A stretch of 64,000 nt of DNA, taken from Ramlibacter henchirensis (GTDB lineage Bacteria; Pseudomonadota; Gammaproteobacteria; Burkholderiales; Burkholderiaceae_C). The stretch's first letter is position 1, and each line of letters starts with the position of its first letter. The stretch spans positions 1,736,001-1,800,000 of the forward strand of contig NZ_SMLM01000001.1 of NCBI RefSeq assembly GCF_004682015.1, given 5' to 3'. Below, one piece after another: positions 1 through 64,000 of the stretch. The notes beneath the pieces were generated by a model. That model ran no database searches. It had not been told where the DNA came from and saw nothing but the letters and a program-made list of their open reading frames with translations. The position numbers were made by a program, and so were the translations under genes.

Positions 1-181
1 GCAAGGGATCCGCTACGAGTCCGCGCGCCGGGAAGGCGGCCTGTGCCAGGTGGTGTTCGACCCTGCGGCCCTGAGCCTGCCGCGTCCGAACCTGCAGCAG
101 ACCTGGGTGTGCAAGACGACCCGGAACCTGGTGATGCTCTCCCACGAGCGGGAGAGCATCGAGTTCGCGATGCCGGCCTGA
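1..181 (+). CDS. RES-domain protein, C-terminal fragment
   Basis: The reading frame enters from the left edge (first whole codon at base 2) and stops at 179-181, leaving about 59 residues. The segment starts GIRYESAR, then GGLCQVVF, and resembles the C-terminal part of RES-domain proteins (usually G-x-RY...GG-x-C-hydrophobic). RES proteins are often NAD+-degrading toxins paired with an Xre/MbcA-type antitoxin encoded just upstream. That partner and the N-terminal half, with its catalytic residues, lie outside the window, so function cannot be tested here. The gene converges on ssb with only 16 bases between them. The family call rests on pattern recognition of a short segment and is moderate. 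Confidence 0.5.
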   Translation, partial: QGIRYESARREGGLCQVVFDPAALSLPRPNLQQTWVCKTTRNLVMLSHERESIEFAMPA

Positions 182-197
182 GCGGCCGGCAGGAAAC

Positions 198-695
198 TCA
201 GAAGGGGATGTCGTCGTCCATGTCGTCGAAGCCCGACGACGGCTTGCTCGCGGCCGGGCGCTGGCCAGCGGGCGCGGGTGCGGCCGCACGGGGCGCCGGG
301 GCGCGGCGTTCGTAGCCGCCGCCCTCGTCGTCGCCACCCGGGGCACCGCCGCCCATGCCCTCGCGCTTGCCGAGCATCTTCATCTCGTCGGCGCGGATCT
401 CGGTCGTGAATTTCTCAACGCCCTGCTGGTCAGTCCACTTGCGGGTGCGCAGGCTCCCCTCGACGTAGACCTGCGAGCCCTTGCGCAGGTACTCGCCCGC
501 GATCTCGGCCAGGCGGTCGTTGAAGACGACCCGGTGCCACTCGGTGGCTTCCTTCATCTCGCCGGTCTGCTTGTCCTTCCAGCGCTCGGACGTGGCGATG
601 GTGACGTTGCAGACGCGGCCGCCGCTCGGGAACGTGCGCATCTCGGGATCCTTGCCGAGGTTGCCGACGAGGATGACTTTGTTTACCGATGCCAT
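198..695 (-). CDS. ssb: Single-stranded DNA-binding protein
   Basis: A 165-residue SSB that coats single-stranded DNA in replication, recombination and repair and recruits partners through its tail. The N-terminal OB fold (about residues 1-110) opens [18 protein letters not shown], a family hallmark, followed by a Gly/Arg/Ala/Pro-rich linker. The acidic tip ends DDMDDDIPF, the standard partner-binding tail. Length is close to the usual 160-180. The start is preceded by an AGGAAG-like Shine-Dalgarno sequence (about 705-712 read on the minus strand). It lies downstream of an MFS gene on the same strand, 37 bases away, which in turn diverges from uvrA, a frequent arrangement in Burkholderiales. 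No LexA-type CTGT-N8-ACAG box is visible nearby. Confidence 0.97.
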
Positions 696-732
696 GAGGT
701 GCTTCCTCCTAGGGGATTGCGGGAATTGTGGC

Positions 733-1947
733 TTATGTGGCCTGGGCCTCGTCGGCCAGGACTTCCTCCGGCGAGGGCGAGCGGCCCGGGGCGGCCATGG
801 GCCAGGCGATCACGAGCCAGAGGAACGTCAATCCGGCACAGACCGCGAACAGCCCCTGCGCCCCAACGTGCTTGGTGAGCCAGCCGCCGACCGCTCCGCC
901 GGCAAAGAAGCCCAGCGATTGGAGGGTGTTGTAGACGCCCAGCGCGGCGCCGCGGGCATGCGGCGGTGCGACGCGCGAAGCCATGCTGGGCTGGCTGGCC
1001 TCGAGCACGTTGAAGCCGCAGAAGAAGACGAACAGCACCGCGGCCAGCGCCGCAATCGAGGGCCGGTCGGCCACCAGCGCCAGCGCCACCTGCACGACCC
1101 CCACCAGACCGATCGAGGCCAGGAACACCGCGCGCAGGTAGCCGCGACGCTCCAGCGGGAACAGCGTCAGCCCCATCACGGCGAACGAGCCCAGCACCGT
1201 CGGCAGGTAGACCGTCCAGTGCCGATCCTTTTCCAGCCCCGCCTGCACCAGCAGGGCGGGAATCGCCACCCACATCGCCAGCTGCACGGCATGCAGCACG
1301 AAGACGCCGACGTCCAGGCGCAGCAGCCCCGGATGGCGCAGCACTTCGCGGAGTCCGCCTCGCGGCCTGGCGTCCGCCTTGTGCTCGGCCGGTTCCGGCG
1401 GCGTCCACCAGGTGACGATGCCCATGCAGGCCATCGCCAGGACGCCGGTGATGGCGAACAGGATCGGCAGTCCACCTACTCCGGCAAGCACGGGGGCGGC
1501 CACGAGGGACAGCGCGAACATCAGCCCGATGCTCGCGCCCACCATCGCCATCGCCTTGGTGCGGACCTCGTCGCGCGTCTGGTCGGCCAGCAAGGCGGTG
1601 ACCGCGGCCGACACCGCGCCGGCGCCCTGCAGCGATCGCCCGACGATCAGCCACAGCAGGTTGTCCGCCACCGCCGCCACGAAGCTGCCGCCCGCGAACA
1701 CGGCCAAACCGATGAGGATCACGCGCTTGCGGCCGAACCGGTCCGACGCCATGCCGAACGGGATCTGCAGCAAGCCCTGGGTCAGGCCGTAGATGCCCAT
1801 CGCGAGGCCCACGAGCGCCGCGTCCTGGCCGCCGGGATAGCGCGCCGCCTCGAGCGCGAACACGGGCAGCACCAGGAAAAGGCCGAGCATGCGGGCGGCG
1901 AACACCAGCGAGAGCGAGCCGCTGGCGCGGCGCTCCAGCGGCGTCAT
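733..1947 (-). CDS. MFS transporter (YajR-like drug/solute exporter family)
   Basis: Twelve-helix major facilitator of 404 residues, inner membrane, substrate unknown. It opens [20 protein letters not shown] and then a hydrophobic helix. The loop after helix 2 carries the MFS signature ([13 protein letters not shown]), as in proton-driven exporters. An upstream in-frame ATG at 2007 would add 20 polar residues atypical of the family, so 1947 is preferred. The gene lies between ssb (same strand, downstream) and divergent uvrA; with those two DNA-repair genes as neighbours its physiological role is not indicated by context. Specific substrate calls would be guesses. Confidence 0.88.
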
Positions 1948-2125
1948 GCGGTGCCGGTCGGGTTGCGAGGTGGATGTCACGAAACGGAATCGGGCCGGGG
2001 CGGCCAAAACGGGCCGGGCGCGGTGCCGGCGAGCCCCGCATTGTCAGGCATGGGCGGTGCCGGCCGTGGCGCGCCGCGGGGCCATCCGTCTATCATGGTC
2101 GGTTTCCCTCGACACAGCCCAGCCG

Positions 2126-5029
2126 TTGAACACGTCCGAAGGCAAGTACCTGGCCCGATCGCTGCAGGACCAGCGGATCTCGATCCGCGGGGCGCGCACG
2201 CACAACCTCAAGAACATCGACCTGGACCTGCCGCGCAACCAGCTGGTGGTGATCACCGGCCTGTCGGGCTCGGGCAAGTCGTCGCTGGCGTTCGACACGA
2301 TGTACGCCGAAGGCCAGCGGCGCTACGTCGAGAGCCTGTCGGCGTATGCCCGGCAATTCCTGCAGCTGATGGACAAGCCCGAGGTGGACCTGATCGAGGG
2401 CCTGTCACCGGCGATCGCCATCGAGCAGAAGGCCACCAGCCACAACCCGCGCTCGACCGTGGGCACCGTGACCGAGATCCACGATTACCTGCGCCTGCTG
2501 TTCGCGCGCGCCGGGACGCCCTATTGCCCCAACCACGACATCCCGCTGTCGTCGCAGACGGTGTCACAGATGGTCGACACGGTGCTCGCACTGCCGGCCG
2601 ACACGCGGCTGATGGTGCTGGCGCCGATCGCGCGCGAACGCAAGGGCGAATTCGAGGACGTGTTTGCGCACATGCAGGCGCAGGGCTACGTGCGCTTCCG
2701 AATCAATGGCAAGCCGTTCGAAGCCGAGAACCTGCCCAAGCTGAAGAAGACCGAGAAGCACGACATCGACGTGGTGATCGACCGGCTGAAGGTGCGGCCG
2801 GAGGTGCAGCAGCGCCTGGCCGAGAGCTTCGAGGCCGCGCTGCGGCTGGCCGAGGGCCGCGCCATCGCGCTCGAGATGGACAGCGGCAAGGAGCACCTGT
2901 TCAACGCCAAGTTCGCCTGCCCGATCTGCCACTACTCGATCGCCGAGCTGGAGCCGCGGCTGTTCTCGTTCAACTCGCCCGTGGGTGCCTGCCCCGAGTG
3001 CGACGGGCTCGGGAGCATGGAGTTCTTCGACCCGCAGCGCGTCGTCGCGTTTCCCTCGCTGTCCCTGGCGTCGGGAGCGATCAAGGGCTGGGACCGGCGC
3101 AACCCGTACTACTTCAGCATGGTCGAGAGCCTGGCGAAGCACTACCGCTTCAGCGTGGACGAGCCGTTCGAGAACCTCGAGGCGGCCGTGCAGAAGGCGG
3201 TGCTGCAGGGCTCCGGCGAGGAAGAGATCCGATTCAACTACGTGATGGAATCGGGCACCTTCGCCGGAAAGAAAGTCACGAGGAAACATGCGTGGGAGGG
3301 TGTGATTCCGAACATGGTGAGGCGCTATCGCGAGACCGACTCGGCCACGGTGCGCGAGGAGCTGGCCCGCTACCGCAGCCTGCAGCCCTGCCCTGTTTGC
3401 GCCGGCACGCGGCTGCGCACCGAAGCGCGGCATGTGCGCGTGGGCGAAGACGGGCAGGCCCGCACGATCTACGACGTCAGCCGAGTCACGCTGCGTGAAG
3501 CGCTGGCGTACTTCGAAGGGCTGCAACTGCGCGGCGCCAAGGGGGAAATCGCGTCCAAGGTCGTGCGCGAGATCTCGAACCGGCTCAGGTTCCTGAACGA
3601 CGTCGGGCTGAACTACCTGAGCCTGGAGCGCAGCGCCGAGACGCTCTCCGGCGGCGAGGCGCAGCGTATTCGGCTCGCGAGCCAGATCGGCTCCGGCCTG
3701 ACGGGCGTGATGTACGTGCTGGACGAGCCCAGCATCGGCCTGCACCAGCGCGACAACGACCGGCTGATCGGCACGCTCAAGCACCTGCGCGACATCGGCA
3801 ACAGCGTGCTGGTGGTCGAGCACGACGAGGACATGATCCGCGCCGCCGACCACGTGGTGGACATGGGGCCCGGTGCCGGCATCCACGGCGGCCAGGTCAT
3901 GGCTCAGGGCACGCCGGACGACGTGCAGGCCAGCGAGAAATCGCTCACCGGCCGCTACATGGCCGGCACGCTGAGCATTCCCCTGCCGAAGAAGCGCAAC
4001 GCCTGGCTGCCGCTGGAAGGCGGCAAGCCCGGCGAGCTGCAGCGGCTGCGCATCGTGGGTGCGCGCGGCAACAACCTCAAGGATGTCACGGTCGAATTCC
4101 CGGTCGGGCTGCTCACCTGCGTGACGGGCGTATCCGGCTCGGGCAAGTCGACGCTGGTCAACGACACGCTCTACGCCGCCGTCGCGCGCACGCTCTACCG
4201 CGCGCACGAGGAGCCTGCGCCGCACGAGGAGATCGACGGCATCGAGCACTTCGACAAGGTGATCAACGTCGACCAGTCGCCGATCGGCCGCACGCCGCGA
4301 AGCAACCCAGCCACCTACACCGGACTGTTCACGCCGATCCGCGAGCTGATGGCCGAAACGTCGACGGCCAAGGAGCGCGGGTATGGGCCGGGGCGCTTCT
4401 CCTTCAACGTGGCCGGCGGGCGCTGCGAAGCGTGCCAGGGCGACGGGATGGTCAAGGTGGAGATGCACTTCCTTCCCGACGTCTACGTGCCATGCGACGT
4501 GTGCCGGGGCGCCCGCTACAACCGCGAGACGCTGGAGGTGCAGTGGAAGGGCCGGAACATCGCGCAGATCCTGGACCTCACGGTGGAGGACGCGTACGAA
4601 TTCTTGAAGCCGGTGCCGGCGATCGCGCGCAAGTTGCAGACGCTGCTGGATGTGGGGCTGTCGTACATCAAGCTGGGGCAGGCGGCGACGACGCTGTCAG
4701 GCGGCGAGGCGCAGCGGGTGAAGCTGGCGCTGGAGCTGTCGAAGCGGGATACGGGGCGGACGCTCTACATCCTGGACGAGCCGACGACTGGGTTGCATTT
4801 CGCGGACATCGACCTGCTGCTGAAGGTGCTGCACCAGCTGCGCGATGCGGGGAACACGATCGTCGTGATCGAGCACAACCTGGATGTGATCAAGACGGCG
4901 GATTGGGTGGTGGATATGGGGCCCGAGGGTGGGGCTGGGGGCGGGACGGTGGTGGGGGCAGGGACGCCGGAGGCGATTGCGGGGAATGCGGGGAGTCATA
5001 CGGGGCGGTATCTCAAGCGGCTGCTTTGA
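2126..5029 (+). CDS. uvrA: UvrABC excinuclease subunit A
   Basis: Damage-sensing ATPase of nucleotide excision repair; dimers load UvrB onto lesions. Two ABC modules are complete. The first Walker A is GLSGSGKSS near residue 45, with a CPIC...CPEC zinc insertion near 268. The first signature is [14 protein letters not shown], followed by LDEPSIGLH. The second Walker A is GVSGSGKST near 668, with the large CEAC...CDVC zinc finger near 767, then [13 protein letters not shown] and [10 protein letters not shown] chose a TTG start at 2126, giving 967 residues (E. coli 940). It precedes the conserved region [15 protein letters not shown], and no in-frame ATG or GTG lies near it. The frame is open to 1889, but that extension overlaps the divergent MFS gene. 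A possible -10 (TATCAT) lies at 2091-2096. Confidence 0.96.
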
Positions 5030-5080
5030 GGCGGACGCGAGCACCCGAGGGGAAAGCGCTGCCGACCTGATCTCCACAAC

Positions 5081-5110
5081 AAAAGAGGCCCGGTTTGTCG
5101 GGCCTCTTTT
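5081..5110. terminator. Bidirectional rho-independent terminator after uvrA
   Basis: A perfect 12-bp inverted repeat, AAAAGAGGCCCG (5081-5092) and CGGGCCTCTTTT (5099-5110), encloses a 6-base loop. The A and T flanks give a U-tract on both strands. It can end uvrA transcription from the left and, read on the minus strand, lies just downstream of the beta-propeller lipoprotein gene that stops at 5129. Confidence 0.9.
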
Positions 5111-5128
5111 CGCGGAGACGCCTAAGGC

Positions 5129-6250
5129 TCACTCAGCCACGTTGACAATACTGATTCCGCCGGGGCTGGTACCTGCCGCGGTTGACCCCGCCATCAAGGC
5201 AAGCGCGCCCGTGTCTTCGTTGACCTCGAACGTAGATACAGTGCCCGCCTCGTTCGTTGCATAAACGAACCGACCCGACGGAGTGACTGCCATCGACAAG
5301 ATTCCATCGGGGCTGTCCGTACGGATGGGGGAACCGAGTGCACCAGTGCCGGGGTCAATGGTGAAGGCCCACACGCCGTACCCCTCCAAGTCCAACGTAG
5401 CGACAAAGGCAAATCGTCCCAAGGGGTCAATGGCAATAGACCAAGAGGAGTCGAAGTCCGCTTCAAAGACTGGGGGGCCCGGTTCGCGTGTTACTGCATC
5501 GATTGCGTGTCTAGAAACTGTTCCATCGGCGTTCGCGGTGTAGAGAAAGTGCCCCGACGGCGCAATGGCGAGAGCCTGCGGCGCGAAGCCCGCATTCACA
5601 GTGGTTGGAGCTCCCAGGTTGCCTGTGTCTTCGACCTCATAACACGAGATGCGATTGTCCGACCTCGCCACGTACAAAGCCCGGCCGGAAACGTCCAGCG
5701 CGATATCGTTTGCACGGCCTCCTGCTCCCACAAGCACGGTCTCTATTCCTTCCAGCGCTCCCGTATCCGAAGCAATCGAACAGACCTGGAACGTGTTGTC
5801 ATCAGCCGATATGACATAAGCGAAGCGTCCGGATGGATGGATGCGAATCTTGCTAGTCCGATGCCCGGCCGCAAACGGAGTTCCCGGCTTCAGCATGCCC
5901 GACACGGCATCCACCGTGTACGTCGAGACATTGTCCTCCTCGGAGTTGGCAACATAGGCAAAACGGGCGGACGGATGAATCGCAATCGAAGCGGCTCCGG
6001 CACCGGCCACCGCTGTCTCGCCGGGGCTCAACGTGCCATCGGCTTCAACCTGATAGATCGAAACGTCGGCAGACTCGTAATTCGCAACGTAGGCGAACGT
6101 ACGAACAGTTGGCGCGGGAGGGGAGGGCGGCACAGGCGCAGGCGCTGGTGATCCCCCTCCCCCTCCACCGCCGCAACCCGCCAGAAGAACACCACTCCCG
6201 GCCAGCAGGGCCAATGGTGGGAGAGATCGAATCAGGGAACGACGTTGCAT
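5129..6250 (-). CDS. Secreted beta-propeller (lactonase-fold) lipoprotein
   Basis: Protein of 373 residues with a lipoprotein signal: MQRRSLIRSLPPLALLAG, then the lipobox LLAGC. After the Cys come seven Gly and a Pro/Ala linker. The rest is repeated blade units of the type FAYVAN...D-N-VSTY-x-VD...G-L-PG, each about 45-50 residues, as in the YncE/6-phosphogluconolactonase-like 7-bladed propeller family. It is probably anchored at the outer membrane facing the periplasm or outside. Enzymatic activity is not shown, and many such proteins are only called lactonase fold. The start at 6250 is supported by GAAAGGAC upstream; an upstream in-frame ATG (6340) would put 30 polar residues before the signal. 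Base composition looks less GC-rich than the neighbours, hinting at later acquisition. Confidence 0.8.
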   Translation of the reverse strand: MQRRSLIRSLPPLALLAGSGVLLAGCGGGGGGGSPAPAPVPPSPPAPTVRTFAYVANYESADVSIYQVEADGTLSPGETAVAGAGAASIAIHPSARFAYVANSEEDNVSTYTVDAVSGMLKPGTPFAAGHRTSKIRIHPSGRFAYVISADDNTFQVCSIASDTGALEGIETVLVGAGGRANDIALDVSGRALYVARSDNRISCYEVEDTGNLGAPTTVNAGFAPQALAIAPSGHFLYTANADGTVSRHAIDAVTREPGPPVFEADFDSSWSIAIDPLGRFAFVATLDLEGYGVWAFTIDPGTGALGSPIRTDSPDGILSMAVTPSGRFVYATNEAGTVSTFEVNEDTGALALMAGSTAAGTSPGGISIVNVAE

Positions 6251-6352
6251 GTCATGCGTCCTTTCAAAGAGCGCATGACTCTCTTTCGGATGCCGCTGAC
6301 CGTGAAGTGACGACCGCCACTGTGCGGCGCTGGCTGACAAGAAGCGACGCGG

Positions 6353-6934
6353 TCAGGCGCGCACCAGCACCGGCTCCGGATAGCGGTAGTGATCAAGCGC
6401 TGGACGCGCCAGCGCCACCTGCATCGCCACAGCCACATACATCCCCGCCAGTTGCGTAATCTCGATCATCGTGACCTCGTCCAGGTGCTCGCGGCAGGCC
6501 GCGAATGTGGCGTCGCTCACCTGCAATCGGGGCACCAGCGCATCCACCAGCTCCATCGCCGCGCGCTGCTCGCGCGACCACAGAGCCGGTTCCGGCTGTT
6601 CTCGCCGAACGTCCTCGATTTGCACCCAGTTCAGTCCCATGCGTTCCGAGATCGTCTGCACGTGCAGGTTGAACTCGTAGTCGTTCCCGGTCGCGACGCA
6701 GGTGCGCAGGATCACGGCCTCGCGCAGGGCACGGGGCAGGCGCCGGCCATCGAGCAGTCCGGCCGGGCCGAGCAGGCCGCTGTCGACCAGGAAGCGGAAC
6801 AGGCCCTCGTTGCGCGCCACGGTGAGAAACAGCTGCGGCGGCGTGGTCCCCGGCGGCAGCAGCCGCTCCATCGCGGCAGCGAGTTCGGCAGAGAGCGGCT
6901 GCGCCGCTGGGGCGATGCGGGGCGTGGAAGGCAT
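6353..6934 (-). CDS. Carboxymuconolactone decarboxylase-family protein
   Basis: A 193-residue all-helical CMD/AhpD-like protein. The core motif near the middle (LREAVILRTC, then NDYEFNLHV) fits the family pattern of a helix with Cys followed by YEW/YEF-x-x-H. Only one Cys is present instead of the CxxC of true AhpD peroxidases, so peroxidase activity through a disulfide is unlikely. Start ATG has AAGGAG immediately upstream. It is divergent from an HxlR regulator with 62 bases between, so it is the natural target of that regulator. HxlR proteins commonly respond to electrophiles or quinones, which suggests but does not show a detoxification role. Confidence 0.82.
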   Translation of the reverse strand: MPSTPRIAPAAQPLSAELAAAMERLLPPGTTPPQLFLTVARNEGLFRFLVDSGLLGPAGLLDGRRLPRALREAVILRTCVATGNDYEFNLHVQTISERMGLNWVQIEDVRREQPEPALWSREQRAAMELVDALVPRLQVSDATFAACREHLDEVTMIEITQLAGMYVAVAMQVALARPALDHYRYPEPVLVRA

Positions 6935-6945
6935 GGGTGCTCCTT

Positions 6946-6964
6946 GCTTCTGAATCCGAAGCAG
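6946..6964. promoter_or_regulatory. Candidate HxlR operator, distal copy
   Basis: Perfect inverted repeat TGCTTC-N7-GAAGCA between the CMD-family gene and the divergent HxlR gene. A similar second copy (CGCTTC-N6-GAAAGCA) lies at 6979-6997 over the HxlR gene's -10. Paired dyads flanking a divergent regulator/target promoter are what an autoregulating HxlR dimer would need; binding is inferred. Confidence 0.5.
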
Positions 6965-6978
6965 CCAGTCTAGCCGCG

Positions 6979-6997
6979 CGCTTCTAAAATGAAAGCA
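6979..6997 (+). promoter_or_regulatory. HxlR gene promoter (-10 TAAAAT) inside a second operator-like dyad
   Basis: TAAAAT at 6985-6990 ends six bases before the ATG at 6997, so transcription should start at or near the start codon. The -10 is the centre of an imperfect dyad CGCTTC...GAAAGCA that repeats the half-sites at 6946-6964. Occupancy would block RNA polymerase directly. Confidence 0.5.
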
Positions 6998-7341
6998 TGG
7001 ACAAGACGCCCGCGCGACACGCGGCCCGGCCCTCGGCCAAGGACGCCATCAACTCGGCCCTGGAGCTGTTCAATCGCCGATGGACGCTGCGCATCCTCTG
7101 GGAGCTCCGCAGCGAGCCGATGAACTTCCGCCAGCTGCAGGTCGCCTGCGGCGAGCTGTCCGCTTCGGTGCTGAACCAGCGGCTGACGGAATTGCGCGAG
7201 GCCTTGCTCGTGGAGCACGACGCCCGCCAGGGCTACGGCCTTTCGCCGCACGGCCGAGCCCTGATGATCGCGTTCCAGCCTCTGCTCGACTGGGCGCAGC
7301 CGTGGGCCCGCGCAGTCGCGAAGGCTCGGCAGCGCACCTAG
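6997..7341 (+). CDS. HxlR-family transcriptional regulator
   Basis: A 114-residue winged-helix protein of the HxlR (MarR-related) family. Family landmarks are ALELFNRRWTLRILWELR at about residues 27-44, then MNFRQLQ, LSASVLNQRLTELREALLVE (recognition helix and wing) and YGLSPHGRAL. Length and single-domain layout are typical. It lacks the N-terminal Cys used for sensing in HypR-type members, so the signal is unknown. It diverges from the CMD-family gene, and two similar dyads in the shared gap suggest it represses both itself and that gene. The mRNA is predicted to be leaderless (-10 TAAAAT six bases before ATG). Confidence 0.9.
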   Translation: MDKTPARHAARPSAKDAINSALELFNRRWTLRILWELRSEPMNFRQLQVACGELSASVLNQRLTELREALLVEHDARQGYGLSPHGRALMIAFQPLLDWAQPWARAVAKARQRT

Positions 7342-7445
7342 ACGACTGAACCGTTCACTCGTGCGCTGCGCATGCGACCCGCGCCTACATCGTCGGGGTG
7401 CAGCACGCGCTACGGTTGCCTCACTAGCAGGAACCAGGAGCAGCG

Positions 7446-7664
7446 ATGGACACCGGAAAGCGGCGCGGCGAGGAGCCGGATCAGATCGACATCAACGACC
7501 CGCAGGCCTGCAAGGAGTGGGCGCGCAAGCTGGACTGCTCCGAAGCGCAGCTTCATGAAGCAGTCAAGGCGGTGGGCAATCAGGCCAGTGACGTGGAGAT
7601 GCACCTGCACGGCGTTCACAGCACCACCAACTCCGATCGCATGGACGAGGTCGGCGACAGCTGA
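7446..7664 (+). CDS. DUF3606-family small protein
   Basis: A 72-residue soluble protein with the DUF3606 pattern. It has IDINDPQACKEWARKL, then LDCSEAQLHEAVKAVGNQ, forming two helices that align with the short two-helix domain found in many Burkholderiales proteins. No biochemical role is established for the family. CCAGGAGCAGCG directly before the ATG is a good ribosome binding site, unlike the leaderless genes around it. It is monocistronic, between the HxlR gene and convergent pyrF. Confidence 0.75.
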   Translation: MDTGKRRGEEPDQIDINDPQACKEWARKLDCSEAQLHEAVKAVGNQASDVEMHLHGVHSTTNSDRMDEVGDS

Positions 7665-7693
7665 ACTGAAACCCCCGCAACCCCGCGAGCCGG

Positions 7694-8518
7694 TCAGGGT
7701 CGCGCCGAAGCGAGCAGCGCCCGCGTCTTCTCTGCCTCCCGCCGCGCCGCCTGCGCGTAGTCATCGCCGCTCGACGCGTACAGGATCGCCCGCGAGGAAT
7801 TGACCACGATCGGCGCATCGGGCCGCCAACCGGCGCGCACGGTCGCGACCGCATCGCCGCCCTGAGCACCCACGCCCGGGATCAGCAGCGGCAGCGTCGG
7901 CGCGATCGCGCGCACGCGCTCGATCTCGTTGGGATATGTCGCGCCCACCACCAGCCCGAGTTGCCCGTTCAGGTTCCACGGCCCCTGCGCCAGCCGCGCC
8001 ACATGCTCGTACAGCAGCGGCGATCCCTCAATCGATGCGAGCCGCTGGTTCTGCAGGTCATCCCCACCCGGGTTGGAAGTGCGACAGAGCAGGAACGCAC
8101 CCTTTCCTTCGTGCTTCAGGTAAGGCTCCACCGAATCGAAGCCCATGAACGGCGACAACGTCACCGCATCCGCGCCATACCGCTCGAACGCTTCGATCGC
8201 GTACTGCTCCGCCGTCGCGCCGATGTCGCCTCGCTTGGCATCCAGGATCACCGGCACATGCGGCGCCACTTTGCGGATGTGCGCGATCAGCCGCTCCAGC
8301 TGATCCTCCGCCCGATGCGCCGCGAAGTACGCGATCTGCGGCTTGTACGCGATCACCAGGTCCGCGGTGGCATCCACGATGCGTGCGCAGAACTCGCCGA
8401 TGCGCGTCGCATCGCCCCGCAGGGCCGCCGGGAAGCGCCTCGGCTCGGGGTCCAGCCCCACGCACAGCATCGAGCCGTTTCGCTCCTGCGCGGCGCGCAG
8501 CATCTCCAGGAACTTCAT
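7694..8518 (-). CDS. pyrF: Orotidine 5'-phosphate decarboxylase
   Basis: Last step of UMP biosynthesis, cytoplasmic. Type-2 (long) OMP decarboxylase of 274 residues. It has MLCVGLDPE near the N-terminus, the catalytic loop [18 protein letters not shown] near the middle (the family's D-x-K-R-x-D-I signature), and a phosphate-binding [12 protein letters not shown] loop near the end. The start at 8518 matches the family ([16 protein letters not shown]). An in-frame upstream ATG at 8545 would run into the divergent promoter. The -10 TACAAT (8526-8531) ends seven bases before the ATG, so the message should be leaderless. Divergent from the EamA permease. Confidence 0.96.
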
Positions 8519-8519
8519 G

Positions 8520-8552
8520 CGGGCGATTGTAGGGATGACCCACAATCGCCCG
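8520..8552. promoter_or_regulatory. Mirror-image divergent promoters of pyrF and the EamA permease
   Basis: An 11-bp perfect inverted repeat (CGGGCGATTGT at 8520-8530 and ACAATCGCCCG at 8542-8552) fills the 34-base gap between the two ATGs. The left arm read on the minus strand gives TACAAT, 7 bases, then pyrF's ATG. The right arm gives CACAAT, 6 bases, then the permease ATG. The dyad is thus two facing -10 elements whose spacers were drawn from the same sequence. Two polymerases could not occupy it together. Confidence 0.55.
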
Positions 8553-9437
8553 ATGCACAGACTCAGCCGGCAGCAACTCGTCCTCCTGGTGCTCCTGACC
8601 GTGGTGTGGGGCGTGAACTGGCCGGTGATGAAGGTGGGCGTGACGGGCTATCCGCCGCTCACGTTCCGCGCGCTCTCGCTCTGGCTCGGGCTGCCGGTGC
8701 TGGCCCTGGTGCTGGTCGCGATGAAGGTGCCGTTCACGATCGCGCGGCGCGACTGGGCGCAACTGACCGGGCTGGCGGCCACCAACATGTTCGTCTGGAA
8801 CGCCTGCATCATCCTCGCGCTGAGCACGCTCTCCAGCGGGCGGGCGGCCATCCTGGGCTACACGATGCCGATCTTCTCGGCGTTGCTGGGCGCCCTCTTC
8901 TTCTCCGCCCCGCTCACGGGCCGCGGCTGGTTGGGCGTGGGCGCGGCGGGCTTGGGCGTGACCCTGCTGCTCTGGCACGAGTTCACGCAATTGGCCGGAA
9001 GACCCGCGGGCGTGATGCTGGCGCTCTTCGCGGCCGCCGTTTGGGCGCTGGGAACGCAGCTGCTGCGGCGCACGACCATCGATCGGCCGACCCTCACGCT
9101 GTCGTTCTGGATGACGGTGCTGACCGCGGTGGTGATGGCGGTGCTGTCGTTGTTCGAGCGCTCGCGCTGGGCCTGGCCTCCGCCGGACGCGACCGGCGCG
9201 ATCGTCTTCAACGCCGTGCTGATCTTCGGCTTCGCGCAAGCCGTCTGGCTCTACCTGGCGCGCAGCCTGCCGCCGATCGCTTCGACGCTCAGCGTGATGT
9301 TCATCCCCATCGTGGGCGTGTTCTCCGGCGCGCTCTGGCTGAAGGAGTCACTGCACTGGCAGGACTGGGCCGCCATGGCGCTCATGGTGGTGGCGATCGC
9401 GTCGGTGCTGTGGCCCGCCCGCGCTGCGCAGGCCTGA
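8553..9437 (+). CDS. EamA/DMT-family permease
   Basis: A 294-residue drug/metabolite transporter with two EamA repeats (about ten helices). It opens [20 protein letters not shown], with the repeat-1 motif [13 protein letters not shown]. Repeat 2 contains [32 protein letters not shown], broken here by the usual P-x-x-A...P-x-x-G pattern. Substrate is unknown (amino-acid or metabolite efflux is usual). ATG 8553 is chosen because conserved sequence starts there and a CACAAT -10 ends six bases earlier. The frame is open further upstream but overlaps pyrF. Two other EamA genes occur at 28458 and 31882. Confidence 0.88.
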
Positions 9438-9443
9438 ACGCCG

Positions 9444-10313
9444 TCACCGCACCTGCGCCTTGACCGGCGGCGCCACGGCCACGGCCTGCTGGTACAAGCC
9501 GCGCACCTTCGGCACGTTCTCGCGCAGGCGCTGCAGGCGGTCCGGGCCGGTGGGGTGCGTGGACAGGAAAGCCGGACCCTGGTTGCCGCCGGACGCCTTG
9601 CCCATCTTTTCCCACAGCGAGACCGACGCATCCGGCACGTAGGCCGCACGTGCAGCCATCTCCAGGCCGATCAGGTCGGATTCGATCTCGTCCTCGCGCG
9701 AGAAGCGCAGCGTCAGCAGCTGCGTGCCGATGTTTGCCGCCACGTCGCCGAGCTGGCCCAGGCCGAACAGCTGCGCGCCCAGGGACAGCAGCGCGCCGGT
9801 GCCCGCCTGCTTGGCGATGCGGGCACGGGCGTGTTCGCGGACCGCATGCGCGATCTCGTGGCCCATCACATTCGCCGCTTCATCGTCGGTGAGCTGCAGC
9901 TGGTCCAGGATGCCGGTGAAGATGGCGATCTTGCCTCCCGGCATGCAGAACGCGTTGATCTGCTTGCTGCCCAGCAGGTTCACTTCCCAGCGCCAGCTCT
10001 TGGCGCGGTCGTTCCAGCGCAGGCTGTGCGGGATGAGGCGCGAGGCGATGTAGCGGATGCGCTGCAGCTGCGGATGGTTGTCCGGCGCCAGCGCGCCCTG
10101 CTGGCGCGCCTTGGCCATCATCTCGGCGTACTGCTGCTGCGATGCGGCTTCGATTTCCTCGGCCGGCACGAGGCCGCGCGCCCGCGAAGCAGGTCCGACG
10201 TCGACTTGCGCCAGCGCCGGTGTTGCGGCCGCGGCACCAGCCGCACCCGCCAGCGCCAGGAATCCACGGCGTGGCATCCAGGCGGAGGCTTTGGCGTAGC
10301 ACATCTGGCACAT
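9444..10313 (-). CDS. M48-family periplasmic/membrane metalloprotease
   Basis: A 289-residue zinc peptidase of the M48 (Oma1/BepA/LoiP-like) family. HEIAH at about residues 152-156 supplies two zinc ligands and the base, and the downstream REDEIESDLIG segment supplies the third ligand Glu. LSTHPTGPDRLQRLR near the end is the family's S-x-HP motif. The N-terminus contains MPRRGFLALAGAAG...ATPALA, a twin-arginine-looking signal ending in A-x-A. ATG 10313 follows a TATTAT -10 by six bases; ATG 10277 (MPRRG) is an alternative start. Such proteases usually take part in envelope quality control. Divergent from the AmpG-like gene. Confidence 0.88.
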   Translation of the reverse strand: MCQMCYAKASAWMPRRGFLALAGAAGAAAATPALAQVDVGPASRARGLVPAEEIEAASQQQYAEMMAKARQQGALAPDNHPQLQRIRYIASRLIPHSLRWNDRAKSWRWEVNLLGSKQINAFCMPGGKIAIFTGILDQLQLTDDEAANVMGHEIAHAVREHARARIAKQAGTGALLSLGAQLFGLGQLGDVAANIGTQLLTLRFSREDEIESDLIGLEMAARAAYVPDASVSLWEKMGKASGGNQGPAFLSTHPTGPDRLQRLRENVPKVRGLYQQAVAVAPPVKAQVR

Positions 10314-10319
10314 GAGGCA

Positions 10320-10325
10320 ATAATA
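10320..10325 (-). promoter_or_regulatory. M48 protease -10 element (leaderless)
   Basis: TATTAT read on the minus strand, six bases before the ATG at 10313. A nearby AACAAT (10328-10333, plus strand) could serve the divergent permease starting at 10345. Confidence 0.45.
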
Positions 10326-10344
10326 AAAACAATCGGCCGAGCAG

Positions 10345-11715
10345 ATGTCAGACAAAAGCCCCACCCAGCCTCAGACGCCCCCCGGTTGGTTCGACAGCCT
10401 GAAGGTCTACACGGAGCCCGCCACCCTGCGCGTGCTCGCGCTGGGCTTTTCAGCCGGGCTGCCGCTGCTGCTGGTGCTGGGCACGCTGAGCTTCCGGCTG
10501 CGCGAAGCGGGCGTCGACCTCGCCACCATCGGCTATCTCTCCTGGGTGGGCCTCGCCTACGCATTCAAGTGGGCCTGGGCGCCGCTGGTGGACCGCGTCC
10601 CACTGCCTTTCCTGACGCGCGCGCTGGGGCGAAGGCGCAGCTGGCTGCTGCTGGCGCAGCTGGGCATCGTCGCGGGCCTGGCGGGAATGGCGTGGTTCGA
10701 TCCGCGCGTCGATCGCACCCTGGTGGCCTTGTGCGCTCTCGGCGTCGCGTTCGCGTCGGCCACGCAGGACATCGCGCTGGACGCCTTCCGCATCGAGTCG
10801 GCCGACGTGAATCGCCAGGGCGCGCTGGCCGCCGCGTACCAGACCGGTTATCGCCTCGCCATGATCTGGGCCGGCGCGGGCGTGTTCTGGATCGCGGCGC
10901 GCGCCGAGGTCCCCGGCGGCGTCGTCTACCAGCACGAGGCCTGGCGCTTCGCCTACCTGGTGATGGCCGGATCGATGGCGGTGGGCATCCTCACCGTGCT
11001 GTTTTCGCCCGAGCCGCTGCGGCGAGAGCTGCCGCCCGCGCGCGACGCCGCACAGTGGCTGCGCGAAACGCTCGTGGAGCCTTTCGCCGAATTCCTGCGC
11101 CGCTACGGCTCGCAGGCCGTGCTGGTGCTGTCCCTCATCGCCGTCTACCGCATCAGCGACGTGGTGATGGGCATCATGGCCAATCCGTTCTACGCCGACA
11201 TGGGCTTCACCAAGATCGAGGTGGCCAACATCACCAAGGTCTATGGCGTGATCATGACGCTGCTGGGCACCTTCATCGGAGGCCTGCTCGCGGTGCGGCT
11301 GGGCGTGATGCGCGTGATGATGCTCGGCGCCGTGCTCAGCGCCGCCAGCAACCTGCTGTTCGCCTGGCTCAACTCCCGCGGGCACGACGTGCCGGCGCTG
11401 ATGCTGGTGATCTCGGCCGACAACCTGTCCTCGGGCATCGCTTCGGCGGCCTTCATTGCCTACCTCTCCAGCCTGACGAACGTGAACTACTCGGCCACGC
11501 AATACGCGCTCTTCAGCTCGATGATGCTGCTGCTGCCCAAGTGGCTGGCGGGCTTCTCGGGCAAGTTCGTCGAGGGTTTCGGCTACGGCAACTTCTTCAC
11601 CGCCACGGCCTGCCTGGGCGTGCCGGTGTTGCTGCTCGTGTGGTTCGCGTCGCGCATGCACGGAGCCGCGCGCCAGGCGCCTGCGACGCCCGCGCGCGCA
11701 GAAGCGATCCTCTAG
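10345..11715 (+). CDS. ampG: AmpG-family muropeptide permease
   Basis: A 456-residue MFS permease. It shows AmpG family sequence: LGFSAGLPLLLVLGTLSFRL in helix 1, LSWVGLAYAFKWAWAPLVDR around helix 2, LGRRRSWLLLAQ in the loop, and ATQDIALDAFRIE in helix 4. AmpG imports GlcNAc-anhydroMurNAc peptides released from peptidoglycan into the cytoplasm for recycling, and it feeds AmpR-type beta-lactamase induction where present. Neither ampD nor ampR-ampC is in the window. It shares a short divergent promoter region with the M48 protease gene, an envelope-related pairing. Confidence 0.88.
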   Translation: MSDKSPTQPQTPPGWFDSLKVYTEPATLRVLALGFSAGLPLLLVLGTLSFRLREAGVDLATIGYLSWVGLAYAFKWAWAPLVDRVPLPFLTRALGRRRSWLLLAQLGIVAGLAGMAWFDPRVDRTLVALCALGVAFASATQDIALDAFRIESADVNRQGALAAAYQTGYRLAMIWAGAGVFWIAARAEVPGGVVYQHEAWRFAYLVMAGSMAVGILTVLFSPEPLRRELPPARDAAQWLRETLVEPFAEFLRRYGSQAVLVLSLIAVYRISDVVMGIMANPFYADMGFTKIEVANITKVYGVIMTLLGTFIGGLLAVRLGVMRVMMLGAVLSAASNLLFAWLNSRGHDVPALMLVISADNLSSGIASAAFIAYLSSLTNVNYSATQYALFSSMMLLLPKWLAGFSGKFVEGFGYGNFFTATACLGVPVLLLVWFASRMHGAARQAPATPARAEAIL

Positions 11716-11722
11716 AGCGCGT

Positions 11723-11812
11723 TCACTGGGATGCGAGCACCCGGCGCGCGGCCTTCGGCATCGACGCGAGCACCTGCACCAGGTCCCGCGGGTCGAAAGT
11801 GGCTACGCCCAT
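11723..11812 (-). CDS. Putative 29-residue leaderless small protein
   Basis: A short minus-strand ORF of 29 residues (MGVATFDPRDLVQVLASMP, then KAARRVLASQ). It contains an amphipathic-looking helix and uses GC-rich codons like real genes. TAAAGT (11820-11825, minus strand) ends seven bases before its ATG, the same layout as many neighbouring genes. It lies in the 186-base gap between ampG and the response regulator. No family is recognised, and chance in GC-rich DNA is a serious alternative. Confidence 0.3.
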   Translation of the reverse strand: MGVATFDPRDLVQVLASMPKAARRVLASQ

Positions 11813-11889
11813 TTACCTAACTTTACCGCCGCGAAAAGCCCGCTTTCCCCGTACTGGAGATGCTGGGCCACAGCCACGGTCCCCGTGAC

Positions 11890-11895
11890 TAACAT
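11890..11895 (+). promoter_or_regulatory. -10 element of the response regulator gene (leaderless)
   Basis: TAACAT ends six bases before the ATG at 11902. No convincing -35 or Shine-Dalgarno sequence is visible. Confidence 0.45.
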
Positions 11896-11901
11896 TGCCC
11901 C

Positions 11902-12615
11902 ATGCAGCAACTCCTGATGATCGAAGACGACGCGCGGCTGGCCCAGATGGTCGGCGAATACCTCGAGCGCTCGGGTTTTGGCGTGACCAAGGCGGTCGAC
12001 GCCAAGGCCGGCCTCGAGCTGCTGCAGGAGCCGCCCAACGGCCAGCTGCCCGACCTGGTGGTGCTGGACCTGATGCTGCCGGACCTGGACGGCCTGGAGG
12101 TCTGCCGCCGCATCCGCGCCATGCCCGGCGAGACCGGCCGCGTTCCGGTGCTGATGCTCACGGCCAAGGGCGACCCGATGGACCGCATCGTAGGCCTGGA
12201 GATCGGCGCCGACGACTACCTGCCCAAGCCCTTCGAGCCGCGCGAGCTGCTCGCCCGCATCCGTGCCATCCTGCGCCGCCGCGGCGAAGCCACGCCGCCG
12301 AGCGCCAAGCGCATGCGTTTTGGCTCGCTGGAGATCGATCGCGACGCGCGCACGGTCACCGTGGGCGGCGAGCTGCGCGAGCTCACCTCCTACCAGTTCG
12401 ACCTGTTGGTGGCGTTGGCCGAGCGGGCCGGTCGCGTGCTCACGCGCGACCAGATCATGGAAGCAGTGCGCGGCCGCGAGCTGGAGGCCTTCGACCGCTC
12501 CATCGACGTGCACATGGGCCGCATCCGCGCGGCGATCGAGGCCGACGTGAAGAATCCCAAGCGCATCCTCACGGTGCGCGGCGTCGGCTACGTGTTCGCC
12601 AAGCAGCAGGACTGA
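11902..12615 (+). CDS. OmpR/RstA-type response regulator
   Basis: A 237-residue regulator. The receiver domain (about 1-120) opens MQQLLMIEDDARLAQMVGEY, has phosphoacceptor Asp56 in VVLDLMLPDLDG, the switch Thr in LMLTAKGD and Lys in YLPKPFEPRELLARI. A winged-helix DNA-binding domain follows (about 135-232), with LTSYQFDLLVAL, RSIDVHMGRIRAAIE and the terminal ILTVRGVGYVF. Partner kinase starts nine bases downstream. The receiver and output resemble RstA-type regulators, but the regulon cannot be told from sequence. Confidence 0.94.
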   Translation: MQQLLMIEDDARLAQMVGEYLERSGFGVTKAVDAKAGLELLQEPPNGQLPDLVVLDLMLPDLDGLEVCRRIRAMPGETGRVPVLMLTAKGDPMDRIVGLEIGADDYLPKPFEPRELLARIRAILRRRGEATPPSAKRMRFGSLEIDRDARTVTVGGELRELTSYQFDLLVALAERAGRVLTRDQIMEAVRGRELEAFDRSIDVHMGRIRAAIEADVKNPKRILTVRGVGYVFAKQQD

Positions 12616-12624
12616 GCGCCTGCC

Positions 12625-13815
12625 GTGACGCTGCGTTTCCCGCTCTACCTGCGCATCTGGCTGGCGGTGATCGTCGCCGTCGCCCTGCTCACGCTCGCGT
12701 TCGGCGCCCTGTGGGAGCTGTACCGCGACCAGGTGCGCTCGGAGCAGGCGCAGTCGGTGCGCGAGATCATCATCCGCGACGATGCCGGGCAGGTGCTCGG
12801 CCAGGGCCCCGTCTCGAGGACCAACCGCGGGCCCGGCCAGGGCTTCGAGGTGGACGTGACGCTGAAGGACGGCCGCAAGCTGACCGTGCAGATGCCGCCC
12901 CGCCAGCGGCGTCCCGGCGAAGGGCCGGCGGGCATGCGGCCCTACCTGCCTCGCGGCCCGACCGGGCTGTTCTGGCTGCTCGGAATCGTGGCGCTGGCGA
13001 TGGTGGTCGGCAGCTACCCGATCATCCGGCGGCTCACGCTGCGGCTCGAAAACCTGCGCGCCGGCGTGGAACGCTGGGGCCGCGGCGACCTGGCCGCGCG
13101 TGTCGACGAGAGCGGCAGCGACGAGGTGGCCTTCCTGGCGCGGCGCTTCAACCATGCCGCGGAGCGCGTCGAGACGCTTCTGAAAAGCCACAAGTCGCTG
13201 CTGGCGAACGCGTCGCACGAGCTGCGCTCCCCGCTGGCCCGCATCCGCATGGCGCTCGAACTGCTCGACGGCGCGCCCACGCCGGTTCAAAGGCAGGAAC
13301 TGCTGCGCAACATCGGTGAACTGGACCAGCTGGTCGACGAGATCCTGCTGGCCAGCCGCCTGGACGCGCGCGAAACCGATATCGGCACCTTCGAACCGGT
13401 GGACCTGACCGGCCTGGCGGCCGAGGAATGCGCGCGCGCCGGCGCCGAGCTGTCAGCGCTTCCGGGCACCGACAACCTGACGGTGAACGGCGTGGCCAAG
13501 CTGCTGCGCCGCGCCATCCGCAACCTGCTGGAGAACGCCCGCCGCTACGCCGAAGGCCCGGCCGAGGTCGACGTTCGGCGCGAGGGCAAGCACGCCGTGC
13601 TGCGCGTCAGCGACCGCGGCCCGGGCGTGCCGCCGGAGCAGTGCGAACGCATCTTCGAGCCGTTCTACCGCCTGCCCGGCGCCAGCGAGCGCGAAGGCGG
13701 CGTGGGCCTGGGCCTCGCCCTGGTGCGCTCGATCGCGTCGCGCCACCACGGCACGGTGCATTGCGAGGCACGCGACGGCGGCGGCGCCTGCTTCGTGCTG
13801 CGGCTGCCGCTCTAG
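12625..13815 (+). CDS. Sensor histidine kinase partner of the upstream regulator
   Basis: A 396-residue membrane kinase starting with GTG, nine bases after the regulator's stop. Layout: TM helix about 10-30, a short periplasmic loop rich in Arg/Pro to about 112, TM helix about 113-133, and HAMP linker. Next come the dimerisation domain with His198 in ASHELRSPLARIRMAL and an ATPase domain with the N box (NLLENARRYAEG), G1 (DRGPGVPP), F (FEPFYRL) and G2 (GGVGLGLALV). All catalytic boxes are intact. The short sensor loop resembles RstB/CpxA-size sensors. Its stop overlaps the convergent CMD gene by four bases. Confidence 0.93.
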   Translation: MTLRFPLYLRIWLAVIVAVALLTLAFGALWELYRDQVRSEQAQSVREIIIRDDAGQVLGQGPVSRTNRGPGQGFEVDVTLKDGRKLTVQMPPRQRRPGEGPAGMRPYLPRGPTGLFWLLGIVALAMVVGSYPIIRRLTLRLENLRAGVERWGRGDLAARVDESGSDEVAFLARRFNHAAERVETLLKSHKSLLANASHELRSPLARIRMALELLDGAPTPVQRQELLRNIGELDQLVDEILLASRLDARETDIGTFEPVDLTGLAAEECARAGAELSALPGTDNLTVNGVAKLLRRAIRNLLENARRYAEGPAEVDVRREGKHAVLRVSDRGPGVPPEQCERIFEPFYRLPGASEREGGVGLGLALVRSIASRHHGTVHCEARDGGGACFVLRLPL

Positions 13816-14432
13816 AGCGGGAAAGGCGTCAGCGCGTCGCCGGCGCTGGCTTGGGCGGGCGTGTGGGCCACGTTCATCAGCCAGTTCACCATGACGAAGT
13901 AGCCGACCAGCGTGGTGAGCTCCACCACGCCCTGCTCACCGAAGCCGCGCACGGCACGCTCGTAGGTCGGTTCGCTGCTGCCGTTCGTGCGGAGCAGTTC
14001 CATCGCGAAGTCCAGCGCCAGGGCTTCGTCTTCCTTCAGGCCGGACGTGGGCCGCGCGCCCTGCCGCAGCACGTCGATCGCGCCCGCGTCCACGCCCGCC
14101 TTGACCGCGAGCGGCGCATGCACGTGCCACTCGAACTGATTGCCCACATGGCGCGCCGCGGCGCAGGTGACCAGCTCGCGGACGCGCGCCTCCAGCGCGC
14201 TCTCGAAGCGCAGGTACTCGCCGACCTTGCCGACGCGCTCCAGCAGCACGGGGCTGCGCATGAGCGGAAGGAAGGGGCCGAACACGCCCTTGCGCGGCCC
14301 ATCGATCAGCGCCTGCGCGGCCGCGCGTTGCTGCGGCGTCATGGATTCCATCGGCGGCAAGGGCATCCGCTCGCGCCACGGCTGGGCCGAGCCCTGGCGA
14401 AGTGCTTCGGGGACAGGTGGGCTATCGGGCAT
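13812..14432 (-). CDS. Carboxymuconolactone decarboxylase-family protein (second)
   Basis: A 206-residue CMD-like helical protein. The core is ELVTCAAARHVGNQFEWHVHAPLA, interrupted here by the family's pattern of an R-E-L-V-x-C helix and then EW-x-x-H about 11 residues later. It has a single Cys, so AhpD-type CxxC peroxidase chemistry is unlikely. Many genomes annotate such proteins near aromatic or lactone catabolism. Here it overlaps the MFS gene upstream by 11 bases (14422-14432), so the two are co-transcribed and probably co-translated. It converges on the kinase with a 4-base overlap. Confidence 0.82.
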   Translation of the reverse strand: MPDSPPVPEALRQGSAQPWRERMPLPPMESMTPQQRAAAQALIDGPRKGVFGPFLPLMRSPVLLERVGKVGEYLRFESALEARVRELVTCAAARHVGNQFEWHVHAPLAVKAGVDAGAIDVLRQGARPTSGLKEDEALALDFAMELLRTNGSSEPTYERAVRGFGEQGVVELTTLVGYFVMVNWLMNVAHTPAQASAGDALTPFPL

Positions 14433-15630
14433 GGGAGGTCTCCTGCAAACGGGTGGATGAAGCCGCGGACGCGCGCCAGAGCCAGATCGCGCTGGCGAAC
14501 AGGGTCAGCGCGCCGGCCTGCAAGGACAGCGACAGGCCGTGCCCGGGCGAGGCACGCAGCAGCAGCGACGACAGCACCGGACCCGCGATCTGGCCCAGCG
14601 CGAAGGCGGCCGTCATGCGGCCGACCAGCGCGGTGGCATCGCCCTGGGCCCGCGCGCGGATCTCCTGCACACCCGCCAGCGTCACGACCATGAAGGTGCC
14701 GCCCACCAGCAGCGCGGACAGCGCGATCGTCCAGCCGTTTCGCCACAGGCTGGGCAGCAGGACGCCCAGGCCCATCAACAGGTGCGATGCGGCCCAGACC
14801 TGCACGCGCGAGGCACGGCGCAGCAGTCTTGCCGCGACCAGCGTGGAGACAGCCGCCGTGGCGCCGAACAGCGGCCAAGCGAGCCCGAAGATCCGCGGGT
14901 CCTCCACCACCTCGCGGGCGAGCACCGGCAGGAAGGTGGCCGGCAGGATGTAGCCGAAACCGAGGACTGCGTAGCAGACGACCAGGCCCGCGCTGCCCCG
15001 CGGCATCGCCGCGCGCCTGGACGCGGCGGTGCTGGCGGCTTGTGCCCGCGGCAAGCGGGCGAGCACCCCGAGAACCGGGATCGAGAGCACCAGCGCGAGC
15101 GCGCCCAGCTGCAGCCAGAGCGCGACGGGGCCCACGCCTGCCGCCGCGCCCGCGAGGCAGTGAAGCCCCGCCAGCGCGATGCCGCCGCCCACGCCGGCGT
15201 ACACCGCACTGCTCCAGGACGGTGAACCGGCCCGCGCGAGCGCCGACAAGCACCAGATGGCGGTCGCCACGAAGGCCCACGCGCTTGCAATGCCGGCGAG
15301 CAGCCGCAGCGCCGCCCACCACATCAGCGGACCTTGCAGGGCCATCGCGGCGGTGAGCGCAGCGGTGCCGAGCAGGGCCGTGGCCGCGAGCCGCGGCGCA
15401 GTCCAACCGGTGCGAGCAGCCGTCAGCGCGCCGATCAGGTAGCCCGCGTAGTTGGCCGCGGCCACCCAGCCGCCGCCCGCCACGTCGAGCTGGCCGGCCT
15501 GGAGCATGAGCGGCAGCATCGGCGTGAACGCGAAGCGGCCGATGCCCATCGCGACGGCCAGCGACAACAGCCCCGCCAGACCGGCGGCCCAGGCCGGCGG
15601 CTCGCGATGCGGGGCTTGCGGGTTTGCCAT
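14422..15630 (-). CDS. YbfB/YjiJ-type MFS transporter
   Basis: A 402-residue major facilitator. It opens MANPQAPHREPPAWAAGLAG, followed by AVAMGIGRFAFTPMLPLM, the hallmark of the YbfB/YjiJ MFS subfamily. GYLIGAL in helix 2 also fits. The substrate is unknown. The start at 15630 is favoured because conserved sequence begins there; the frame is open to 15708 but that overlaps the divergent lysR. TGTAAT (15640-15645, minus strand) lies nine bases upstream. The divergent LysR regulator 69 bases away is the likely controller of this gene and the downstream CMD gene. Confidence 0.86.
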   Translation of the reverse strand: MANPQAPHREPPAWAAGLAGLLSLAVAMGIGRFAFTPMLPLMLQAGQLDVAGGGWVAAANYAGYLIGALTAARTGWTAPRLAATALLGTAALTAAMALQGPLMWWAALRLLAGIASAWAFVATAIWCLSALARAGSPSWSSAVYAGVGGGIALAGLHCLAGAAAGVGPVALWLQLGALALVLSIPVLGVLARLPRAQAASTAASRRAAMPRGSAGLVVCYAVLGFGYILPATFLPVLAREVVEDPRIFGLAWPLFGATAAVSTLVAARLLRRASRVQVWAASHLLMGLGVLLPSLWRNGWTIALSALLVGGTFMVVTLAGVQEIRARAQGDATALVGRMTAAFALGQIAGPVLSSLLLRASPGHGLSLSLQAGALTLFASAIWLWRASAASSTRLQETSHAR

Positions 15631-15698
15631 GGCGGGCCCATTACACCCAGAATGGCCGGACCCGCACAAATGAATTTTCGAGAAGGATCGTTCTTGCC

Positions 15699-16562
15699 AT
15701 GAGAACACTCGACCTGGACTCGCTGGAGATCTTCCGCACCGTCGCGCAGGAGGGCGGCATCATCCGCGCCGCCGGAAAACTGGGGCGGGTGCAGTCCAAC
15801 GTCACCACACGGATCAAGCAGCTGGAGCAAAGGCTCGGGCTTGCTCTCTTCCGGCGCCAGGGCCGCTCCATCGTGCTGTCGCCCGAGGGCGAGTTGCTGC
15901 TCTCGTACGCGCAGCGCCTGTTCCGCCTGGCCGACGAGGCCGAAGGCGAATTGCGAACCGGCAAACCCATGGGCGCGCTGCGCATCGGTTCGCTGGAGAG
16001 CACGGCCGGCAGCCGCCTCGGGCCGCTGCTCTCGAAATACCATCGCCTTCATCCGGGCGTCGTGGTGGAACTGGCCACCGGCACCACTGGCGCCTTGGTG
16101 CAGCGGGTCACGAATTTCGAGCTGGAAGCGGCGTTCGTGTCCGAGCCCTTCACCGCGCCGGGCCTTTCGACGATGAAGGTGTTCGATGAAGAGCTGGTGC
16201 TGATCACCGGCAAGGACGTGCCGGCGGTCCGGCGCGCAGCCGATCTGGAAGGCCGGACGCTGATCGCTTTCGCGAACGGATGCTCGTACCGCAAGCGGCT
16301 GGAGGAGTGGCTCGGCGCATCGGCGGTGATGCCGGCGCGCACGCTCGAGTTCGCTTCGTACCAGGCCATGATCGCCTGCGTGGCCGCGGGCACCGGATTC
16401 GCGGTCGTGCCGCGATCGCTGCTGCTCGCGTTGCGCTCGGCGGGTGACGTGCGGCAGCACGGGTTGCCCGCGCGCGTGCGTCGCAACCGGACGCACCTGG
16501 TGTGGAACGGCGCCGCGTCGACGGCGCTGCTGCGTCTTCAGGCGCTGCTGACGGCGCCCTGA
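15699..16562 (+). CDS. LysR-family transcriptional regulator
   Basis: A 287-residue LTTR. The helix-turn-helix is at about residues 3-60 (LDSLEIFRTVAQEGGIIRAA, then VTTRIKQLEQRLGLALFRR). The periplasmic-binding-protein-like effector domain follows (about 88-287). The start at 15699 (MRTLDLDSLEIF) is the usual LTTR N-terminus; upstream in-frame ATG at 15624 lies in the divergent MFS gene. AGAAGG about 18 bases upstream is a weak ribosome site. Divergence from the YbfB-type MFS/CMD operon makes that operon its likely target. Its end overlaps the convergent waaF by 25 bases. Confidence 0.9.
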   Translation: MRTLDLDSLEIFRTVAQEGGIIRAAGKLGRVQSNVTTRIKQLEQRLGLALFRRQGRSIVLSPEGELLLSYAQRLFRLADEAEGELRTGKPMGALRIGSLESTAGSRLGPLLSKYHRLHPGVVVELATGTTGALVQRVTNFELEAAFVSEPFTAPGLSTMKVFDEELVLITGKDVPAVRRAADLEGRTLIAFANGCSYRKRLEEWLGASAVMPARTLEFASYQAMIACVAAGTGFAVVPRSLLLALRSAGDVRQHGLPARVRRNRTHLVWNGAASTALLRLQALLTAP

Positions 16563-17542
16563 ACCAGGCCGGCGACGCGCTCGGGTCGTACGTCGCGCAG
16601 GCAGCGGTGGTGGCCCAGGGGACACTCGCGCGCGAAGCAGGGCGCGCAGTCCAGCGGCGGCTGGTAGCCCGGGTCGTCCTTCAACCAGACCACGCGCGCC
16701 GCGTCGTTGAGCGGTGGCGTGTGGAGCGGACTCGAGGAGCCGAACAAGGCGACCTGCGGCACACCAAAGGCGGCCGCGACGTGCATCAGGCCGGAGTCGT
16801 TGCTGACCACCGCGCGCGCGGCCGCGATCAGCGCGAAGGCTTGCGCGAGCGACGTGTGGCCGGCGAGGTTGCGGCAGTTCGGCGCGGCCGCGGCAATGGC
16901 CTCGCAGACGGGAGTGTCCTTGCCGGACCCGAGCAGCAACACCGGCTGCTGCAACGACGCAGCCAGGGCCGCGTAATGCTCGACCGGCCAGCGCTTGGAC
17001 GATCCGTACTCGGCGCCCGGCGCGAACACCAGGTAGCCGCCGCGCCGCAGGCCTTGCGCCGCGAGCGCCGCATCGATCTCACGCGCGTCCAGCCGAAGCA
17101 CCGGCCTGTCCTGCTCCAGCCCTTCGCGCTCTCCGCTCAAGGCAGAATAGAACGCCACCATCGGCGGCTTGTCCTGCGGGTTCTTCAGGCGGTGCGTGAG
17201 CAAGCCCACGCGCGCCTCGCCAAGGTAGCCCACGCGCCGCGGGATGCTGGCCAGGAACGGCAGCAACGCGCTCTTGAGCGAATTGGGCAGCACGTAGGCG
17301 GTGTCGAAGCGCCCGTGCAGCTCACGCCCGAGGCGGCGGCGGGCGCCCCATTGCAATCCGCCGTGCTGGAAGGGGAACTCGAGGACCTGCTCGACCTGCG
17401 GCATGGCGCGATACACCGGCGCCACCCAGGGCACGGCGCCGACGGTCAGCCGCTCACCGCGCGCATGCAGGCGGCGCAGCAGCGGCTGCGTCATCACCGC
17501 ATCGCCGATCCATTGCGGGGCGATGACCAGCGACCGGCTCAC
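16538..17542 (-). CDS. waaF: ADP-heptose:LPS heptosyltransferase II
   Basis: A 334-residue GT9-family glycosyltransferase that adds the second heptose to the lipopolysaccharide inner core. Motifs: VIAPQWIGDAVMTQPLLRRL at the N-terminus (donor-domain Rossmann start), VFAPGAEYGSSKRWP, and NDSGLMHVAAAFGVPQVALFG carrying the nucleotide-sugar site. The C-terminal C-APCFARECPLGHHRCL stretch is typical of WaaF. I chose the GTG at 17542, giving MSRSLVIAP, eight bases after the zinc-finger gene's stop. An upstream ATG at 17611 would overlap that gene by 62 bases. It is the last gene of the ilvE-zinc finger-waaF run. Confidence 0.92.
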   Translation of the reverse strand: MSRSLVIAPQWIGDAVMTQPLLRRLHARGERLTVGAVPWVAPVYRAMPQVEQVLEFPFQHGGLQWGARRRLGRELHGRFDTAYVLPNSLKSALLPFLASIPRRVGYLGEARVGLLTHRLKNPQDKPPMVAFYSALSGEREGLEQDRPVLRLDAREIDAALAAQGLRRGGYLVFAPGAEYGSSKRWPVEHYAALAASLQQPVLLLGSGKDTPVCEAIAAAAPNCRNLAGHTSLAQAFALIAAARAVVSNDSGLMHVAAAFGVPQVALFGSSSPLHTPPLNDAARVVWLKDDPGYQPPLDCAPCFARECPLGHHRCLRDVRPERVAGLVQGAVSSA

Positions 17543-17549
17543 GGCCGCT

Positions 17550-17771
17550 TCAGTGGCCGCGGCCGACGTGCTCGCCTTCCTTGAGCTTGTAGATCGTGCC
17601 GCAGTACGCACAGCGCGCCTCGCCCGTGCGCGCCACGTCCAGGAAGATGCGGGGATGCGTGTTCCACAGCTTCATGCCGGCCACCGGGCTCGGGCAGAAC
17701 ACGCCGCCGTTGCCGTTCAGGTCGCTGGCGCGCAGTTCGACGACCGTCTGCTTTTTCGCGGGGGCGTCCAT
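17550..17771 (-). CDS. Small CHCC zinc-finger protein
   Basis: A 73-residue zf-CHCC protein. The ligand set is FCPSP, then WNTHPRIFLDV, then ARCAYCGTIYKL (Cys-His-Cys-Cys), as in the NDUFS6-related family found next to ilvE or waaF in many Betaproteobacteria. A structural zinc and protein-protein role are likely; no specific partner is known. Four bases separate it from ilvE upstream, and eight from waaF downstream, so it is the middle gene of an operon. Confidence 0.88.
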   Translation of the reverse strand: MDAPAKKQTVVELRASDLNGNGGVFCPSPVAGMKLWNTHPRIFLDVARTGEARCAYCGTIYKLKEGEHVGRGH

Positions 17772-17775
17772 CGGC

Positions 17776-18711
17776 TCAGACCTTGGTCAGCCAGTGGGCG
17801 TACTTGGGATTGCGGCCGTTCACGATGTCGAAGAACGCGTTCTGGATCTTTTCGGTGACCGGGCCGCGCGAGCCGGCGCCGATCTCCACCCGGTCCAGCT
17901 CGCGGATGGGCGTGACTTCGGCGGCCGTGCCGGTGAAGAAGGCCTCGTCGGCGATGTAGATCTCGTCGCGGGTGATGCGCTTCTGGACCAGCTCGATGCC
18001 CAGGTCCTTGCAGATGTGGAGCACGGTGTTGCGCGTGATGCCGTTGAGCGCGCCGGCCGACAGGTCCGGCGTGTAGACCACGCCGTCCTTGACCACGAAC
18101 ACGTTCTCGCCCGCGCCTTCGCTCACGAAGCCGGAGCTGTCCAGCAGCAGCGCCTCGTCATAGCCGTCGTCCAGCGCTTCCATGTTGGCCAGGATGGAGT
18201 TGCTGTAGTTGGAGACCGCCTTGGCCTGCGTCATCGTGATGTTGACGTGGTGGCGCGTGTAGCTCGACGTCTTGACGCGGATGCCCTTCTTCAGGCCTTC
18301 CTCGCCCAGGTAGGCGCCCCAGGCCCAGGCCGCCACCATCAGGTGGATCTTGTTGCCCTTGGGGCTCACGCCCAGCTTCTGCGAGCCGATCCAGGTGAGC
18401 GGGCGCAGGTAGCAGCTCTCCAGCTTGTTGGCGCGCACGACCTGCTTCTGCGCCTCGTTGACCTGCTCCTTGCTGAACGGGATGGCCATGCGCAGGATCT
18501 TGGCGCTGTTGAACAGGCGCTCGGTGTGCTCCTGCAGCCGGAAGATGGCGGTGCCGCCCGCCGTGTTGTACGCGCGGACGCCCTCGAACGCTCCGCAGCC
18601 GTAGTGCAGCGTGTGGGTCAGCACGTGGATCTTCGCGTCGCGCCAGTCCACCAGCTCGCCGTCCATCCAGATCTTGCCGTCGCGGTCGGCCATCGAGGGC
18701 TGTGCAGTCAT
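17776..18711 (-). CDS. ilvE: Branched-chain amino acid aminotransferase
   Basis: A 311-residue class IV PLP aminotransferase, catalysing the last step of Leu, Ile and Val synthesis. It has DGELVDWRDAKIHVLTHTLH near the N-terminus and YGCGAFEGVRAY. The PLP-lysine region is ITMTQAKAVSNYSNSILAN, followed by VSEGAGENVFVVKDG and ITRNTVLHICKDLGIE. Length matches E. coli IlvE (309). The start is preceded by CAAGGACGAGAG. First gene of a likely operon with the CHCC protein and waaF. Confidence 0.95.
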   Translation of the reverse strand: MTAQPSMADRDGKIWMDGELVDWRDAKIHVLTHTLHYGCGAFEGVRAYNTAGGTAIFRLQEHTERLFNSAKILRMAIPFSKEQVNEAQKQVVRANKLESCYLRPLTWIGSQKLGVSPKGNKIHLMVAAWAWGAYLGEEGLKKGIRVKTSSYTRHHVNITMTQAKAVSNYSNSILANMEALDDGYDEALLLDSSGFVSEGAGENVFVVKDGVVYTPDLSAGALNGITRNTVLHICKDLGIELVQKRITRDEIYIADEAFFTGTAAEVTPIRELDRVEIGAGSRGPVTEKIQNAFFDIVNGRNPKYAHWLTKV

Positions 18712-18747
18712 CTCTCGTCCTTGAGGGTGGGAAGCAAACAGGCGATT

Positions 18748-19170
18748 TTACTGAGGCGCCTGCGCCGGCGCGGGCGGCTCGGCGGACGGGCGCTCCAGCG
18801 TCCATTTCGACAGCCGGCCGTTCACGAACTCGCAGGTGACGTGCGAGCCGGATCCGTCCGTCCAGCGGAACACTTCGGGCTGCTGGTCCCTGGGCGAGAG
18901 CTGCTCGCCGAGCGAGCGCGACAGTCCGACCACGTGCAGCAGCGTGAGGTTGGTGCGCAGCTTCGAGTGGAGCATCACCGCGCTGCCCACGTAGCCGATC
19001 GGCTGGTCGGCCGCGCGCCGCAGGACCCGCGTGAGCTGGTTGAAGTGCAGCAGCATCCACATCACGATGCCGCCCGCCACCAGCGCCACGCCCGGCCAGC
19101 CCCAGCTGCGCCAGGCCAGGGCGACCATCGCCACGCCCGCGACGGGAAAGAAGATCCGTTGCCAGTTCAT
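18748..19170 (-). CDS. Conserved membrane-anchored protein of unknown function
   Basis: A 140-residue protein beginning MNWQRIFFPVAGVAMVALAW, with two hydrophobic segments (about 6-22 and 26-45). A soluble domain follows that contains GYVGSAVMLHSKL, TLLHVVGLSRSLGE and WTDGSGSHVTCEF. I recognise it as a Comamonadaceae-type conserved protein, sometimes misnamed, but no function is known to me. Start ATG 19170 is supported by a GACAAT -10 ending six bases upstream (19177-19182). The frame is open to 19248 but that overlaps radA. It sits between radA (upstream, same strand) and ilvE. Confidence 0.75.
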   Translation of the reverse strand: MNWQRIFFPVAGVAMVALAWRSWGWPGVALVAGGIVMWMLLHFNQLTRVLRRAADQPIGYVGSAVMLHSKLRTNLTLLHVVGLSRSLGEQLSPRDQQPEVFRWTDGSGSHVTCEFVNGRLSKWTLERPSAEPPAPAQAPQ

Positions 19171-19195
19171 CCGCGGATTGTCGCGCCGCCGCTGG

Positions 19196-20572
19196 TCAGT
19201 CCAGCCCGCGCACGACGTCCATCGCTTCCTCGATGCGGTCCACCGCATGGATCGTGAGGCCCTCGATCTCGCGGCTGCCCTTCTTCGGCGCGTTGGCCTT
19301 CGGAACCACCGCGACCGAAAAGCCGAGCTTGGCCGCCTCGCGCAGCCGCTCCTGCCCGCGCGGCGCCGGCCGCACTTCGCCTGCCAGGCCCACTTCGCCG
19401 AAGGCGATGAAGCCCTTGGGCAGCGGCCGGCCCCGCAACGACGAGGTGATGGACAGCATCACCGCGAGGTCCGCCGCCGGTTCGGTGATGCGCACGCCAC
19501 CGACCGCGTTGACGAACACGTCCTGGTCCAGGCAGGCGACACCCGCATGGCGATGCAGCACGGCCAGCAGCATGGCGAGGCGATCGCGTTCCAGGCCCAC
19601 AGACAGCCGCCGCGGGCTGGGGCCGCCGGTGTCCACCAGCGCCTGCACTTCGACCAGCATCGGCCGCGTGCCTTCCAGCGTGACGAGCACGCAGCTGCCG
19701 GGCACGGGCTCGGCGTGCTGCGAGAGGAAGATCGCGCTCGGGTTGGCGACGCCCTTGAGGCCCTTTTCCGTCATCGCGAACACGCCGATCTCGTTCACGG
19801 CGCCGAAGCGGTTCTTGATCGCGCGCACCAGGCGGAAGCTGGAATGCGTGTCGCCCTCGAAATAGAGCACGGTGTCCACCATGTGCTCCAGCACGCGCGG
19901 ACCGGCCAGGGCGCCTTCCTTCGTCACGTGCCCGACCAGGACGATGCAGGTGCCGGAAGCCTTGGCCGCGCGCGTCAGGTGCGCGGCGCATTCACGCACC
20001 TGGGCCACCGAGCCCGGCGCCGAAGTGAGCTGGTCGGAATAGACGGTCTGGATCGAGTCGATGACGGCCACTGCGGGCTTGGTGCCTGCGAGCGTCCCCA
20101 GGATCTTCTCCAGCTGGATCTCGGCCAGTACCTGCACCTGCGAGTTGTCCAGGCCCAGGCGCCTCGAGCGCAGCGCCACCTGCGCGCCGGACTCCTCCCC
20201 GGTGACGTAGAGGCAGCCCACGCCCGCGTGCTGCAGCGCGTCCATCGCCTGCAGCAGCAACGTGGACTTGCCGATGCCGGGGTCGCCGCCGATCAGCACC
20301 ACACCGCCTTCGACGATGCCGCCGCCCAGCACCCGGTCGAGCTCGCCAATGCCTGTGGGCGTGCGCGCCACCTCGCTGGCCTCGATGTCGGCGAGCACCG
20401 CGACCCCCGCGGTGGGCGCCAGCGAGGCGAAGCGATGGCGCTGCGCGGCCGGCGTTTCGGCGACGGTTTCGATCAAGGTGTTCCAGGCGCCGCACTGCGG
20501 GCACTTGCCCTGCCACTTCGGCGTGGTCCCGCCGCACTCAGTGCAGCTGTAGGTCGTTCTGTCTTTGGCCAC
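19196..20572 (-). CDS. radA: DNA repair ATPase RadA/Sms
   Basis: A 458-residue RadA, a RecA-like hexameric helicase that helps branch migration in recombination. The C4 zinc finger CTECGG...CPQCGAWN is at the N-terminus, Walker A GGDPGIGKST follows, and the RadA-specific KNRFG motif is present (KNRFGAVNEIG). The C-terminal Lon-like domain has FIAFGEVGLAGEVRP. The start is GTG at 20572 (the family begins M/V-A-K). TACACT (20578-20583, minus strand) ends five bases before it, so the transcript should be leaderless or nearly so. Confidence 0.96.
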   Translation of the reverse strand: MAKDRTTYSCTECGGTTPKWQGKCPQCGAWNTLIETVAETPAAQRHRFASLAPTAGVAVLADIEASEVARTPTGIGELDRVLGGGIVEGGVVLIGGDPGIGKSTLLLQAMDALQHAGVGCLYVTGEESGAQVALRSRRLGLDNSQVQVLAEIQLEKILGTLAGTKPAVAVIDSIQTVYSDQLTSAPGSVAQVRECAAHLTRAAKASGTCIVLVGHVTKEGALAGPRVLEHMVDTVLYFEGDTHSSFRLVRAIKNRFGAVNEIGVFAMTEKGLKGVANPSAIFLSQHAEPVPGSCVLVTLEGTRPMLVEVQALVDTGGPSPRRLSVGLERDRLAMLLAVLHRHAGVACLDQDVFVNAVGGVRITEPAADLAVMLSITSSLRGRPLPKGFIAFGEVGLAGEVRPAPRGQERLREAAKLGFSVAVVPKANAPKKGSREIEGLTIHAVDRIEEAMDVVRGLD

Positions 20573-20688
20573 GCGGCAGTGTAGGCCAGCCCTGCAGCAG
20601 CTTTCCCGCGCAGCGGCGGGAACATGGATCAGCCAGGCCCGCCCTCATGGCGTAAGGGGTGTCCCTTGTGCCCGGGCCCGGCATTCAT

Positions 20689-20705
20689 TTAACATGTTAA
20701 CTAAT
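20689..20705 (+). promoter_or_regulatory. hpaR promoter with overlapping palindromic operator
   Basis: A perfect 12-bp palindrome TTAACATGTTAA (20689-20700) abuts ACTAAT (20700-20705), which ends six bases before the hpaR ATG at 20712. MarR-family proteins such as HpaR bind short AT-rich palindromes of this kind, so self-repression is the simplest reading. An ATG inside the palindrome (20694) is in frame but is probably not the start. Confidence 0.6.
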
Positions 20706-20711
20706 CGTCCG

Positions 20712-21212
20712 ATGAGCACCGCTTTCGCCCACCGCAATCTCCCGCGCCTGCTGCTGCAGGCGCGCGAAGCCGTGATGGCGCATAACCGCCCCCGCCTGCG
20801 TGAGCACGGCCTGTCGGACCAGCAATGGCGGGTGCTGCGCGTGCTGGGCGAGCATGGAACGGTGGAAACGGGCCGGGTGGCGCGCGAGGCCTACATCCTC
20901 GGGCCCAGCCTCACGGGCGTGCTCGCGCGCATGGAGCGCGACGGCCTCATTCGCCGCGAGCGCGATCCCGCGGACCAGCGCCGCACCGTGGTCGAGGCCA
21001 CGCCGAAAGGCCGCAAGCTGGTGGAGCGGCTGTCCCAGACGGTCGAGGCCCACTACCAGTGGATGGAAAAGACGCTGGGCAAGAACAAGCTCCAGCAGCT
21101 GTACCGCCTGCTGGATGAACTGATCGAACTGGAGCAGCCGGGCTCCGGCGGCTGCCGCATCAGCGGGCCGACACCCAACCGCCCGGCCCGCGGGGAAGAG
21201 GCGGCCGCATGA
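20712..21212 (+). CDS. hpaR: Homoprotocatechuate operon regulator (MarR family)
   Basis: A 166-residue MarR-type winged-helix repressor. The N-terminus (MSTAFAHRNLPRLLLQAREA) and the region LREHGLSDQQWRVLRVLGEHG match HpaR, which represses the meta-cleavage operon until homoprotocatechuate-type ligands appear. The wing motif is RRERDPADQRRTVVEAT. The C-terminal tail after about residue 140 is extended and polar. The hpa structural genes follow on the same strand. A palindrome overlapping its own promoter supports autoregulation. Its stop codon overlaps the next ATG (ATGA). Confidence 0.9.
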   Translation: MSTAFAHRNLPRLLLQAREAVMAHNRPRLREHGLSDQQWRVLRVLGEHGTVETGRVAREAYILGPSLTGVLARMERDGLIRRERDPADQRRTVVEATPKGRKLVERLSQTVEAHYQWMEKTLGKNKLQQLYRLLDELIELEQPGSGGCRISGPTPNRPARGEEAAA

Positions 21213-21304
21213 GCTACTCGACGCTCGGAACCGATTACGGCACGCTGCTGGACTTGCGCAGCGGGATCGAGCGCATCGGCGCTCTCGTCAACACCTTGCA
21301 GTAA
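21209..21304 (+). CDS. 31-residue ORF coupled to hpaR
   Basis: ATG overlaps the hpaR stop in an ATGA arrangement and the ORF ends nine bases before hpaE. The 31 residues open MSYSTLGTDYGTLLDL and end IERIGALVNTLQ, with an amphipathic helix in the second half. No family is recognised. In many hpa clusters the decarboxylase/isomerase hpaG lies at this position, but the peptide shows no resemblance to HpaG that I can see. Translational coupling suggests it is really translated. Confidence 0.45.
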   Translation: MSYSTLGTDYGTLLDLRSGIERIGALVNTLQ

Positions 21305-21313
21305 AGAGGCACC

Positions 21314-22771
21314 ATGAAGATCGACCACCTGATCGACGGCAAGCGGGTCGCCGGCCGCGACTACTTCGAAACCGTCAACCCCGCCACCCAGGAAGTGCTG
21401 GCCGAAGTCGCCAGCGGCGGCGAAGCGGAAGTCAACGCCGCTGTCGCTGCTGCGAAGGCCGCATTCCCGGCGTGGGCCGCGATGCCGGCGCCGCAACGCG
21501 CCAGGCTGATCCGCAAGCTCGGCGACCTCATCGCCGCCAACGTGCCGGAGCTCTCGCGCACCGAAACCAACGACACCGGCCAGGTGATCGGCCAGACGGG
21601 CAAGGCGCTGGTGCCGCGCGCCGCCGACAATTTCTATTACTTCGCCGAGATGTGCGTGCGGGTGGACGGCCACACGTACCCGACCGAGTCGCACCTGAAC
21701 TACACGCTGTTCCATCCGGTCGGCGTCTGCGCGCTGGTCTCGCCCTGGAACGTGCCGTTCATGACGGCCACCTGGAAGGTCGCGCCCTGCCTGGCCTTCG
21801 GCAACACCGCGGTGCTGAAGATGAGCGAGCTGTCGCCGCTGACGGCCGCGCGCCTGGGCGAACTTGCGCTCGAAGCGGGCATCCCGCCGGGCGTGCTCAA
21901 CCTCGTGCACGGCTACGGCAAGCAGGCCGGCGAGCCGCTGGTGCGTCATCCCGACGTTCGGGCGGTCTCGTTCACCGGCTCCACCGCGACGGGCAACCGC
22001 ATCGTCAAGGAAGCGGGGCTGAAGAAGTTCAGCATGGAGCTGGGCGGCAAATCGCCCTTCGTGATCTTCGACGATGCCGACATGGGCCGCGCGCTCGATG
22101 CCGCGGTGTTCATGATCTTCTCCAACAACGGCGAGCGCTGCACCGCCGGCAGCCGCATCCTGGTGCAGCAGAGCATCTACGCGGACTTCGTGCAGAAGTT
22201 CGTCGAGCGCGCCAGGCGCATCACCGTCGGTGACCCGCTGGATGAGAAGACGATCGTCGGCCCGATGATCTCGCAGGCCCACCTGGCCAAGGTTCGCAGC
22301 TACATCGAGATGGGACCGAAGGAAGGCGCCTCGTTGCTCTGCGGCGGCCTGGACGCGCCGCTGGTGCCCGACCGCGTGAAGAAGGGCAACTACGTCGCGC
22401 CCACCGTGTTCGCCGACGTGGACAACCGGATGAAGATCGCGCAGGACGAGATCTTCGGCCCCGTGGCCTGCCTGATCCCGTTCAAGGACGAGGCCGACGC
22501 GATCCGCATCGCCAACGACATCCAGTACGGCCTTTCCAGCTACGTGTGGACCGAGAACATCGGCCGCGCGCACCGCGTGGCCGCCGCGGTCGAGGCGGGG
22601 ATGTGCTTCGTCAACAGCCAGAACGTGCGCGACCTGCGCCAGCCCTTCGGCGGCAGCAAGGCGTCTGGCATCGGCCGCGAAGGCGGGACCTGGAGCTACG
22701 AGGTGTTCCTGGAGCCGAAGAACATCGCGGTGTCGCTGGGGTCGCATCACATCCCGCATTGGGGCGCTTGA
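21314..22771 (+). CDS. hpaE: 5-carboxymethyl-2-hydroxymuconate semialdehyde dehydrogenase
   Basis: A 485-residue NAD-dependent aldehyde dehydrogenase that oxidises the ring-cleavage product made by HpaD. It opens MKIDHLIDGKRVAGRDYFET. Active-site Glu is in MELGGKSPFVIF and Cys in NNGERCTAGSRI. NAD-binding FTGSTATGNRIVKEAG and substrate-pocket PFGGSKASGIGREGG also fit HpaE. A good ribosome site (AAAGAGGCACC) precedes the ATG. It is the first large gene of the degradation operon. Confidence 0.96.
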   Translation: MKIDHLIDGKRVAGRDYFETVNPATQEVLAEVASGGEAEVNAAVAAAKAAFPAWAAMPAPQRARLIRKLGDLIAANVPELSRTETNDTGQVIGQTGKALVPRAADNFYYFAEMCVRVDGHTYPTESHLNYTLFHPVGVCALVSPWNVPFMTATWKVAPCLAFGNTAVLKMSELSPLTAARLGELALEAGIPPGVLNLVHGYGKQAGEPLVRHPDVRAVSFTGSTATGNRIVKEAGLKKFSMELGGKSPFVIFDDADMGRALDAAVFMIFSNNGERCTAGSRILVQQSIYADFVQKFVERARRITVGDPLDEKTIVGPMISQAHLAKVRSYIEMGPKEGASLLCGGLDAPLVPDRVKKGNYVAPTVFADVDNRMKIAQDEIFGPVACLIPFKDEADAIRIANDIQYGLSSYVWTENIGRAHRVAAAVEAGMCFVNSQNVRDLRQPFGGSKASGIGREGGTWSYEVFLEPKNIAVSLGSHHIPHWGA

Positions 22772-22786
22772 TGCAAGAACAGCCGT

Positions 22787-22877
22787 ACGCAGAAAACGCG
22801 GAAAGATCGCAGAAAGCGCGAAATTCCTCAGGCGGTTTTTCTCTGAGTTTTCCGCGTTCTTTCTGCGCTTTCTGCGT
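22787..22877. repeat. Imperfect long palindrome built of CGCAGAAA-type units
   Basis: The 133-base hpaE-hpaD gap holds a hairpin about 91 bases long. The left arm (22787-22823) is ACGCAGAAA, ACGCGGAAAG, ATCGCAGAAAG, CGCGAAA. The right arm (22848-22877) is the reverse complement of a similar series (TTTTCCGCG, TTCTTTCTGCGC, TTTCTGCGT). The outer 9 bp pair perfectly (22787-22795 with 22869-22877). Its base content differs from the GC-rich codons around it. Similar CGCAGAAA-unit palindromes recur in many proteobacterial genomes as far as I recall, so this is probably an interspersed repeat rather than an operon-specific site. Confidence 0.7.
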
Positions 22878-22904
22878 TCGGAAGCCCGCCTTGAAGGAGT
22901 CGTC

Positions 22905-23768
22905 ATGGGCAAATTAGCCCTCGCCGCCAAGATCACGCACGTTCCGTCGATGTACCTGTCGGAGTTTCCGGGGCCGAACTTCGGTTGCCGCGATGCCGCC
23001 ATCAACGGCCACAAGGAGATCGACCGCCGCTGCCGCGCGCTGGGCGTGGACACCATCGTGGTGTTCGACGTGCACTGGCAGGTCAACAGCGAGTACCACA
23101 TCAACTGCGGGCCGAAGTTCGAGGGCGTCTACACCAGCAACGAGTTGCCCCACTTCATCAAGAACATGCCGTACGCGTACCCAGGCAACCCGCAGCTGGG
23201 GCACCTGATCGCCGACATGGCCAACAGCATGGACGTGAAGAGCCGCGCGCATTCGGACACCACGCTCGAGCTGGAATACGGCACGCTGGTGCCCATGCGC
23301 TACATGAACGGCGACCAGCACTACAAGGTGATCAGCGTCAGCGGCTGGTGCGACTGGCACGACCTGAACGAGTCGGCCCGGTTCGGGCTGGCCGTGCGGC
23401 GCGCCATCGAGGAGAAGTACGACGGCACGGTGGCGGTGTTCGCCAGCGGTTCGCTGTCGCACCACTTCGCCGACAACGGCCGCGCGCCGGAGTTCATGCA
23501 CAAGGTGTACGACCCCTTCCTCGAACAGGTGGACCACCGGGTGGTGGAGCTCTGGAAGGCCGGCGACTGGAAGACGTTCGTCGGCATGCTGCCCATGTAC
23601 GCCGACAAGTGCTGGGGCGAAGGCGACATGCACGACACGGCGATGCTGCTGGGCCTGCTGGGCTGGGACCGCTATGAGGCCCCCGTCGAGGTGATCACGC
23701 CCTACTTCGGCAGCTCCGGCACCGGCCAGATCAACGCCATCTTCCCCGTCACGCCGCTCGCGGCCTGA
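22905..23768 (+). CDS. hpaD: 3,4-dihydroxyphenylacetate 2,3-dioxygenase
   Basis: A 287-residue class III (LigB-type) extradiol dioxygenase, iron-dependent, that opens the homoprotocatechuate ring at the 2,3 bond. It has [36 protein letters not shown], and the late catalytic-His region [14 protein letters not shown], all typical of HpaD. AAGGAGTCGTC upstream is a strong ribosome site. It is separated from hpaE by a repeat-bearing gap and from hpaF by nine bases. Confidence 0.95.
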
Positions 23769-23777
23769 GGCAAAGCC

Positions 23778-24185
23778 ATGCCGCACCTGGTCATCCTCTA
23801 CACGCCCAACATCGAGGACGAAACCGACATGGGCGCGCTGTGCCGCACGCTGGCCGACGGCATGCTGGGCGTCAGGGACGAAGCCGGCAAGCAGGTGTTC
23901 CCGACCGGCGGCACGCGAGTGCTGGCCTACCCGGCCGCGCACTACGCGGTGGCCGACGGCCAGGGCGATTACGCCTTCATCTACATGAACCTGCGCATGG
24001 CCAGCGGCCGCAGCGACGCGGTGAAGAAGCTCGCCGGCGATACCGTGCTCGAGCGCGCCAAGGCGCACCTTGCGCCGCTGTTCGCACAACGCCTGATCGG
24101 CCTCACGGTCCAGGTCGACGAAAGCCCAGGACAGGTGTACGACGGCAAGCACAGCACGCTGCACCCCCACTTCAACAAGACCTGA
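23778..24185 (+). CDS. hpaF: 5-carboxymethyl-2-hydroxymuconate delta-isomerase
   Basis: A 135-residue CHMI of the tautomerase superfamily. It begins Met-Pro ([14 protein letters not shown]), so after Met removal Pro1 is the catalytic base, and later holds [17 protein letters not shown] with the conserved Arg. It isomerises the product of HpaE for the next step. The next gene, hpaH, starts two bases after its stop. Confidence 0.93.
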
Positions 24186-24187
24186 CC

Positions 24188-24988
24188 ATGCTCGAGAAGG
24201 ACCTGATCGACAAGCTCGCCGCCGAACTGCACCAGAGCGAGAAGACACGCGTGCAGGTGGAGCACTTCTCCAAGCGCTTTCCCGGCATGACCATCGAGGA
24301 CGGCTACTCCGTCTCGCGCGCCTGGATGAAGCTCAAGCTCGCGCAAGGGCGGCAGGTGCGCGGCCACAAGATCGGCCTGACCTCGCGCGCGATGCAGCAG
24401 GCCAGCCAGATCAACGAGCCCGACTTCGGCACGCTGCTGGACGACATGTTCTTCGAGCCGGGCGAGATTCCCACGCAGCGCTTCATCGCGCCGCGTGTCG
24501 AGGTGGAACTGGCCTTCGTGCTCAAGCGCAAGCTGGAAGGCGACCGCATCACCGTGGACGACGTGCTGGACGCGACCGAGTACGTGACGCCGGCCATCGA
24601 GATCATCGACTCGCGCATCGAGCAGTTCGACCGCCATACGAAGGTGATGCGCAAGGTGCAGGACACGATCAGCGACAACGCCGCCAACGCCGGCATCGTG
24701 ATGGCGGGCAAGCGTGTGAAGCCGCGCGACGTCGACCTGCCCTGGTGCGGCGCCATCCTGCGCCAGAACGGCGTGGTCGAGGAAACGGGTCTCGCGGCCG
24801 GCGTGCAGGGCCATCCCGCCATCGGCGTAGCCTGGCTGGCGATGAAGCTGGCGCCCTGGGGCGAAGCCCTGCAGCCCGGCCAAGTGGTGCTGGCGGGCTC
24901 CTTCACGCGACCCGTCGCCGCCAAGAAAGGCGACCGTTTCGATGCCGACTACGGCCCGCTCGGCCGCTTCGAGTTCCAGTTCACCTGA
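24188..24988 (+). CDS. hpaH: 2-oxo-hept-4-ene-1,7-dioate hydratase
   Basis: A 266-residue member of the MhpD/HpaH hydratase group (FAH-like fold), adding water to the diene acid. Signatures: [30 protein letters not shown], metal-ligand region [11 protein letters not shown], and [14 protein letters not shown]. The E-x-E metal-binding pair is within RVEVELAF. The start ATG (24188) lies two bases after hpaF, so translation is probably coupled. The preceding decarboxylase HpaG, which makes its substrate, is not encoded in the window. Confidence 0.94.
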
Positions 24989-25014
24989 AGAGAAGCAACA
25001 AGAGGAAGCCCGCC

Positions 25015-25830
25015 ATGCAGACGCCCGTCAATCGCTTCAAGAAGGCCCTGGCCGAGCGCCGCGCGCAGATCGGCCTGTGGCAAGGCCTGGCCAGTTCGTA
25101 TTCGGCGGAGATCTGCGCCGGGGCGGGCTTCGACTGGCTGCTGATCGACGGCGAGCACTCGCCCAACGACCTGAACAGCGTGCTGCTGCAGGCGCAGGCG
25201 ATCGCCGCGTATCCCGACACGCATGCCATCGCCCGCATCCCGCTGGGGCACGGCAACGTCGGCCAGATGCTGATCAAGCAGTACCTGGACCTGGGCATCC
25301 AGACGCTGCTGGTGCCGATGGTCGACACGCCGGAGCAGGCGCGCGAGATCGTGCGCAGCATGCGCTACCCGCCGCAGGGCGTGCGCGGCATGGGCGGCGC
25401 GCGCGCCTCGCGCTGGGGCCGCTATCCCAACTACGCGAAGGAAGCGAATGCGCAGGTCTGCCTGCTGGTGCAGGCCGAGACCCAGCAGGCGCTGGACAAC
25501 CTGGACGCGATCGCCGCGATCGACGGCGTGGACGGCATCTTCCTCGGGCCCGCGGACCTGTCCGCCTCGATGGGTCACGTGGGCAATGCGGCGCATCCCG
25601 ACGTGCAGGCCGCGATCGAGAACTCCATCGGGCGGATCAACCGCGCGGGCAAGGCCGCCGGCATCGTGACGCCGGACGAAGCGCTGGCGCGCCGCTACCT
25701 GGAACTGGGCGCGCTGTTCGTTGCGGTGGGCCTGGACAACAACATCCTGGCCAAGTCCACTTCCGCACTGGCGGCCAAGTTCAAGGGCACGGCGCCCGCG
25801 CCCGCCGCCAAGGGCGCCAGCCCCTACTGA
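25015..25830 (+). CDS. hpaI: 4-hydroxy-2-oxoheptane-1,7-dioate aldolase
   Basis: A 271-residue HpcH/HpaI-type class II (metal-dependent) aldolase giving pyruvate and succinic semialdehyde. Conserved parts: [31 protein letters not shown], catalytic Arg in [23 protein letters not shown], metal-ligand Glu in [11 protein letters not shown] and Asp in [12 protein letters not shown]. An AGAGGAAG ribosome site precedes the ATG. The C-terminal tail is Ala/Pro/Lys-rich. It completes the hpa lower pathway. Confidence 0.95.
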
Positions 25831-25843
25831 AGACGGAACGACC

Positions 25844-26623
25844 ATGAACGCCATCCTCCAGCCGGCGGCGCCGCCGGCCATGCACCCCGACGAGTGGCAG
25901 GCCCGCGTGCAGCTGGCCGCCTGCTACCGCGTGTTCGACCTGCTCGGCTGGACGGAGATGATCTACAACCACATCACGGTGCGGCTGCCGGACAGCGTCA
26001 CCGGCGGCGAGAAGCATTTCCTGATCAACCCGTTCGGGCTGCACTACAGCGAGGTGACGGCGAGCAACCTGCTGAAGATCGACGTGCAGGGCCGCAAGCT
26101 CGACGACAACCCGTGGCCGGTGAACCCCGCGGGCTTTACCGTGCATTCGGCGATCCACGAGGGCATCCCCGACGCGCACTGCGTGATGCACACGCACACC
26201 ACCTCCGGCCTGGCGGTGGCGTGCACGCAAGGCGGCCTGGCGCAGAACAACTTCTATTCGGCCCAGCTCCACGGCCTGGTGGCGTACCACGATTTCGAAG
26301 GCATCACGATCCATTCGGACGAGGCGCCGCGGCTGCTGAAGAACATCGGCGACAAGCCGGCGGTGATCCTGCGCAACCATGGCCTGCTGGCCTGGGGCCG
26401 CACGCTGCCGCTCGCGTTCGTGCGCCTGTGGACCCTGCAGCGCGCCTGCGACGTGCAGGTGGCGCAGGCCGCGCTCGGGCCTGCCATCCCCGTGCCGGAG
26501 AAGGTCGCGGCGCAGACCGTGGCCGACTCTTTCCAGTGGGACCAGAAGTTCGGCGCCGGGCAGGACGTGTTCGACGCGCTGGTGCGGCGCATCGACCGCA
26601 TCGATCCCTCCTACAAGCACTGA
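25844..26623 (+). CDS. Class II aldolase/adducin-family protein
   Basis: A 259-residue zinc-dependent aldolase-fold protein. It has EMIYNHITVRLPD, then FLINPFGLHYSEVTASNLLKID, broken here at the family's substrate loop. Zinc ligands are HTHTTSGLAVAC and later LRNHGLLAWGR. The family includes sugar-phosphate aldolases, epimerases and several decarboxylases. It starts 13 bases after hpaI, so it is part of the hpa transcript. Its role there is unknown: it might process an hpa intermediate or belong with the following reductase. Confidence 0.85.
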   Translation: MNAILQPAAPPAMHPDEWQARVQLAACYRVFDLLGWTEMIYNHITVRLPDSVTGGEKHFLINPFGLHYSEVTASNLLKIDVQGRKLDDNPWPVNPAGFTVHSAIHEGIPDAHCVMHTHTTSGLAVACTQGGLAQNNFYSAQLHGLVAYHDFEGITIHSDEAPRLLKNIGDKPAVILRNHGLLAWGRTLPLAFVRLWTLQRACDVQVAQAALGPAIPVPEKVAAQTVADSFQWDQKFGAGQDVFDALVRRIDRIDPSYKH

Positions 26624-26629
26624 TCCCGC

Positions 26630-27604
26630 ATGAAGGTTTGCATCTACGGCGCCGGCGCCATCGGCGGCTGGATCGGCGTCAAGCTCGCGCGCGCCGGTTG
26701 TGAAGTGAGCGTGGTCGCGCGCGGCGCGACGCTGGAGGCGGTGCAGTTGCATGGCCTGCGGCTGGAGGAGAACGGCAAGGTCGACGCGGTCCCCGCGCGA
26801 GCCAGCGCCACGCCCGCCGAACTCGGCGAGCAGGACCTGGTGGTGGTCGCCGTCAAGGCGCCGTCCATGCCCGACGTGGCGCTGGCCATCGGCCCGCTGC
26901 TCGGACCGAGAACCGTCGTGCTGACCGCGATGAACGGCGTGCCCTGGTGGTTCTTCGAAGGCTTCGGCGGCCGCTTCGCCGGCACGCGCTTGAAGGCGGT
27001 GGATCCGGAGGGCGTGATCGCCGCGGCCATCCCGCCCCGCCACATCGTCGGCTGCGTCGTCCATGCCAGCTGCCTGGTCAAGTCGCCCGGCCTGGTGCAG
27101 CACCACTTCGGCAACAAACTGATCGTGGGCGAACCCTCGGGCGAGAAGACGGCGCGCGTGCGCGAACTGGCCGCGCTGCTGGAGAAAGGCGGCCACGAAG
27201 TCGTCATCTCCGAGCAGATCCAGAAGGACGCCTGGTACAAGCTGTGGGGGAACATGACGGTCAATCCGGTCAGCGCTTTCACCGGCGCCACCACCGATCT
27301 GATCCTCAACGACGACCTGGTGCGCGGCTTCATTTCCAGCGTGATGCTGGAAGCGCGCGAGATCGGCGCGCGGATCGGCATCCCGATCGACCAGTCGCCG
27401 GAGGACCGGCACCAAGTCACGCGCCGGCTGGGCGCGTTCAAGACGTCGATGCTGCAGGACGTCGAAGCCGGCAAGCCGGTGGAGATCGACGCACTCGTGA
27501 CGGTCGTCAGGGAACTCGGTGAACTCACCGGCGTGCCGACGCCCTACACCGACGTGCTGCTCGGCCTGTCGCGGCTGCACGCGCGCGTGCGCGGCCTTTA
27601 TTGA
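26630..27604 (+). CDS. PanE/ApbA-family 2-dehydropantoate 2-reductase-like protein
   Basis: A 324-residue NADPH-dependent ketoacid reductase fold. The N-terminal Rossmann motif is VCIYGAGAIGGWIGVKLAR, then LVVVAVKAPSMPDV. The C-terminal helical domain holds KDAWYKLWGNMTVNPVSA, with catalytic Lys and Asn. Housekeeping PanE makes pantoate, but its place six bases behind the class II aldolase in the hpa operon suggests a catabolic 2-oxoacid substrate instead. Longer than E. coli PanE (303). Confidence 0.82.
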   Translation: MKVCIYGAGAIGGWIGVKLARAGCEVSVVARGATLEAVQLHGLRLEENGKVDAVPARASATPAELGEQDLVVVAVKAPSMPDVALAIGPLLGPRTVVLTAMNGVPWWFFEGFGGRFAGTRLKAVDPEGVIAAAIPPRHIVGCVVHASCLVKSPGLVQHHFGNKLIVGEPSGEKTARVRELAALLEKGGHEVVISEQIQKDAWYKLWGNMTVNPVSAFTGATTDLILNDDLVRGFISSVMLEAREIGARIGIPIDQSPEDRHQVTRRLGAFKTSMLQDVEAGKPVEIDALVTVVRELGELTGVPTPYTDVLLGLSRLHARVRGLY

Positions 27605-27623
27605 CTCGGCTACGGAGTGGCTC

Positions 27624-27648
27624 CAAAATGGAACCAACTCAGTTCCAT
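27624..27648 (+). promoter_or_regulatory. Operator-like dyad over the vapB-like promoter
   Basis: ATGGAAC (27628-27634) and GTTCCAT (27642-27648) form a perfect 7-bp inverted repeat with a 7-base spacer. A CAAAAT hexamer (27624-27629) overlaps its left edge and could be the -10. A dyad just before a ribbon-helix-helix antitoxin gene is the expected autoregulatory site. Confidence 0.55.
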
Positions 27649-27661
27649 CCCGGAGCCTGCC

Positions 27662-28018
27662 GTGCCCACTCTCTCGATCAAGGACGTTCCCGAACCCTGG
27701 GCTGAAGCGCTGCGCCAGCGCGCCTTGCGCAACCACCGTTCCCTCCAGGGCGAGCTGATGTCCATCGTGGAACAGGCCATCGGCGGCGGCCCCCTCCCGC
27801 CCGCCGCAGGCATGGTCGCGGAAGGGGTTGCGACCGAAGAGATCGACCGCGCGCGCCCGCGCATCGTCGGCTACGACAAGCGCGGCTGGCCCATCGTCCG
27901 CCAGGGCTGGAAAACGCCGGAACAGGTGGTCGCCGAGTTGCGCCGCAAGTACCCCGAGCCGGTGCACGACCAACCCCTGGGCGCCGACATCCTCCGGCAG
28001 GAACGGGACAGCCGGTGA
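27662..28018 (+). CDS. FitA/VapB-type ribbon-helix-helix antitoxin
   Basis: A 118-residue protein starting with GTG. The first 40 residues (VPTLSIKDVPEPWAEALRQ, RALRNHRSLQGELMSIVEQA) match FitA-like Arc/MetJ ribbon-helix-helix antitoxins. The rest is longer than usual (typical FitA-type antitoxins are about 75-85 residues) and contains an additional segment around IVGYDKRGWPIVRQGW that may be the toxin-neutralising tail. It overlaps the PIN-domain gene in a GTGA arrangement. It should repress its own promoter through the dyad at 27628-27648. Confidence 0.8.
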   Translation: MPTLSIKDVPEPWAEALRQRALRNHRSLQGELMSIVEQAIGGGPLPPAAGMVAEGVATEEIDRARPRIVGYDKRGWPIVRQGWKTPEQVVAELRRKYPEPVHDQPLGADILRQERDSR

Positions 28019-28449
28019 GCCCGGCGCGCCTGCACATCGCCGAGCCGCCGGCGCAGTACCTGCTGCGACCCCCGCTGGTGGTGGACTGCAGCGTGATCGC
28101 CGGCACCGTGTTCAACGAGCCCTGGCGCGGCACCGCCGATGCGCAGATCGCGGGTCGCCAGCTGCATGCGCCTTATCTGCTGCAGTTCGAAATCACCAGC
28201 GTCGCCGTGAAGAAGCTGCGCCACGGCCTGGCCGATCTCGCCACCGACGGGCTGCGTCATGCGGCGTCGATGGCGGTCGAACTCCACCGCATCGAGGAGG
28301 ACGCGGTCGCCGCGCTCGCGCAGCAATACCGGCTCTCCGCCTACGACGCCGCCTACCTGTGGCTGGCCGCCGACCTGAGGTGCCCGCTGGCGACCTTCGA
28401 CGACCAGCTCGCCGCGGCCGCGCGGGCGCACCTGGCCAGCCTCGCCTGA
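28015..28449 (+). CDS. PIN-domain toxin, VapC-like
   Basis: A 144-residue PIN nuclease. It has Asp24 in LVVDCSVIAGTVFNE, an acidic Glu in the FEITSVAVKKL helix, Asp in SAYDAAYLWLAAD, and ATFDDQLAAAA near the C-terminus. These are the four acidic positions of VapC RNases. Starts with GTG overlapping the antitoxin stop (GTGA), so the pair is translationally coupled. VapC toxins usually cut tRNA or rRNA; the target here cannot be predicted. Confidence 0.85.
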   Translation: MSPARLHIAEPPAQYLLRPPLVVDCSVIAGTVFNEPWRGTADAQIAGRQLHAPYLLQFEITSVAVKKLRHGLADLATDGLRHAASMAVELHRIEEDAVAALAQQYRLSAYDAAYLWLAADLRCPLATFDDQLAAAARAHLASLA

Positions 28450-28457
28450 GTCCTTCC

Positions 28458-29378
28458 TTGTCCACTCCCTCCAGGACGACGCCCACCCGGGCCCTTTCCG
28501 GCGCGGCGTTCTCCACGCTGCTGCTGATCGCACTGATGATGGGCGCCAACCACATCGCCGCCAGGATCGCTTTCAACCACGGCGCGGACGTCGCGACGGC
28601 GGTCGTGTTCCGCAGCACCGTGACTGCGCTGGTGATCGTGGCCCTCCTGGCCTCGCAGCGCGTGCGGGTGAGCTTCAGCGCGCGCCACAAGCGCTACTTG
28701 CCGGTCATCGGGCTGCTGGTGGGCATTCAGAGCCTGTGCCTGTATTCGTCGGTCGCGCGGCTGCCGGTGGCGCTGGCGCTGCTGGCGTTCAACACCTATC
28801 CGATCTGGACCGCGGTGTGGTCCGGCATCGTCTACCGGCACAAGCCCGAAAAGGCCCTGCTGATCGCCATGCCGGTGATCCTCCTCGGCTTGGGGCTCGC
28901 GCTGGACGTGCTGGGCGCCGCGTCCGGCCTGGGCGCCGCGGACCAGTGGCGCCGCATTGGCGCCGGCGTCGCTTTCGCGCTCGCGGCCGCGGCCACCTTC
29001 GGGCTGGCCCTGGTGCTCACGCAGCACGAGGCAGGCGACGTCGACGGCCGGGTGCGCACCGCCACCACCATGGGCCTGGCCGCGTTCGTGGCGCTCGCCG
29101 CCGTGGTCGTGCAGGGCGGCTTTCACCTGCCGCAGGCCGCCGCGGGCTGGGGCGGCCTGCTGGCGCTGACGTTCCTCTATGGGACGGCGTTCACCATCAT
29201 GTTTACCGTGCTGCCACGCCTGGGTGTGGTGGGCAATTCGGCCATCATGAACGTGGAGCCGGTGTTCGCGCTGGTGCTCGGCTGGTTGATCCTGGACCAG
29301 GCGATCGCGCCGGTGCAGGTCGTCGGCGCGCTCATCGTCGTGGGCGCCGTGATGGCGCTGGGCATGCGCAAGCGCTGA
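28458..29378 (+). CDS. EamA/DMT-family permease
   Basis: A 306-residue, ten-helix DMT permease. EamA repeat 1 covers about residues 15-140 (FRSTVTALVIVALLAS, then LVGIQSLCLYSSVARLPVALA), and repeat 2 ends GNSAIMNVEPVFALVLGWL. I chose the TTG at 28458 because it keeps a polar N-terminal tail and lies eight bases after the vapC stop. The first ATG (28536) would cut into helix 1. Substrate unknown. It is probably transcribed with the toxin pair or from its own promoter. Confidence 0.8.
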   Translation: MSTPSRTTPTRALSGAAFSTLLLIALMMGANHIAARIAFNHGADVATAVVFRSTVTALVIVALLASQRVRVSFSARHKRYLPVIGLLVGIQSLCLYSSVARLPVALALLAFNTYPIWTAVWSGIVYRHKPEKALLIAMPVILLGLGLALDVLGAASGLGAADQWRRIGAGVAFALAAAATFGLALVLTQHEAGDVDGRVRTATTMGLAAFVALAAVVVQGGFHLPQAAAGWGGLLALTFLYGTAFTIMFTVLPRLGVVGNSAIMNVEPVFALVLGWLILDQAIAPVQVVGALIVVGAVMALGMRKR

Positions 29379-29379
29379 A

Positions 29380-30474
29380 CTAATCGAGCGCCTTCGCCAC
29401 CCGTGGGGCTACCGCGCACATCAGCTCATACCCCAGCGTCGAGCCGGCACGCGCCACGTCGTCGATCGGCAGCACCGCGCCGCTGCTTGCGCGGCCCCAC
29501 AGCGTGACCTCGCTGCCGATGCGCGCATTCGGCACCGGCGACAGGTCCACGGTGATCATGTCCATGCTCACTCGCCCGACCATGCGCGTGCGCACGCCGT
29601 CCACCAGCAGCGGGGTCCCCGTCGTGCAATGGCGCGGGTAGCCGTCCGCGTAGCCGCAGGCGACGATGCCGATGCGAAGCGGCGCGTCGGCCTGGAAGCT
29701 GGAGCCATAGCCGACCGTGTCGCCGGGCTGCAGCTGCTGGACGCCGATCAGGCGGCTGGCCAGCGTCATCGTCGGCTGCAGGTCCCAGTGCGCGATGTCG
29801 TGTTCGGGATGGTCCGGCGCGCTGCCGTAGACGGCGATGCCGGGCCGCACCCAGTCGCCCCGCACGCCCGCGTCCTGCGCATGGCGCAGCGTGGCCGCGC
29901 TGTTGGCCAGCGAGCGCTCGCCGGGAAGGTCGCGCGTCGCCTCCGCGAAGGCGCGCACCTGGTGGGCGATGCCGCGGTCGCCGTCGGCGTCGCTGAAGTG
30001 CGTCATCAGCGAGATCTCGTCGACCTGCGGCAGCGCATCGAGGCGCGTCCAGGCCGCGCGAAAGGCGCCCGGCGCGAAGCCCAGCCGGTTCATGCCGGAG
30101 TTCATCTTCAGGAACACCCGGTGCGGCTGCTGCGTCTTGTGGGCGGCCAGCCAGTCGATCTGCTCGGTGCAGTGCACCGCGTGCCACAGGCCCAGGCGCG
30201 AGCACAGCTCCAGGTCGCGCGGCTCGAACGCGCCTTCGAGCAGCAGGATGGGCCCGCGCCAGCCGAGCGCGCGGACCCGTTCGGCTTCCTGCAGGTCGAG
30301 CAGCGCGAAGCCGTCGGCGCCGCGCAGGCCTTCGTAGGCGCGCTCGATGCCGTGGCCATAGGCATCGGCCTTGACCACCGCCCAGACTCTCGCGTCGGGG
30401 GCGGCGCGGCGCATGCGGGCGAGGTTGTGGCGCAGCGCTTCGGTGTGGATCGTGGCCTGGATCGGACGGGGCAT
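29380..30474 (-). CDS. alr: Alanine racemase
   Basis: A 364-residue PLP enzyme making D-alanine for peptidoglycan. The PLP-lysine motif [12 protein letters not shown] is near residue 35. The catalytic Tyr region is DTVGYGSSF, and [11 protein letters not shown] is in the C-terminal beta domain. ATG 30474 gives the expected [20 protein letters not shown]; the frame is open to 30567 but lacks conserved sequence there. It converges on the EamA gene (one base between the stops) and diverges from lplT over 131 bases. Confidence 0.96.
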
Positions 30475-30605
30475 TCCGGAATGGCTCGGCTGAGGTGGAT
30501 TGAAGATTTTGTCATTACTGCGCGTGATATAACCCCCGACGCTTTGGAGACAGCTGTTAATCCACACGCATCGCGCCAGTTGATGCGGCCCCAGAAGCCG
30601 ACGCC
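30475..30605. other. alr-lplT divergent intergenic region
   Basis: This 131-base gap is visibly less GC-rich than its surroundings and holds TATAAC (30528-30533), a plausible -10 for lplT. TTGTCA (30509-30514) and TTGAAG (30500-30505) lie upstream, but neither has standard spacing (13 and 22 bases). No clear dyad is seen. Confidence 0.35.
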
Positions 30606-31889
30606 ATGAAGCGCGGCTTCTACACCATCATGGCGGCGCAGTTCTTCTCGTCGCTGGCGGACAACGCGCTGTTCGTGGCGGCCGTGGAGCTGCTCCGCAC
30701 GTCCGGCGCGGCGGAGTGGCAGCGAGCGGCGCTGGTGCCGATGTTCGCGCTCTTCTACGTGATCCTCGCCCCCTTCGTGGGCGCCTTCGCCGACGCGCAA
30801 CCCAAGGGCCGCGTGATGTTCATCAGCAACGCGATCAAGGTCGTGGGCTGCCTGATGATGCTGTTCGGCAGCCACCCCCTTCTCGCCTACGCCATCGTCG
30901 GACTCGGCGCCGCGGCGTATTCGCCCGCCAAGTACGGCATCCTCACCGAGCTCCTCCCCGCGTCGCAGCTGGTCAAGGCCAACGGCTGGATCGAGGGCCT
31001 GACCATCGCTTCCATCATCCTGGGCATCCTGCTGGGCGGCCAGCTGGTCGGGCAGGCGATCGCCAGCAAGATGCTGGCGCTGGAGTTCCCGGTGATCGAC
31101 ACCGGCATCGACACCGCGCCCGAGGCGGCGATCTTCCTGCTGATCTTCGTCTACGCCATCGCCGCCTGGTTCAACCTGCGCATCCCGCTCACCGGCGTGG
31201 AGATGCGGCCGCTCCCGAAGAACACGCTGGAGCTGGTCCCGGATTTCTGGTCGTGCAATTCGCGCCTCTGGCGCGACAAGCTGGGGCAGATCTCGCTGGC
31301 GACCACGACGCTGTTCTGGGGCGTGTCGGGCAACCTGCGCTACATCATCCTGGCGTGGAGCGCCGCCGCCCTGGGCTACAGCACCACGCAGGCATCGTCC
31401 CTGAGCGGCGTGGTGGCGCTGGGCACCGCGGTCGGGGCCATCGTGGCCTCGGTGCGCATGCGCCTGGACATGGCGACCAGCGTGATGCCGCTGGGCATCG
31501 CGATGGGCGTGCTCGTGATCCTGATGAATTTCATCAGCAACGTGTGGGTGGCCGCGCCTTTCCTGATCCTGCTGGGCGGGCTGGGCGGCTTCCTGGTGGT
31601 GCCGATGAACGCGCTGCTGCAGCACCGCGGCCACAACCTGATGGGCGCGGGCCGCTCGATCGCCGTGCAGAACTTCAACGAGCAGGCCTGCATCCTGGGC
31701 CTGGGCGCGTTCTACAGCCTCTCGGCCGGCCTGGGCCTTTCCGCCTTCGGCGCGATCACGGCGTTCGGCATCGTGGTCGCCGGCACCATGTGGCTGATCC
31801 AGCGCTGGCACGCGTACAACACGGTGCGCCACCGCGAAGAGCTCGACCACCTCCTCCACATCGCGCGGCAGGACAAGTCGCATGGCTGA
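30606..31889 (+). CDS. lplT: Lysophospholipid transporter
   Basis: A 427-residue MFS protein of the LplT family, which flips lysophospholipids across the inner membrane for re-acylation. It begins [20 protein letters not shown], an LplT signature, with [19 protein letters not shown] and [20 protein letters not shown] further on. In Gammaproteobacteria lplT pairs with aas. No acyltransferase gene is adjacent here. The stop overlaps the start of the next permease by eight bases. Confidence 0.93.
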
Positions 31890-32790
31890 CGGCCGGGCGC
31901 TGCCCGCGCTCGCCCTGGTCTTCAACGCCTTCGTGTGGGGCGTGTCATGGTGGCCGTTCCGCGAGTTGCAGGCGCACGGCCTGCATCCACTGTGGGCCAC
32001 CGCCGGCGTCTACCTCTTCTCGCTGGCCGCACTGCTCGCGTGGCGCCCGCAGGCGTGGCGCGGATTCGCGGGACAGCCCCAGCTGTATCTCCTGATGCTC
32101 GCGGCGGGCCTGACCAACGTCGGCTTCAACTGGGCCGTGACGGTGGGCGACGTGGTCCGGGTGGTGCTGCTGTTCTACCTCATGCCGGCCTGGAGCACCC
32201 TGCTGGCGTGGCCCCTGCTCGGTGAACGTCCGACGGCGGCTTCCCTGCTGCGGCTGGTGATCGCGATGACCGGCCTGGCCGTGATCCTGAAGGCGCCCGG
32301 CGCGCCTTGGCCGCTGCCCGAGAGCCACGCCGACGTCCTCGCACTCCTGGGCGGTTTCAGCTTCGCGCTGACCAACATCCTGCTGCGGCGGCTGCTGCAG
32401 GCGCCCGCTGTCACGCGTGTCGGCGCGATGTTCAGCGGCGGCGCGTTGGCCGCGGCGGGCGCCGCGCTGGCGGGAATGGCGCACGGCGTGATCGCGCCGC
32501 CCGCGGCGCTTCCTGCGGGCGCGCTGCTCCTGGGGCTGGTGCTCAGCCTCGGGTTCCTGGCGGGCAACGCGGCGCTGCAGTACGGCGCGACGCGGTTGGC
32601 GGCGCAGACCACCGCCCTCGTGATGCTGTCGGAGGTGCTGTTCGCCAGCGTGAGCTCGGTGGCCGCCGGCGCGGCCGAGCTGGCGCCGAGGGTGTGGACC
32701 GGCGGCGCGCTGGTGGTGCTGGCCGCGGCGTGGTCGGCGCTGGCGTCGCCTGGCGAGCCGGTCAAAGCCGCCGCACAATCGCGCGCATGA
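31882..32790 (+). CDS. EamA/DMT-family permease
   Basis: A 302-residue, ten-helix permease of the DMT superfamily. It begins [20 protein letters not shown], followed by WWPFRELQAHG. Repeat 1 ends near LPESHADVLALLGG, and repeat 2 includes AAQTTALVMLSEVLFASVSS. Function is not assignable beyond small-molecule transport. Overlaps lplT by eight bases upstream and the peroxidase gene by four bases (ATGA) downstream. A CACAAT -10 for the peroxidase gene is embedded in its last codons. Confidence 0.87.
   Translation: MADGRALPALALVFNAFVWGVSWWPFRELQAHGLHPLWATAGVYLFSLAALLAWRPQAWRGFAGQPQLYLLMLAAGLTNVGFNWAVTVGDVVRVVLLFYLMPAWSTLLAWPLLGERPTAASLLRLVIAMTGLAVILKAPGAPWPLPESHADVLALLGGFSFALTNILLRRLLQAPAVTRVGAMFSGGALAAAGAALAGMAHGVIAPPAALPAGALLLGLVLSLGFLAGNAALQYGATRLAAQTTALVMLSEVLFASVSSVAAGAAELAPRVWTGGALVVLAAAWSALASPGEPVKAAAQSRA
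32774..32779 (+). promoter_or_regulatory. Internal -10 for the glutathione peroxidase gene
   Basis: CACAAT ends seven bases before the ATG at 32787 and lies inside the permease coding sequence. It could give a separate leaderless peroxidase transcript. Confidence 0.35.
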
Positions 32791-33272
32791 CCACCGCGTA
32801 CGACTTCCAGGCGACCTCCATCGACGGCCGGACCGTGCCGCTGGACCAGTTCAAGGGCAAGGTGCTCCTGATCGTGAACACCGCCAGCGCCTGCGGCTTC
32901 ACGCCGCAGTTCGCCGGCCTGCAGGAATTGCACCAGCGCTATGGCGAGCGCGGACTGGCCGTGCTGGGATTCCCCTGCAACCAGTTCGGCTCACAGGACC
33001 CCGGCAGCAACGACGAGATCGCGCAGTTCTGCCAGCGCAATTACGGCGTGGACTTCCCGATGATGTCGAAGATCGACGTCAACGGACCCAAGGCGGACCC
33101 GCTGTACCGCTGGCTCACGACGGAAAAGCGCGGGCTGCTGGGCAGCACCGCGATCAAGTGGAACTTCACCAAATTCCTGGTCGGCAAGGACGGAAAGGTC
33201 CTCAAGCGCTACCCGCCGCAGGAATCGCCTTCCGCGCTGGCCAAGGACATCGAAGCCGCGCTGGCGGCCTGA
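32787..33272 (+). CDS. Glutathione peroxidase-family thiol peroxidase
   Basis: A 161-residue GPx/BtuE-type peroxidase reducing H2O2 or lipid peroxides. The catalytic tetrad is visible: Cys36 in NTASACGFTPQF, Gln and Asn near FPCNQFG and KWNFTKFLV, and Trp in the same KWNF motif. Cys replaces selenocysteine, so thioredoxin is the likely donor. The second Cys in GFPCNQFG is the usual resolving residue in this group. ATG overlaps the permease stop. Confidence 0.92.
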   Translation: MTTAYDFQATSIDGRTVPLDQFKGKVLLIVNTASACGFTPQFAGLQELHQRYGERGLAVLGFPCNQFGSQDPGSNDEIAQFCQRNYGVDFPMMSKIDVNGPKADPLYRWLTTEKRGLLGSTAIKWNFTKFLVGKDGKVLKRYPPQESPSALAKDIEAALAA

Positions 33273-33315
33273 TCGCACACCGCGCACTTCGGCGCGGCTG
33301 CCTGGCAGCGTGCGC

Positions 33316-33840
33316 TCAGTGCGTCGATTGCGACGATTGCGCCGCCGCCTTCATCGGCGCCGTGAACATCTGCTGGAACGCGTCGGCCATCGGGCCGGCT
33401 GCGCTCATCGCCGCGCCCATCATCGTGGTGGCAGGCGAGGTACTCGCCGCATTGCCGCCCTGCGCGGCCTGCACGGGCCGCAGCATCTCGCCGCCGGACC
33501 TGGCCAGCGCCGTGACCAGCTCCTGGGTGTAGCGCATCGCCTCCTGGAACTCGTACATCACCAGCGTGGATTGCACGGACACGAGCTCCGTCGGGCTGGT
33601 CGCCTTGCGGATGTTGTCCGCGGCCTGGCTGTGAAGCAGCGCGGCGCGCTGCCCCATTTGCAGCTGCACCTGCTGCAGCGCCTCGGCCGCGCGGAACATG
33701 CTGCAGAGGACGTCTGCGCTCGCCGCGAGTTGCTGCCGGTGGATTTCGGCCAAGGTGCCCGCCGCCCCGGCGAGACCCGCGACCGTCTCGTTCGCGTCGT
33801 CCGTCGAACCTTGTTGAGTCCGCTTTGTCTGGGTTGCCAT
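33316..33840 (-). CDS. Phasin-family granule protein
   Basis: A 174-residue amphipathic, almost all-helical protein of the phasin type. Phasins coat polyhydroxyalkanoate granules. The core is LAEIHRQQLAASADVLCSMF, then LQLMGQ-like helix VQLQMGQRAALLHSQ, LVSVQSTLVMYEFQEAMRY and a C-terminal Met/Ala/Ser-rich tail. GAAGGAGACGGCA before ATG is a strong ribosome site. Monocistronic, convergent with the peroxidase gene. No PHA synthase gene is near. Confidence 0.82.
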   Translation of the reverse strand: MATQTKRTQQGSTDDANETVAGLAGAAGTLAEIHRQQLAASADVLCSMFRAAEALQQVQLQMGQRAALLHSQAADNIRKATSPTELVSVQSTLVMYEFQEAMRYTQELVTALARSGGEMLRPVQAAQGGNAASTSPATTMMGAAMSAAGPMADAFQQMFTAPMKAAAQSSQSTH

Positions 33841-33942
33841 TGCCGTCTCCTTCGCTTGTGTTGGGGGTGGCCCGCAATCTAGGCCGGTTCACGCCCCCAC
33901 CAAGCTGGGCAATCAACTGTTTCTTCCGCGACCGTGCGGTCC

Positions 33943-35172
33943 TCACGCAGCCCGCAGCGACTCGTCGAGCACTTCGACCCAATGTCGCACCGGCGTTGCC
34001 GTGCCGCCTTGCAGGTGTGTGATGCAGCCGATGTTGGCCGAGAGCACGACGGAAGGTTCCAGGGCGCCCAGGTGACCGAGCTTGCGGTCACGCAATCGCG
34101 TGGCGATGTCCGGGTGCAGCACGGAGTAGGTGCCTGCGGACCCGCAACACAGGTGCGATTCGTTCAGCGCCACCTGCACGTCGAAGCCCAGTCGGCGCAG
34201 CTGCGTCTCGACGCCACCTCGCAACTGCTGGCCATGCTGGAGCGTGCACGGAGGGTGGTAGGCCAGCACGCCGGCGGGCGGCCGCACCCTGTCCTGCAGT
34301 GCGGGCACGACATCGGGCAGCAGTTCGCTCAGGTCGCGCGTGAGTTCGCCGATGCGCGCAGCCTTGGCCGCGTAGTGCGGATCTTGTTTCAGGTGATGCC
34401 CGTACTCACGCACTGTCACGCCGCAGCCGGAGGCGTTCATGACGACGCCCTCGACCTCGCCGCGCTCGACGTAGGGCCACCACGCATCGATGTTGCGGCG
34501 CATCTGCGCCAGGCCGCCGTCCTGGTCGTTCAGGTGGAATTTCACGGCGCCGCAGCAGCCCGCCTCCGGTGCGACCAGCGTCTGGATGCCCGCGGCATCC
34601 AGCACGCGCGCGGTCGCTGCGTTGATGTTCGGCGCCATCGACGGTTGCACGCAGCCCTCGAGCAGCAGCACCTTGCGCGCATGCACGCGCGCGGGCCACT
34701 CGCCACCGGGCCGGCGCGCCGGCACCTTGGCCTTGAGTGCACCGGGCAGCACGCCCCGCACCGTCTGCCCCAGCTTCATCGCGGGACCGAACACCGGTGA
34801 CGTCAGGCCCTCCTTGAGCGCCCAGCGCAGCGCCTTCGACCCGCGGCCGCGCGGCACCTTCTCTTCGACGATGCGGCGGCCGATGTCGACGAGGTGGCCG
34901 TACTGCACGCCGCTCGGGCAGGTGCTTTCGCAGTTGCGGCAGGTCAGGCAGCGATCGAGGTGCAGCTGCGTCTTCTCGGTCGGCTGCTCGCCTTCGAGCA
35001 CCTGCTTGATCAGGTAGATGCGTCCGCGCGGCCCATCGAGCTCGTCGCCGAGCAGCTGGTAGGTGGGGCAGGTGGCGGTGCAGAAGCCGCAATGCACGCA
35101 CTTGCGCAGGATGGCTTCGGCCTCGGCGCCCTCGGGCGTGCCGGCGAATTCGGGGGACAGGTGGGTCTGCAC
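33943..35172 (-). CDS. glcF: Glycolate oxidase iron-sulfur subunit
   Basis: A 409-residue GlcF, which passes electrons from the flavin subunits to quinone. Two 4Fe-4S motifs: CVHCGFCTATCPT near residue 25 and CLTCRNCESTCPSG near 77. Two CCG domains follow, with ending motif LCCGSAGTYSVLHP and the first with EAGCCGAVKFHL. The start is three bases after glcE's stop, so the two are co-expressed. glcD, which carries the main catalytic flavin in E. coli glycolate oxidase, is absent here. Confidence 0.95.
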   Translation of the reverse strand: MQTHLSPEFAGTPEGAEAEAILRKCVHCGFCTATCPTYQLLGDELDGPRGRIYLIKQVLEGEQPTEKTQLHLDRCLTCRNCESTCPSGVQYGHLVDIGRRIVEEKVPRGRGSKALRWALKEGLTSPVFGPAMKLGQTVRGVLPGALKAKVPARRPGGEWPARVHARKVLLLEGCVQPSMAPNINAATARVLDAAGIQTLVAPEAGCCGAVKFHLNDQDGGLAQMRRNIDAWWPYVERGEVEGVVMNASGCGVTVREYGHHLKQDPHYAAKAARIGELTRDLSELLPDVVPALQDRVRPPAGVLAYHPPCTLQHGQQLRGGVETQLRRLGFDVQVALNESHLCCGSAGTYSVLHPDIATRLRDRKLGHLGALEPSVVLSANIGCITHLQGGTATPVRHWVEVLDESLRAA

Positions 35173-35175
35173 GGA

Positions 35176-36264
35176 TCAGAGCTCGGGATACAGGCGGCCG
35201 CGGTTGAAGATGCCGGCCGGATCGAACTGACGCTTGAGCTCGACGTGGATCCGGTCCAGCGGCGGCTGCAGCGGATGGAACCGTTGCGTGCGCGAGCCGG
35301 CCGGGCCCGCGCGGAACAGCGTCGCGTGCCCCCCGGACTGCGCGGCGACGCGCCGCAGCCGGTCGGCGTCTTGCGCCTCGGCGGACACCCATCGCTGGGC
35401 GCCGTGCCACTCGACCAGCGGCGCTTCGGGTAGGTCCAGCGCCGGGGCGGTTTGCGGCAACGAAAGGCGCCACAGGTCGCGGCCGCCGCGTTCGGCGAAC
35501 CAGGGTAGTTGCTGGTCGCGGCAGGCACGCCAGGCGGCTTGCACCGCCTCGTCGTGAGGCTCGCCGCCCAGCGATTTGCAAGCGGCTTCGACAGCAGCGC
35601 GTGCGCCGCGCAGCCGCAGGTACAGCGCCGGACCACCGGGCTCCTGCACCCACAGGCTCGCATTGAGCGGCAAGGGCTGGCCGCCCCAGGCATTCAGGCG
35701 CTCGAGCGCTTGACGCTGCGAGAGCTCGAATTTCAGTGTGGCTTCGGCGGGCGATCGCGGCAGCACCTTGAGGCTGACCTCCACGATCAGGCCCAGCGTG
35801 CCGAGCGATCCCGCCATCAGCCGCGAGACGTCATAGCCCGCGACGTTCTTCATCACCTGCCCGCCGAACGTGAGCAGTTCTGCGCGACCGTTGACCATCG
35901 ACAGGCCGAGCACGTAATCGCGCACCGAACCGACGCTGGCGCGCGCCGGGCCCGAGAGCCCCGCGGCCACCATGCCGCCGACGGTGGCGCCGCCGCCGAA
36001 GTGCGGCGGTTCGAACGGAAGGCACTGTCCTTCGCGCGCCAGCACCTCTTCCAGCTCGGCCAGCGGCGTGCCGGCCGCGACGGTGACGACCAGCTCGCTC
36101 GGTTCGTAGCTGCGGATGCCGCGCAGGCCCCGCGTGTCGAGCACCTCGCCGCCGGCGGGCTCGCCGTAGAAATCCTTGCTGCCGCCGCCGCGCAGGCGCA
36201 GCGGCGTGCCCGCGGCGAAGGCGCCGCGGATGCGTTCGATGCAGTCGGAGAGCGCCCCATCCAT
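35176..36264 (-). CDS. glcE: Glycolate oxidase FAD-binding subunit
   Basis: A 362-residue FAD-binding type-4 (PCMH) protein. It has LRLRGGGSKDFYGEPAGG, then LVVTVAAGTPLAELEEVLA, FGGGATVGGMVAAGLSGPAR and GQVMKNVAGYDVSRLMAGS, in the order of GlcE. In E. coli GlcD, E and F are all needed for glycolate oxidation. ATG 36264 is preceded by TACCAT (36271-36276, minus strand) with a six-base spacer, so the operon glcE-glcF seems to start here without glcD. Confidence 0.93.
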   Translation of the reverse strand: MDGALSDCIERIRGAFAAGTPLRLRGGGSKDFYGEPAGGEVLDTRGLRGIRSYEPSELVVTVAAGTPLAELEEVLAREGQCLPFEPPHFGGGATVGGMVAAGLSGPARASVGSVRDYVLGLSMVNGRAELLTFGGQVMKNVAGYDVSRLMAGSLGTLGLIVEVSLKVLPRSPAEATLKFELSQRQALERLNAWGGQPLPLNASLWVQEPGGPALYLRLRGARAAVEAACKSLGGEPHDEAVQAAWRACRDQQLPWFAERGGRDLWRLSLPQTAPALDLPEAPLVEWHGAQRWVSAEAQDADRLRRVAAQSGGHATLFRAGPAGSRTQRFHPLQPPLDRIHVELKRQFDPAGIFNRGRLYPEL

Positions 36265-36270
36265 CTCCCG

Positions 36271-36276
36271 ATGGTA
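36271..36276 (-). promoter_or_regulatory. glcEF -10 element (leaderless)
   Basis: TACCAT read on the minus strand ends six bases before the glcE ATG. It lies between glcE and the SMP-30 gene, so glcEF probably has its own promoter. Confidence 0.4.
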
Positions 36277-36314
36277 AGCGCAGGCCCTGCAAGGCGCCTT
36301 TGGGCGTTCCGTCG

Positions 36315-37244
36315 CTAGTCGATGAAGAAATTGACCGGCAGGCCGGGCACGTCGACCCGAAGCGCGACCACATGGCCCGTGAGAGGACGTGCGGCGCGTT
36401 CCTCCTCGCTGCGCTCGCCCGCGCTCGTGACGAACAGCGTGCGCAGGTCGTCGCCGCCGAAGCACGGCATGGTGGGACACAGCATCGGCGTGGCGATCTC
36501 GTCCACCACTTCGCCTGCGGGCGACAGCCGCACGATGCGGCCGCCCTCGTACATCGCGCACCAGTAGTGGCCTTCCGCATCGACCGCGGCCCCATCGGGC
36601 CGTCCGCCGTAACCGGGATCGCCCGGCATCCAGCCCGACGGCTTGTCGGCGAACTGGTGGAAGACGCGCTCGCGCGTCATGCGATTGGTTCCAGGATCCC
36701 AGTCCCACGCGCGGACCAGGTGGCGCGGCGTGTCGGACCAGTACACCGTGTCGCCCGCGGGAGACCAGGCCAGGCCATTCGCAGTGGTCACGCCGCCGGC
36801 CATGCGCTCCACGCGCGGCGCGCCATCGCGGCAGTCCAGGCTGAACAGTTCGCCGGCCGCACGCGTCTTGGGTTCGAACATCGTGCCGGCCCAGAAACGG
36901 CCCCGCGGGTCGGCCTTGCCGTCGTTGAAGCGCGTGGTCGCGGCGTCGTGTCCGCTGCGATGGATCAGCTTGAGCTCGCCGCCCCACTCGTACGCGCGGT
37001 AGAAGCCGTCGCGCAGCGCGATGACCCAGCCGCCGCGGCGTGCGGGAGCGAAGCAGCCCGGCTCCTGCGGCATGGGCCAGGTCTCGCACGCGCCGGTGCC
37101 GGGATCGGCGCGGCGCAAGCGGCGGCCGGGGATGTCCACCCAGTAGAGCCGCTTCTCATCGGGATGCCAGAACGGCGATTCGCCCAACCTGTCGGGCTGC
37201 TCGACCACACGGCGCCAAGTGTTCATCTGATTGCTTGCGGACAC
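36315..37244 (-). CDS. SMP-30/gluconolactonase-family protein
   Basis: A 309-residue six-bladed beta-propeller lactonase/LRE family protein. It includes LGESPFWHPDEKRLYWVDI (first metal-site Glu), NDGKADPRGRFWAGTM (the family's ND-x-x-D motif) and TTANGLAWSPAGDTVYWSDT with Asn and Asp ligands. It probably hydrolyses a sugar lactone. I keep the GTG start at 37244, since CACAAT (37252-37257, minus strand) ends seven bases before it. ATG 37226 is a possible alternative. Lies upstream of glcEF on the same strand. Confidence 0.88.
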   Translation of the reverse strand: MSASNQMNTWRRVVEQPDRLGESPFWHPDEKRLYWVDIPGRRLRRADPGTGACETWPMPQEPGCFAPARRGGWVIALRDGFYRAYEWGGELKLIHRSGHDAATTRFNDGKADPRGRFWAGTMFEPKTRAAGELFSLDCRDGAPRVERMAGGVTTANGLAWSPAGDTVYWSDTPRHLVRAWDWDPGTNRMTRERVFHQFADKPSGWMPGDPGYGGRPDGAAVDAEGHYWCAMYEGGRIVRLSPAGEVVDEIATPMLCPTMPCFGGDDLRTLFVTSAGERSEEERAARPLTGHVVALRVDVPGLPVNFFID

Positions 37245-37313
37245 GGGACCGATTGTGCGCGGCGCCCACGCGCCCGGCGTGAGCCGTTACCATGCCCGCA
37301 AGCTCCCTTCCCA

Positions 37314-37979
37314 ATGAACTCATCCGTTTCGTCCGCCCAGAACAGCCTCATGCTGGTGGAGTCGGCGCGCTATGCGCTGCTTCGCCGCCTCGCGTTTTCG
37401 ATCCGCCACCAGATGGTTGCGCACCTGCAGCCCATCGGCATGGTGACCGAGCTGCTCGAACGCCGCCTTCGCTCGCCCTCGCCGGACCTCGCGCAGGTGC
37501 ACGACAGCGTGGCGAAGATCAACGGCCTGTCGAAGGCGGCCGCGCAGGACACGCTGGACGTGATCACCTGGATGGCCCCCGAACCCGGCGCCACCGCGCC
37601 GCTGGACGCGGTGCTGAAGGACACGGTGACCCTGCTGCGCGGCAACTTCAGCTTCCGCGGCTTTGCCCTCAAGAGCGACGTCGAGTCCCTGCCGAAGCCG
37701 GTCGGCCGCGCCGCCGCGCGCATGCTGCTGCCCGCGGCCCTGCTGGCGCTGACGGACACGGTGGAAGGGCCGGCCGAAGTGCTCGTCACCGCGCAGACGC
37801 GCGAGGACGTGGTCCTCGTCGATCTGCAATTGCGCCGCACCCAGGGCGAAAGCTTCGAGAACCAGCTCTCCTACCGCGCCATCACCTGGCCCGAAGTGCG
37901 CGCGCTCGCGGCCGCCGAGGACGTGGAGCTGTCGCACACCGAAGACCGCGCGAGCCTCGCCTTCCCCATCCTCGAGTAG
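37314..37979 (+). CDS. ChpT-like histidine phosphotransferase / pseudokinase (putative)
   Basis: A 221-residue soluble protein that I do not find in any named housekeeping family. Residues about 15-85 look like a histidine-kinase dimerisation hairpin: RRLAFSIRHQMVAHLQPIG, then VTELLERR, then a second helix INGLSKAAAQDTLDVITWM. Residues about 90-221 look like a Bergerat-type ATPase domain without N, G1 or G2 boxes, ending EDRASLAFPIL. DHp plus a degenerate ATPase fold is the layout of ChpT-type phosphotransferases, where the His (HQMVAH) would carry phosphate. No receiver gene is adjacent. TACCAT at 37288-37293 may be its -10. Function is inferred from pattern only. Confidence 0.6.
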   Translation: MNSSVSSAQNSLMLVESARYALLRRLAFSIRHQMVAHLQPIGMVTELLERRLRSPSPDLAQVHDSVAKINGLSKAAAQDTLDVITWMAPEPGATAPLDAVLKDTVTLLRGNFSFRGFALKSDVESLPKPVGRAAARMLLPAALLALTDTVEGPAEVLVTAQTREDVVLVDLQLRRTQGESFENQLSYRAITWPEVRALAAAEDVELSHTEDRASLAFPILE

Positions 37980-37984
37980 CGGTT

Positions 37985-38014
37985 CAAAAAAAAGGGGCCC
38001 GCCGAAGCGGGCCC
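37985..38014 (-). terminator. Terminator of the torF-glnK-amtB operon
   Basis: GGGCCCGC (37995-38002) and GCGGGCCC (38007-38014) form a perfect 8-bp stem with loop CGAA. On the minus strand it is followed by C then eight Ts (37986-37993 as A on plus), so it ends amtB transcription. It lies in the convergent gap with the ChpT-like gene. Confidence 0.9.
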
Positions 38015-38069
38015 AACATCCAAAGGAGAACTTGCTCTTTGCGGCGCCCGCGCGGGGCGCCTTCCATGG

Positions 38070-39596
38070 TCAGCGGTTGTACGCCGTCTCGCCGTGCGAC
38101 GTGATGTCCAGCCCTTCGCGCTCTTCCTCTTCGGTCACGCGCAGGCCGATCACCAGGTCGACGATCTTGTAGGCGATGAAGGCGACCACGGCGGACCAGA
38201 CCACGGTGGTGATCACGCCCTGGAACTGGATCCACACCTGGCTGGCGATGGAGTAGTCCGGGTTCACCTTGTTGGCCACGTAGTCGTACACGCCCGTGCC
38301 GCCCAGCGAGGGCGAGGCGAACACGCCGGTCAGCAGCGCGCCCAGGATGCCGCCCACGCCGTGCACGCCGAAGACGTCCAGCGAGTCGTCGGCGCCCAGC
38401 AGGCGCTTGAGGCCGTTCACACCCCACAGGCAGATCAGACCGGCCAAGAGGCCGATGACGATGGAGCCCATCGGGCCGACGAAGCCGGCGGCCGGGGTGA
38501 TCGCCACAAGGCCGGCGACGGCGCCGGAGGCGGCGCCCAGCATCGAGGCCTTGCCCTTGGACAGCGCCTCGCCGGCGATCCAGGAGAGCGTGGCGGCGGC
38601 GGTGGCGAACAGCGTGTTGGCGAAGGCCAGGGCGGTGACGCCGTTGGCTTCCAGGTTGGAGCCGGCGTTGAAGCCGAACCAGCCCACCCACAGCAGGGCC
38701 GCGCCCACCATGGTCAGCGTGAGGTTGTGCGGCGCGAGCGTTTCCTTGCCGTAGCCGATGCGCTTGCCGATCACGTACGCGCCCACCAGGCCCGCGACGC
38801 CGGCGTTGATGTGCACCACGGTGCCGCCCGCGAAGTCGAGAGCGCCCTTGGCCCACAGCCAGCCCGCGTTGGCGGTGACGGTCTCGAGCGTCTTGGCATC
38901 GGTGATCGCATCCGGGCCGTCCCAGTACCACACCATGTGGGCGATGGGCAGGTAGCAGAAGGTGAACCAGAGCACCACGAACATCAGCACGGCCGGGAAC
39001 CGGATGCGCTCGGCGAACGAGCCCACGATCAGGGCGCAGGTGATGGCGGCGAAGGTGGCCTGGAAGGCGACGAACGACAGCTCGGGAATCACCACGCCCT
39101 TGCTGAAGGTCGCGGCCACCGAGTCCGGCGTGATGCCCGCCAGGAACACCTTGCTGAAGCCGCCCATGAACGGGTTGCCTGCGGTGAACGCGACGCTGTA
39201 GCCGTAGACCGCCCACAGGATGAACATCAGGCAGCTGACCACGAAGACCTGCATCAGCACGGACAGCATGTTCTTGCTGCGCACCAGGCCGCCGTAGAAG
39301 AGCGCCAGGCCAGGCAGGATCATCAGCAGCACCAGCAGCGTGCTCACCGTCATCCAGGCGGTGTCGCCCTTGTTGGGCGTGGGCGCCGGAGCAGCGTTGG
39401 CGGCAGCAGCCGGCGCCGCGGTGGCGGCAGCCGCAGGCGCGGCCGCGCTGGCAGCGGCAGGCGCCGCGGCGGCCGGCTCACTGGCGGTCGCCGCCGGCGC
39501 GGCGGCCGGCGTGGTGGCGGCCGGCGCCTGCGCCATCACGGCGGACCCGGTCAGCAGGCCCAGGCCCAGGGCCAGGGATGCGAGAAGCTTTCTCAT
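38070..39596 (-). CDS. amtB: Ammonium transporter
   Basis: A 508-residue Amt channel with 11 TM helices, importing ammonium. It has a cleavable signal (MRKLLASLALGLGLLTGSAV, then AQA). An Ala/Pro-rich low-complexity stretch of about 60 residues follows before the first helix (DTAWMTVSTLLVLLMILPG). FAGGTVVHINAGVAGLVGA carries one pore His and FGVHGVGGILGALL the other; LPGLALFYGGLVRSKN begins the channel core. Downstream of glnK by 30 bases. The Ala-rich N-terminal insert is unusually long compared with E. coli AmtB (428 residues) but is known in this order. Confidence 0.96.
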   Translation of the reverse strand: MRKLLASLALGLGLLTGSAVMAQAPAATTPAAAPAATASEPAAAAPAAASAAAPAAAATAAPAAAANAAPAPTPNKGDTAWMTVSTLLVLLMILPGLALFYGGLVRSKNMLSVLMQVFVVSCLMFILWAVYGYSVAFTAGNPFMGGFSKVFLAGITPDSVAATFSKGVVIPELSFVAFQATFAAITCALIVGSFAERIRFPAVLMFVVLWFTFCYLPIAHMVWYWDGPDAITDAKTLETVTANAGWLWAKGALDFAGGTVVHINAGVAGLVGAYVIGKRIGYGKETLAPHNLTLTMVGAALLWVGWFGFNAGSNLEANGVTALAFANTLFATAAATLSWIAGEALSKGKASMLGAASGAVAGLVAITPAAGFVGPMGSIVIGLLAGLICLWGVNGLKRLLGADDSLDVFGVHGVGGILGALLTGVFASPSLGGTGVYDYVANKVNPDYSIASQVWIQFQGVITTVVWSAVVAFIAYKIVDLVIGLRVTEEEEREGLDITSHGETAYNR

Positions 39597-39626
39597 GGTG
39601 GTCGTCTCTCTTTCTGGGGGAACTGC

Positions 39627-40755
<1,129 letters not shown>

Positions 40756-40799
40756 GAAGTTCTCTTCTCCGTCTTGAAAAAACTTGTGGGAGCGCTCTA

Positions 40800-40815
40800 A
40801 GCACGACCCGTGCCA
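40800..40815 (-). promoter_or_regulatory. Sigma-54 promoter of torF-glnK-amtB
   Basis: Read on the minus strand: TGGCACGGGTCGTGCT. It matches TGGCACG-N4-TTGCW at every defined position except one (G for the first T of TTGC), and GG and GC have the required spacing. A start about 12 bases past the GC leaves a leader of about 35 bases before the torF ATG at 40755. Confidence 0.85.
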
Positions 40816-40899
40816 TTCATCACAAGCCGAGCTGCGCGGGTCAGCCCGACGGCAACGTGACTCGTTATGGGGCGGCTCCGGATGGGCGCATCGGCCGTT

Positions 40900-40940
40900 T
40901 GCACCAAGCAAGTGCGGCCTCGCGTGCAGGTGCGCACCAG
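40900..40940. promoter_or_regulatory. NtrC-like enhancer sites
   Basis: TGCACCA-AGC-AAGTGCG (40900-40916) has one perfect half of the TGCACCA-N3-TGGTGCA NtrC site and a partial second half. GGTGCGCACC (40929-40938) is a perfect 10-bp dyad built of the same GGTGC/GCACC halves. Both are roughly 85-125 bases upstream of the -24 element, the normal place for NtrC enhancers. Confidence 0.55.
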
Positions 40941-40972
40941 CCTCGCCCATGCACCAAGGAGGGTTGAAAACG

Positions 40973-42502
40973 ATGAGCTTGTCGCTCGTGCGCAGCCGCG
41001 CGCTGCTGGGCCTTGAAGCGGCGCAGGTCGAAGTCGAGGTGCACCTCGCCAATGGTCTGCCCAGCTTCACCCTGGTGGGTCTGGCGGACGTGGAAGTGAA
41101 GGAAGCGCGCGAGCGCGTGCGCTCGGCGCTGCAGACCTGCGGGCTGGACTTCCCGCACAACAAGCGCATCACGGTGAACCTCGCGCCGGCCGACCTGCCC
41201 AAGGATTCGGGCCGCTTCGACCTGCCGATCGCGGTGGGCATCCTCGCGGCGCATGGGCAGCTCGACCGGGAGCGGCTTGCGGGCCATGAATTCGCTGGAG
41301 AGCTTTCGCTGTCGGGCGAGTTGCGGCCGGTGCGGGGAGCGCTGGCGATGAGCCTCGCGCTGCATGCGGCCGGCGAGGGATCGCAGCTGGTGCTGCCGCC
41401 CGGCAGCGCGGAGGAAGCGGCGCTCGTGCCCGGCGCCCGCGTCTGGCGGGCGCGGCACCTGATGGACGTGGTCGGCCGGTTCCAGGCGGGCGAACCAGCC
41501 GATCCCGGCGAGGGATGGGTGCGCGTCGAGACCACGGCACCGCGCGCGGCGGCGGTCGCCTATCCGGACTTGTCGGAAGTGAAAGGCCAGGCCGCGGCGA
41601 AACGCGCGCTGGAGATCGCGGCGGCCGGCGGACACAGCGTGCTGCTGGTCGGCCCACCGGGATCGGGCAAGTCGATGCTGGCGCAGCGATTCGCGGGGCT
41701 GCTGCCTCCGATGGAAGTGCCCGAGGCGCTCGAGAGTGCGGCGCTGGCGAGCCTGGGCGGCCGTTTCAGCCTGGAGCGCTGGTCGGTGCGGCCGACCTGC
41801 AGCCCGCACCATTCGGCGAGCGCGGTGGCGCTGGTCGGCGGCGGTTCGCCGCCGCGGCCCGGCGAGATCTCACTGGCGCACCACGGCGTGCTGTTCCTCG
41901 ACGAACTGCCGGAGTTTCCGCGCGCCGCGCTGGAGGCGCTGCGCGAGCCGCTGGAGACGGGGCAGATCACGATCGCGCGGGCTGCGCGGCGGGCGGAGTT
42001 CCCGGCGCGCTTTCACCTGATCGCAGCGATGAATCCTTGCCCCTGCGGCTGGCTGGGTGCGCCGCACCGGAATTGCCGCTGCGCGCCGGACCAGATCGGC
42101 CGCTACCAAGGCAAGTTGTCGGGGCCGCTGCTGGATCGCATTGATTTGCATGTGGAGGTGCCGGCGATTGCGCCTCACGAGTTGCTGGGCGCGGCTGCCG
42201 GTGAATCCACCGCGCAGGTGCGCGAGAGATGCATCGCGGCGCGTGAACGTGCGGTTGCGAGGCAGGGCAAGTCGAATCAGGCGCTGCAGGGCGCCGAGGT
42301 CGACGAGCACGCCAGCCTCGACGGCGCGGCCGCTGCTTTCCTGAACCACGCGGCGGCACGGCTGGCGTGGAGTGCCCGCGCGACGCATCGCGTGCTGAAG
42401 GTGGCTCGGACGATCGCGGATGTCGCCGCTTGCGACAGCATCGATGTCGCGCATGTAGCGGAGGCGGTGCAGTACCGGCGCGGGCTGGTGGGCGCGAACT
42501 GA
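40973..42502 (+). CDS. comM: YifB/ComM Mg-chelatase-like AAA+ ATPase
   Basis: A 509-residue ComM, a hexameric helicase that extends branch migration during natural transformation. An N-terminal Lon-like domain begins MSLSLVRSRALLGLEA, with GLADVEVKEARERVRSAL. A Walker A is GPPGSGKSMLAQRF, a Walker B is GVLFLDELPEF, and the C-terminal Mg-chelatase domain has NPCPCGWLGAPHRNCRC with a Cys cluster, and sensor RIDLHVEVPA. Start at ATG 40973; the frame is open to 40784 but that includes the sigma-54 promoter region of the divergent operon. Suggests natural competence. Confidence 0.93.
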   Translation: MSLSLVRSRALLGLEAAQVEVEVHLANGLPSFTLVGLADVEVKEARERVRSALQTCGLDFPHNKRITVNLAPADLPKDSGRFDLPIAVGILAAHGQLDRERLAGHEFAGELSLSGELRPVRGALAMSLALHAAGEGSQLVLPPGSAEEAALVPGARVWRARHLMDVVGRFQAGEPADPGEGWVRVETTAPRAAAVAYPDLSEVKGQAAAKRALEIAAAGGHSVLLVGPPGSGKSMLAQRFAGLLPPMEVPEALESAALASLGGRFSLERWSVRPTCSPHHSASAVALVGGGSPPRPGEISLAHHGVLFLDELPEFPRAALEALREPLETGQITIARAARRAEFPARFHLIAAMNPCPCGWLGAPHRNCRCAPDQIGRYQGKLSGPLLDRIDLHVEVPAIAPHELLGAAAGESTAQVRERCIAARERAVARQGKSNQALQGAEVDEHASLDGAAAAFLNHAAARLAWSARATHRVLKVARTIADVAACDSIDVAHVAEAVQYRRGLVGAN

Positions 42503-42534
42503 CTGCGAGTCCTTGACGCGCCGAGCCCCGGATG

Positions 42535-42568
42535 AAAAAAGCCCGGTGCGCATGGGGTGCGCCCGGGC
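42535..42568 (-). terminator. Terminator of the NHL-repeat lipoprotein gene
   Basis: GCCCGG-t-GCGCA (42541-42552) pairs with TGCGC-CCGGGC (42558-42568): an 11-bp stem with one bulged T and loop TGGGG. The six A residues at 42535-42540 give the T-run on the minus strand. It lies between the convergent comM and lipoprotein genes. Confidence 0.85.
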
Positions 42569-42601
42569 GAATGTGTGTGGCCGTCGCGCCGCTGCCCGCG
42601 G

Positions 42602-43870
42602 TCAGTCGGACTTGAAGATCAGCAGGCGGTGGTTGCTTTCGTCGATCACCAGCAGCTTGTCCTCGTGGAAGGTGACACCGTAGGGCGCGTCCAGCGTCTG
42701 CGCCGATGCGGTCAAACCGTCGCTCTCGTCTTGCGTCATGTCTCTTTGGCCGATCACGGCTTCGGCGGCTTGGCCATCGCGCGACGGCCATTCGCTCCAG
42801 AGCAGGACGCGGTGATGGCCACTGTCGGAAACCGCCAGGTGCCTGCCGTTCGACGCGACACCTCTCGGAAACCCCAGCGTCTCCGCGGACGTGGCGTCCG
42901 AAGCGCGCGACTCAAAGTTCGGCTGGCCGAGCACGCGGTCGGGCTCCTGGCCGCTTTGCATGGTCAGCTGGTCCCAGAGCAGAACGCGGTGATTGACAGT
43001 GTCGGCGACGGCCAGCCGTTTGCCGTCACTCCAGACGCCGATCGGATTGTCCATCGTACTGCGGCCCGGAGAGGTCCCGCCCGCGTTGGCGGAGCAACTG
43101 GTGGCGCTCGGCTGGCCGAGGATTACATTCGCGGGCTTGCCATGCTCTCCCGGGCCGGGAATGGGCTTCCAGATCAGAACCCTCGAATGGCCGCCGTCCG
43201 CCACGATCAGTGCTCCGTCGGGGGTGATGTGGACGCCTTCCGGCCGCGAGAGGTTCACGTCGGTGCACGCCGGACTGGACGGCACGTCGAAACGCGACTG
43301 GCCCACGACCGTCGTCGGCCTTGCCGTGCCATCCGTCGGGATGCCGTGATAGAGCAGGACCCGATGTGCAGCGGGATCCGCCACGGCGACCACGCCGGCG
43401 CCGACCGACACGGCCTTGGGCGCGTCGTATCCGTCGATTTCGTCGGTGTCCCCCCCGTGGACCAGGTCGGGCTGCCCAAGAGCGAAATCAGCCGACTGGT
43501 CCAAGCCGTCCGGAATGCGGTGGAAGCCGAGTACGCGGCGATTGGCGGAGTCCGCGATGAACAGCATGCCGTTCTGCGCGACCGCCACTCCGGCAGGGTC
43601 GAAGAGGGTCCTCCCCTCGGGATCGATGCCGCCCCTGTTCGCATCGGCGGAGGTGAAGTCAGCCTGACCGAACACCATCGCGGCGGCCGCGAAGTCCGGG
43701 AGGCCGGTGAATACCGGCGGTGCAACAGGCGGCGGCGCCGGAGGCTCGACGGGCCCGGCTCCTCCACCACCGCCGCCCCCGCACGCACCCAGCGCCATGC
43801 CCAGGCCGACGGCTACAAAGAGAGATGTGATGCTCCGCGGCACCCGCGGCGGACGTACTGCTTGTTCCAT
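42602..43870 (-). CDS. NHL-repeat beta-propeller lipoprotein
   Basis: A 422-residue exported protein. Signal: MEQAVRPPRVPRSITSLFVA, then lipobox LGAC. Seven Gly and a Pro-rich spacer (AGPVEPPAPPPVAPP) follow, then about six NHL-type blades with FGQADF, LFDPAGVAVAQNGMLFIADS, NRRVLGF and HRVLLW/HRVLIW units. Likely anchored in the outer membrane; NHL propellers bind proteins or other ligands, and no catalytic site is recognised. AGAGGAGTCCCC is a strong ribosome site for ATG 43870. The frame is open to 43957 but that extension has no signal features. Its N-terminal architecture repeats that of the unrelated propeller at 5129-6250. Confidence 0.82.
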   Translation of the reverse strand: MEQAVRPPRVPRSITSLFVAVGLGMALGACGGGGGGGAGPVEPPAPPPVAPPVFTGLPDFAAAAMVFGQADFTSADANRGGIDPEGRTLFDPAGVAVAQNGMLFIADSANRRVLGFHRIPDGLDQSADFALGQPDLVHGGDTDEIDGYDAPKAVSVGAGVVAVADPAAHRVLLYHGIPTDGTARPTTVVGQSRFDVPSSPACTDVNLSRPEGVHITPDGALIVADGGHSRVLIWKPIPGPGEHGKPANVILGQPSATSCSANAGGTSPGRSTMDNPIGVWSDGKRLAVADTVNHRVLLWDQLTMQSGQEPDRVLGQPNFESRASDATSAETLGFPRGVASNGRHLAVSDSGHHRVLLWSEWPSRDGQAAEAVIGQRDMTQDESDGLTASAQTLDAPYGVTFHEDKLLVIDESNHRLLIFKSD

Positions 43871-43955
43871 GGGGACTCCTCTGACAAAAGAAGCCCCGGA
43901 GTGTTCTGGCGCCCTGCCCATGACCAAAGCCAGAAGGTCACGAGCGACCACACGC

Positions 43956-43988
43956 AAAAAGCACGCGACCCGCGCAAAAACTCGCGTG
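43956..43988 (-). terminator. Terminator of the BrkB-family gene
   Basis: CACGCGA (43962-43968) and TCGCGTG (43982-43988) form a 7-bp stem with a 13-base loop. On the minus strand this is followed by C and five Ts. It lies 17 bases past the BrkB-family stop codon at 44006. Confidence 0.6.
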
Positions 43989-44005
43989 ATTGCCGCGCGG
44001 CGTCG

Positions 44006-45007
44006 TCAGCGATATCGCGCGTCGCGCCTTCCGGCACCCGGCCTCGCCGCGGAGACCCTCGTGCCGCTCACCGCGCGCAGGTGCGGATACCCATTCGGCC
44101 GCAGCGGCGCGGCCGCGGCGTCGTAAATGCCCGAGTTGCGCTTCCACGTCTCCTGCGATGCCTTGGCGCAACTCGCCGCGAACAGCAGCACGGCCGAGGA
44201 GAAGTAGATCCACATCAGCAGCACGACGAGCGACCCGGCCGCGCCGTATGCCGAGACCACGGCGGCGGTGGCGAGATACAGCGAGAGCAACTGCCGCCCC
44301 ACGCTGAACAGGATCGCGCCCATCACCCCGCCGAGCACCAGGAACCGCAGCTGCGGCTTGGGTCCGGCGCTCAGGCGCATCAAGGACACGAACAATGCCG
44401 TGCACAACCCGAACGACACCGCCTCGTTCACCACGCGCAGCACGGTCTCGAGCATGAAGACTTGGCCGAGCCGGGCGGAGAACACGGTGATCAGCGTCGA
44501 GACCACCAGCGACACGACCAGCAGGAATCCGAACGCGAGGATGTACGCCACGCCCCGCAGCCGCAGCGACGCCGTGTGCCGCCAGCCCGGCCGCGCGGGC
44601 GAGCCGCCGTCGGCCCACACGCGCGCGAACGCTTCCTGCAATTCACCGAACACGCCGGTGGCGCCGAACAGCAGCACGCCGAAACCGATCGCCGTCGCGA
44701 CGATGCCTTCGGACGGTTGCTGCGCGCTGGACAGCGCCTGCTCGACCACGGCCGCGCCCTGCGGGCCGACCAGTGCACCGATCTGGGCGACCAGCGTGTC
44801 CGCGAGCATCTGCCGGTCCATCCACCAGCCCAGCAGGGCCACCATCACCAGCAGCAGGGGCGCGAGGCTCAGGATTCCGTAGAAGGACATCGCGGCGCTC
44901 ATGCGCATGCCGCCGGCGTCGCTCCACAGCTGCACCGCGTGATAGAGCGGCTGCGCGGGCCGCGCGGCACGGCGCAGCCACGAGGGCACGAAATCCTGCC
45001 AGGCCAT
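44006..45007 (-). CDS. YihY/BrkB-family membrane protein
   Basis: A 333-residue polytopic membrane protein of the YihY/BrkB family (formerly thought to be RNase BN). It has MRMSAAMSFYGILSLAPLLLV near the N-terminus and GVFGELQEAFARVW, typical of the family. GSLVVLLMWIYFSSAVLLFAAS in the last helices is broken here by the family's Gly-Ser-x-hydrophobic pattern. Six or seven TM helices can be counted. Function unknown, though a transporter-like role is suspected. Tail after about residue 300 is Arg/Ala-rich. Divergence or operon with metH is not evident. Confidence 0.88.
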   Translation of the reverse strand: MAWQDFVPSWLRRAARPAQPLYHAVQLWSDAGGMRMSAAMSFYGILSLAPLLLVMVALLGWWMDRQMLADTLVAQIGALVGPQGAAVVEQALSSAQQPSEGIVATAIGFGVLLFGATGVFGELQEAFARVWADGGSPARPGWRHTASLRLRGVAYILAFGFLLVVSLVVSTLITVFSARLGQVFMLETVLRVVNEAVSFGLCTALFVSLMRLSAGPKPQLRFLVLGGVMGAILFSVGRQLLSLYLATAAVVSAYGAAGSLVVLLMWIYFSSAVLLFAASCAKASQETWKRNSGIYDAAAAPLRPNGYPHLRAVSGTRVSAARPGAGRRDARYR

Positions 45008-45094
45008 GCACCAGCATGGCGGTGCGAAAAATGACGCGCTATCGGCGGCGGCTAGGCAATCGAGTCGGAACGCGCCGACGCGATCCCTGCCACG

Positions 45095-47818
<2,724 letters not shown>

Positions 47819-47821
47819 CGT

Positions 47822-47830
47822 GCTCACCTT
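47822..47830 (-). promoter_or_regulatory. metH Shine-Dalgarno region complementary to the riboswitch
   Basis: On the minus strand the ribosome site is AAGGTGAGC, five bases from ATG 47818. The seven bases GGTGAGC are the exact reverse complement of GCTCACC (47859-47865, minus strand), the last strand of the SAH aptamer. Pairing of the two would hide the ribosome site. Confidence 0.7.
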
Positions 47831-47858
47831 CGTCTGATCTGCGGCCGGGCCGCGTCGA

Positions 47859-47926
47859 GGTGAGCGTCGTTGGGAATCTCAAGCCTGACGCCGGACGGGC
47901 CGGCGCTGCAACGCTCCTTGAGAGAG
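47859..47926 (-). promoter_or_regulatory. SAH riboswitch
   Basis: Minus-strand sequence shows the SAH-riboswitch core. P1 is CTCAAG (47917-47922) pairing with CTTGAG (47878-47883). Next come the conserved GAGCGTTGC segment, an internal GC-rich hairpin (GCGCCGG/CCGGCG type), the loop GTCAGG and the final CAACGACGCTCACC, which pairs back with GAGCGTTG as the pseudoknot. This family (known from Ralstonia and relatives) binds S-adenosylhomocysteine and turns on ahcY, metH or metF. The aptamer begins about where transcription should start from the TAAAAT at 47932-47937. Confidence 0.88.
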
Positions 47927-47931
47927 GCGTC

Positions 47932-47937
47932 ATTTTA
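47932..47937 (-). promoter_or_regulatory. -10 element of the metH C-terminal gene
   Basis: TAAAAT read on the minus strand, placing the transcription start near 47925-47926, right at the 5' edge of the SAH aptamer. Thus the leader is almost entirely riboswitch. Confidence 0.6.
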
Positions 47938-48052
47938 GCGGCAGGGTGCGACGCAGCATCGCGAGTCACCGGCACCTGAGCTTGGCGAACCTACAGCGCC
48001 GCGCGAAAACGCCTGACAGCACCGCTCGCGCGCGGCGCGGACACTGCGGCGC

Positions 48053-48244
48053 ATGGGAATCTTCGACCTGCCAACCTACGTCTGGCCCTTCATCCTGGCC
48101 GTCGTGGCCGCGGTGACCGGCAAGGTGGTGTCCGGCCGCGTGCGCGACGACCCGGGCTCGTTCCCAGGCTGGATCCTCTATGCCGTGGCGATCGGCTGCG
48201 TGATCATCGGCCTGGCGACCTGGTGGCTGAGCCATCAGGTGTAG
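48053..48244 (+). CDS. Small two-helix membrane protein between the metH halves
   Basis: A 63-residue protein on the strand opposite to both metH genes. It begins MGIFDLPTYVWPFILAVVAA, a first TM helix. A polar loop (GRVRDDPGSFPG) follows, then a second TM helix WILYAVAIGCVIIGLATWW. No family recognised. GACACT (48040-48045) ends seven bases before its ATG, consistent with the leaderless layout of neighbours. It physically separates the two metH genes and its transcript would run antisense into the N-terminal metH gene. Confidence 0.6.
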   Translation: MGIFDLPTYVWPFILAVVAAVTGKVVSGRVRDDPGSFPGWILYAVAIGCVIIGLATWWLSHQV

Positions 48245-48271
48245 CCGCGCCGGACGCGCAAGGCTGCTGCC

Positions 48272-49318
48272 CTACGCCGCTTCCTTGTAGAAGAACTCGC
48301 GCCGGCGGCTGCGCGTGGGCAGCGGCGCGACGGCTTGCCCGATCGCGGCGATGTGCTCGGGCGTGGTGCCGCAGCAGCCGCCCACGATGTTCACCAGCCC
48401 CTCGGCCGCGAAGTCGCGCAGCAGACGCGAGGTGACGTCGGGCGTTTCATCGAAACCGGTCTCGCTCATCGGGTTGGGCAGCCCCGCGTTGGGATAGCAG
48501 CTGATGAAGGTGTCGGGCGCGGCCTTGGCCAGCTCCTGGATGTAGGGCCGCATCAGCGCGGCGCCCAGCGCGCAGTTCAGGCCGACGGCCAGCGGCTGCG
48601 CATGGCGCACGCTGTACCAGAAGGCGGTGACGGTCTGGCCGCTGAGGATGCGGCCGGATGCATCGGTCACCGTGCCGCTGATGATCACCGGCAGGCGCTG
48701 GCCGCTCTTCTCGAAGAATTCGTCGATCGCGAACAGCGCCGCCTTGGCATTGAGCGTGTCGAAGATGGTTTCCACCAGCAGCAGGTCGACACCGCCTTCC
48801 ACCAGGCCATCGACCTGTTCGTAGTAGGCCGCACGAAGCTGCTCGAAGTCGACGTTGCGGGCGCCGGGGTCGTTCACGTCGGGGCTGATGCTGGCGGTGC
48901 GCGGCGTGGGGCCGAGCGCGCCGGCCACGAAGCGCGGCTGGTCGGGTGTGGAGAACTTGTCGGCGGCTTCGCGCGCGATCCGGGCCGCCACCACGTTCAG
49001 CTCATGGGAGATGTGCGCCAGCTCGTAGTCGTCCTGCGCCAGCGCGTTGGCGCCGAAGGTGTTGGTCTCGATGATGTCGGCGCCGGCCGCGAGGAAGCCT
49101 TCGTGGATGTCGCGGATCACTTCGGGCCGCGTGAGCACCAGCAGCTCGCCGTTGTTCTTCAGGTCCTTGGGATGCTCGCGGAAGCGCTCGCCGCGGAAGT
49201 CGGCTTCGGTGAGCTTCAGGCGCTGGATCATGGTGCCCATCGCGCCATCCAGGATCAGGATGCGTTTCTCGAGCAGGGCCGGCAGGGCCTGGCCGCGGGT
49301 GTAGGCGATGGGCTTCAT
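48272..49318 (-). CDS. metH: Cobalamin-dependent methionine synthase, N-terminal homocysteine-binding protein
   Basis: A 348-residue homocysteine S-methyltransferase domain, equal to MetH residues 1 to about 350. It has [34 protein letters not shown] with the first zinc-binding Cys and [14 protein letters not shown] with the other two. This is the normal split MetH arrangement of many Burkholderiales, where the two proteins work together. The -10 TACAAT (49327-49332, minus strand) ends eight bases before the ATG, so this half is expressed from a leaderless promoter with no riboswitch. It diverges from recQ. Confidence 0.94.
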
Positions 49319-49326
49319 GTCCGCAG

Positions 49327-49332
49327 ATTGTA
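49327..49332 (-). promoter_or_regulatory. -10 element of the N-terminal metH gene (leaderless)
   Basis: TACAAT read on the minus strand, eight bases before ATG 49318. Confidence 0.45.
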
Positions 49333-49379
49333 GGAAACGGGTGCTCCGCCCCCCCGCCAGCAGGGAGAATCAGGGGATC

Positions 49380-51224
49380 GTGTCCAGCGCCCCCTCCATC
49401 CTCCAGCAGGTCTTTGGCTACGAGCGGTTCCGCGGCCAGCAGGCCGACATCGTCGAACACGTCATCGCGGGCGGCGACGCGCTGGTGCTGATGCCCACCG
49501 GCGGCGGCAAGTCGCTGTGCTACCAGGTGCCCGCCATCGCTCGCGAGCGCGCCGGCCTGGGCGCCACCATCGTGGTGTCGCCGCTGATCGCGCTGATGCA
49601 CGACCAGGTCGGCGCCCTGCACGAGGCGGGCGTGCCGGCCGCGTTCCTCAATTCCTCGCTGTCGTTCGAAGAGGCGCAAGACGTCGAGCGCCGCCTGATG
49701 CGCGGCGAGATCACGCTGCTGTACGCCGCGCCGGAACGCGTGACGACGCCGCGTTTCCTCTCGCAGCTGGACACGTTGCGGCAGCAGGGGCGCCTGGCGC
49801 TGTTCGCCATCGACGAGGCGCATTGCGTCAGCCAGTGGGGCCACGATTTCCGGCCCGAGTACCGGGCCCTCACGGTGTTGCACGAGCGCTATCCGGGCGT
49901 GCCGCGCATCGCGCTCACCGCCACCGCCGACGCGACGACCCGCGCCGACATCGTCGAGCGGCTGCAGCTGCAGGAGGCCCGCCAGTTCGTCAGCAGCTTC
50001 GACCGGCCCAACATCCGCTACCGGCTGGTGGAGAAGAAGGACCCGTCGGCGCAGCTGCTGCGCTTCATCGAGCAGGAGCACGAGGGCGACGCCGGCATCG
50101 TCTACTGCCAGTCGCGCAAGCGGGTGGAGGAGACGGCGCAGACGCTCTGCGAGCGCGGGGTCGACGCCCTGCCCTACCACGCCGGCCTGGACGCCGACGT
50201 GCGCCAGCGCAACCAGGACCGCTTCCTGCGCGACGACGGCGTCGTGATGGTGGCCACCATCGCCTTCGGCATGGGCATCGATAAGCCCGACGTGCGCTTC
50301 GTGGCGCACCTGGACATGCCCAAGAACATCGAGGGCTACTACCAGGAAACCGGCCGCGCCGGCCGCGACGGCCTGCCCGCGCAGGCCTGGATGCTGTACG
50401 GCCTGCAGGACGTGGTGAACCAGCGCCGCATGATCGACGAGAGCCCGGCCGGCGAAGAGTTCAAGCAGGTCATGCGCGGCAAGCTCGATGCGCTACTGGC
50501 GCTCGCCGAGGCGACCGACTGCCGGCGCGTGCGGCTGCTCGCCTACTTCGGCGAAGCGTCGCAACCCTGCGGCAATTGCGACAACTGCCTCTCGCCGCCG
50601 CAGGTGTGGGACGGCACGGACGCGGCGCGCAAGCTCCTGTCGACGGTGTACCGCGTGCAGCAGGCCAGCGGCATCAGCTTCGGCGCCGGGCACGTGATGG
50701 ACATCCTGCGCGGCAAGCGCACGGAGAAGGTCGAGCAGTTCGGCCACGACAAGCTGTCCACCTTCGGGCTCGGCGCGCAGTTCAGCGAGCCGCAGTTGCG
50801 CAGCGTGCTGCGCCAGCTGGTCGCCACCGGCTCGGTGGCGGTGGACGCGGAGTCGTTCAACACGCTGCGGCTGACCGAAGGCTCGCGTGCGGTGCTCAAG
50901 GGCGAGCGGCAGGTGCTGCTGCGGGAGTCGCTGTCCCAGCCTGCCGGCCGCAAGCGGCGCGAGCGCAGCGGGACCGCGAGCGCCGTCGCGGCGGGGCTGA
51001 CCGATGCCGCGCAATCGCGCTTTGCCGCGCTCAAGGCCTGGCGCGCGGAGGTGGCGCGCTCCCACAACCTGCCGGCGTACGTGATCTTTCACGACGCGAC
51101 GCTGGCGGCGATCGCTGCGATGGGGCCGACGTCTGTGGATCAGCTGGAAGGCGTGAGCGGGATCGGCGCGCGCAAGCTCGAGGCCTACGGCGAGGAAGTG
51201 CTGCGGGTGCTCGCGTCGGCCTGA
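49380..51224 (+). CDS. recQ: ATP-dependent DNA helicase RecQ
   Basis: A 614-residue SF2 helicase unwinding DNA in recombination and fork repair. Walker A is [15 protein letters not shown], the DEAH box is [18 protein letters not shown]. The Cys4 zinc site is ATDCRR...QPCGNCDNC, followed by the RQC winged helix. A C-terminal HRDC domain begins [19 protein letters not shown] 49380 is chosen since the conserved N-terminus ([20 protein letters not shown]) begins there; the frame is open to 49308, within the divergent metH gene. Confidence 0.96.
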
Positions 51225-51225
51225 G

Positions 51226-53526
51226 TCACTGCACGAAGCCGATGTTGCGCGATTCGCGCACCTCCGGCTTGATGCGGTGCTCCGCTTCCAGCTGCTCGAG
51301 GAACTCCAGCGGCCCGAAATCCCCGGCCGCCAGGATGTCGACCTGGCGCTTGACCGCCGCGAAGTCGCCGGGGCACAGCTGGTCCAGCCGCGTGAGCCGC
51401 GCGCGGATCTCGTCCGTCAACGCACCTGACTCCCCGCCCAGCGCCTCGTTGACGAACATCGTCTCGCGCTGCGCCGGCGTCAGCGGCTTGAAGCGGATCT
51501 TGAAGGTGAAGCGCCGCAGGGCCGCCTGGTCGATACGGTCCATGAGATTGGTGGTGCACACGAAGATGCCGGCGAAGCGCTCCATGCCCTGCAGCATCTC
51601 GTTCACTTCCGTCACCTCGTAGGTGCGCTGCGCGCCGCGCCGGTCCTGCAGGAAGCTGTCGGCCTCGTCCAGCAGCAGCACCGCCTTCTCGCTCTCGGCT
51701 TCGCGGAACATGGCCGCCATGTTCTGCTCGGTCTCGCCGACGAACTTGCTCATCAGGTCGCTGGCCTGCTTGATCAGCAGGGGCCGGTCCAGCCGGCGCG
51801 CGATGTGTTCGGCCAGCGCCGTCTTGCCCGTGCCCGGCGCGCCGTAGAAACACAGCGTGCCGTGTCCGCGCGCCTTGAGCGCTTCGACGATGCGCGGGAT
51901 CTCGAAACGGCTCTCCACGTTCAGCATCGCCAGGTCGTAAGTGGTGACGCTGGGGCGCGCCGCGCCGGGCGTGCGGTTGCCCAAGGCCTGGTCCGCGTTG
52001 CGCAGCTGGCGTTCGATCAGCTGTTCGACCGACGTCGACGTTCCGCCCGCCAGGCCGGCGAACCGCACCGCGGTGCGGATCTGCGCCGGCGTCAGTCCCT
52101 TGCGTTCGGTGAGCTTGGCGACGAAGCCGTCCGACACCGAAACGCCGTCCAGCGTCTTTCGCACCAGGCCTTCGCGCGCGCCCGGCGGCGGCGACTTCAG
52201 TTCCAGGTGATAGGCGAAGCGGCGGCGGAACGCCGGGTCGATCTGCTCGATGCGGTTGGTGACCCACAGCGTGGGCACCGGGTTGGATTCCAGGATCTGG
52301 TTCACCCAGGCCTTGCCGCTCACGCTGCCGTTGGCGGGAGCCGCCACCTGCTCGGCGCGCGCGATCAGCTGCGCGGCCTCGGAGCTGATGGGCGGGAACA
52401 CGTCTTCCACTTCGTCGAAGAGCAGCGCCGCCTGCGCGCTGCCCTTGAGGAACACCTGCGCGATCTGAAGCGAGCGGTAGCGGTCGCGGCCGGAAAGCGA
52501 ATTGCCGTCGCGGTCGGCGTACTCGACTTCGAACAGCTCGAGCCCCGCCGCCTGCGCCACCACTTTCGCGAGTTCGGTCTTGCCGGTGCCGGGCGGCCCG
52601 TACAGCAGCACGTTGACACCCGGCTCCTTGCGATCGACAGCATTGCGCAGCAGCGCGCACAGGACCTGCGCGTCTTCCTCCACGAAGGCGAAGTCCGACA
52701 GCCCGAGCGTGCTCTTCGCGCTGGGCCGGGTGAACACCGCCATCAGCTCGTTCTGGTCGCGGTATTCGCGCATCAGCACCGGCGGCAGCTTCTCGCTGAC
52801 CTTCATCAGGTCGGCCAGGTCAGTGATGTTGTGCTCGGAGATGAGGTTCTCGACCAGGCCGATCCGCTCCAGCCGCGAACCGACGCGCAGCGCCTCGCCC
52901 ACGTCGGCCGCGTTCACCCCCGCGATGTCGGCGATCGCGGCATAGGCCTCGGGCGCGTTGTTGACCTTGAACTCGACCAGGATGCTGCGCAGATCACGCT
53001 GGTAGCGCGCAAGCGTTCCGTAGAGGAGCAGCGCACGCTCGGCCTTGTTGAGCTGCAGGAGACCCGACAGCGCGTCGATGTTCTTTTCCACCAGCGTGGA
53101 CTGCTTCTTCAGCGCATGGGTCAGCCATTCGCCGGTGACGGTGAGCACCGACAGCAGGTCCTTGGGCTGGTCCTTGGCGTACTCGTCCAGGTAGAAGAAG
53201 AGCGTGCCTTCCTCGTAGGGGCCGCGCCACACACCGTGGCGATCCAGGAACTCGGCGGTGGAGAGCTGCTCGTGGCCACGCCAGAACTCGTTGTCCTTGC
53301 AGCGGCGGCCGAGGAATTCGCGCAGGCGGGCCAGTGCGGGCGCGGGCCACACCAGGTGCCGGCCCGAGAGCGACAGCAGCCCGTTGAGGTCGCGGCGCAC
53401 GTTGAACTTGCCGCCCTGCTTGGCCGCCAGCGTCAGCACGAAGTGCGAGCACATGAGGTCGAGCACGGGGGCGTCCTTCAGCCCCGGCGATGGGAGCATC
53501 TGCACATCGACCGTTCGCTTGACCAT
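51226..53526 (-). CDS. Orphan protein with two tandem AAA+ ATPase domains
   Basis: A 766-residue protein. Residues 1 to about 270 form an N-terminal domain with no recognised motif. The first AAA+ domain has Walker A GPPGTGKT near 313 and Walker B ALLFDEVEDVF. The second has GAPGTGKT near 563, Walker B VLLLDEADSF, and ETEQNMAAMFREAESE, the pore/assembly helix typical of classic AAA proteins. Arg fingers are plausible in RFAYHLEL and RFTFKIRF. I know of no named family with this layout other than uncharacterised Burkholderiales AAA ATPases. Hexameric unfoldase or disassembly function is inferred. ATG 53526 has GGAGG ten bases upstream. Monocistronic, convergent with recQ (one base apart). Confidence 0.75.
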   Translation of the reverse strand: MVKRTVDVQMLPSPGLKDAPVLDLMCSHFVLTLAAKQGGKFNVRRDLNGLLSLSGRHLVWPAPALARLREFLGRRCKDNEFWRGHEQLSTAEFLDRHGVWRGPYEEGTLFFYLDEYAKDQPKDLLSVLTVTGEWLTHALKKQSTLVEKNIDALSGLLQLNKAERALLLYGTLARYQRDLRSILVEFKVNNAPEAYAAIADIAGVNAADVGEALRVGSRLERIGLVENLISEHNITDLADLMKVSEKLPPVLMREYRDQNELMAVFTRPSAKSTLGLSDFAFVEEDAQVLCALLRNAVDRKEPGVNVLLYGPPGTGKTELAKVVAQAAGLELFEVEYADRDGNSLSGRDRYRSLQIAQVFLKGSAQAALLFDEVEDVFPPISSEAAQLIARAEQVAAPANGSVSGKAWVNQILESNPVPTLWVTNRIEQIDPAFRRRFAYHLELKSPPPGAREGLVRKTLDGVSVSDGFVAKLTERKGLTPAQIRTAVRFAGLAGGTSTSVEQLIERQLRNADQALGNRTPGAARPSVTTYDLAMLNVESRFEIPRIVEALKARGHGTLCFYGAPGTGKTALAEHIARRLDRPLLIKQASDLMSKFVGETEQNMAAMFREAESEKAVLLLDEADSFLQDRRGAQRTYEVTEVNEMLQGMERFAGIFVCTTNLMDRIDQAALRRFTFKIRFKPLTPAQRETMFVNEALGGESGALTDEIRARLTRLDQLCPGDFAAVKRQVDILAAGDFGPLEFLEQLEAEHRIKPEVRESRNIGFVQ

Positions 53527-53633
53527 GGGAATGGCGCCTCCAGTTCGCAAAGGACACGCGGCGCCTACGATAACTCGGCTTCATCCCGCGTGGGAAGGAA
53601 TCTGGGCGCCTGCGGCCGCGCCAGCCCGCCCGC

Positions 53634-53639
53634 CACAAT
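53634..53639 (+). promoter_or_regulatory. ilvA -10 element (leaderless)
   Basis: CACAAT ends seven bases before the ATG at 53647. Confidence 0.4.
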
Positions 53640-53646
53640 GCGGGCC

Positions 53647-54846
53647 ATGCTGGAACTCGCCGACATCCGGGCCGCCGCCCGCCGACTGCAGGGCCAGGTG
53701 CTGCGCACGCCCTGCGTTGCCTCGCAGACCCTCTCGCAGCTGACCGGCGCGCGCGTCTTCCTCAAGTTCGAGAACCTGCAGTTCACCGCTTCGTTCAAGG
53801 AGCGCGGGGCCTGCAACAAGCTGACCCAGCTGAGCGACAACGAGCGCGCCCGTGGCGTGATCGCGATGAGCGCGGGCAACCATGCCCAGGGCGTGGCCTA
53901 CCACGCGCAGCGCCTGGGCCTGCGAGCCGTCATCGTCATGCCGCGCTTCACGCCCGGCGTGAAGGTGGAGCGCACGCGCGGCTTCGGCGCCGAGATCGTC
54001 CTGCACGGCGACACGCTGGACGAGGCGCGCGGCCACGCGCTGGAACTCGCCCAGGAGCAGGGCCTGACCTTCGTTCATCCCTACGACGACGAGGCCATCG
54101 TCGCCGGCCAGGGCACGGCGGCGCTGGAAATGCTGGACGACGTGCCGCAGCTCGACACGATCGTCGTGTCGGTCGGCGGCGGAGGCCTGATCGCGGGCAT
54201 GTCGCTGGCGGCCAAGTCGGTCAAGGCGGGCATCGAGGTCGTGGGCGTGCAGACCCTGCGCTTCCCCAACATGTACAACGCGCTGAAGAAGGCGCAGCTG
54301 CCGCAGGGCGTGTCGACGATCGCGGAGGGCATCGCGGTCGGCACGCCGGGGAAGATCCCGCGCGAGATCATCGAGCGCTGCGTCGACGACATCCTGCTGG
54401 TGGACGAAGGCGACATCGAGCAGTCGATCGTGCTGCTGCTGGAGATCGAGAAGACTTTGGTGGAGGGCGCCGGCGCGGCGGGGCTGGCGGCGATGCTCAA
54501 GCATCCCGAGCGCTTCCGCGGCCGCACGGTGGGCCTGGTGCTGGGCGGCGGCAACATCGATCCGCTGCTGCTCGCGTCGATCATCGAGCGCGGCATGGCG
54601 CGCGCGGGGCGGCTGGCGCGCATCCGCGTGTGCGCGCGTGACGTCCCGGGCTCGCTGGCGCGCATCACGGCCACGGTCGCGGAGGCCGGCGCGAACGTCG
54701 ACGAGGTGCACCACCAGCGCGCGTTCACGATGCTGGCGGCGCAGAACGTGGAGATCGAGCTGGTGATCCAGACGCGCGGGCCGCAGCACATCGAAGCCGT
54801 GCTCGGCTCGTTGCGCAAGGCGGGCTTCGAAGCCGAGCGGCAGTAG
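53647..54846 (+). CDS. ilvA: Threonine dehydratase (ACT-domain, short form)
   Basis: A 399-residue PLP enzyme turning threonine into 2-oxobutyrate. The PLP-lysine motif is FTASFKERGACNKL, the Gly loop SVGGGGLIAGMSLA, and HPYDDEAIVAGQGTAALEM is typical of TdcB/IlvA. A single ACT regulatory domain is at about 325-399 (RIRVCARDVPGSLARITATV). This layout (one ACT domain) is the biosynthetic/catabolic intermediate type common in Betaproteobacteria; Ile feedback may occur but is unproven. Start ATG 53647 is preferred over ATG 53638 because the -10 CACAAT would overlap the latter. Confidence 0.92.
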   Translation: MLELADIRAAARRLQGQVLRTPCVASQTLSQLTGARVFLKFENLQFTASFKERGACNKLTQLSDNERARGVIAMSAGNHAQGVAYHAQRLGLRAVIVMPRFTPGVKVERTRGFGAEIVLHGDTLDEARGHALELAQEQGLTFVHPYDDEAIVAGQGTAALEMLDDVPQLDTIVVSVGGGGLIAGMSLAAKSVKAGIEVVGVQTLRFPNMYNALKKAQLPQGVSTIAEGIAVGTPGKIPREIIERCVDDILLVDEGDIEQSIVLLLEIEKTLVEGAGAAGLAAMLKHPERFRGRTVGLVLGGGNIDPLLLASIIERGMARAGRLARIRVCARDVPGSLARITATVAEAGANVDEVHHQRAFTMLAAQNVEIELVIQTRGPQHIEAVLGSLRKAGFEAERQ

Positions 54847-54864
54847 GCGGGGTTGCGCCGCACC

Positions 54865-54870
54865 TATCAT
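54865..54870 (+). promoter_or_regulatory. PaaI-type gene -10 element (leaderless)
   Basis: TATCAT ends eight bases before ATG 54879. Confidence 0.4.
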
Positions 54871-54878
54871 TGCCCGCC

Positions 54879-55283
54879 ATGACGCTCGACCAGCTTCAAT
54901 CCACCCTTCCCGACTACTTCGCGCCTTGGGTGCAGGCGCTGGGCCTTCGGGCCGAGGGCTTCGATGCCGACAGCGTGACGCTGCGGCTGCCCCAGAGCGA
55001 CCAGCTCGCGCGCGCCGGCAACATGCTGTGCGGCCAGGCCATGATGGCGGCGGCCGACACGGCGATGGTGCTGGCGCTCGTCAACCATTTCGGCGAGTTC
55101 CGCCCCTGCACGACGGTGCAGATGAACACAAGCTTCCTGCGGCCGCTCTCGGGTCAGGACGGGCTGGTGCAGGCCCGCATCGTGCGCGCGGGCAAGGCCC
55201 TGGCCTTCGGCGAGATCGACATCCGTGGCGCACAGGACGGCAAGAGCGTCTGCCGGGCCAGCACCACGTACGCGCTGCTGTAG
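54879..55283 (+). CDS. PaaI-family (hotdog) thioesterase
   Basis: A 134-residue hotdog-fold acyl-CoA thioesterase of the PaaI/YbgC-like type. MLCGQAMMAAADTAMVLAL carries the central helix with the catalytic-type Asp, preceded by an Asn, and CTTVQMNTSFLRPLSG is the next strand pair. ATG 54879 is chosen because TATCAT ends eight bases earlier. A TTG at 54870 in frame is unlikely. Acyl substrate unknown. Confidence 0.85.
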   Translation: MTLDQLQSTLPDYFAPWVQALGLRAEGFDADSVTLRLPQSDQLARAGNMLCGQAMMAAADTAMVLALVNHFGEFRPCTTVQMNTSFLRPLSGQDGLVQARIVRAGKALAFGEIDIRGAQDGKSVCRASTTYALL

Positions 55284-55300
55284 CGCTGGGCGCCGGCCGC

Positions 55301-55306
55301 TAGAAT
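55301..55306 (+). promoter_or_regulatory. -10 element of the His-rich mini protein gene
   Basis: TAGAAT about 34 bases before the ATG at 55341. Unlike its neighbours this message should have a short leader of about 28 bases. Confidence 0.45.
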
Positions 55307-55340
55307 TGCGGGTTCCACCTATCGAATCACCGAGACCCCC

Positions 55341-55496
55341 ATGGCCAGCACCGAACACCGCCACAGCCACGGCGAGCACCACCACGAACCGCACGACACC
55401 GTCGAGAGCATCGTCCCGCTGATGCCCATCGTGCTGCCCGTCGTGGGCGGCGTGCTGATGTTCCTGCTGGCGTTCATCGCCATCTACATGGCCTGA
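55341..55496 (+). CDS. 51-residue His-rich single-helix membrane protein
   Basis: A short but well-bounded gene: promoter-like TAGAAT, ORF, strong terminator. The N-terminal half is MASTEHRHSHGEHHHEPHD (eight His within about 17 residues), then one TM helix (SIVPLMPIVLPVVGGVLMF, LLAFIAIYM). A cytoplasmic or periplasmic metal-binding clasp on one TM helix suggests a metal-linked accessory subunit, but no family is recognised. Confidence 0.65.
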   Translation: MASTEHRHSHGEHHHEPHDTVESIVPLMPIVLPVVGGVLMFLLAFIAIYMA

Positions 55497-55523
55497 TCGA
55501 AGCGCGAACAAAGCTTTCCCCCG

Positions 55524-55554
55524 ACAGCCCGGACCGTTGAAACGGCCGGGCTGT
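55524..55554 (+). terminator. Terminator after the His-rich mini protein gene
   Basis: ACAGCCCGG-a-CCG (55524-55536) pairs with CGGCCGGGCTGT (55543-55554), a 12-bp stem with one bulged A and a 6-base loop, followed by TTGCTTT. It isolates the mini gene from pckG. Confidence 0.85.
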
Positions 55555-55832
55555 TTGCTTTCTGCTGCAGGGCTTCAACCCCACGCATAAAGTCATGTTT
55601 GTTTTGCATGGAATCGGGTAGTTGCGGAACCCACGTTCAGTTGCCCCTCCCTAGAATCCCCATTCCAGCCGACCCGCGGACCGCGCCGCAACGGGCGCTG
55701 CAGTGCCCCTGCCGCCCCTGAACGCCCCGCACGCCGACTGAGCCAAGCCCGGTTTCAAAAAGGCGCGCTCGGCCCCCGTTGCAGAGCTCCACCTTTTGGA
55801 AACCCGGTTTTCTATTCAGGAGCTTTGTGACG
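55555..55832 (+). other. pckG leader region with promoter and hairpin
   Basis: This 278-base gap has a TAGAAT -10 (55652-55657), giving a leader of about 170 bases. Near its 3' end GGTTTCAAAAAGG (55751-55763) and CCTTTTGGAAACC (55792-55804) pair over 13 positions with one mismatch. AGGAG (55818-55822) lies 14 bases beyond the hairpin and ten bases before ATG 55833. No known riboswitch class is recognised. Confidence 0.5.
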
Positions 55833-57683
55833 ATGAACTCACCCGTGATGCAGGGTTTGACCCTCAAAACGCCGCCCTATGTGCGCAATGCCCGGCTGGT
55901 CGCCTGGGTGGCCGACATGGTCGCGTTGTGCAAGCCCGACGCCGTCCACTGGTGCGACGGCAGCCAGGAGGAATACGACCGCCTGTGCCAGCAGCTGGTG
56001 GACGCGGGCACCTTCCGCCGCCTCGATCCGGTCAAGCGCCCCGGCTCGTACCTGGCCTGGTCCGACCCGAGCGACGTCGCGCGCGTCGAGGACCGCACCT
56101 TCATCTGCTCGAAGAAGAAGGAAGACGCCGGCCCGACGAACAACTGGATGGACCCGGCCGAGATGCGCGCGACGCTGCAGCCGCTCTTCGACGGCTGCAT
56201 GCGCGGGCGCACCATGTACGTGGTGCCGTTCTCCATGGGCCCGCTCGGTTCGCCCATCGCCCACATCGGCATCGAGCTGTCCGACAGCCCGTACGTGGCG
56301 GTGAACATGAAGATCATGACCCGCATGGGCAAGGCCGTGTACGAGGTGCTGGGCGTGAACGGCGAGTTCGTGCCTTGCGTGCACACGGTCGGCGCGCCGC
56401 TCAAGCCGGGCGAGAAGGACGTGGCCTGGCCCTGCAACAAGACCAAGTACATCGTCCACTACCCCGAGACGCGCGAGATCTGGTCGTACGGCTCCGGCTA
56501 CGGCGGCAACGCGCTGCTCGGCAAGAAATGCTTCGCCCTGCGCATCGCTTCCACCATGGGCCGCGACGAAGGCTGGCTGGCCGAGCACATGCTGATCCTG
56601 GGCGTGACCAACCCCGAGGGGCGCAAGTACCACGTGGCTGCCGCCTTCCCGTCCGCCTGCGGCAAGACCAACTTCGCGATGCTGATCCCCCCCAGGGGCT
56701 TCGAGGGCTGGAAGGTCACCACCATCGGCGACGACATCGCGTGGATCAAGCCGGGCGCCGACGGCCGGCTGTACGCGATCAATCCCGAAGCGGGCTACTT
56801 CGGCGTGGCGCCGGGCACCAACACGGACACCAATCCGAATTGCATGGCCAGCCTGGACAAGAACGTGATCTTCACGAATGTCGCGCTCACCGACGACAAC
56901 GACGTGTGGTGGGAAGGCATGGGCCCGGCGCCGGCGCATGCGATCGACTGGCAAGGCAAGGACTGGACGCCGCAGCTGGGCAAGGAAACCGGGGCCAAGG
57001 CGGCGCACCCGAACGCGCGCTTCACCGTGGCCGCCATCAACAATCCGGCCCTCGACCCCGCGTGGGATGACCCCAAGGGCGTGCCGATCGACGCCTTCAT
57101 CTTCGGCGGCCGCCGTTCCACCACGGTGCCGCTGGTGACCGAGGCCCGCGACTGGGTGGAAGGCGTGTACATGGCCGCCACCATGGGCTCGGAAACCACC
57201 GCCGCGGCCTTCGGCCAGCAGGGCGTGGTGCGGCGCGACCCGTTCGCCATGCTGCCCTTCGCCGGCTACAACATGAGCGACTACTTCCAGCACTGGCTGC
57301 AGCTGGGCAAGAAGCTCAAGGCCTCGGGCGCCCGGCTGCCGCGCATCTACACCACCAATTGGTTCCGCAAGGGTGAGGACGGCAAGTTCGTCTGGCCAGG
57401 CTACGGCGAGAACATGCGCGTGCTCAAGTGGATGATCGACCGCATCGAGGGCAAGGCGGACGGGCAAGAGCACGTGTTCGGCGTCAGCCCGCGCTACGAG
57501 GAGCTCAACTGGACCGGCCTTGACTTCTCTCGCGACCAGTTCAAGACCGTCACCAGCATCGACAAGGCCGCCTGGCAGAAGGAACTGCAGCTGCACGCCG
57601 AGCTGTTCCAGCAGCTTGCCTACCACCTGCCGCAGGAGCTGGGCGACACGAAGGCGCGCATCGAGAAGCGGCTGGCCGCCTGA
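55833..57683 (+). CDS. pckG: Phosphoenolpyruvate carboxykinase (GTP)
   Basis: A 616-residue GTP-dependent PEPCK, which makes PEP from oxaloacetate in gluconeogenesis. Motifs: [17 protein letters not shown] (kinase-1a loop with the reactive Cys and Lys/Thr), [12 protein letters not shown] with metal-binding Asp and [12 protein letters not shown]; the N-terminal [14 protein letters not shown] is typical of GTP-type enzymes. ATG 55833 has AGGAG ten bases upstream; GTG 55827 is possible. A long leader with a hairpin precedes it. Confidence 0.97.
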
Positions 57684-57704
57684 CGCCGACGCCGCGCGTC
57701 AAAG

Positions 57705-57732
57705 AAAACAGCCGCCCGAGGGCGGCTGTTTT
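57705..57732. terminator. Bidirectional terminator after pckG
   Basis: AAAACAGCCGCC (57705-57716) and GGCGGCTGTTTT (57721-57732) form a perfect 12-bp stem with a CGAG loop. T-runs flank it on both strands, so it ends pckG and the minus-strand small gene whose stop is at 57747. Confidence 0.9.
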
Positions 57733-57746
57733 TTATCGTGTGACAG

Positions 57747-57899
57747 CTATCGGTGGGCGGCGGCCAGGCGCTTGCGGCGTCTTTGCGCCTTTCGCTGCGC
57801 CTGCCGTTGCGCCCAGCCGTCCAGCCAGGCGAGCACCGGGGCCGGCAGAGCGGCCAGCAGGCCTCGCCAGCCCCAGCGGGTGGCGCGCAGCAGCAGCAT
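57747..57899 (-). CDS. 50-residue basic protein downstream of the DUF-type membrane protein
   Basis: A short ORF, MLLLRATRWGWRGLLAALP, then PVLAWLDGW and a very basic tail (RQAQRKAQRRRKRL). The ATG is three bases after the stop of the upstream gene and a bidirectional terminator follows its stop, so both boundaries look real. One weak amphipathic/hydrophobic N-terminal segment and a polybasic C-terminus suggest a membrane-surface or nucleic-acid-binding peptide. Family unknown. Confidence 0.45.
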   Translation of the reverse strand: MLLLRATRWGWRGLLAALPAPVLAWLDGWAQRQAQRKAQRRRKRLAAAHR

Positions 57900-57902
57900 G
57901 GC

Positions 57903-58343
57903 TCAGTAGTAGCTGCGGACGTCGCGGGCGGCGTCGGACGACATGGCGCGGCTGAGGTCCGCCATCACGCGGGCGTCGGTCACGGCCACGTCCCAGAACC
58001 GGCGGTCTTCGGCGGCCTGGCGGCGGGCGGCGGCGAAAGCCTTCACTTTCGCGCTGAAGCCGAGGACGACACGGCGGGCGGGAGCGGCCAGCAGCGCCAG
58101 TGCCGCGAAGGCCACGGTCCACAGGACGATCCACGCGGCCAGTAAGTGGCCCTCGGTCCAGGTGTCCACCACCTGGTTGGCCACGACCAGCAGCGCGGAG
58201 ACGACCGCGGCCAGCAGCAGGGTGGCGGCGCCGCGCGCGCCGTCGAAACGGGATGCGATGTCCTTCAGGGCACCGGCGGCGCGCTCGATCCGCTCGACAC
58301 CGGAATGCTGGGTGGGATAGTCGACATGAACGAACTGGGTCAT
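57903..58343 (-). CDS. Two-helix membrane protein of unknown function
   Basis: A 146-residue protein. Start MTQFVHVDYPTQHSGVERIE, then an amphipathic helix. Two TM segments follow (AATLLLAAVVSALLVVANQ and AAWIVLWTVAFAALALLAA). A C-terminal polar helix follows with FAAARRQAAEDRRFWDVA. Resembles short DUF-type membrane proteins in Burkholderiales, with no known role. Start 58343 is backed by GGAGGAAATTCAA; an upstream ATG at 58439 would overlap the promoter. It is divergent from a LysR gene, its likely regulator, and probably shares a transcript with the 50-residue ORF. Confidence 0.65.
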   Translation of the reverse strand: MTQFVHVDYPTQHSGVERIERAAGALKDIASRFDGARGAATLLLAAVVSALLVVANQVVDTWTEGHLLAAWIVLWTVAFAALALLAAPARRVVLGFSAKVKAFAAARRQAAEDRRFWDVAVTDARVMADLSRAMSSDAARDVRSYY

Positions 58344-58404
58344 TTGAATTTCCTCCGTAATGGCCGAGAGCTTCGGCACGAGGCATAGATTAGGGTTGAC
58401 CCTG

Positions 58405-58435
58405 ATATTATTCAAATCACGGTTTGTGATTCCAA
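58405..58435. promoter_or_regulatory. Divergent promoter region with LysR-type dyad
   Basis: AATCAC-N5-GTGATT (58415-58431) is a perfect 6-bp dyad that fits the T-N11-A form of LysR boxes. TATTAT (58406-58411) can serve as a plus-strand -10. On the minus strand TTGGAA (58430-58435) and TAATAT (58405-58410) are spaced 19 bases. The gap is AT-rich compared with its flanks. Confidence 0.5.
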
Positions 58436-58456
58436 TCATTCAGGAGATCGATAGTC

Positions 58457-59416
58457 GTGCCGAACTTCCGCACTTTCGACCTGAACTTGTTGCGGGTTTT
58501 CGACCAAGTCATGGCCGAGCGCAACCTCACCCGCGCGGCCCACAACCTGTCGATGACCCAGCCGGCGGTCAGCAATGCGCTCAACCGTTTGCGGGATGCG
58601 CTGGGCGACAAGCTGGTGGTGCGCAGCGGCTACGGCGTCGAGCCCACGCCCCGCGCGCTGGCGCTCTGGCCGGCTGTCGGCGACGCGCTGCGGCAACTGG
58701 AGGGGGCGCTTTCGCCCGGCCAGTTCGTGGCGTCGCAGGCGAACAACACTTTCGTCTTGGCGATGGCCGATGCCACTGCGGCCGAGCTGATGCCAGGGCT
58801 GGTCGAGATCATCGAACGCGACGCCCCGGGCGTCTCGATGCGCGTGCTGCCGCTGACCACTCGCGACCCCCGCAAGCTGCTGGACGAGGGCGCGGTCGAC
58901 CTTGCCGTCGGCTTCTTCCCGGCTGTCCTGGCGGATCTGACCGCGCAGTCGCAGGCCGGCAAGATGGCGGCCTTCGATCACCAGCGGCTGTACGACGGGC
59001 GCTACGTCTGCGTGATGCGACGCGAGCACCCACTCGCGCTCGGGCCCTTGACACTGGAGCGCTTCTGCGCCGCGCACCACATGCTGGTGAGCTTCTCCGG
59101 GCGCCCTTACGGGTTCATCGACGAGGCACTGGCCGCGCTCGGCCAGAAGCGGCGCATCGTGCTGACCGTCAACCAGTTCTTCACCGCGGGCCGGGTGGTG
59201 GCGCAGTCGGACCTGCTCACCGTGCTGCCCCGGCACTTCGTCGGAACCACCGGCATGGCATCCGAACTGGCCTTTCGCGAGTTGCCGTTCGAGGTGCCGC
59301 TGGTCCACGTCGACTCGCTCTGGCACCACCGGCAGGGCCAGCGCAGCGAGCACGCCTGGCTGCGCCTGGCCGTGCTGGCGGCGGCGCGCAAGGCTTTCCA
59401 GGGCGAACGCGAGTAA
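58457..59416 (+). CDS. LysR-family transcriptional regulator (NodD/LinR-like group)
   Basis: A 319-residue LTTR. HTH region: FDLNLLRVFDQVMAERNLTR, AAHNLSMTQPAVSNALNRLR. The effector domain has LAMADATAAELMPGLVEII and LDEGAVDLAVGFF. The N-terminus FRTFDLNLLRVFD is the NodD/LinR-like subgroup pattern. It starts with GTG at 58457, with CAGGAG about ten bases upstream. It faces the small membrane-protein gene across a dyad-bearing promoter. Confidence 0.9.
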   Translation: MPNFRTFDLNLLRVFDQVMAERNLTRAAHNLSMTQPAVSNALNRLRDALGDKLVVRSGYGVEPTPRALALWPAVGDALRQLEGALSPGQFVASQANNTFVLAMADATAAELMPGLVEIIERDAPGVSMRVLPLTTRDPRKLLDEGAVDLAVGFFPAVLADLTAQSQAGKMAAFDHQRLYDGRYVCVMRREHPLALGPLTLERFCAAHHMLVSFSGRPYGFIDEALAALGQKRRIVLTVNQFFTAGRVVAQSDLLTVLPRHFVGTTGMASELAFRELPFEVPLVHVDSLWHHRQGQRSEHAWLRLAVLAAARKAFQGERE

Positions 59417-59495
59417 GCATCTTCCCGGGCTGTGCATTCCTCCGGTCGAGCAGATCGAAGTGCAGCCCAGCTTCGCCGCCGCCGACAATGGCGCG

Positions 59496-60329
59496 GTGAA
59501 GTTCCAGCTGATGTCAGACCTGCATCTCGAAACCCAGCCGGGCCTCCAGTTCTCGCCGGCGCCGCAGGCCGAACTCCTGGTGCTTGCCGGCGACGTCGGC
59601 TCCTACCAGCCCGGCAGCGCCCTGCCGGGCGAGGACTTCGGCCTGGAGCGGTTCGCGCCGCGCAACGGCTGGCCGGTGCCCGTCCTGTTCGTTCCGGGCA
59701 ACCACGAGTACGACAACCTCGAATTCGACGCCACACACGCCCGCCTGCGCGAAACCTGCGAACGGCTTGGGATCACCTGGCTGGAGCGCGAAGTTCTCGT
59801 GCTGGGCGGCGTGCGCTTCGTGGGCACCACGCTATGGACGGACTTTGACGCGCTGGCGGCGCAGGCGCCGGACACCACGCGGGCCCTGAAGCAGCGCGAG
59901 AAGGCCTTTCGCGCGGCCAACTTCTACCTGCCCAGGTTCGCCGGCACGTTCCGCGGCGAACCGATGCACGCCGAACAATGGCGCGCCTTGGGTCTTGAGT
60001 GCCAGCAGTGGCTGCGTGAGGTGCTGGCCCCGCCATTCGACGGGCCGACCGTCGTCGTCACCCATTTCGCGCCTTCGCTGCAAAGCGCCGATCCGCGCTA
60101 CGGCCTTACGCCCGGCACCGCGGGCTTCTGCAACGCGCTGGACGACCTGCTGCCCCGCGCGCAGCTGTGGGCGCACGGCCACCTGCATTGCCACCAGGAC
60201 TACCGGGTGAATGGCTGCCGCGTGGTCGCGAATCCGGTGGGCTATTCGCGCAAGGGCGAGCAGGAAGGCTTCCTGCCGCATTGGGTGCTGGAGGTGCCGG
60301 CGGCGCCCGCCGCGGTCACCGCGCGCTGA
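59496..60329 (+). CDS. Calcineurin-like metallophosphoesterase
   Basis: A 277-residue two-metal phosphoesterase. Metal ligands: SDLHLE (D-x-H), LAGDVGSY (GD), VPGNHEYD (GNHE), VVTHFAPS (H) and WAHGHLHC (GH-x-H). All five boxes are intact. Substrate unknown. I chose the GTG at 59496, making MKFQLMSDLHLE, the standard N-terminus, and GACAAT (59484-59489) ends six bases earlier. The GTG at 59460 would add 12 residues of no homology. Its stop overlaps the convergent tetR-type gene by 14 bases. Confidence 0.9.
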   Translation: MKFQLMSDLHLETQPGLQFSPAPQAELLVLAGDVGSYQPGSALPGEDFGLERFAPRNGWPVPVLFVPGNHEYDNLEFDATHARLRETCERLGITWLEREVLVLGGVRFVGTTLWTDFDALAAQAPDTTRALKQREKAFRAANFYLPRFAGTFRGEPMHAEQWRALGLECQQWLREVLAPPFDGPTVVVTHFAPSLQSADPRYGLTPGTAGFCNALDDLLPRAQLWAHGHLHCHQDYRVNGCRVVANPVGYSRKGEQEGFLPHWVLEVPAAPAAVTAR

Positions 60330-60930
60330 GGCCGTCGAAGCAGGTGCTCAGGACCAGGTCGACGATCTGCTCGTCGGTGTGCTGCCCGGCGGCCTTGAGG
60401 AATTCGACCACCGGATCGCAGGCGCGGGCGTAGAGCGTGTAGAGCACGGCGGCCGACGGCAGCTTCGGGTCGACGGCGCCCTCGCGCTGGCCGGCCTCGA
60501 TCCATTCGCCCAGCTGCTCGCCGATGCCGGTCAAGGCGTCGCGGTAGTCGCGGCTGGACATGAGCGCGGCGCGCAGCGAGGAGTTCTGGCTCGGCAGCGA
60601 AGGCATCTGGCCGGCGAGCCGGACCTGCAGCGTCCAGCGCACGGCCGACTTCAGCTTGTCCAGCATCGGCAGCGCGGGATCGACGCTCGCCAGGAACTGC
60701 TGCGCGCGGCGCATCACGCGCACCATGGCGGCGGCGGCGAGATCTTCCTTGCTCGGGAAATGCTTGTAGAGGCTGGCCTTGGCGATGCCGACGGCCGCGG
60801 CGACTTCGTCCACCGTCATGGCATCGAAGCCTTTTTCGGCGAGCAGCCGGTTCACGTTCTGGATGATCGCCTCTTCGCGCGCGGCCAGCATCTGCTCCTT
60901 GAAGGAAGGCCGGGCGACGACGGTGCTCAT
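60316..60930 (-). CDS. TetR/AcrR-family transcriptional regulator
   Basis: A 204-residue TetR-type repressor. HTH: NVNRLLAEKGFDAMTVDEVA, then VGIAKASLYKHFPSKEDL at about residues 27-64. The C-terminal ligand domain is helical with no recognised signal. TAGAAT (60938-60943, minus strand) ends seven bases before the ATG, so the mRNA is probably leaderless. It converges on the metallophosphoesterase and diverges from the YdjM-type gene 115 bases away, a possible target. Confidence 0.88.
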   Translation of the reverse strand: MSTVVARPSFKEQMLAAREEAIIQNVNRLLAEKGFDAMTVDEVAAAVGIAKASLYKHFPSKEDLAAAAMVRVMRRAQQFLASVDPALPMLDKLKSAVRWTLQVRLAGQMPSLPSQNSSLRAALMSSRDYRDALTGIGEQLGEWIEAGQREGAVDPKLPSAAVLYTLYARACDPVVEFLKAAGQHTDEQIVDLVLSTCFDGLSAR

Positions 60931-60937
60931 GGCGGAA

Positions 60938-60943
60938 ATTCTA
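60938..60943 (-). promoter_or_regulatory. TetR-type gene -10 element (leaderless)
   Basis: TAGAAT read on the minus strand, seven bases before ATG 60930. Confidence 0.45.
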
Positions 60944-61045
60944 ATGCTGGGTCATTGGCTCTTCCGTGGTGGACGGGCGCGTGCAGCCTGAGCAAAGTCC
61001 ACACGCCACCGTCGTGACGCAAGAGGCCGTTAGGCTTGCGGCCCC

Positions 61046-62053
61046 ATGGATTCCGTCTCGCAACTGGCGCTCGGCGCCGCCGTCGGCGTAGCTGTCATGG
61101 GCCGCCGCACGGCCCTCTGGAAAGCAGCGCTGTGGGGCGGCGTCGCCGGCACGCTGCCCGACTTGGACGCCTTCATCGATTACGGCGACGCGGTGCGCAA
61201 CATGACGTACCACCGCGGCTCGAGCCACGCGATTTTCTGGCAGACACTCGCCTCGCCCGTGCTGGCATGGATCGCGAGCCGCGTGCACGGCGAGGCGAAA
61301 AGCTTCCGGCGCTGGTGGCTTGCGATCTGGCTTGCCCTCATCACGCATCCGCTGCTGGACACGATGACGGTGTACGGCACGCAGCTGCTGCTGCCCTTCA
61401 CCAACCATCCGTTCGGCGTCGGCAGCATCTTCATCATCGATCCGCTCTACACGCTGCCGCTGCTGATCGGGGTGGGCGTCGCATTGGCGCGCCGCGCACC
61501 CGCGGGACTGGCGTGGAACCGCTGGGGACTGATCCTCTCCACCGGCTATCTCGCGTGGAGCGCTCTCGCACAAGCGCATGTGCGCGGCGTCGCCGAACAG
61601 ACGCTGGCCGCACGCGGCGCGCCCGCGCAGGAGCTTCTCGTGACGCCCACCGCGTTCAACACCGTCCTGTGGCGGGTGGTGGCGATGCGCGAGGACGGCT
61701 ACGAGGAAGGCTTCTACTCGCTGCTGGACGGCGGCCGGCCGATCCGCTTCGAGCGTTTTGCGACCGACCGGGCGCTGGAGCGATCGCTGCACGACGTCTG
61801 GGCCGTGCAGCGCATGGCCTGGTTCTCGCACGGCTTCTACAAGATGCAGGCGCAGGACGGCCGCGCGTTCATCACCGACCTGCGCATGGGGCAGGAGCCC
61901 TGGTACGTCTTCAACTTCGCGGTTGCGCGGCGTGAAGGCGCGAACTGGTCGCCGGAGCCGCCGCGCAACTTCGGCGCGCGCGGCAACCTCGATGAAGGCC
62001 TTTCGTGGCTGGGGCGGCGGATGCTGGGCGAGGACGTGCCGCCGCCGCGGTGA
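61046..62053 (+). CDS. YdjM-family membrane-bound metal-dependent hydrolase-like protein
   Basis: A 335-residue protein of the YdjM/LexA-regulated DUF457 family. It begins MDSVSQLALGAAVGVAVMG, has GTLPDLDAFIDYGDAV and YHRGSSHAIFWQT, the D-x-D and HRG-x-x-H metal motifs, and LALITHPLLDTMTVYGTQLL. Several TM helices occupy the first 165 residues, and the rest is a soluble C-terminal domain. Role not established. TAGGCT (61031-61036) nine bases before the ATG may be its -10. It lies beside the tetR-type gene and converges on the molybdenum enzyme gene. Confidence 0.85.
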   Translation: MDSVSQLALGAAVGVAVMGRRTALWKAALWGGVAGTLPDLDAFIDYGDAVRNMTYHRGSSHAIFWQTLASPVLAWIASRVHGEAKSFRRWWLAIWLALITHPLLDTMTVYGTQLLLPFTNHPFGVGSIFIIDPLYTLPLLIGVGVALARRAPAGLAWNRWGLILSTGYLAWSALAQAHVRGVAEQTLAARGAPAQELLVTPTAFNTVLWRVVAMREDGYEEGFYSLLDGGRPIRFERFATDRALERSLHDVWAVQRMAWFSHGFYKMQAQDGRAFITDLRMGQEPWYVFNFAVARREGANWSPEPPRNFGARGNLDEGLSWLGRRMLGEDVPPPR

Positions 62054-62062
62054 AGCCCGTGG

Positions 62063-64000
62063 TCAGCCGTCGGCCGACCCGATCATCAGCTGCCACAGCC
62101 GCACCGGCGTGAGCGGCATCTGCAGCCGCGGCGCGAGCGCCGCGTGGCCGCCGCGCGCGAGCGCATCGGCCACCGCGTTGACCACGCAGGGCGTGGCGCC
62201 GATGGTGCCGAGTTCGCCCACGCCCTTCACGCCGAGCGGGTTGTTGCTGCACGGCGTGGATTCGTCCATGCGGGTGACGAACTCGCAGGCGAGCAGGTCG
62301 GCGCGCGGCGCGGCGTAGTCCATCAGGCTGCCGGTGATCGGCTGGCCGCTGTCGGCGTCGTACACCACCTGCTCGAGCAGCGCCTGTCCGAGGCCCTGCA
62401 CCGCGCCGCCATCGAGCTGGCCGCGCACGATGGTGGGATTGACCACTCGCCCCACGTCGTTGACGCTGCTGTAGGCGACCACGCGCACCTCGCCGGTCGT
62501 GGGATCGACTTCCACTTCGCAGATGTGGCAACCGTTCGGCCAGCTCGGCCCCGCGACGGTGGTGCTGCTCTCCAGGAAGATGCGTCCCTGCGGCTGCCTG
62601 GCCGCCAGCGAGAACAGGTCCACTGCGATGTCGGTGCCGCGCACCTTGAAGCGCCCGGCCTCGTACTCCAGATCCTGCACGCTCGCCTCCAGCGATTGCG
62701 CCGCGAGCCGCCGCGCCTCCTCCAGCGTCTTCTCCGCGCCTTCGCGCAGCGCCGAGCCGCCGGTGAAGATGGAACGCGAGCCGGCGCTGCCGAACCCTTC
62801 GCCGCGGTCCGTGTCGCCGAGCACCACGCGCACGCGGTCCATCGGCACGCCGAACACGTCGACCACCAGTTGCGCCAGCGTGGTAGCGATGCCCTGGCCC
62901 ATGGCGTTGACGGCCGAGAACACCTCGATCACGCCGTCCGCCAACACCGACACGGTCACGCGCTCTTGCAGCGCGTTGCCGCCGGTCCATTCAAGGAACG
63001 TGGCGATGCCCAGTCCGCGCAGCTTGCCGCGCGCGCGGCTCTGCGCGAAGCGCGCATCGAACCCGCTCCAGTCGGCAAGCGCCAGACCCTGGTCCATGAC
63101 GTGCTCGAAGCGGCCGACGTCGTAGACCTGCCCCATCGGGTTCTTGTAGGGCATCTGCTCGGGGCGGATGAAGTTGCGCCGGCGCAGCTGAACGCGGTCG
63201 ATGCCGCTGGCGCGCGCGGCTTCGTCCATCAGCCGCTCGATGATGTAGATCGCCTCGGGCCGTCCGGCGCCGCGGTACGCGCCCGTCGGCGCCGTGTTCG
63301 TCATCACCGCCTGGTAGTGGAAGTCGATCAGCGGGATGTCGTAGACGCTGGTCTGCACCCACGGCCCGATCATCAGCTGGATCACGCAGCCGGTGGGCGT
63401 GGCATAAGCGCCGACGTTCGCCAGCGAATGCAGGCGCAGCGCCAGGATGCGGCCGTCGGCCGCGAGCGCCAGCTGCGCGTGCGTGCGCACGTCGCGGCCG
63501 TGGTGCGACGAGACGAATTCCTCGCCGCGTTCGGCGACCCATTTGACCGGGCGCTTCAGTTTCCACGCGCACCAGGCCAGCGCCACGTCTTCCGGGTACG
63601 CGCCGGTCTTCATGCCGAAGCCGCCGCCGACGTCGCCCACCGTCACGCGCAGCTGCTCCGGCTTGAGCCCGAGCAGGTCCGACAAGGTGGTGCGGACGCC
63701 GGAAGGCATCTGCGTACTCATCTGCAGCGTGAGCCGGCCGTCGTCGGCCGTCCAGGCCAGCACCGCGCGCGGTTCCAGCGACAGCGCAGCGAGGCGCTGG
63801 TTGTCGAGGTCGAGGCGGACGACGTGGGCGGCGCGAGCGAATGCAGCGTCGACGGCCTTCGCATCGCCATAGCGCGTCTCGGCCGCGACGTTGTCGGGCG
63901 CGTCGTCGCACAGCGCGGCCGTGCCCTGCACCGCCTGGTGCACGTCGACCACGCCGGGCAGCTCCTCGTACTCGACCCAGATCGACTCCGCCGCGTCGCG
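62063..64000 (-). CDS. Xanthine dehydrogenase/CoxL-type molybdopterin-binding subunit (5' end outside window)
   Basis: At least 645 codons; the frame runs open off the right edge. Mo-cofactor subunit of the xanthine oxidase family. Motifs: LEPRAVLAW, VGGGFGMKTGAYPEDVALAW, then the loop GAYRGAGRPEA. AYRGAGR is the form-II loop, unlike the AYXCSFR loop of form-I CO dehydrogenases. The catalytic Glu is in KGVGELGTIGATP near the end and the region GFGSAGSRSIFTGGSA lies mid-protein. So CO oxidation is unlikely, and an aldehyde, purine or heterocycle substrate is more probable. FAD and 2Fe-2S subunits, if any, would be beyond the edge. Confidence 0.9.
   Translation of the reverse strand, partial: RDAAESIWVEYEELPGVVDVHQAVQGTAALCDDAPDNVAAETRYGDAKAVDAAFARAAHVVRLDLDNQRLAALSLEPRAVLAWTADDGRLTLQMSTQMPSGVRTTLSDLLGLKPEQLRVTVGDVGGGFGMKTGAYPEDVALAWCAWKLKRPVKWVAERGEEFVSSHHGRDVRTHAQLALAADGRILALRLHSLANVGAYATPTGCVIQLMIGPWVQTSVYDIPLIDFHYQAVMTNTAPTGAYRGAGRPEAIYIIERLMDEAARASGIDRVQLRRRNFIRPEQMPYKNPMGQVYDVGRFEHVMDQGLALADWSGFDARFAQSRARGKLRGLGIATFLEWTGGNALQERVTVSVLADGVIEVFSAVNAMGQGIATTLAQLVVDVFGVPMDRVRVVLGDTDRGEGFGSAGSRSIFTGGSALREGAEKTLEEARRLAAQSLEASVQDLEYEAGRFKVRGTDIAVDLFSLAARQPQGRIFLESSTTVAGPSWPNGCHICEVEVDPTTGEVRVVAYSSVNDVGRVVNPTIVRGQLDGGAVQGLGQALLEQVVYDADSGQPITGSLMDYAAPRADLLACEFVTRMDESTPCSNNPLGVKGVGELGTIGATPCVVNAVADALARGGHAALAPRLQMPLTPVRLWQLMIGSADG

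Follow-up and report, generated by a model that had tools for sequence, protein, structure and literature searches.

A SAH riboswitch with probable translational control over part of a split methionine synthase gene in Ramlibacter henchirensis

Riboswitches that turn a gene on by recapturing a strand from its ribosome site are fewer than OFF switches, and the ligand of the SAM/SAH riboswitch is believed to act in the OFF direction by masking the ribosome site. The SAH riboswitch class, RF01057, was reportedly described by Wang et al. in Mol Cell in 2008. In the portions of Leyn et al. (2014; PMC4239095) that bear on this class, ahcY and metF form the core of the regulon and MetH is a taxon-specific target in Comamonadaceae; translational riboswitches are treated in those portions in general terms only. 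A Kd of 20 nM for SAH is cited for the class in the part of PMC11188199 that deals with it.

The aptamer and its split target gene

The window is the whole stretch of DNA analysed here, 64,000 nucleotides in length, and the features of interest lie on its minus strand (Table 1). Its host is a soil bacterium of the genus Ramlibacter, usually assigned to Comamonadaceae. The original prediction had read an SAH-aptamer core on the minus strand and had proposed a covariance search with the SAH riboswitch model as a check. This search bore out the reading, with a match over the full length of the model that is the sole Rfam match above threshold in the 64-kb window. The GAGCG/CGCTC complementarity that marks the pseudoknot of RF01057 was found between GAGCGT and ACGCTC, strands that presumably form the pseudoknot of the class. 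The aptamer stands directly upstream of metH2, and so in the leader of a SAM-cycle gene (the targets of the class are ahcY, metF, and metH). From its class, the element would be expected to bind SAH and reject SAM. An aptamer that has decayed or become unresponsive is very improbable: seven consensus positions are absent between P1 and the 3' strand, but the full-length match is 20 bits over the cut-off with high posterior probability, and 52 genus leaders as well as 24 of 80 public metH loci (the best 80 of at least 597) have an aptamer ahead of metH2.

Table 1. Features of the metH2 leader and its surroundings in window coordinates.
Feature	Position	Strand	Basis
metH2, gene behind the riboswitch; split cobalamin-dependent methionine synthase, C-terminal part (907 aa)	45095..47818	-	NF007024, 1518 bits, profile 343-1229 of 1234
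metH1, located upstream of the riboswitch; split MetH, N-terminal part that binds homocysteine (348 aa)	48272..49318	-	NF007024, profile 8-337
metH2 start codon ATG	47818-47816	-	sequence reading
AGGTGAGC, Shine-Dalgarno region and anti-aptamer strand	47822..47829	-	8-bp Watson-Crick run; 6.98 expected pairs
GC-rich linker hairpin between the two arms, GCGGC/GCCGC	47841..47853	-	predicted fold
SAH riboswitch aptamer, RF01057	47855..47924	-	cmscan 57.4 bits, gathering 37, model 1-78
GCTCACC, 3' aptamer strand; alternative partner is the ribosome site	47859..47865	-	reading, runs, folds
CAACGACGCTCACC	47872-47859	-	sequence reading
P1 3' strand CTTGAG	47883-47878	-	sequence reading
GAGCGTTGC	47916-47908	-	sequence reading
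GAGCGT, 5' strand of pseudoknot helix	47911..47916	-	complementary to ACGCTC 47867-47862; reading and helix energy
P1 5' strand CTCAAG	47922-47917	-	sequence reading
TAAAAT, probable -10 element	47932..47937	-	reading; hexamer kept in relatives

The gene behind the riboswitch had been called metH. It does encode methionine synthase, but only the C-terminal part of it; a separate ORF encodes the homocysteine domain. The riboswitch precedes metH2 only, of the two split-metH ORFs. Read on the minus strand from 47937, the leader consists of TAAAAT, the SAH aptamer, the GC-rich linker hairpin, AAGGTGAGC, and the ATG at 47818. Transcription had been predicted to start from TAAAAT. The hexamer is kept, with TA[AGC][AG]AT at this site in 52 of 52 metH2 leaders of the genus and in 23 of 24 other metH2 leaders examined, although a promoter scan of the window found none with a -35 partner. 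The transcript probably starts at about 47925. Between metH1 and the riboswitch there is also an antisense ORF of 63 aa (48053-48244, plus strand) that looks membrane-like by eye. By tblastn among loci L001-L219 it was found in L001, the window's own locus, and L028 only, many of these loci spanning only about 300 upstream bases.

Aptamers are carried by 59 of 60 genomes of the genus and by 199 of 200 sampled genomes of the family. Among 139 loci (L001-L139), 58 lead into metH2 and 78 into ahcY; the other three, L080, L085, and L088, were excluded for want of a usable gene match. In the best 80 of at least 597 matching public metH stretches, the Rfam SAH aptamer occurs in 28 (18, 4, 6, and 0 per 20), 24 of which are positioned before split metH2 and four before an apparently full-length metH (L192, L193, L195, and L199). 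The aptamer in these four has the tail GCAAACC or ACAGACC; GGTTTGC or GGTTTGT comes further downstream, followed by a T-rich region, and this is perhaps the same principle written in other letters. In L195, the one unsplit-metH locus that the terminator scan covered, a T-rich stretch after a hairpin suggested a terminator by eye, but the scan found none and we claim none there. When a plasmid collection was searched with 901 bases around the leader, each of the 35 records obtained covered less than 80% of the query; the best plasmid records listed cover about a third of it, apparently the coding ends, and gave no help with the leader.

Pairing of the 3' strand with the ribosome site

GGTGAGC (47828-47822, minus strand), which lies in the ribosome site belonging to the ATG at 47818, is the exact complement of GCTCACC (47865-47859), as the original prediction had it. 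Inclusion of AGGTGAGC lengthens the pairing to 8 bp. When the window's own leader was dinucleotide-shuffled 200 times, no shuffle reached this run, which is thus above chance. Within GCTCACC, GCTC is common to the pseudoknot helix and ACC is a free tail. The pseudoknot and ribosome-site pairings cannot coexist because the bases 47865-47862 (GCTC) are shared, and the claim that they are mutually exclusive follows from this.

To compare relatives we used 79 metH2 leaders with an aptamer, 52 from the genus and 27 others, after removal of duplicates (L140, L141, L142, and L151). The leaders from outside the genus are not a random sample, six having been found by aptamer score (best 30 loci) and 21 by MetH2 likeness (best 80). 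L149 was kept by regex although it had no Rfam match at the cut-off, and L153, L157, and L197, which the regex missed, were added from Rfam. L217, which had a regex aptamer without Rfam match, was dropped, and L206 and L219 were left out because the gene start was absent. A Watson-Crick run of at least six between the 3' strand and the downstream leader was found in 74 of the 79, and 64 of the 79 were at or below 0.05 against 200 dinucleotide shuffles each. GGTGAG occurs within 70 nt of the aptamer in 67 leaders (45/52 genus, 22/27 others); of the 52 genus leaders, 44 have it no more than 25 nt from a candidate start in frame. Taking the best in-frame start of each leader, we obtained at least five expected pairs of the 3' strand with the start region in 46/52 genus leaders and 21/27 others, where the best start is possibly not the true one (e.g. 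L120, L145, L156). As a control, the start regions of 217 long ORFs, called by length and uncurated from 400 kb of the same genome, were grafted behind the window aptamer. At least five expected pairs with GCTCACC were reached in two of these with the first start and in eight with the best of all candidate starts. This difference indicates that the pairing of the metH2 3' strand with the start region is not chance, and the complementarity looked for in close relatives is there.

It could be argued that, for all that the aptamer is genuine, GGTGAGC owes its conservation to ribosome binding alone, the match to GCTCACC being incidental and regulation taking another route. GGTGA itself belongs to the extended Shine-Dalgarno sequence, and AGGTGA pairs with an assumed 16S-type tail at -8.5 kcal/mol. 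However, GGTGAG was found at -25 to +3 of any candidate start in only three of the 217 long ORFs. Nor was it at the start in any of 17 split metH2 genes without aptamer, which include Paraburkholderia, Caballeronia, Cupriavidus, and Aquabacterium and are mostly from other genera, so that kinship is unmatched. The ahcY leaders, by contrast, keep GGTGAG away from the start codon (see below). Covariation of the pair, which had been proposed as a check, speaks on both sides. Among genus leaders, which show little change at the pair, there is none; elsewhere it is confined to the first flanking pair. Little variation is seen in the six core pairs, as the aptamer fixes CTCA. The first flanking pair of leaders outside the genus shows compensated changes (T-A 11, A-T 2, C-G 2) and is paired in 15 of 22 leaders against a shuffled mean of 8.8, with none of 2000 shuffles as high, whereas within the genus it is at chance (26/45 against a mean of 24.9, p 0.19). 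At the second flanking pair, leaders outside the genus give a chance value (14/22 against 12.7) and those within it fall below chance (12/45 against 18.1), and the third is at chance outside (5/22 against 5.2), with 23/45 against 22.4 within. When 3' arms were swapped among leaders outside the genus, the own arms paired better than each of 200 swaps; within the genus they were no better, with 190 of 200 swaps reaching the observed value. Taken together, we consider it improbable that the complementarity is incidental.

Fewer than five expected pairs at the start were found in 12 of the 79 leaders, which counts against the reading of an ON switch. These are L018, L036, L065, L077, L079, and L093 in the genus and L118, L126, L153, L155, L157, and L163 outside it. 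In L065 the tail is CGCTCATTTC (CATTTC in place of CACC), and CGCTCAT/ATGAGCG can form seven Watson-Crick pairs over the start codon, a point in favour of the switch. In L118, L120, L155, L156, and L163 (outside the genus; Mitsuaria, Rhizobacter, and others) GGTGAG lies away from any in-frame start, as in ahcY leaders. L145 (Albitalea) also has an ahcY-like GGTGAG position by eye, yet was counted via an in-frame candidate start. From these leaders the output platform seems to have changed within the bacterial group.

In nested folds the 3' strand and GGTGAG pair at a probability of at least 0.5 in 64 of the 67 leaders that hold GGTGAG. The program favours this OFF pairing because it cannot draw the pseudoknot, and the modelled folds present GCTCACC/GGTGAG as a natural alternative pairing and no more. 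When the aptamer strands were blocked, the mean unpaired probability of GGTGAG rose from 0.03 to 0.35 across the 67 leaders, the window giving 0.32; GGTGAG is thus not fully freed in the model. In isolation, the pseudoknot strands were calculated at -7.9 kcal/mol (6 bp) or -11.6 kcal/mol (extended) and the rival helix at -11.4 kcal/mol (7 bp) or -14.5 kcal/mol (extended). By these calculations the rival helix would be somewhat stronger than the pseudoknot helix, as a ligand-free OFF default would need. The whole-fold stability of the window leader is not unusual against shuffles (z -0.32), and this energy is uninformative.

Proposed switch and its control point

We conclude that the SAH riboswitch is very likely a translational ON switch for metH2 that works by capture of the pseudoknot strand. 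This is based on the aptamer match, the exact and conserved complementarity to the start site, the absence of the latter in the 17 aptamer-less metH2 genes, and the lack of a terminator-like site. The covariance match and the complementarity kept in relatives also support the original proposal of a translational switch in which the 3' strand captures the ribosome site. The wiring of the ribosome site appears to be a well-supported example of a known sensor class; the ON direction is drawn from what is known of that class.

In this model, transcription would start beside the aptamer. In the absence of SAH, the helices P1 and P2 may be present, but nothing would hold the pseudoknot strand, and its GCUCACC end would pair with GGUGAGC of the ribosome site and block initiation. 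With a build-up of SAH, the pseudoknot GAGCGU/ACGCUC would be stabilised and GCUC taken back. This would free the Shine-Dalgarno sequence, so that MetH2 is made and homocysteine recycled.

Translation is the most likely control point because no intrinsic-terminator-like site (a stem followed by a T run) was found between aptamer and gene in 47780-48080 of the window and because the rival helix ends 3 nt before the ATG. These same two observations argue against the idea that the OFF pairing acts on transcription or RNA stability, by Rho entry or RNase cleavage of the untranslated leader, more than on initiation. It is common for RNA with a blocked ribosome site to become open to Rho, and the four loci with unsplit metH have another complementary pair after the aptamer (e.g. 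GCAAACC/GGTTTGC), showing that platforms vary; even so, we regard this route as unlikely. Translation, rather than RNA decay or Rho termination, is probably the primary output of the metH2 riboswitch.

The ahcY leaders and comparison with known systems

The genome has two SAH riboswitches, the copy in the window and one before ahcY (L002). The second has the same aptamer and the same GGTGAG anti-strand but differs in that GGTGAG is off the start codon and an extra covarying helix, CCACTG/CAGTGG, comes after. GGTGAG lies within 70 nt of the aptamer in 73 of 78 ahcY leaders and 36-83 nt (median 59) upstream of the start; in none of those 73 is it within 25 nt of the start. For several loci outside the genus, the start position was an extrapolation, since the protein match was partial. 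Because the ahcY leaders keep GGTGAG away from the start, the motif goes with the aptamer rather than with ribosome sites in general, and its retention reflects pairing with the aptamer as well as ribosome binding. Directly after the aptamer, ahcY leaders have CCACTG or variants (CCACCTTCCG, CCACGGC, CCGCAGG, and others) with a downstream complement, and this helix has at least six Watson-Crick pairs in 53 of the 78. The own CCACTG/CAGTGG arms beat each of 200 swaps both within the genus and outside it. With this helix and GCTCACC/GGTGAG together, the ahcY leader can be read as a competition of helices.

Two other helices of the ahcY leaders did less well. The one between the ribosome site and upstream sequence was weak in the swap test, being reached by 4 of 200 swaps overall, 13 within the genus, and 56 outside. 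An extension of the anti-aptamer hairpin failed it (198 of 200 overall, 80 in the genus, 198 outside). In L002 (1501-1640) and other ahcY leaders the covarying CCACTG/CAGTGG helix overlaps the region of the GCTCACC/GGTGAG hairpin. L088 (about 800-970, minus strand) holds a degenerate copy of an ahcY leader, with CGCGCA in place of CGCTCA, ahead of a short reading frame whose beginning resembles ahcY and which ends early. It lies about 8 kb from the copy L022 on the same contig and looks by eye like a decaying duplication.

The chances seem to us about even that one GGTGAG anti-strand serves the two SAH riboswitches via two output devices, fused to the Shine-Dalgarno sequence in metH2 and in a multi-helix competition of GCTCACC/GGTGAG against CCACTG/CAGTGG in ahcY, and that SAH thereby controls the C-terminal part of split MetH only. 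If so, two SAH riboswitches in one genome offer a ready comparison of the same aptamer driving different platforms, and part of a split methionine synthase would be controlled by SAH, the inhibitory product of methylation.

As a comparison with the RF01057 class, the window aptamer has the full-length covariance match, the conserved pseudoknot strands, and the position before a SAM-cycle gene, and differs in loop-length variation only. The sensor class and its link to metH in Comamonadaceae are already published (PMC4239095), and in the portions of that study noted above the riboswitch class, target gene, and bacterial group are the same as here. The difference from those portions is that we compared the ribosome-site pairing over 79 leaders and that the target is the C-terminal part of a split MetH. 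In the parts of the SAH riboswitch literature covered, a scope outside which the founding papers of the class lie, we did not find the ribosome-site platform of metH2 drawn; comparison among leaders suggests that this platform is well supported. The wiring can be followed through dozens of relatives and set against controls. Another related system is the SAM/SAH riboswitch (a subject of PMC7367207). In general, its pseudoknot strand is likewise coupled to the ribosome site. It differs in its presumed direction, OFF, whereas in the metH2 leader the ligand should free the ribosome site.
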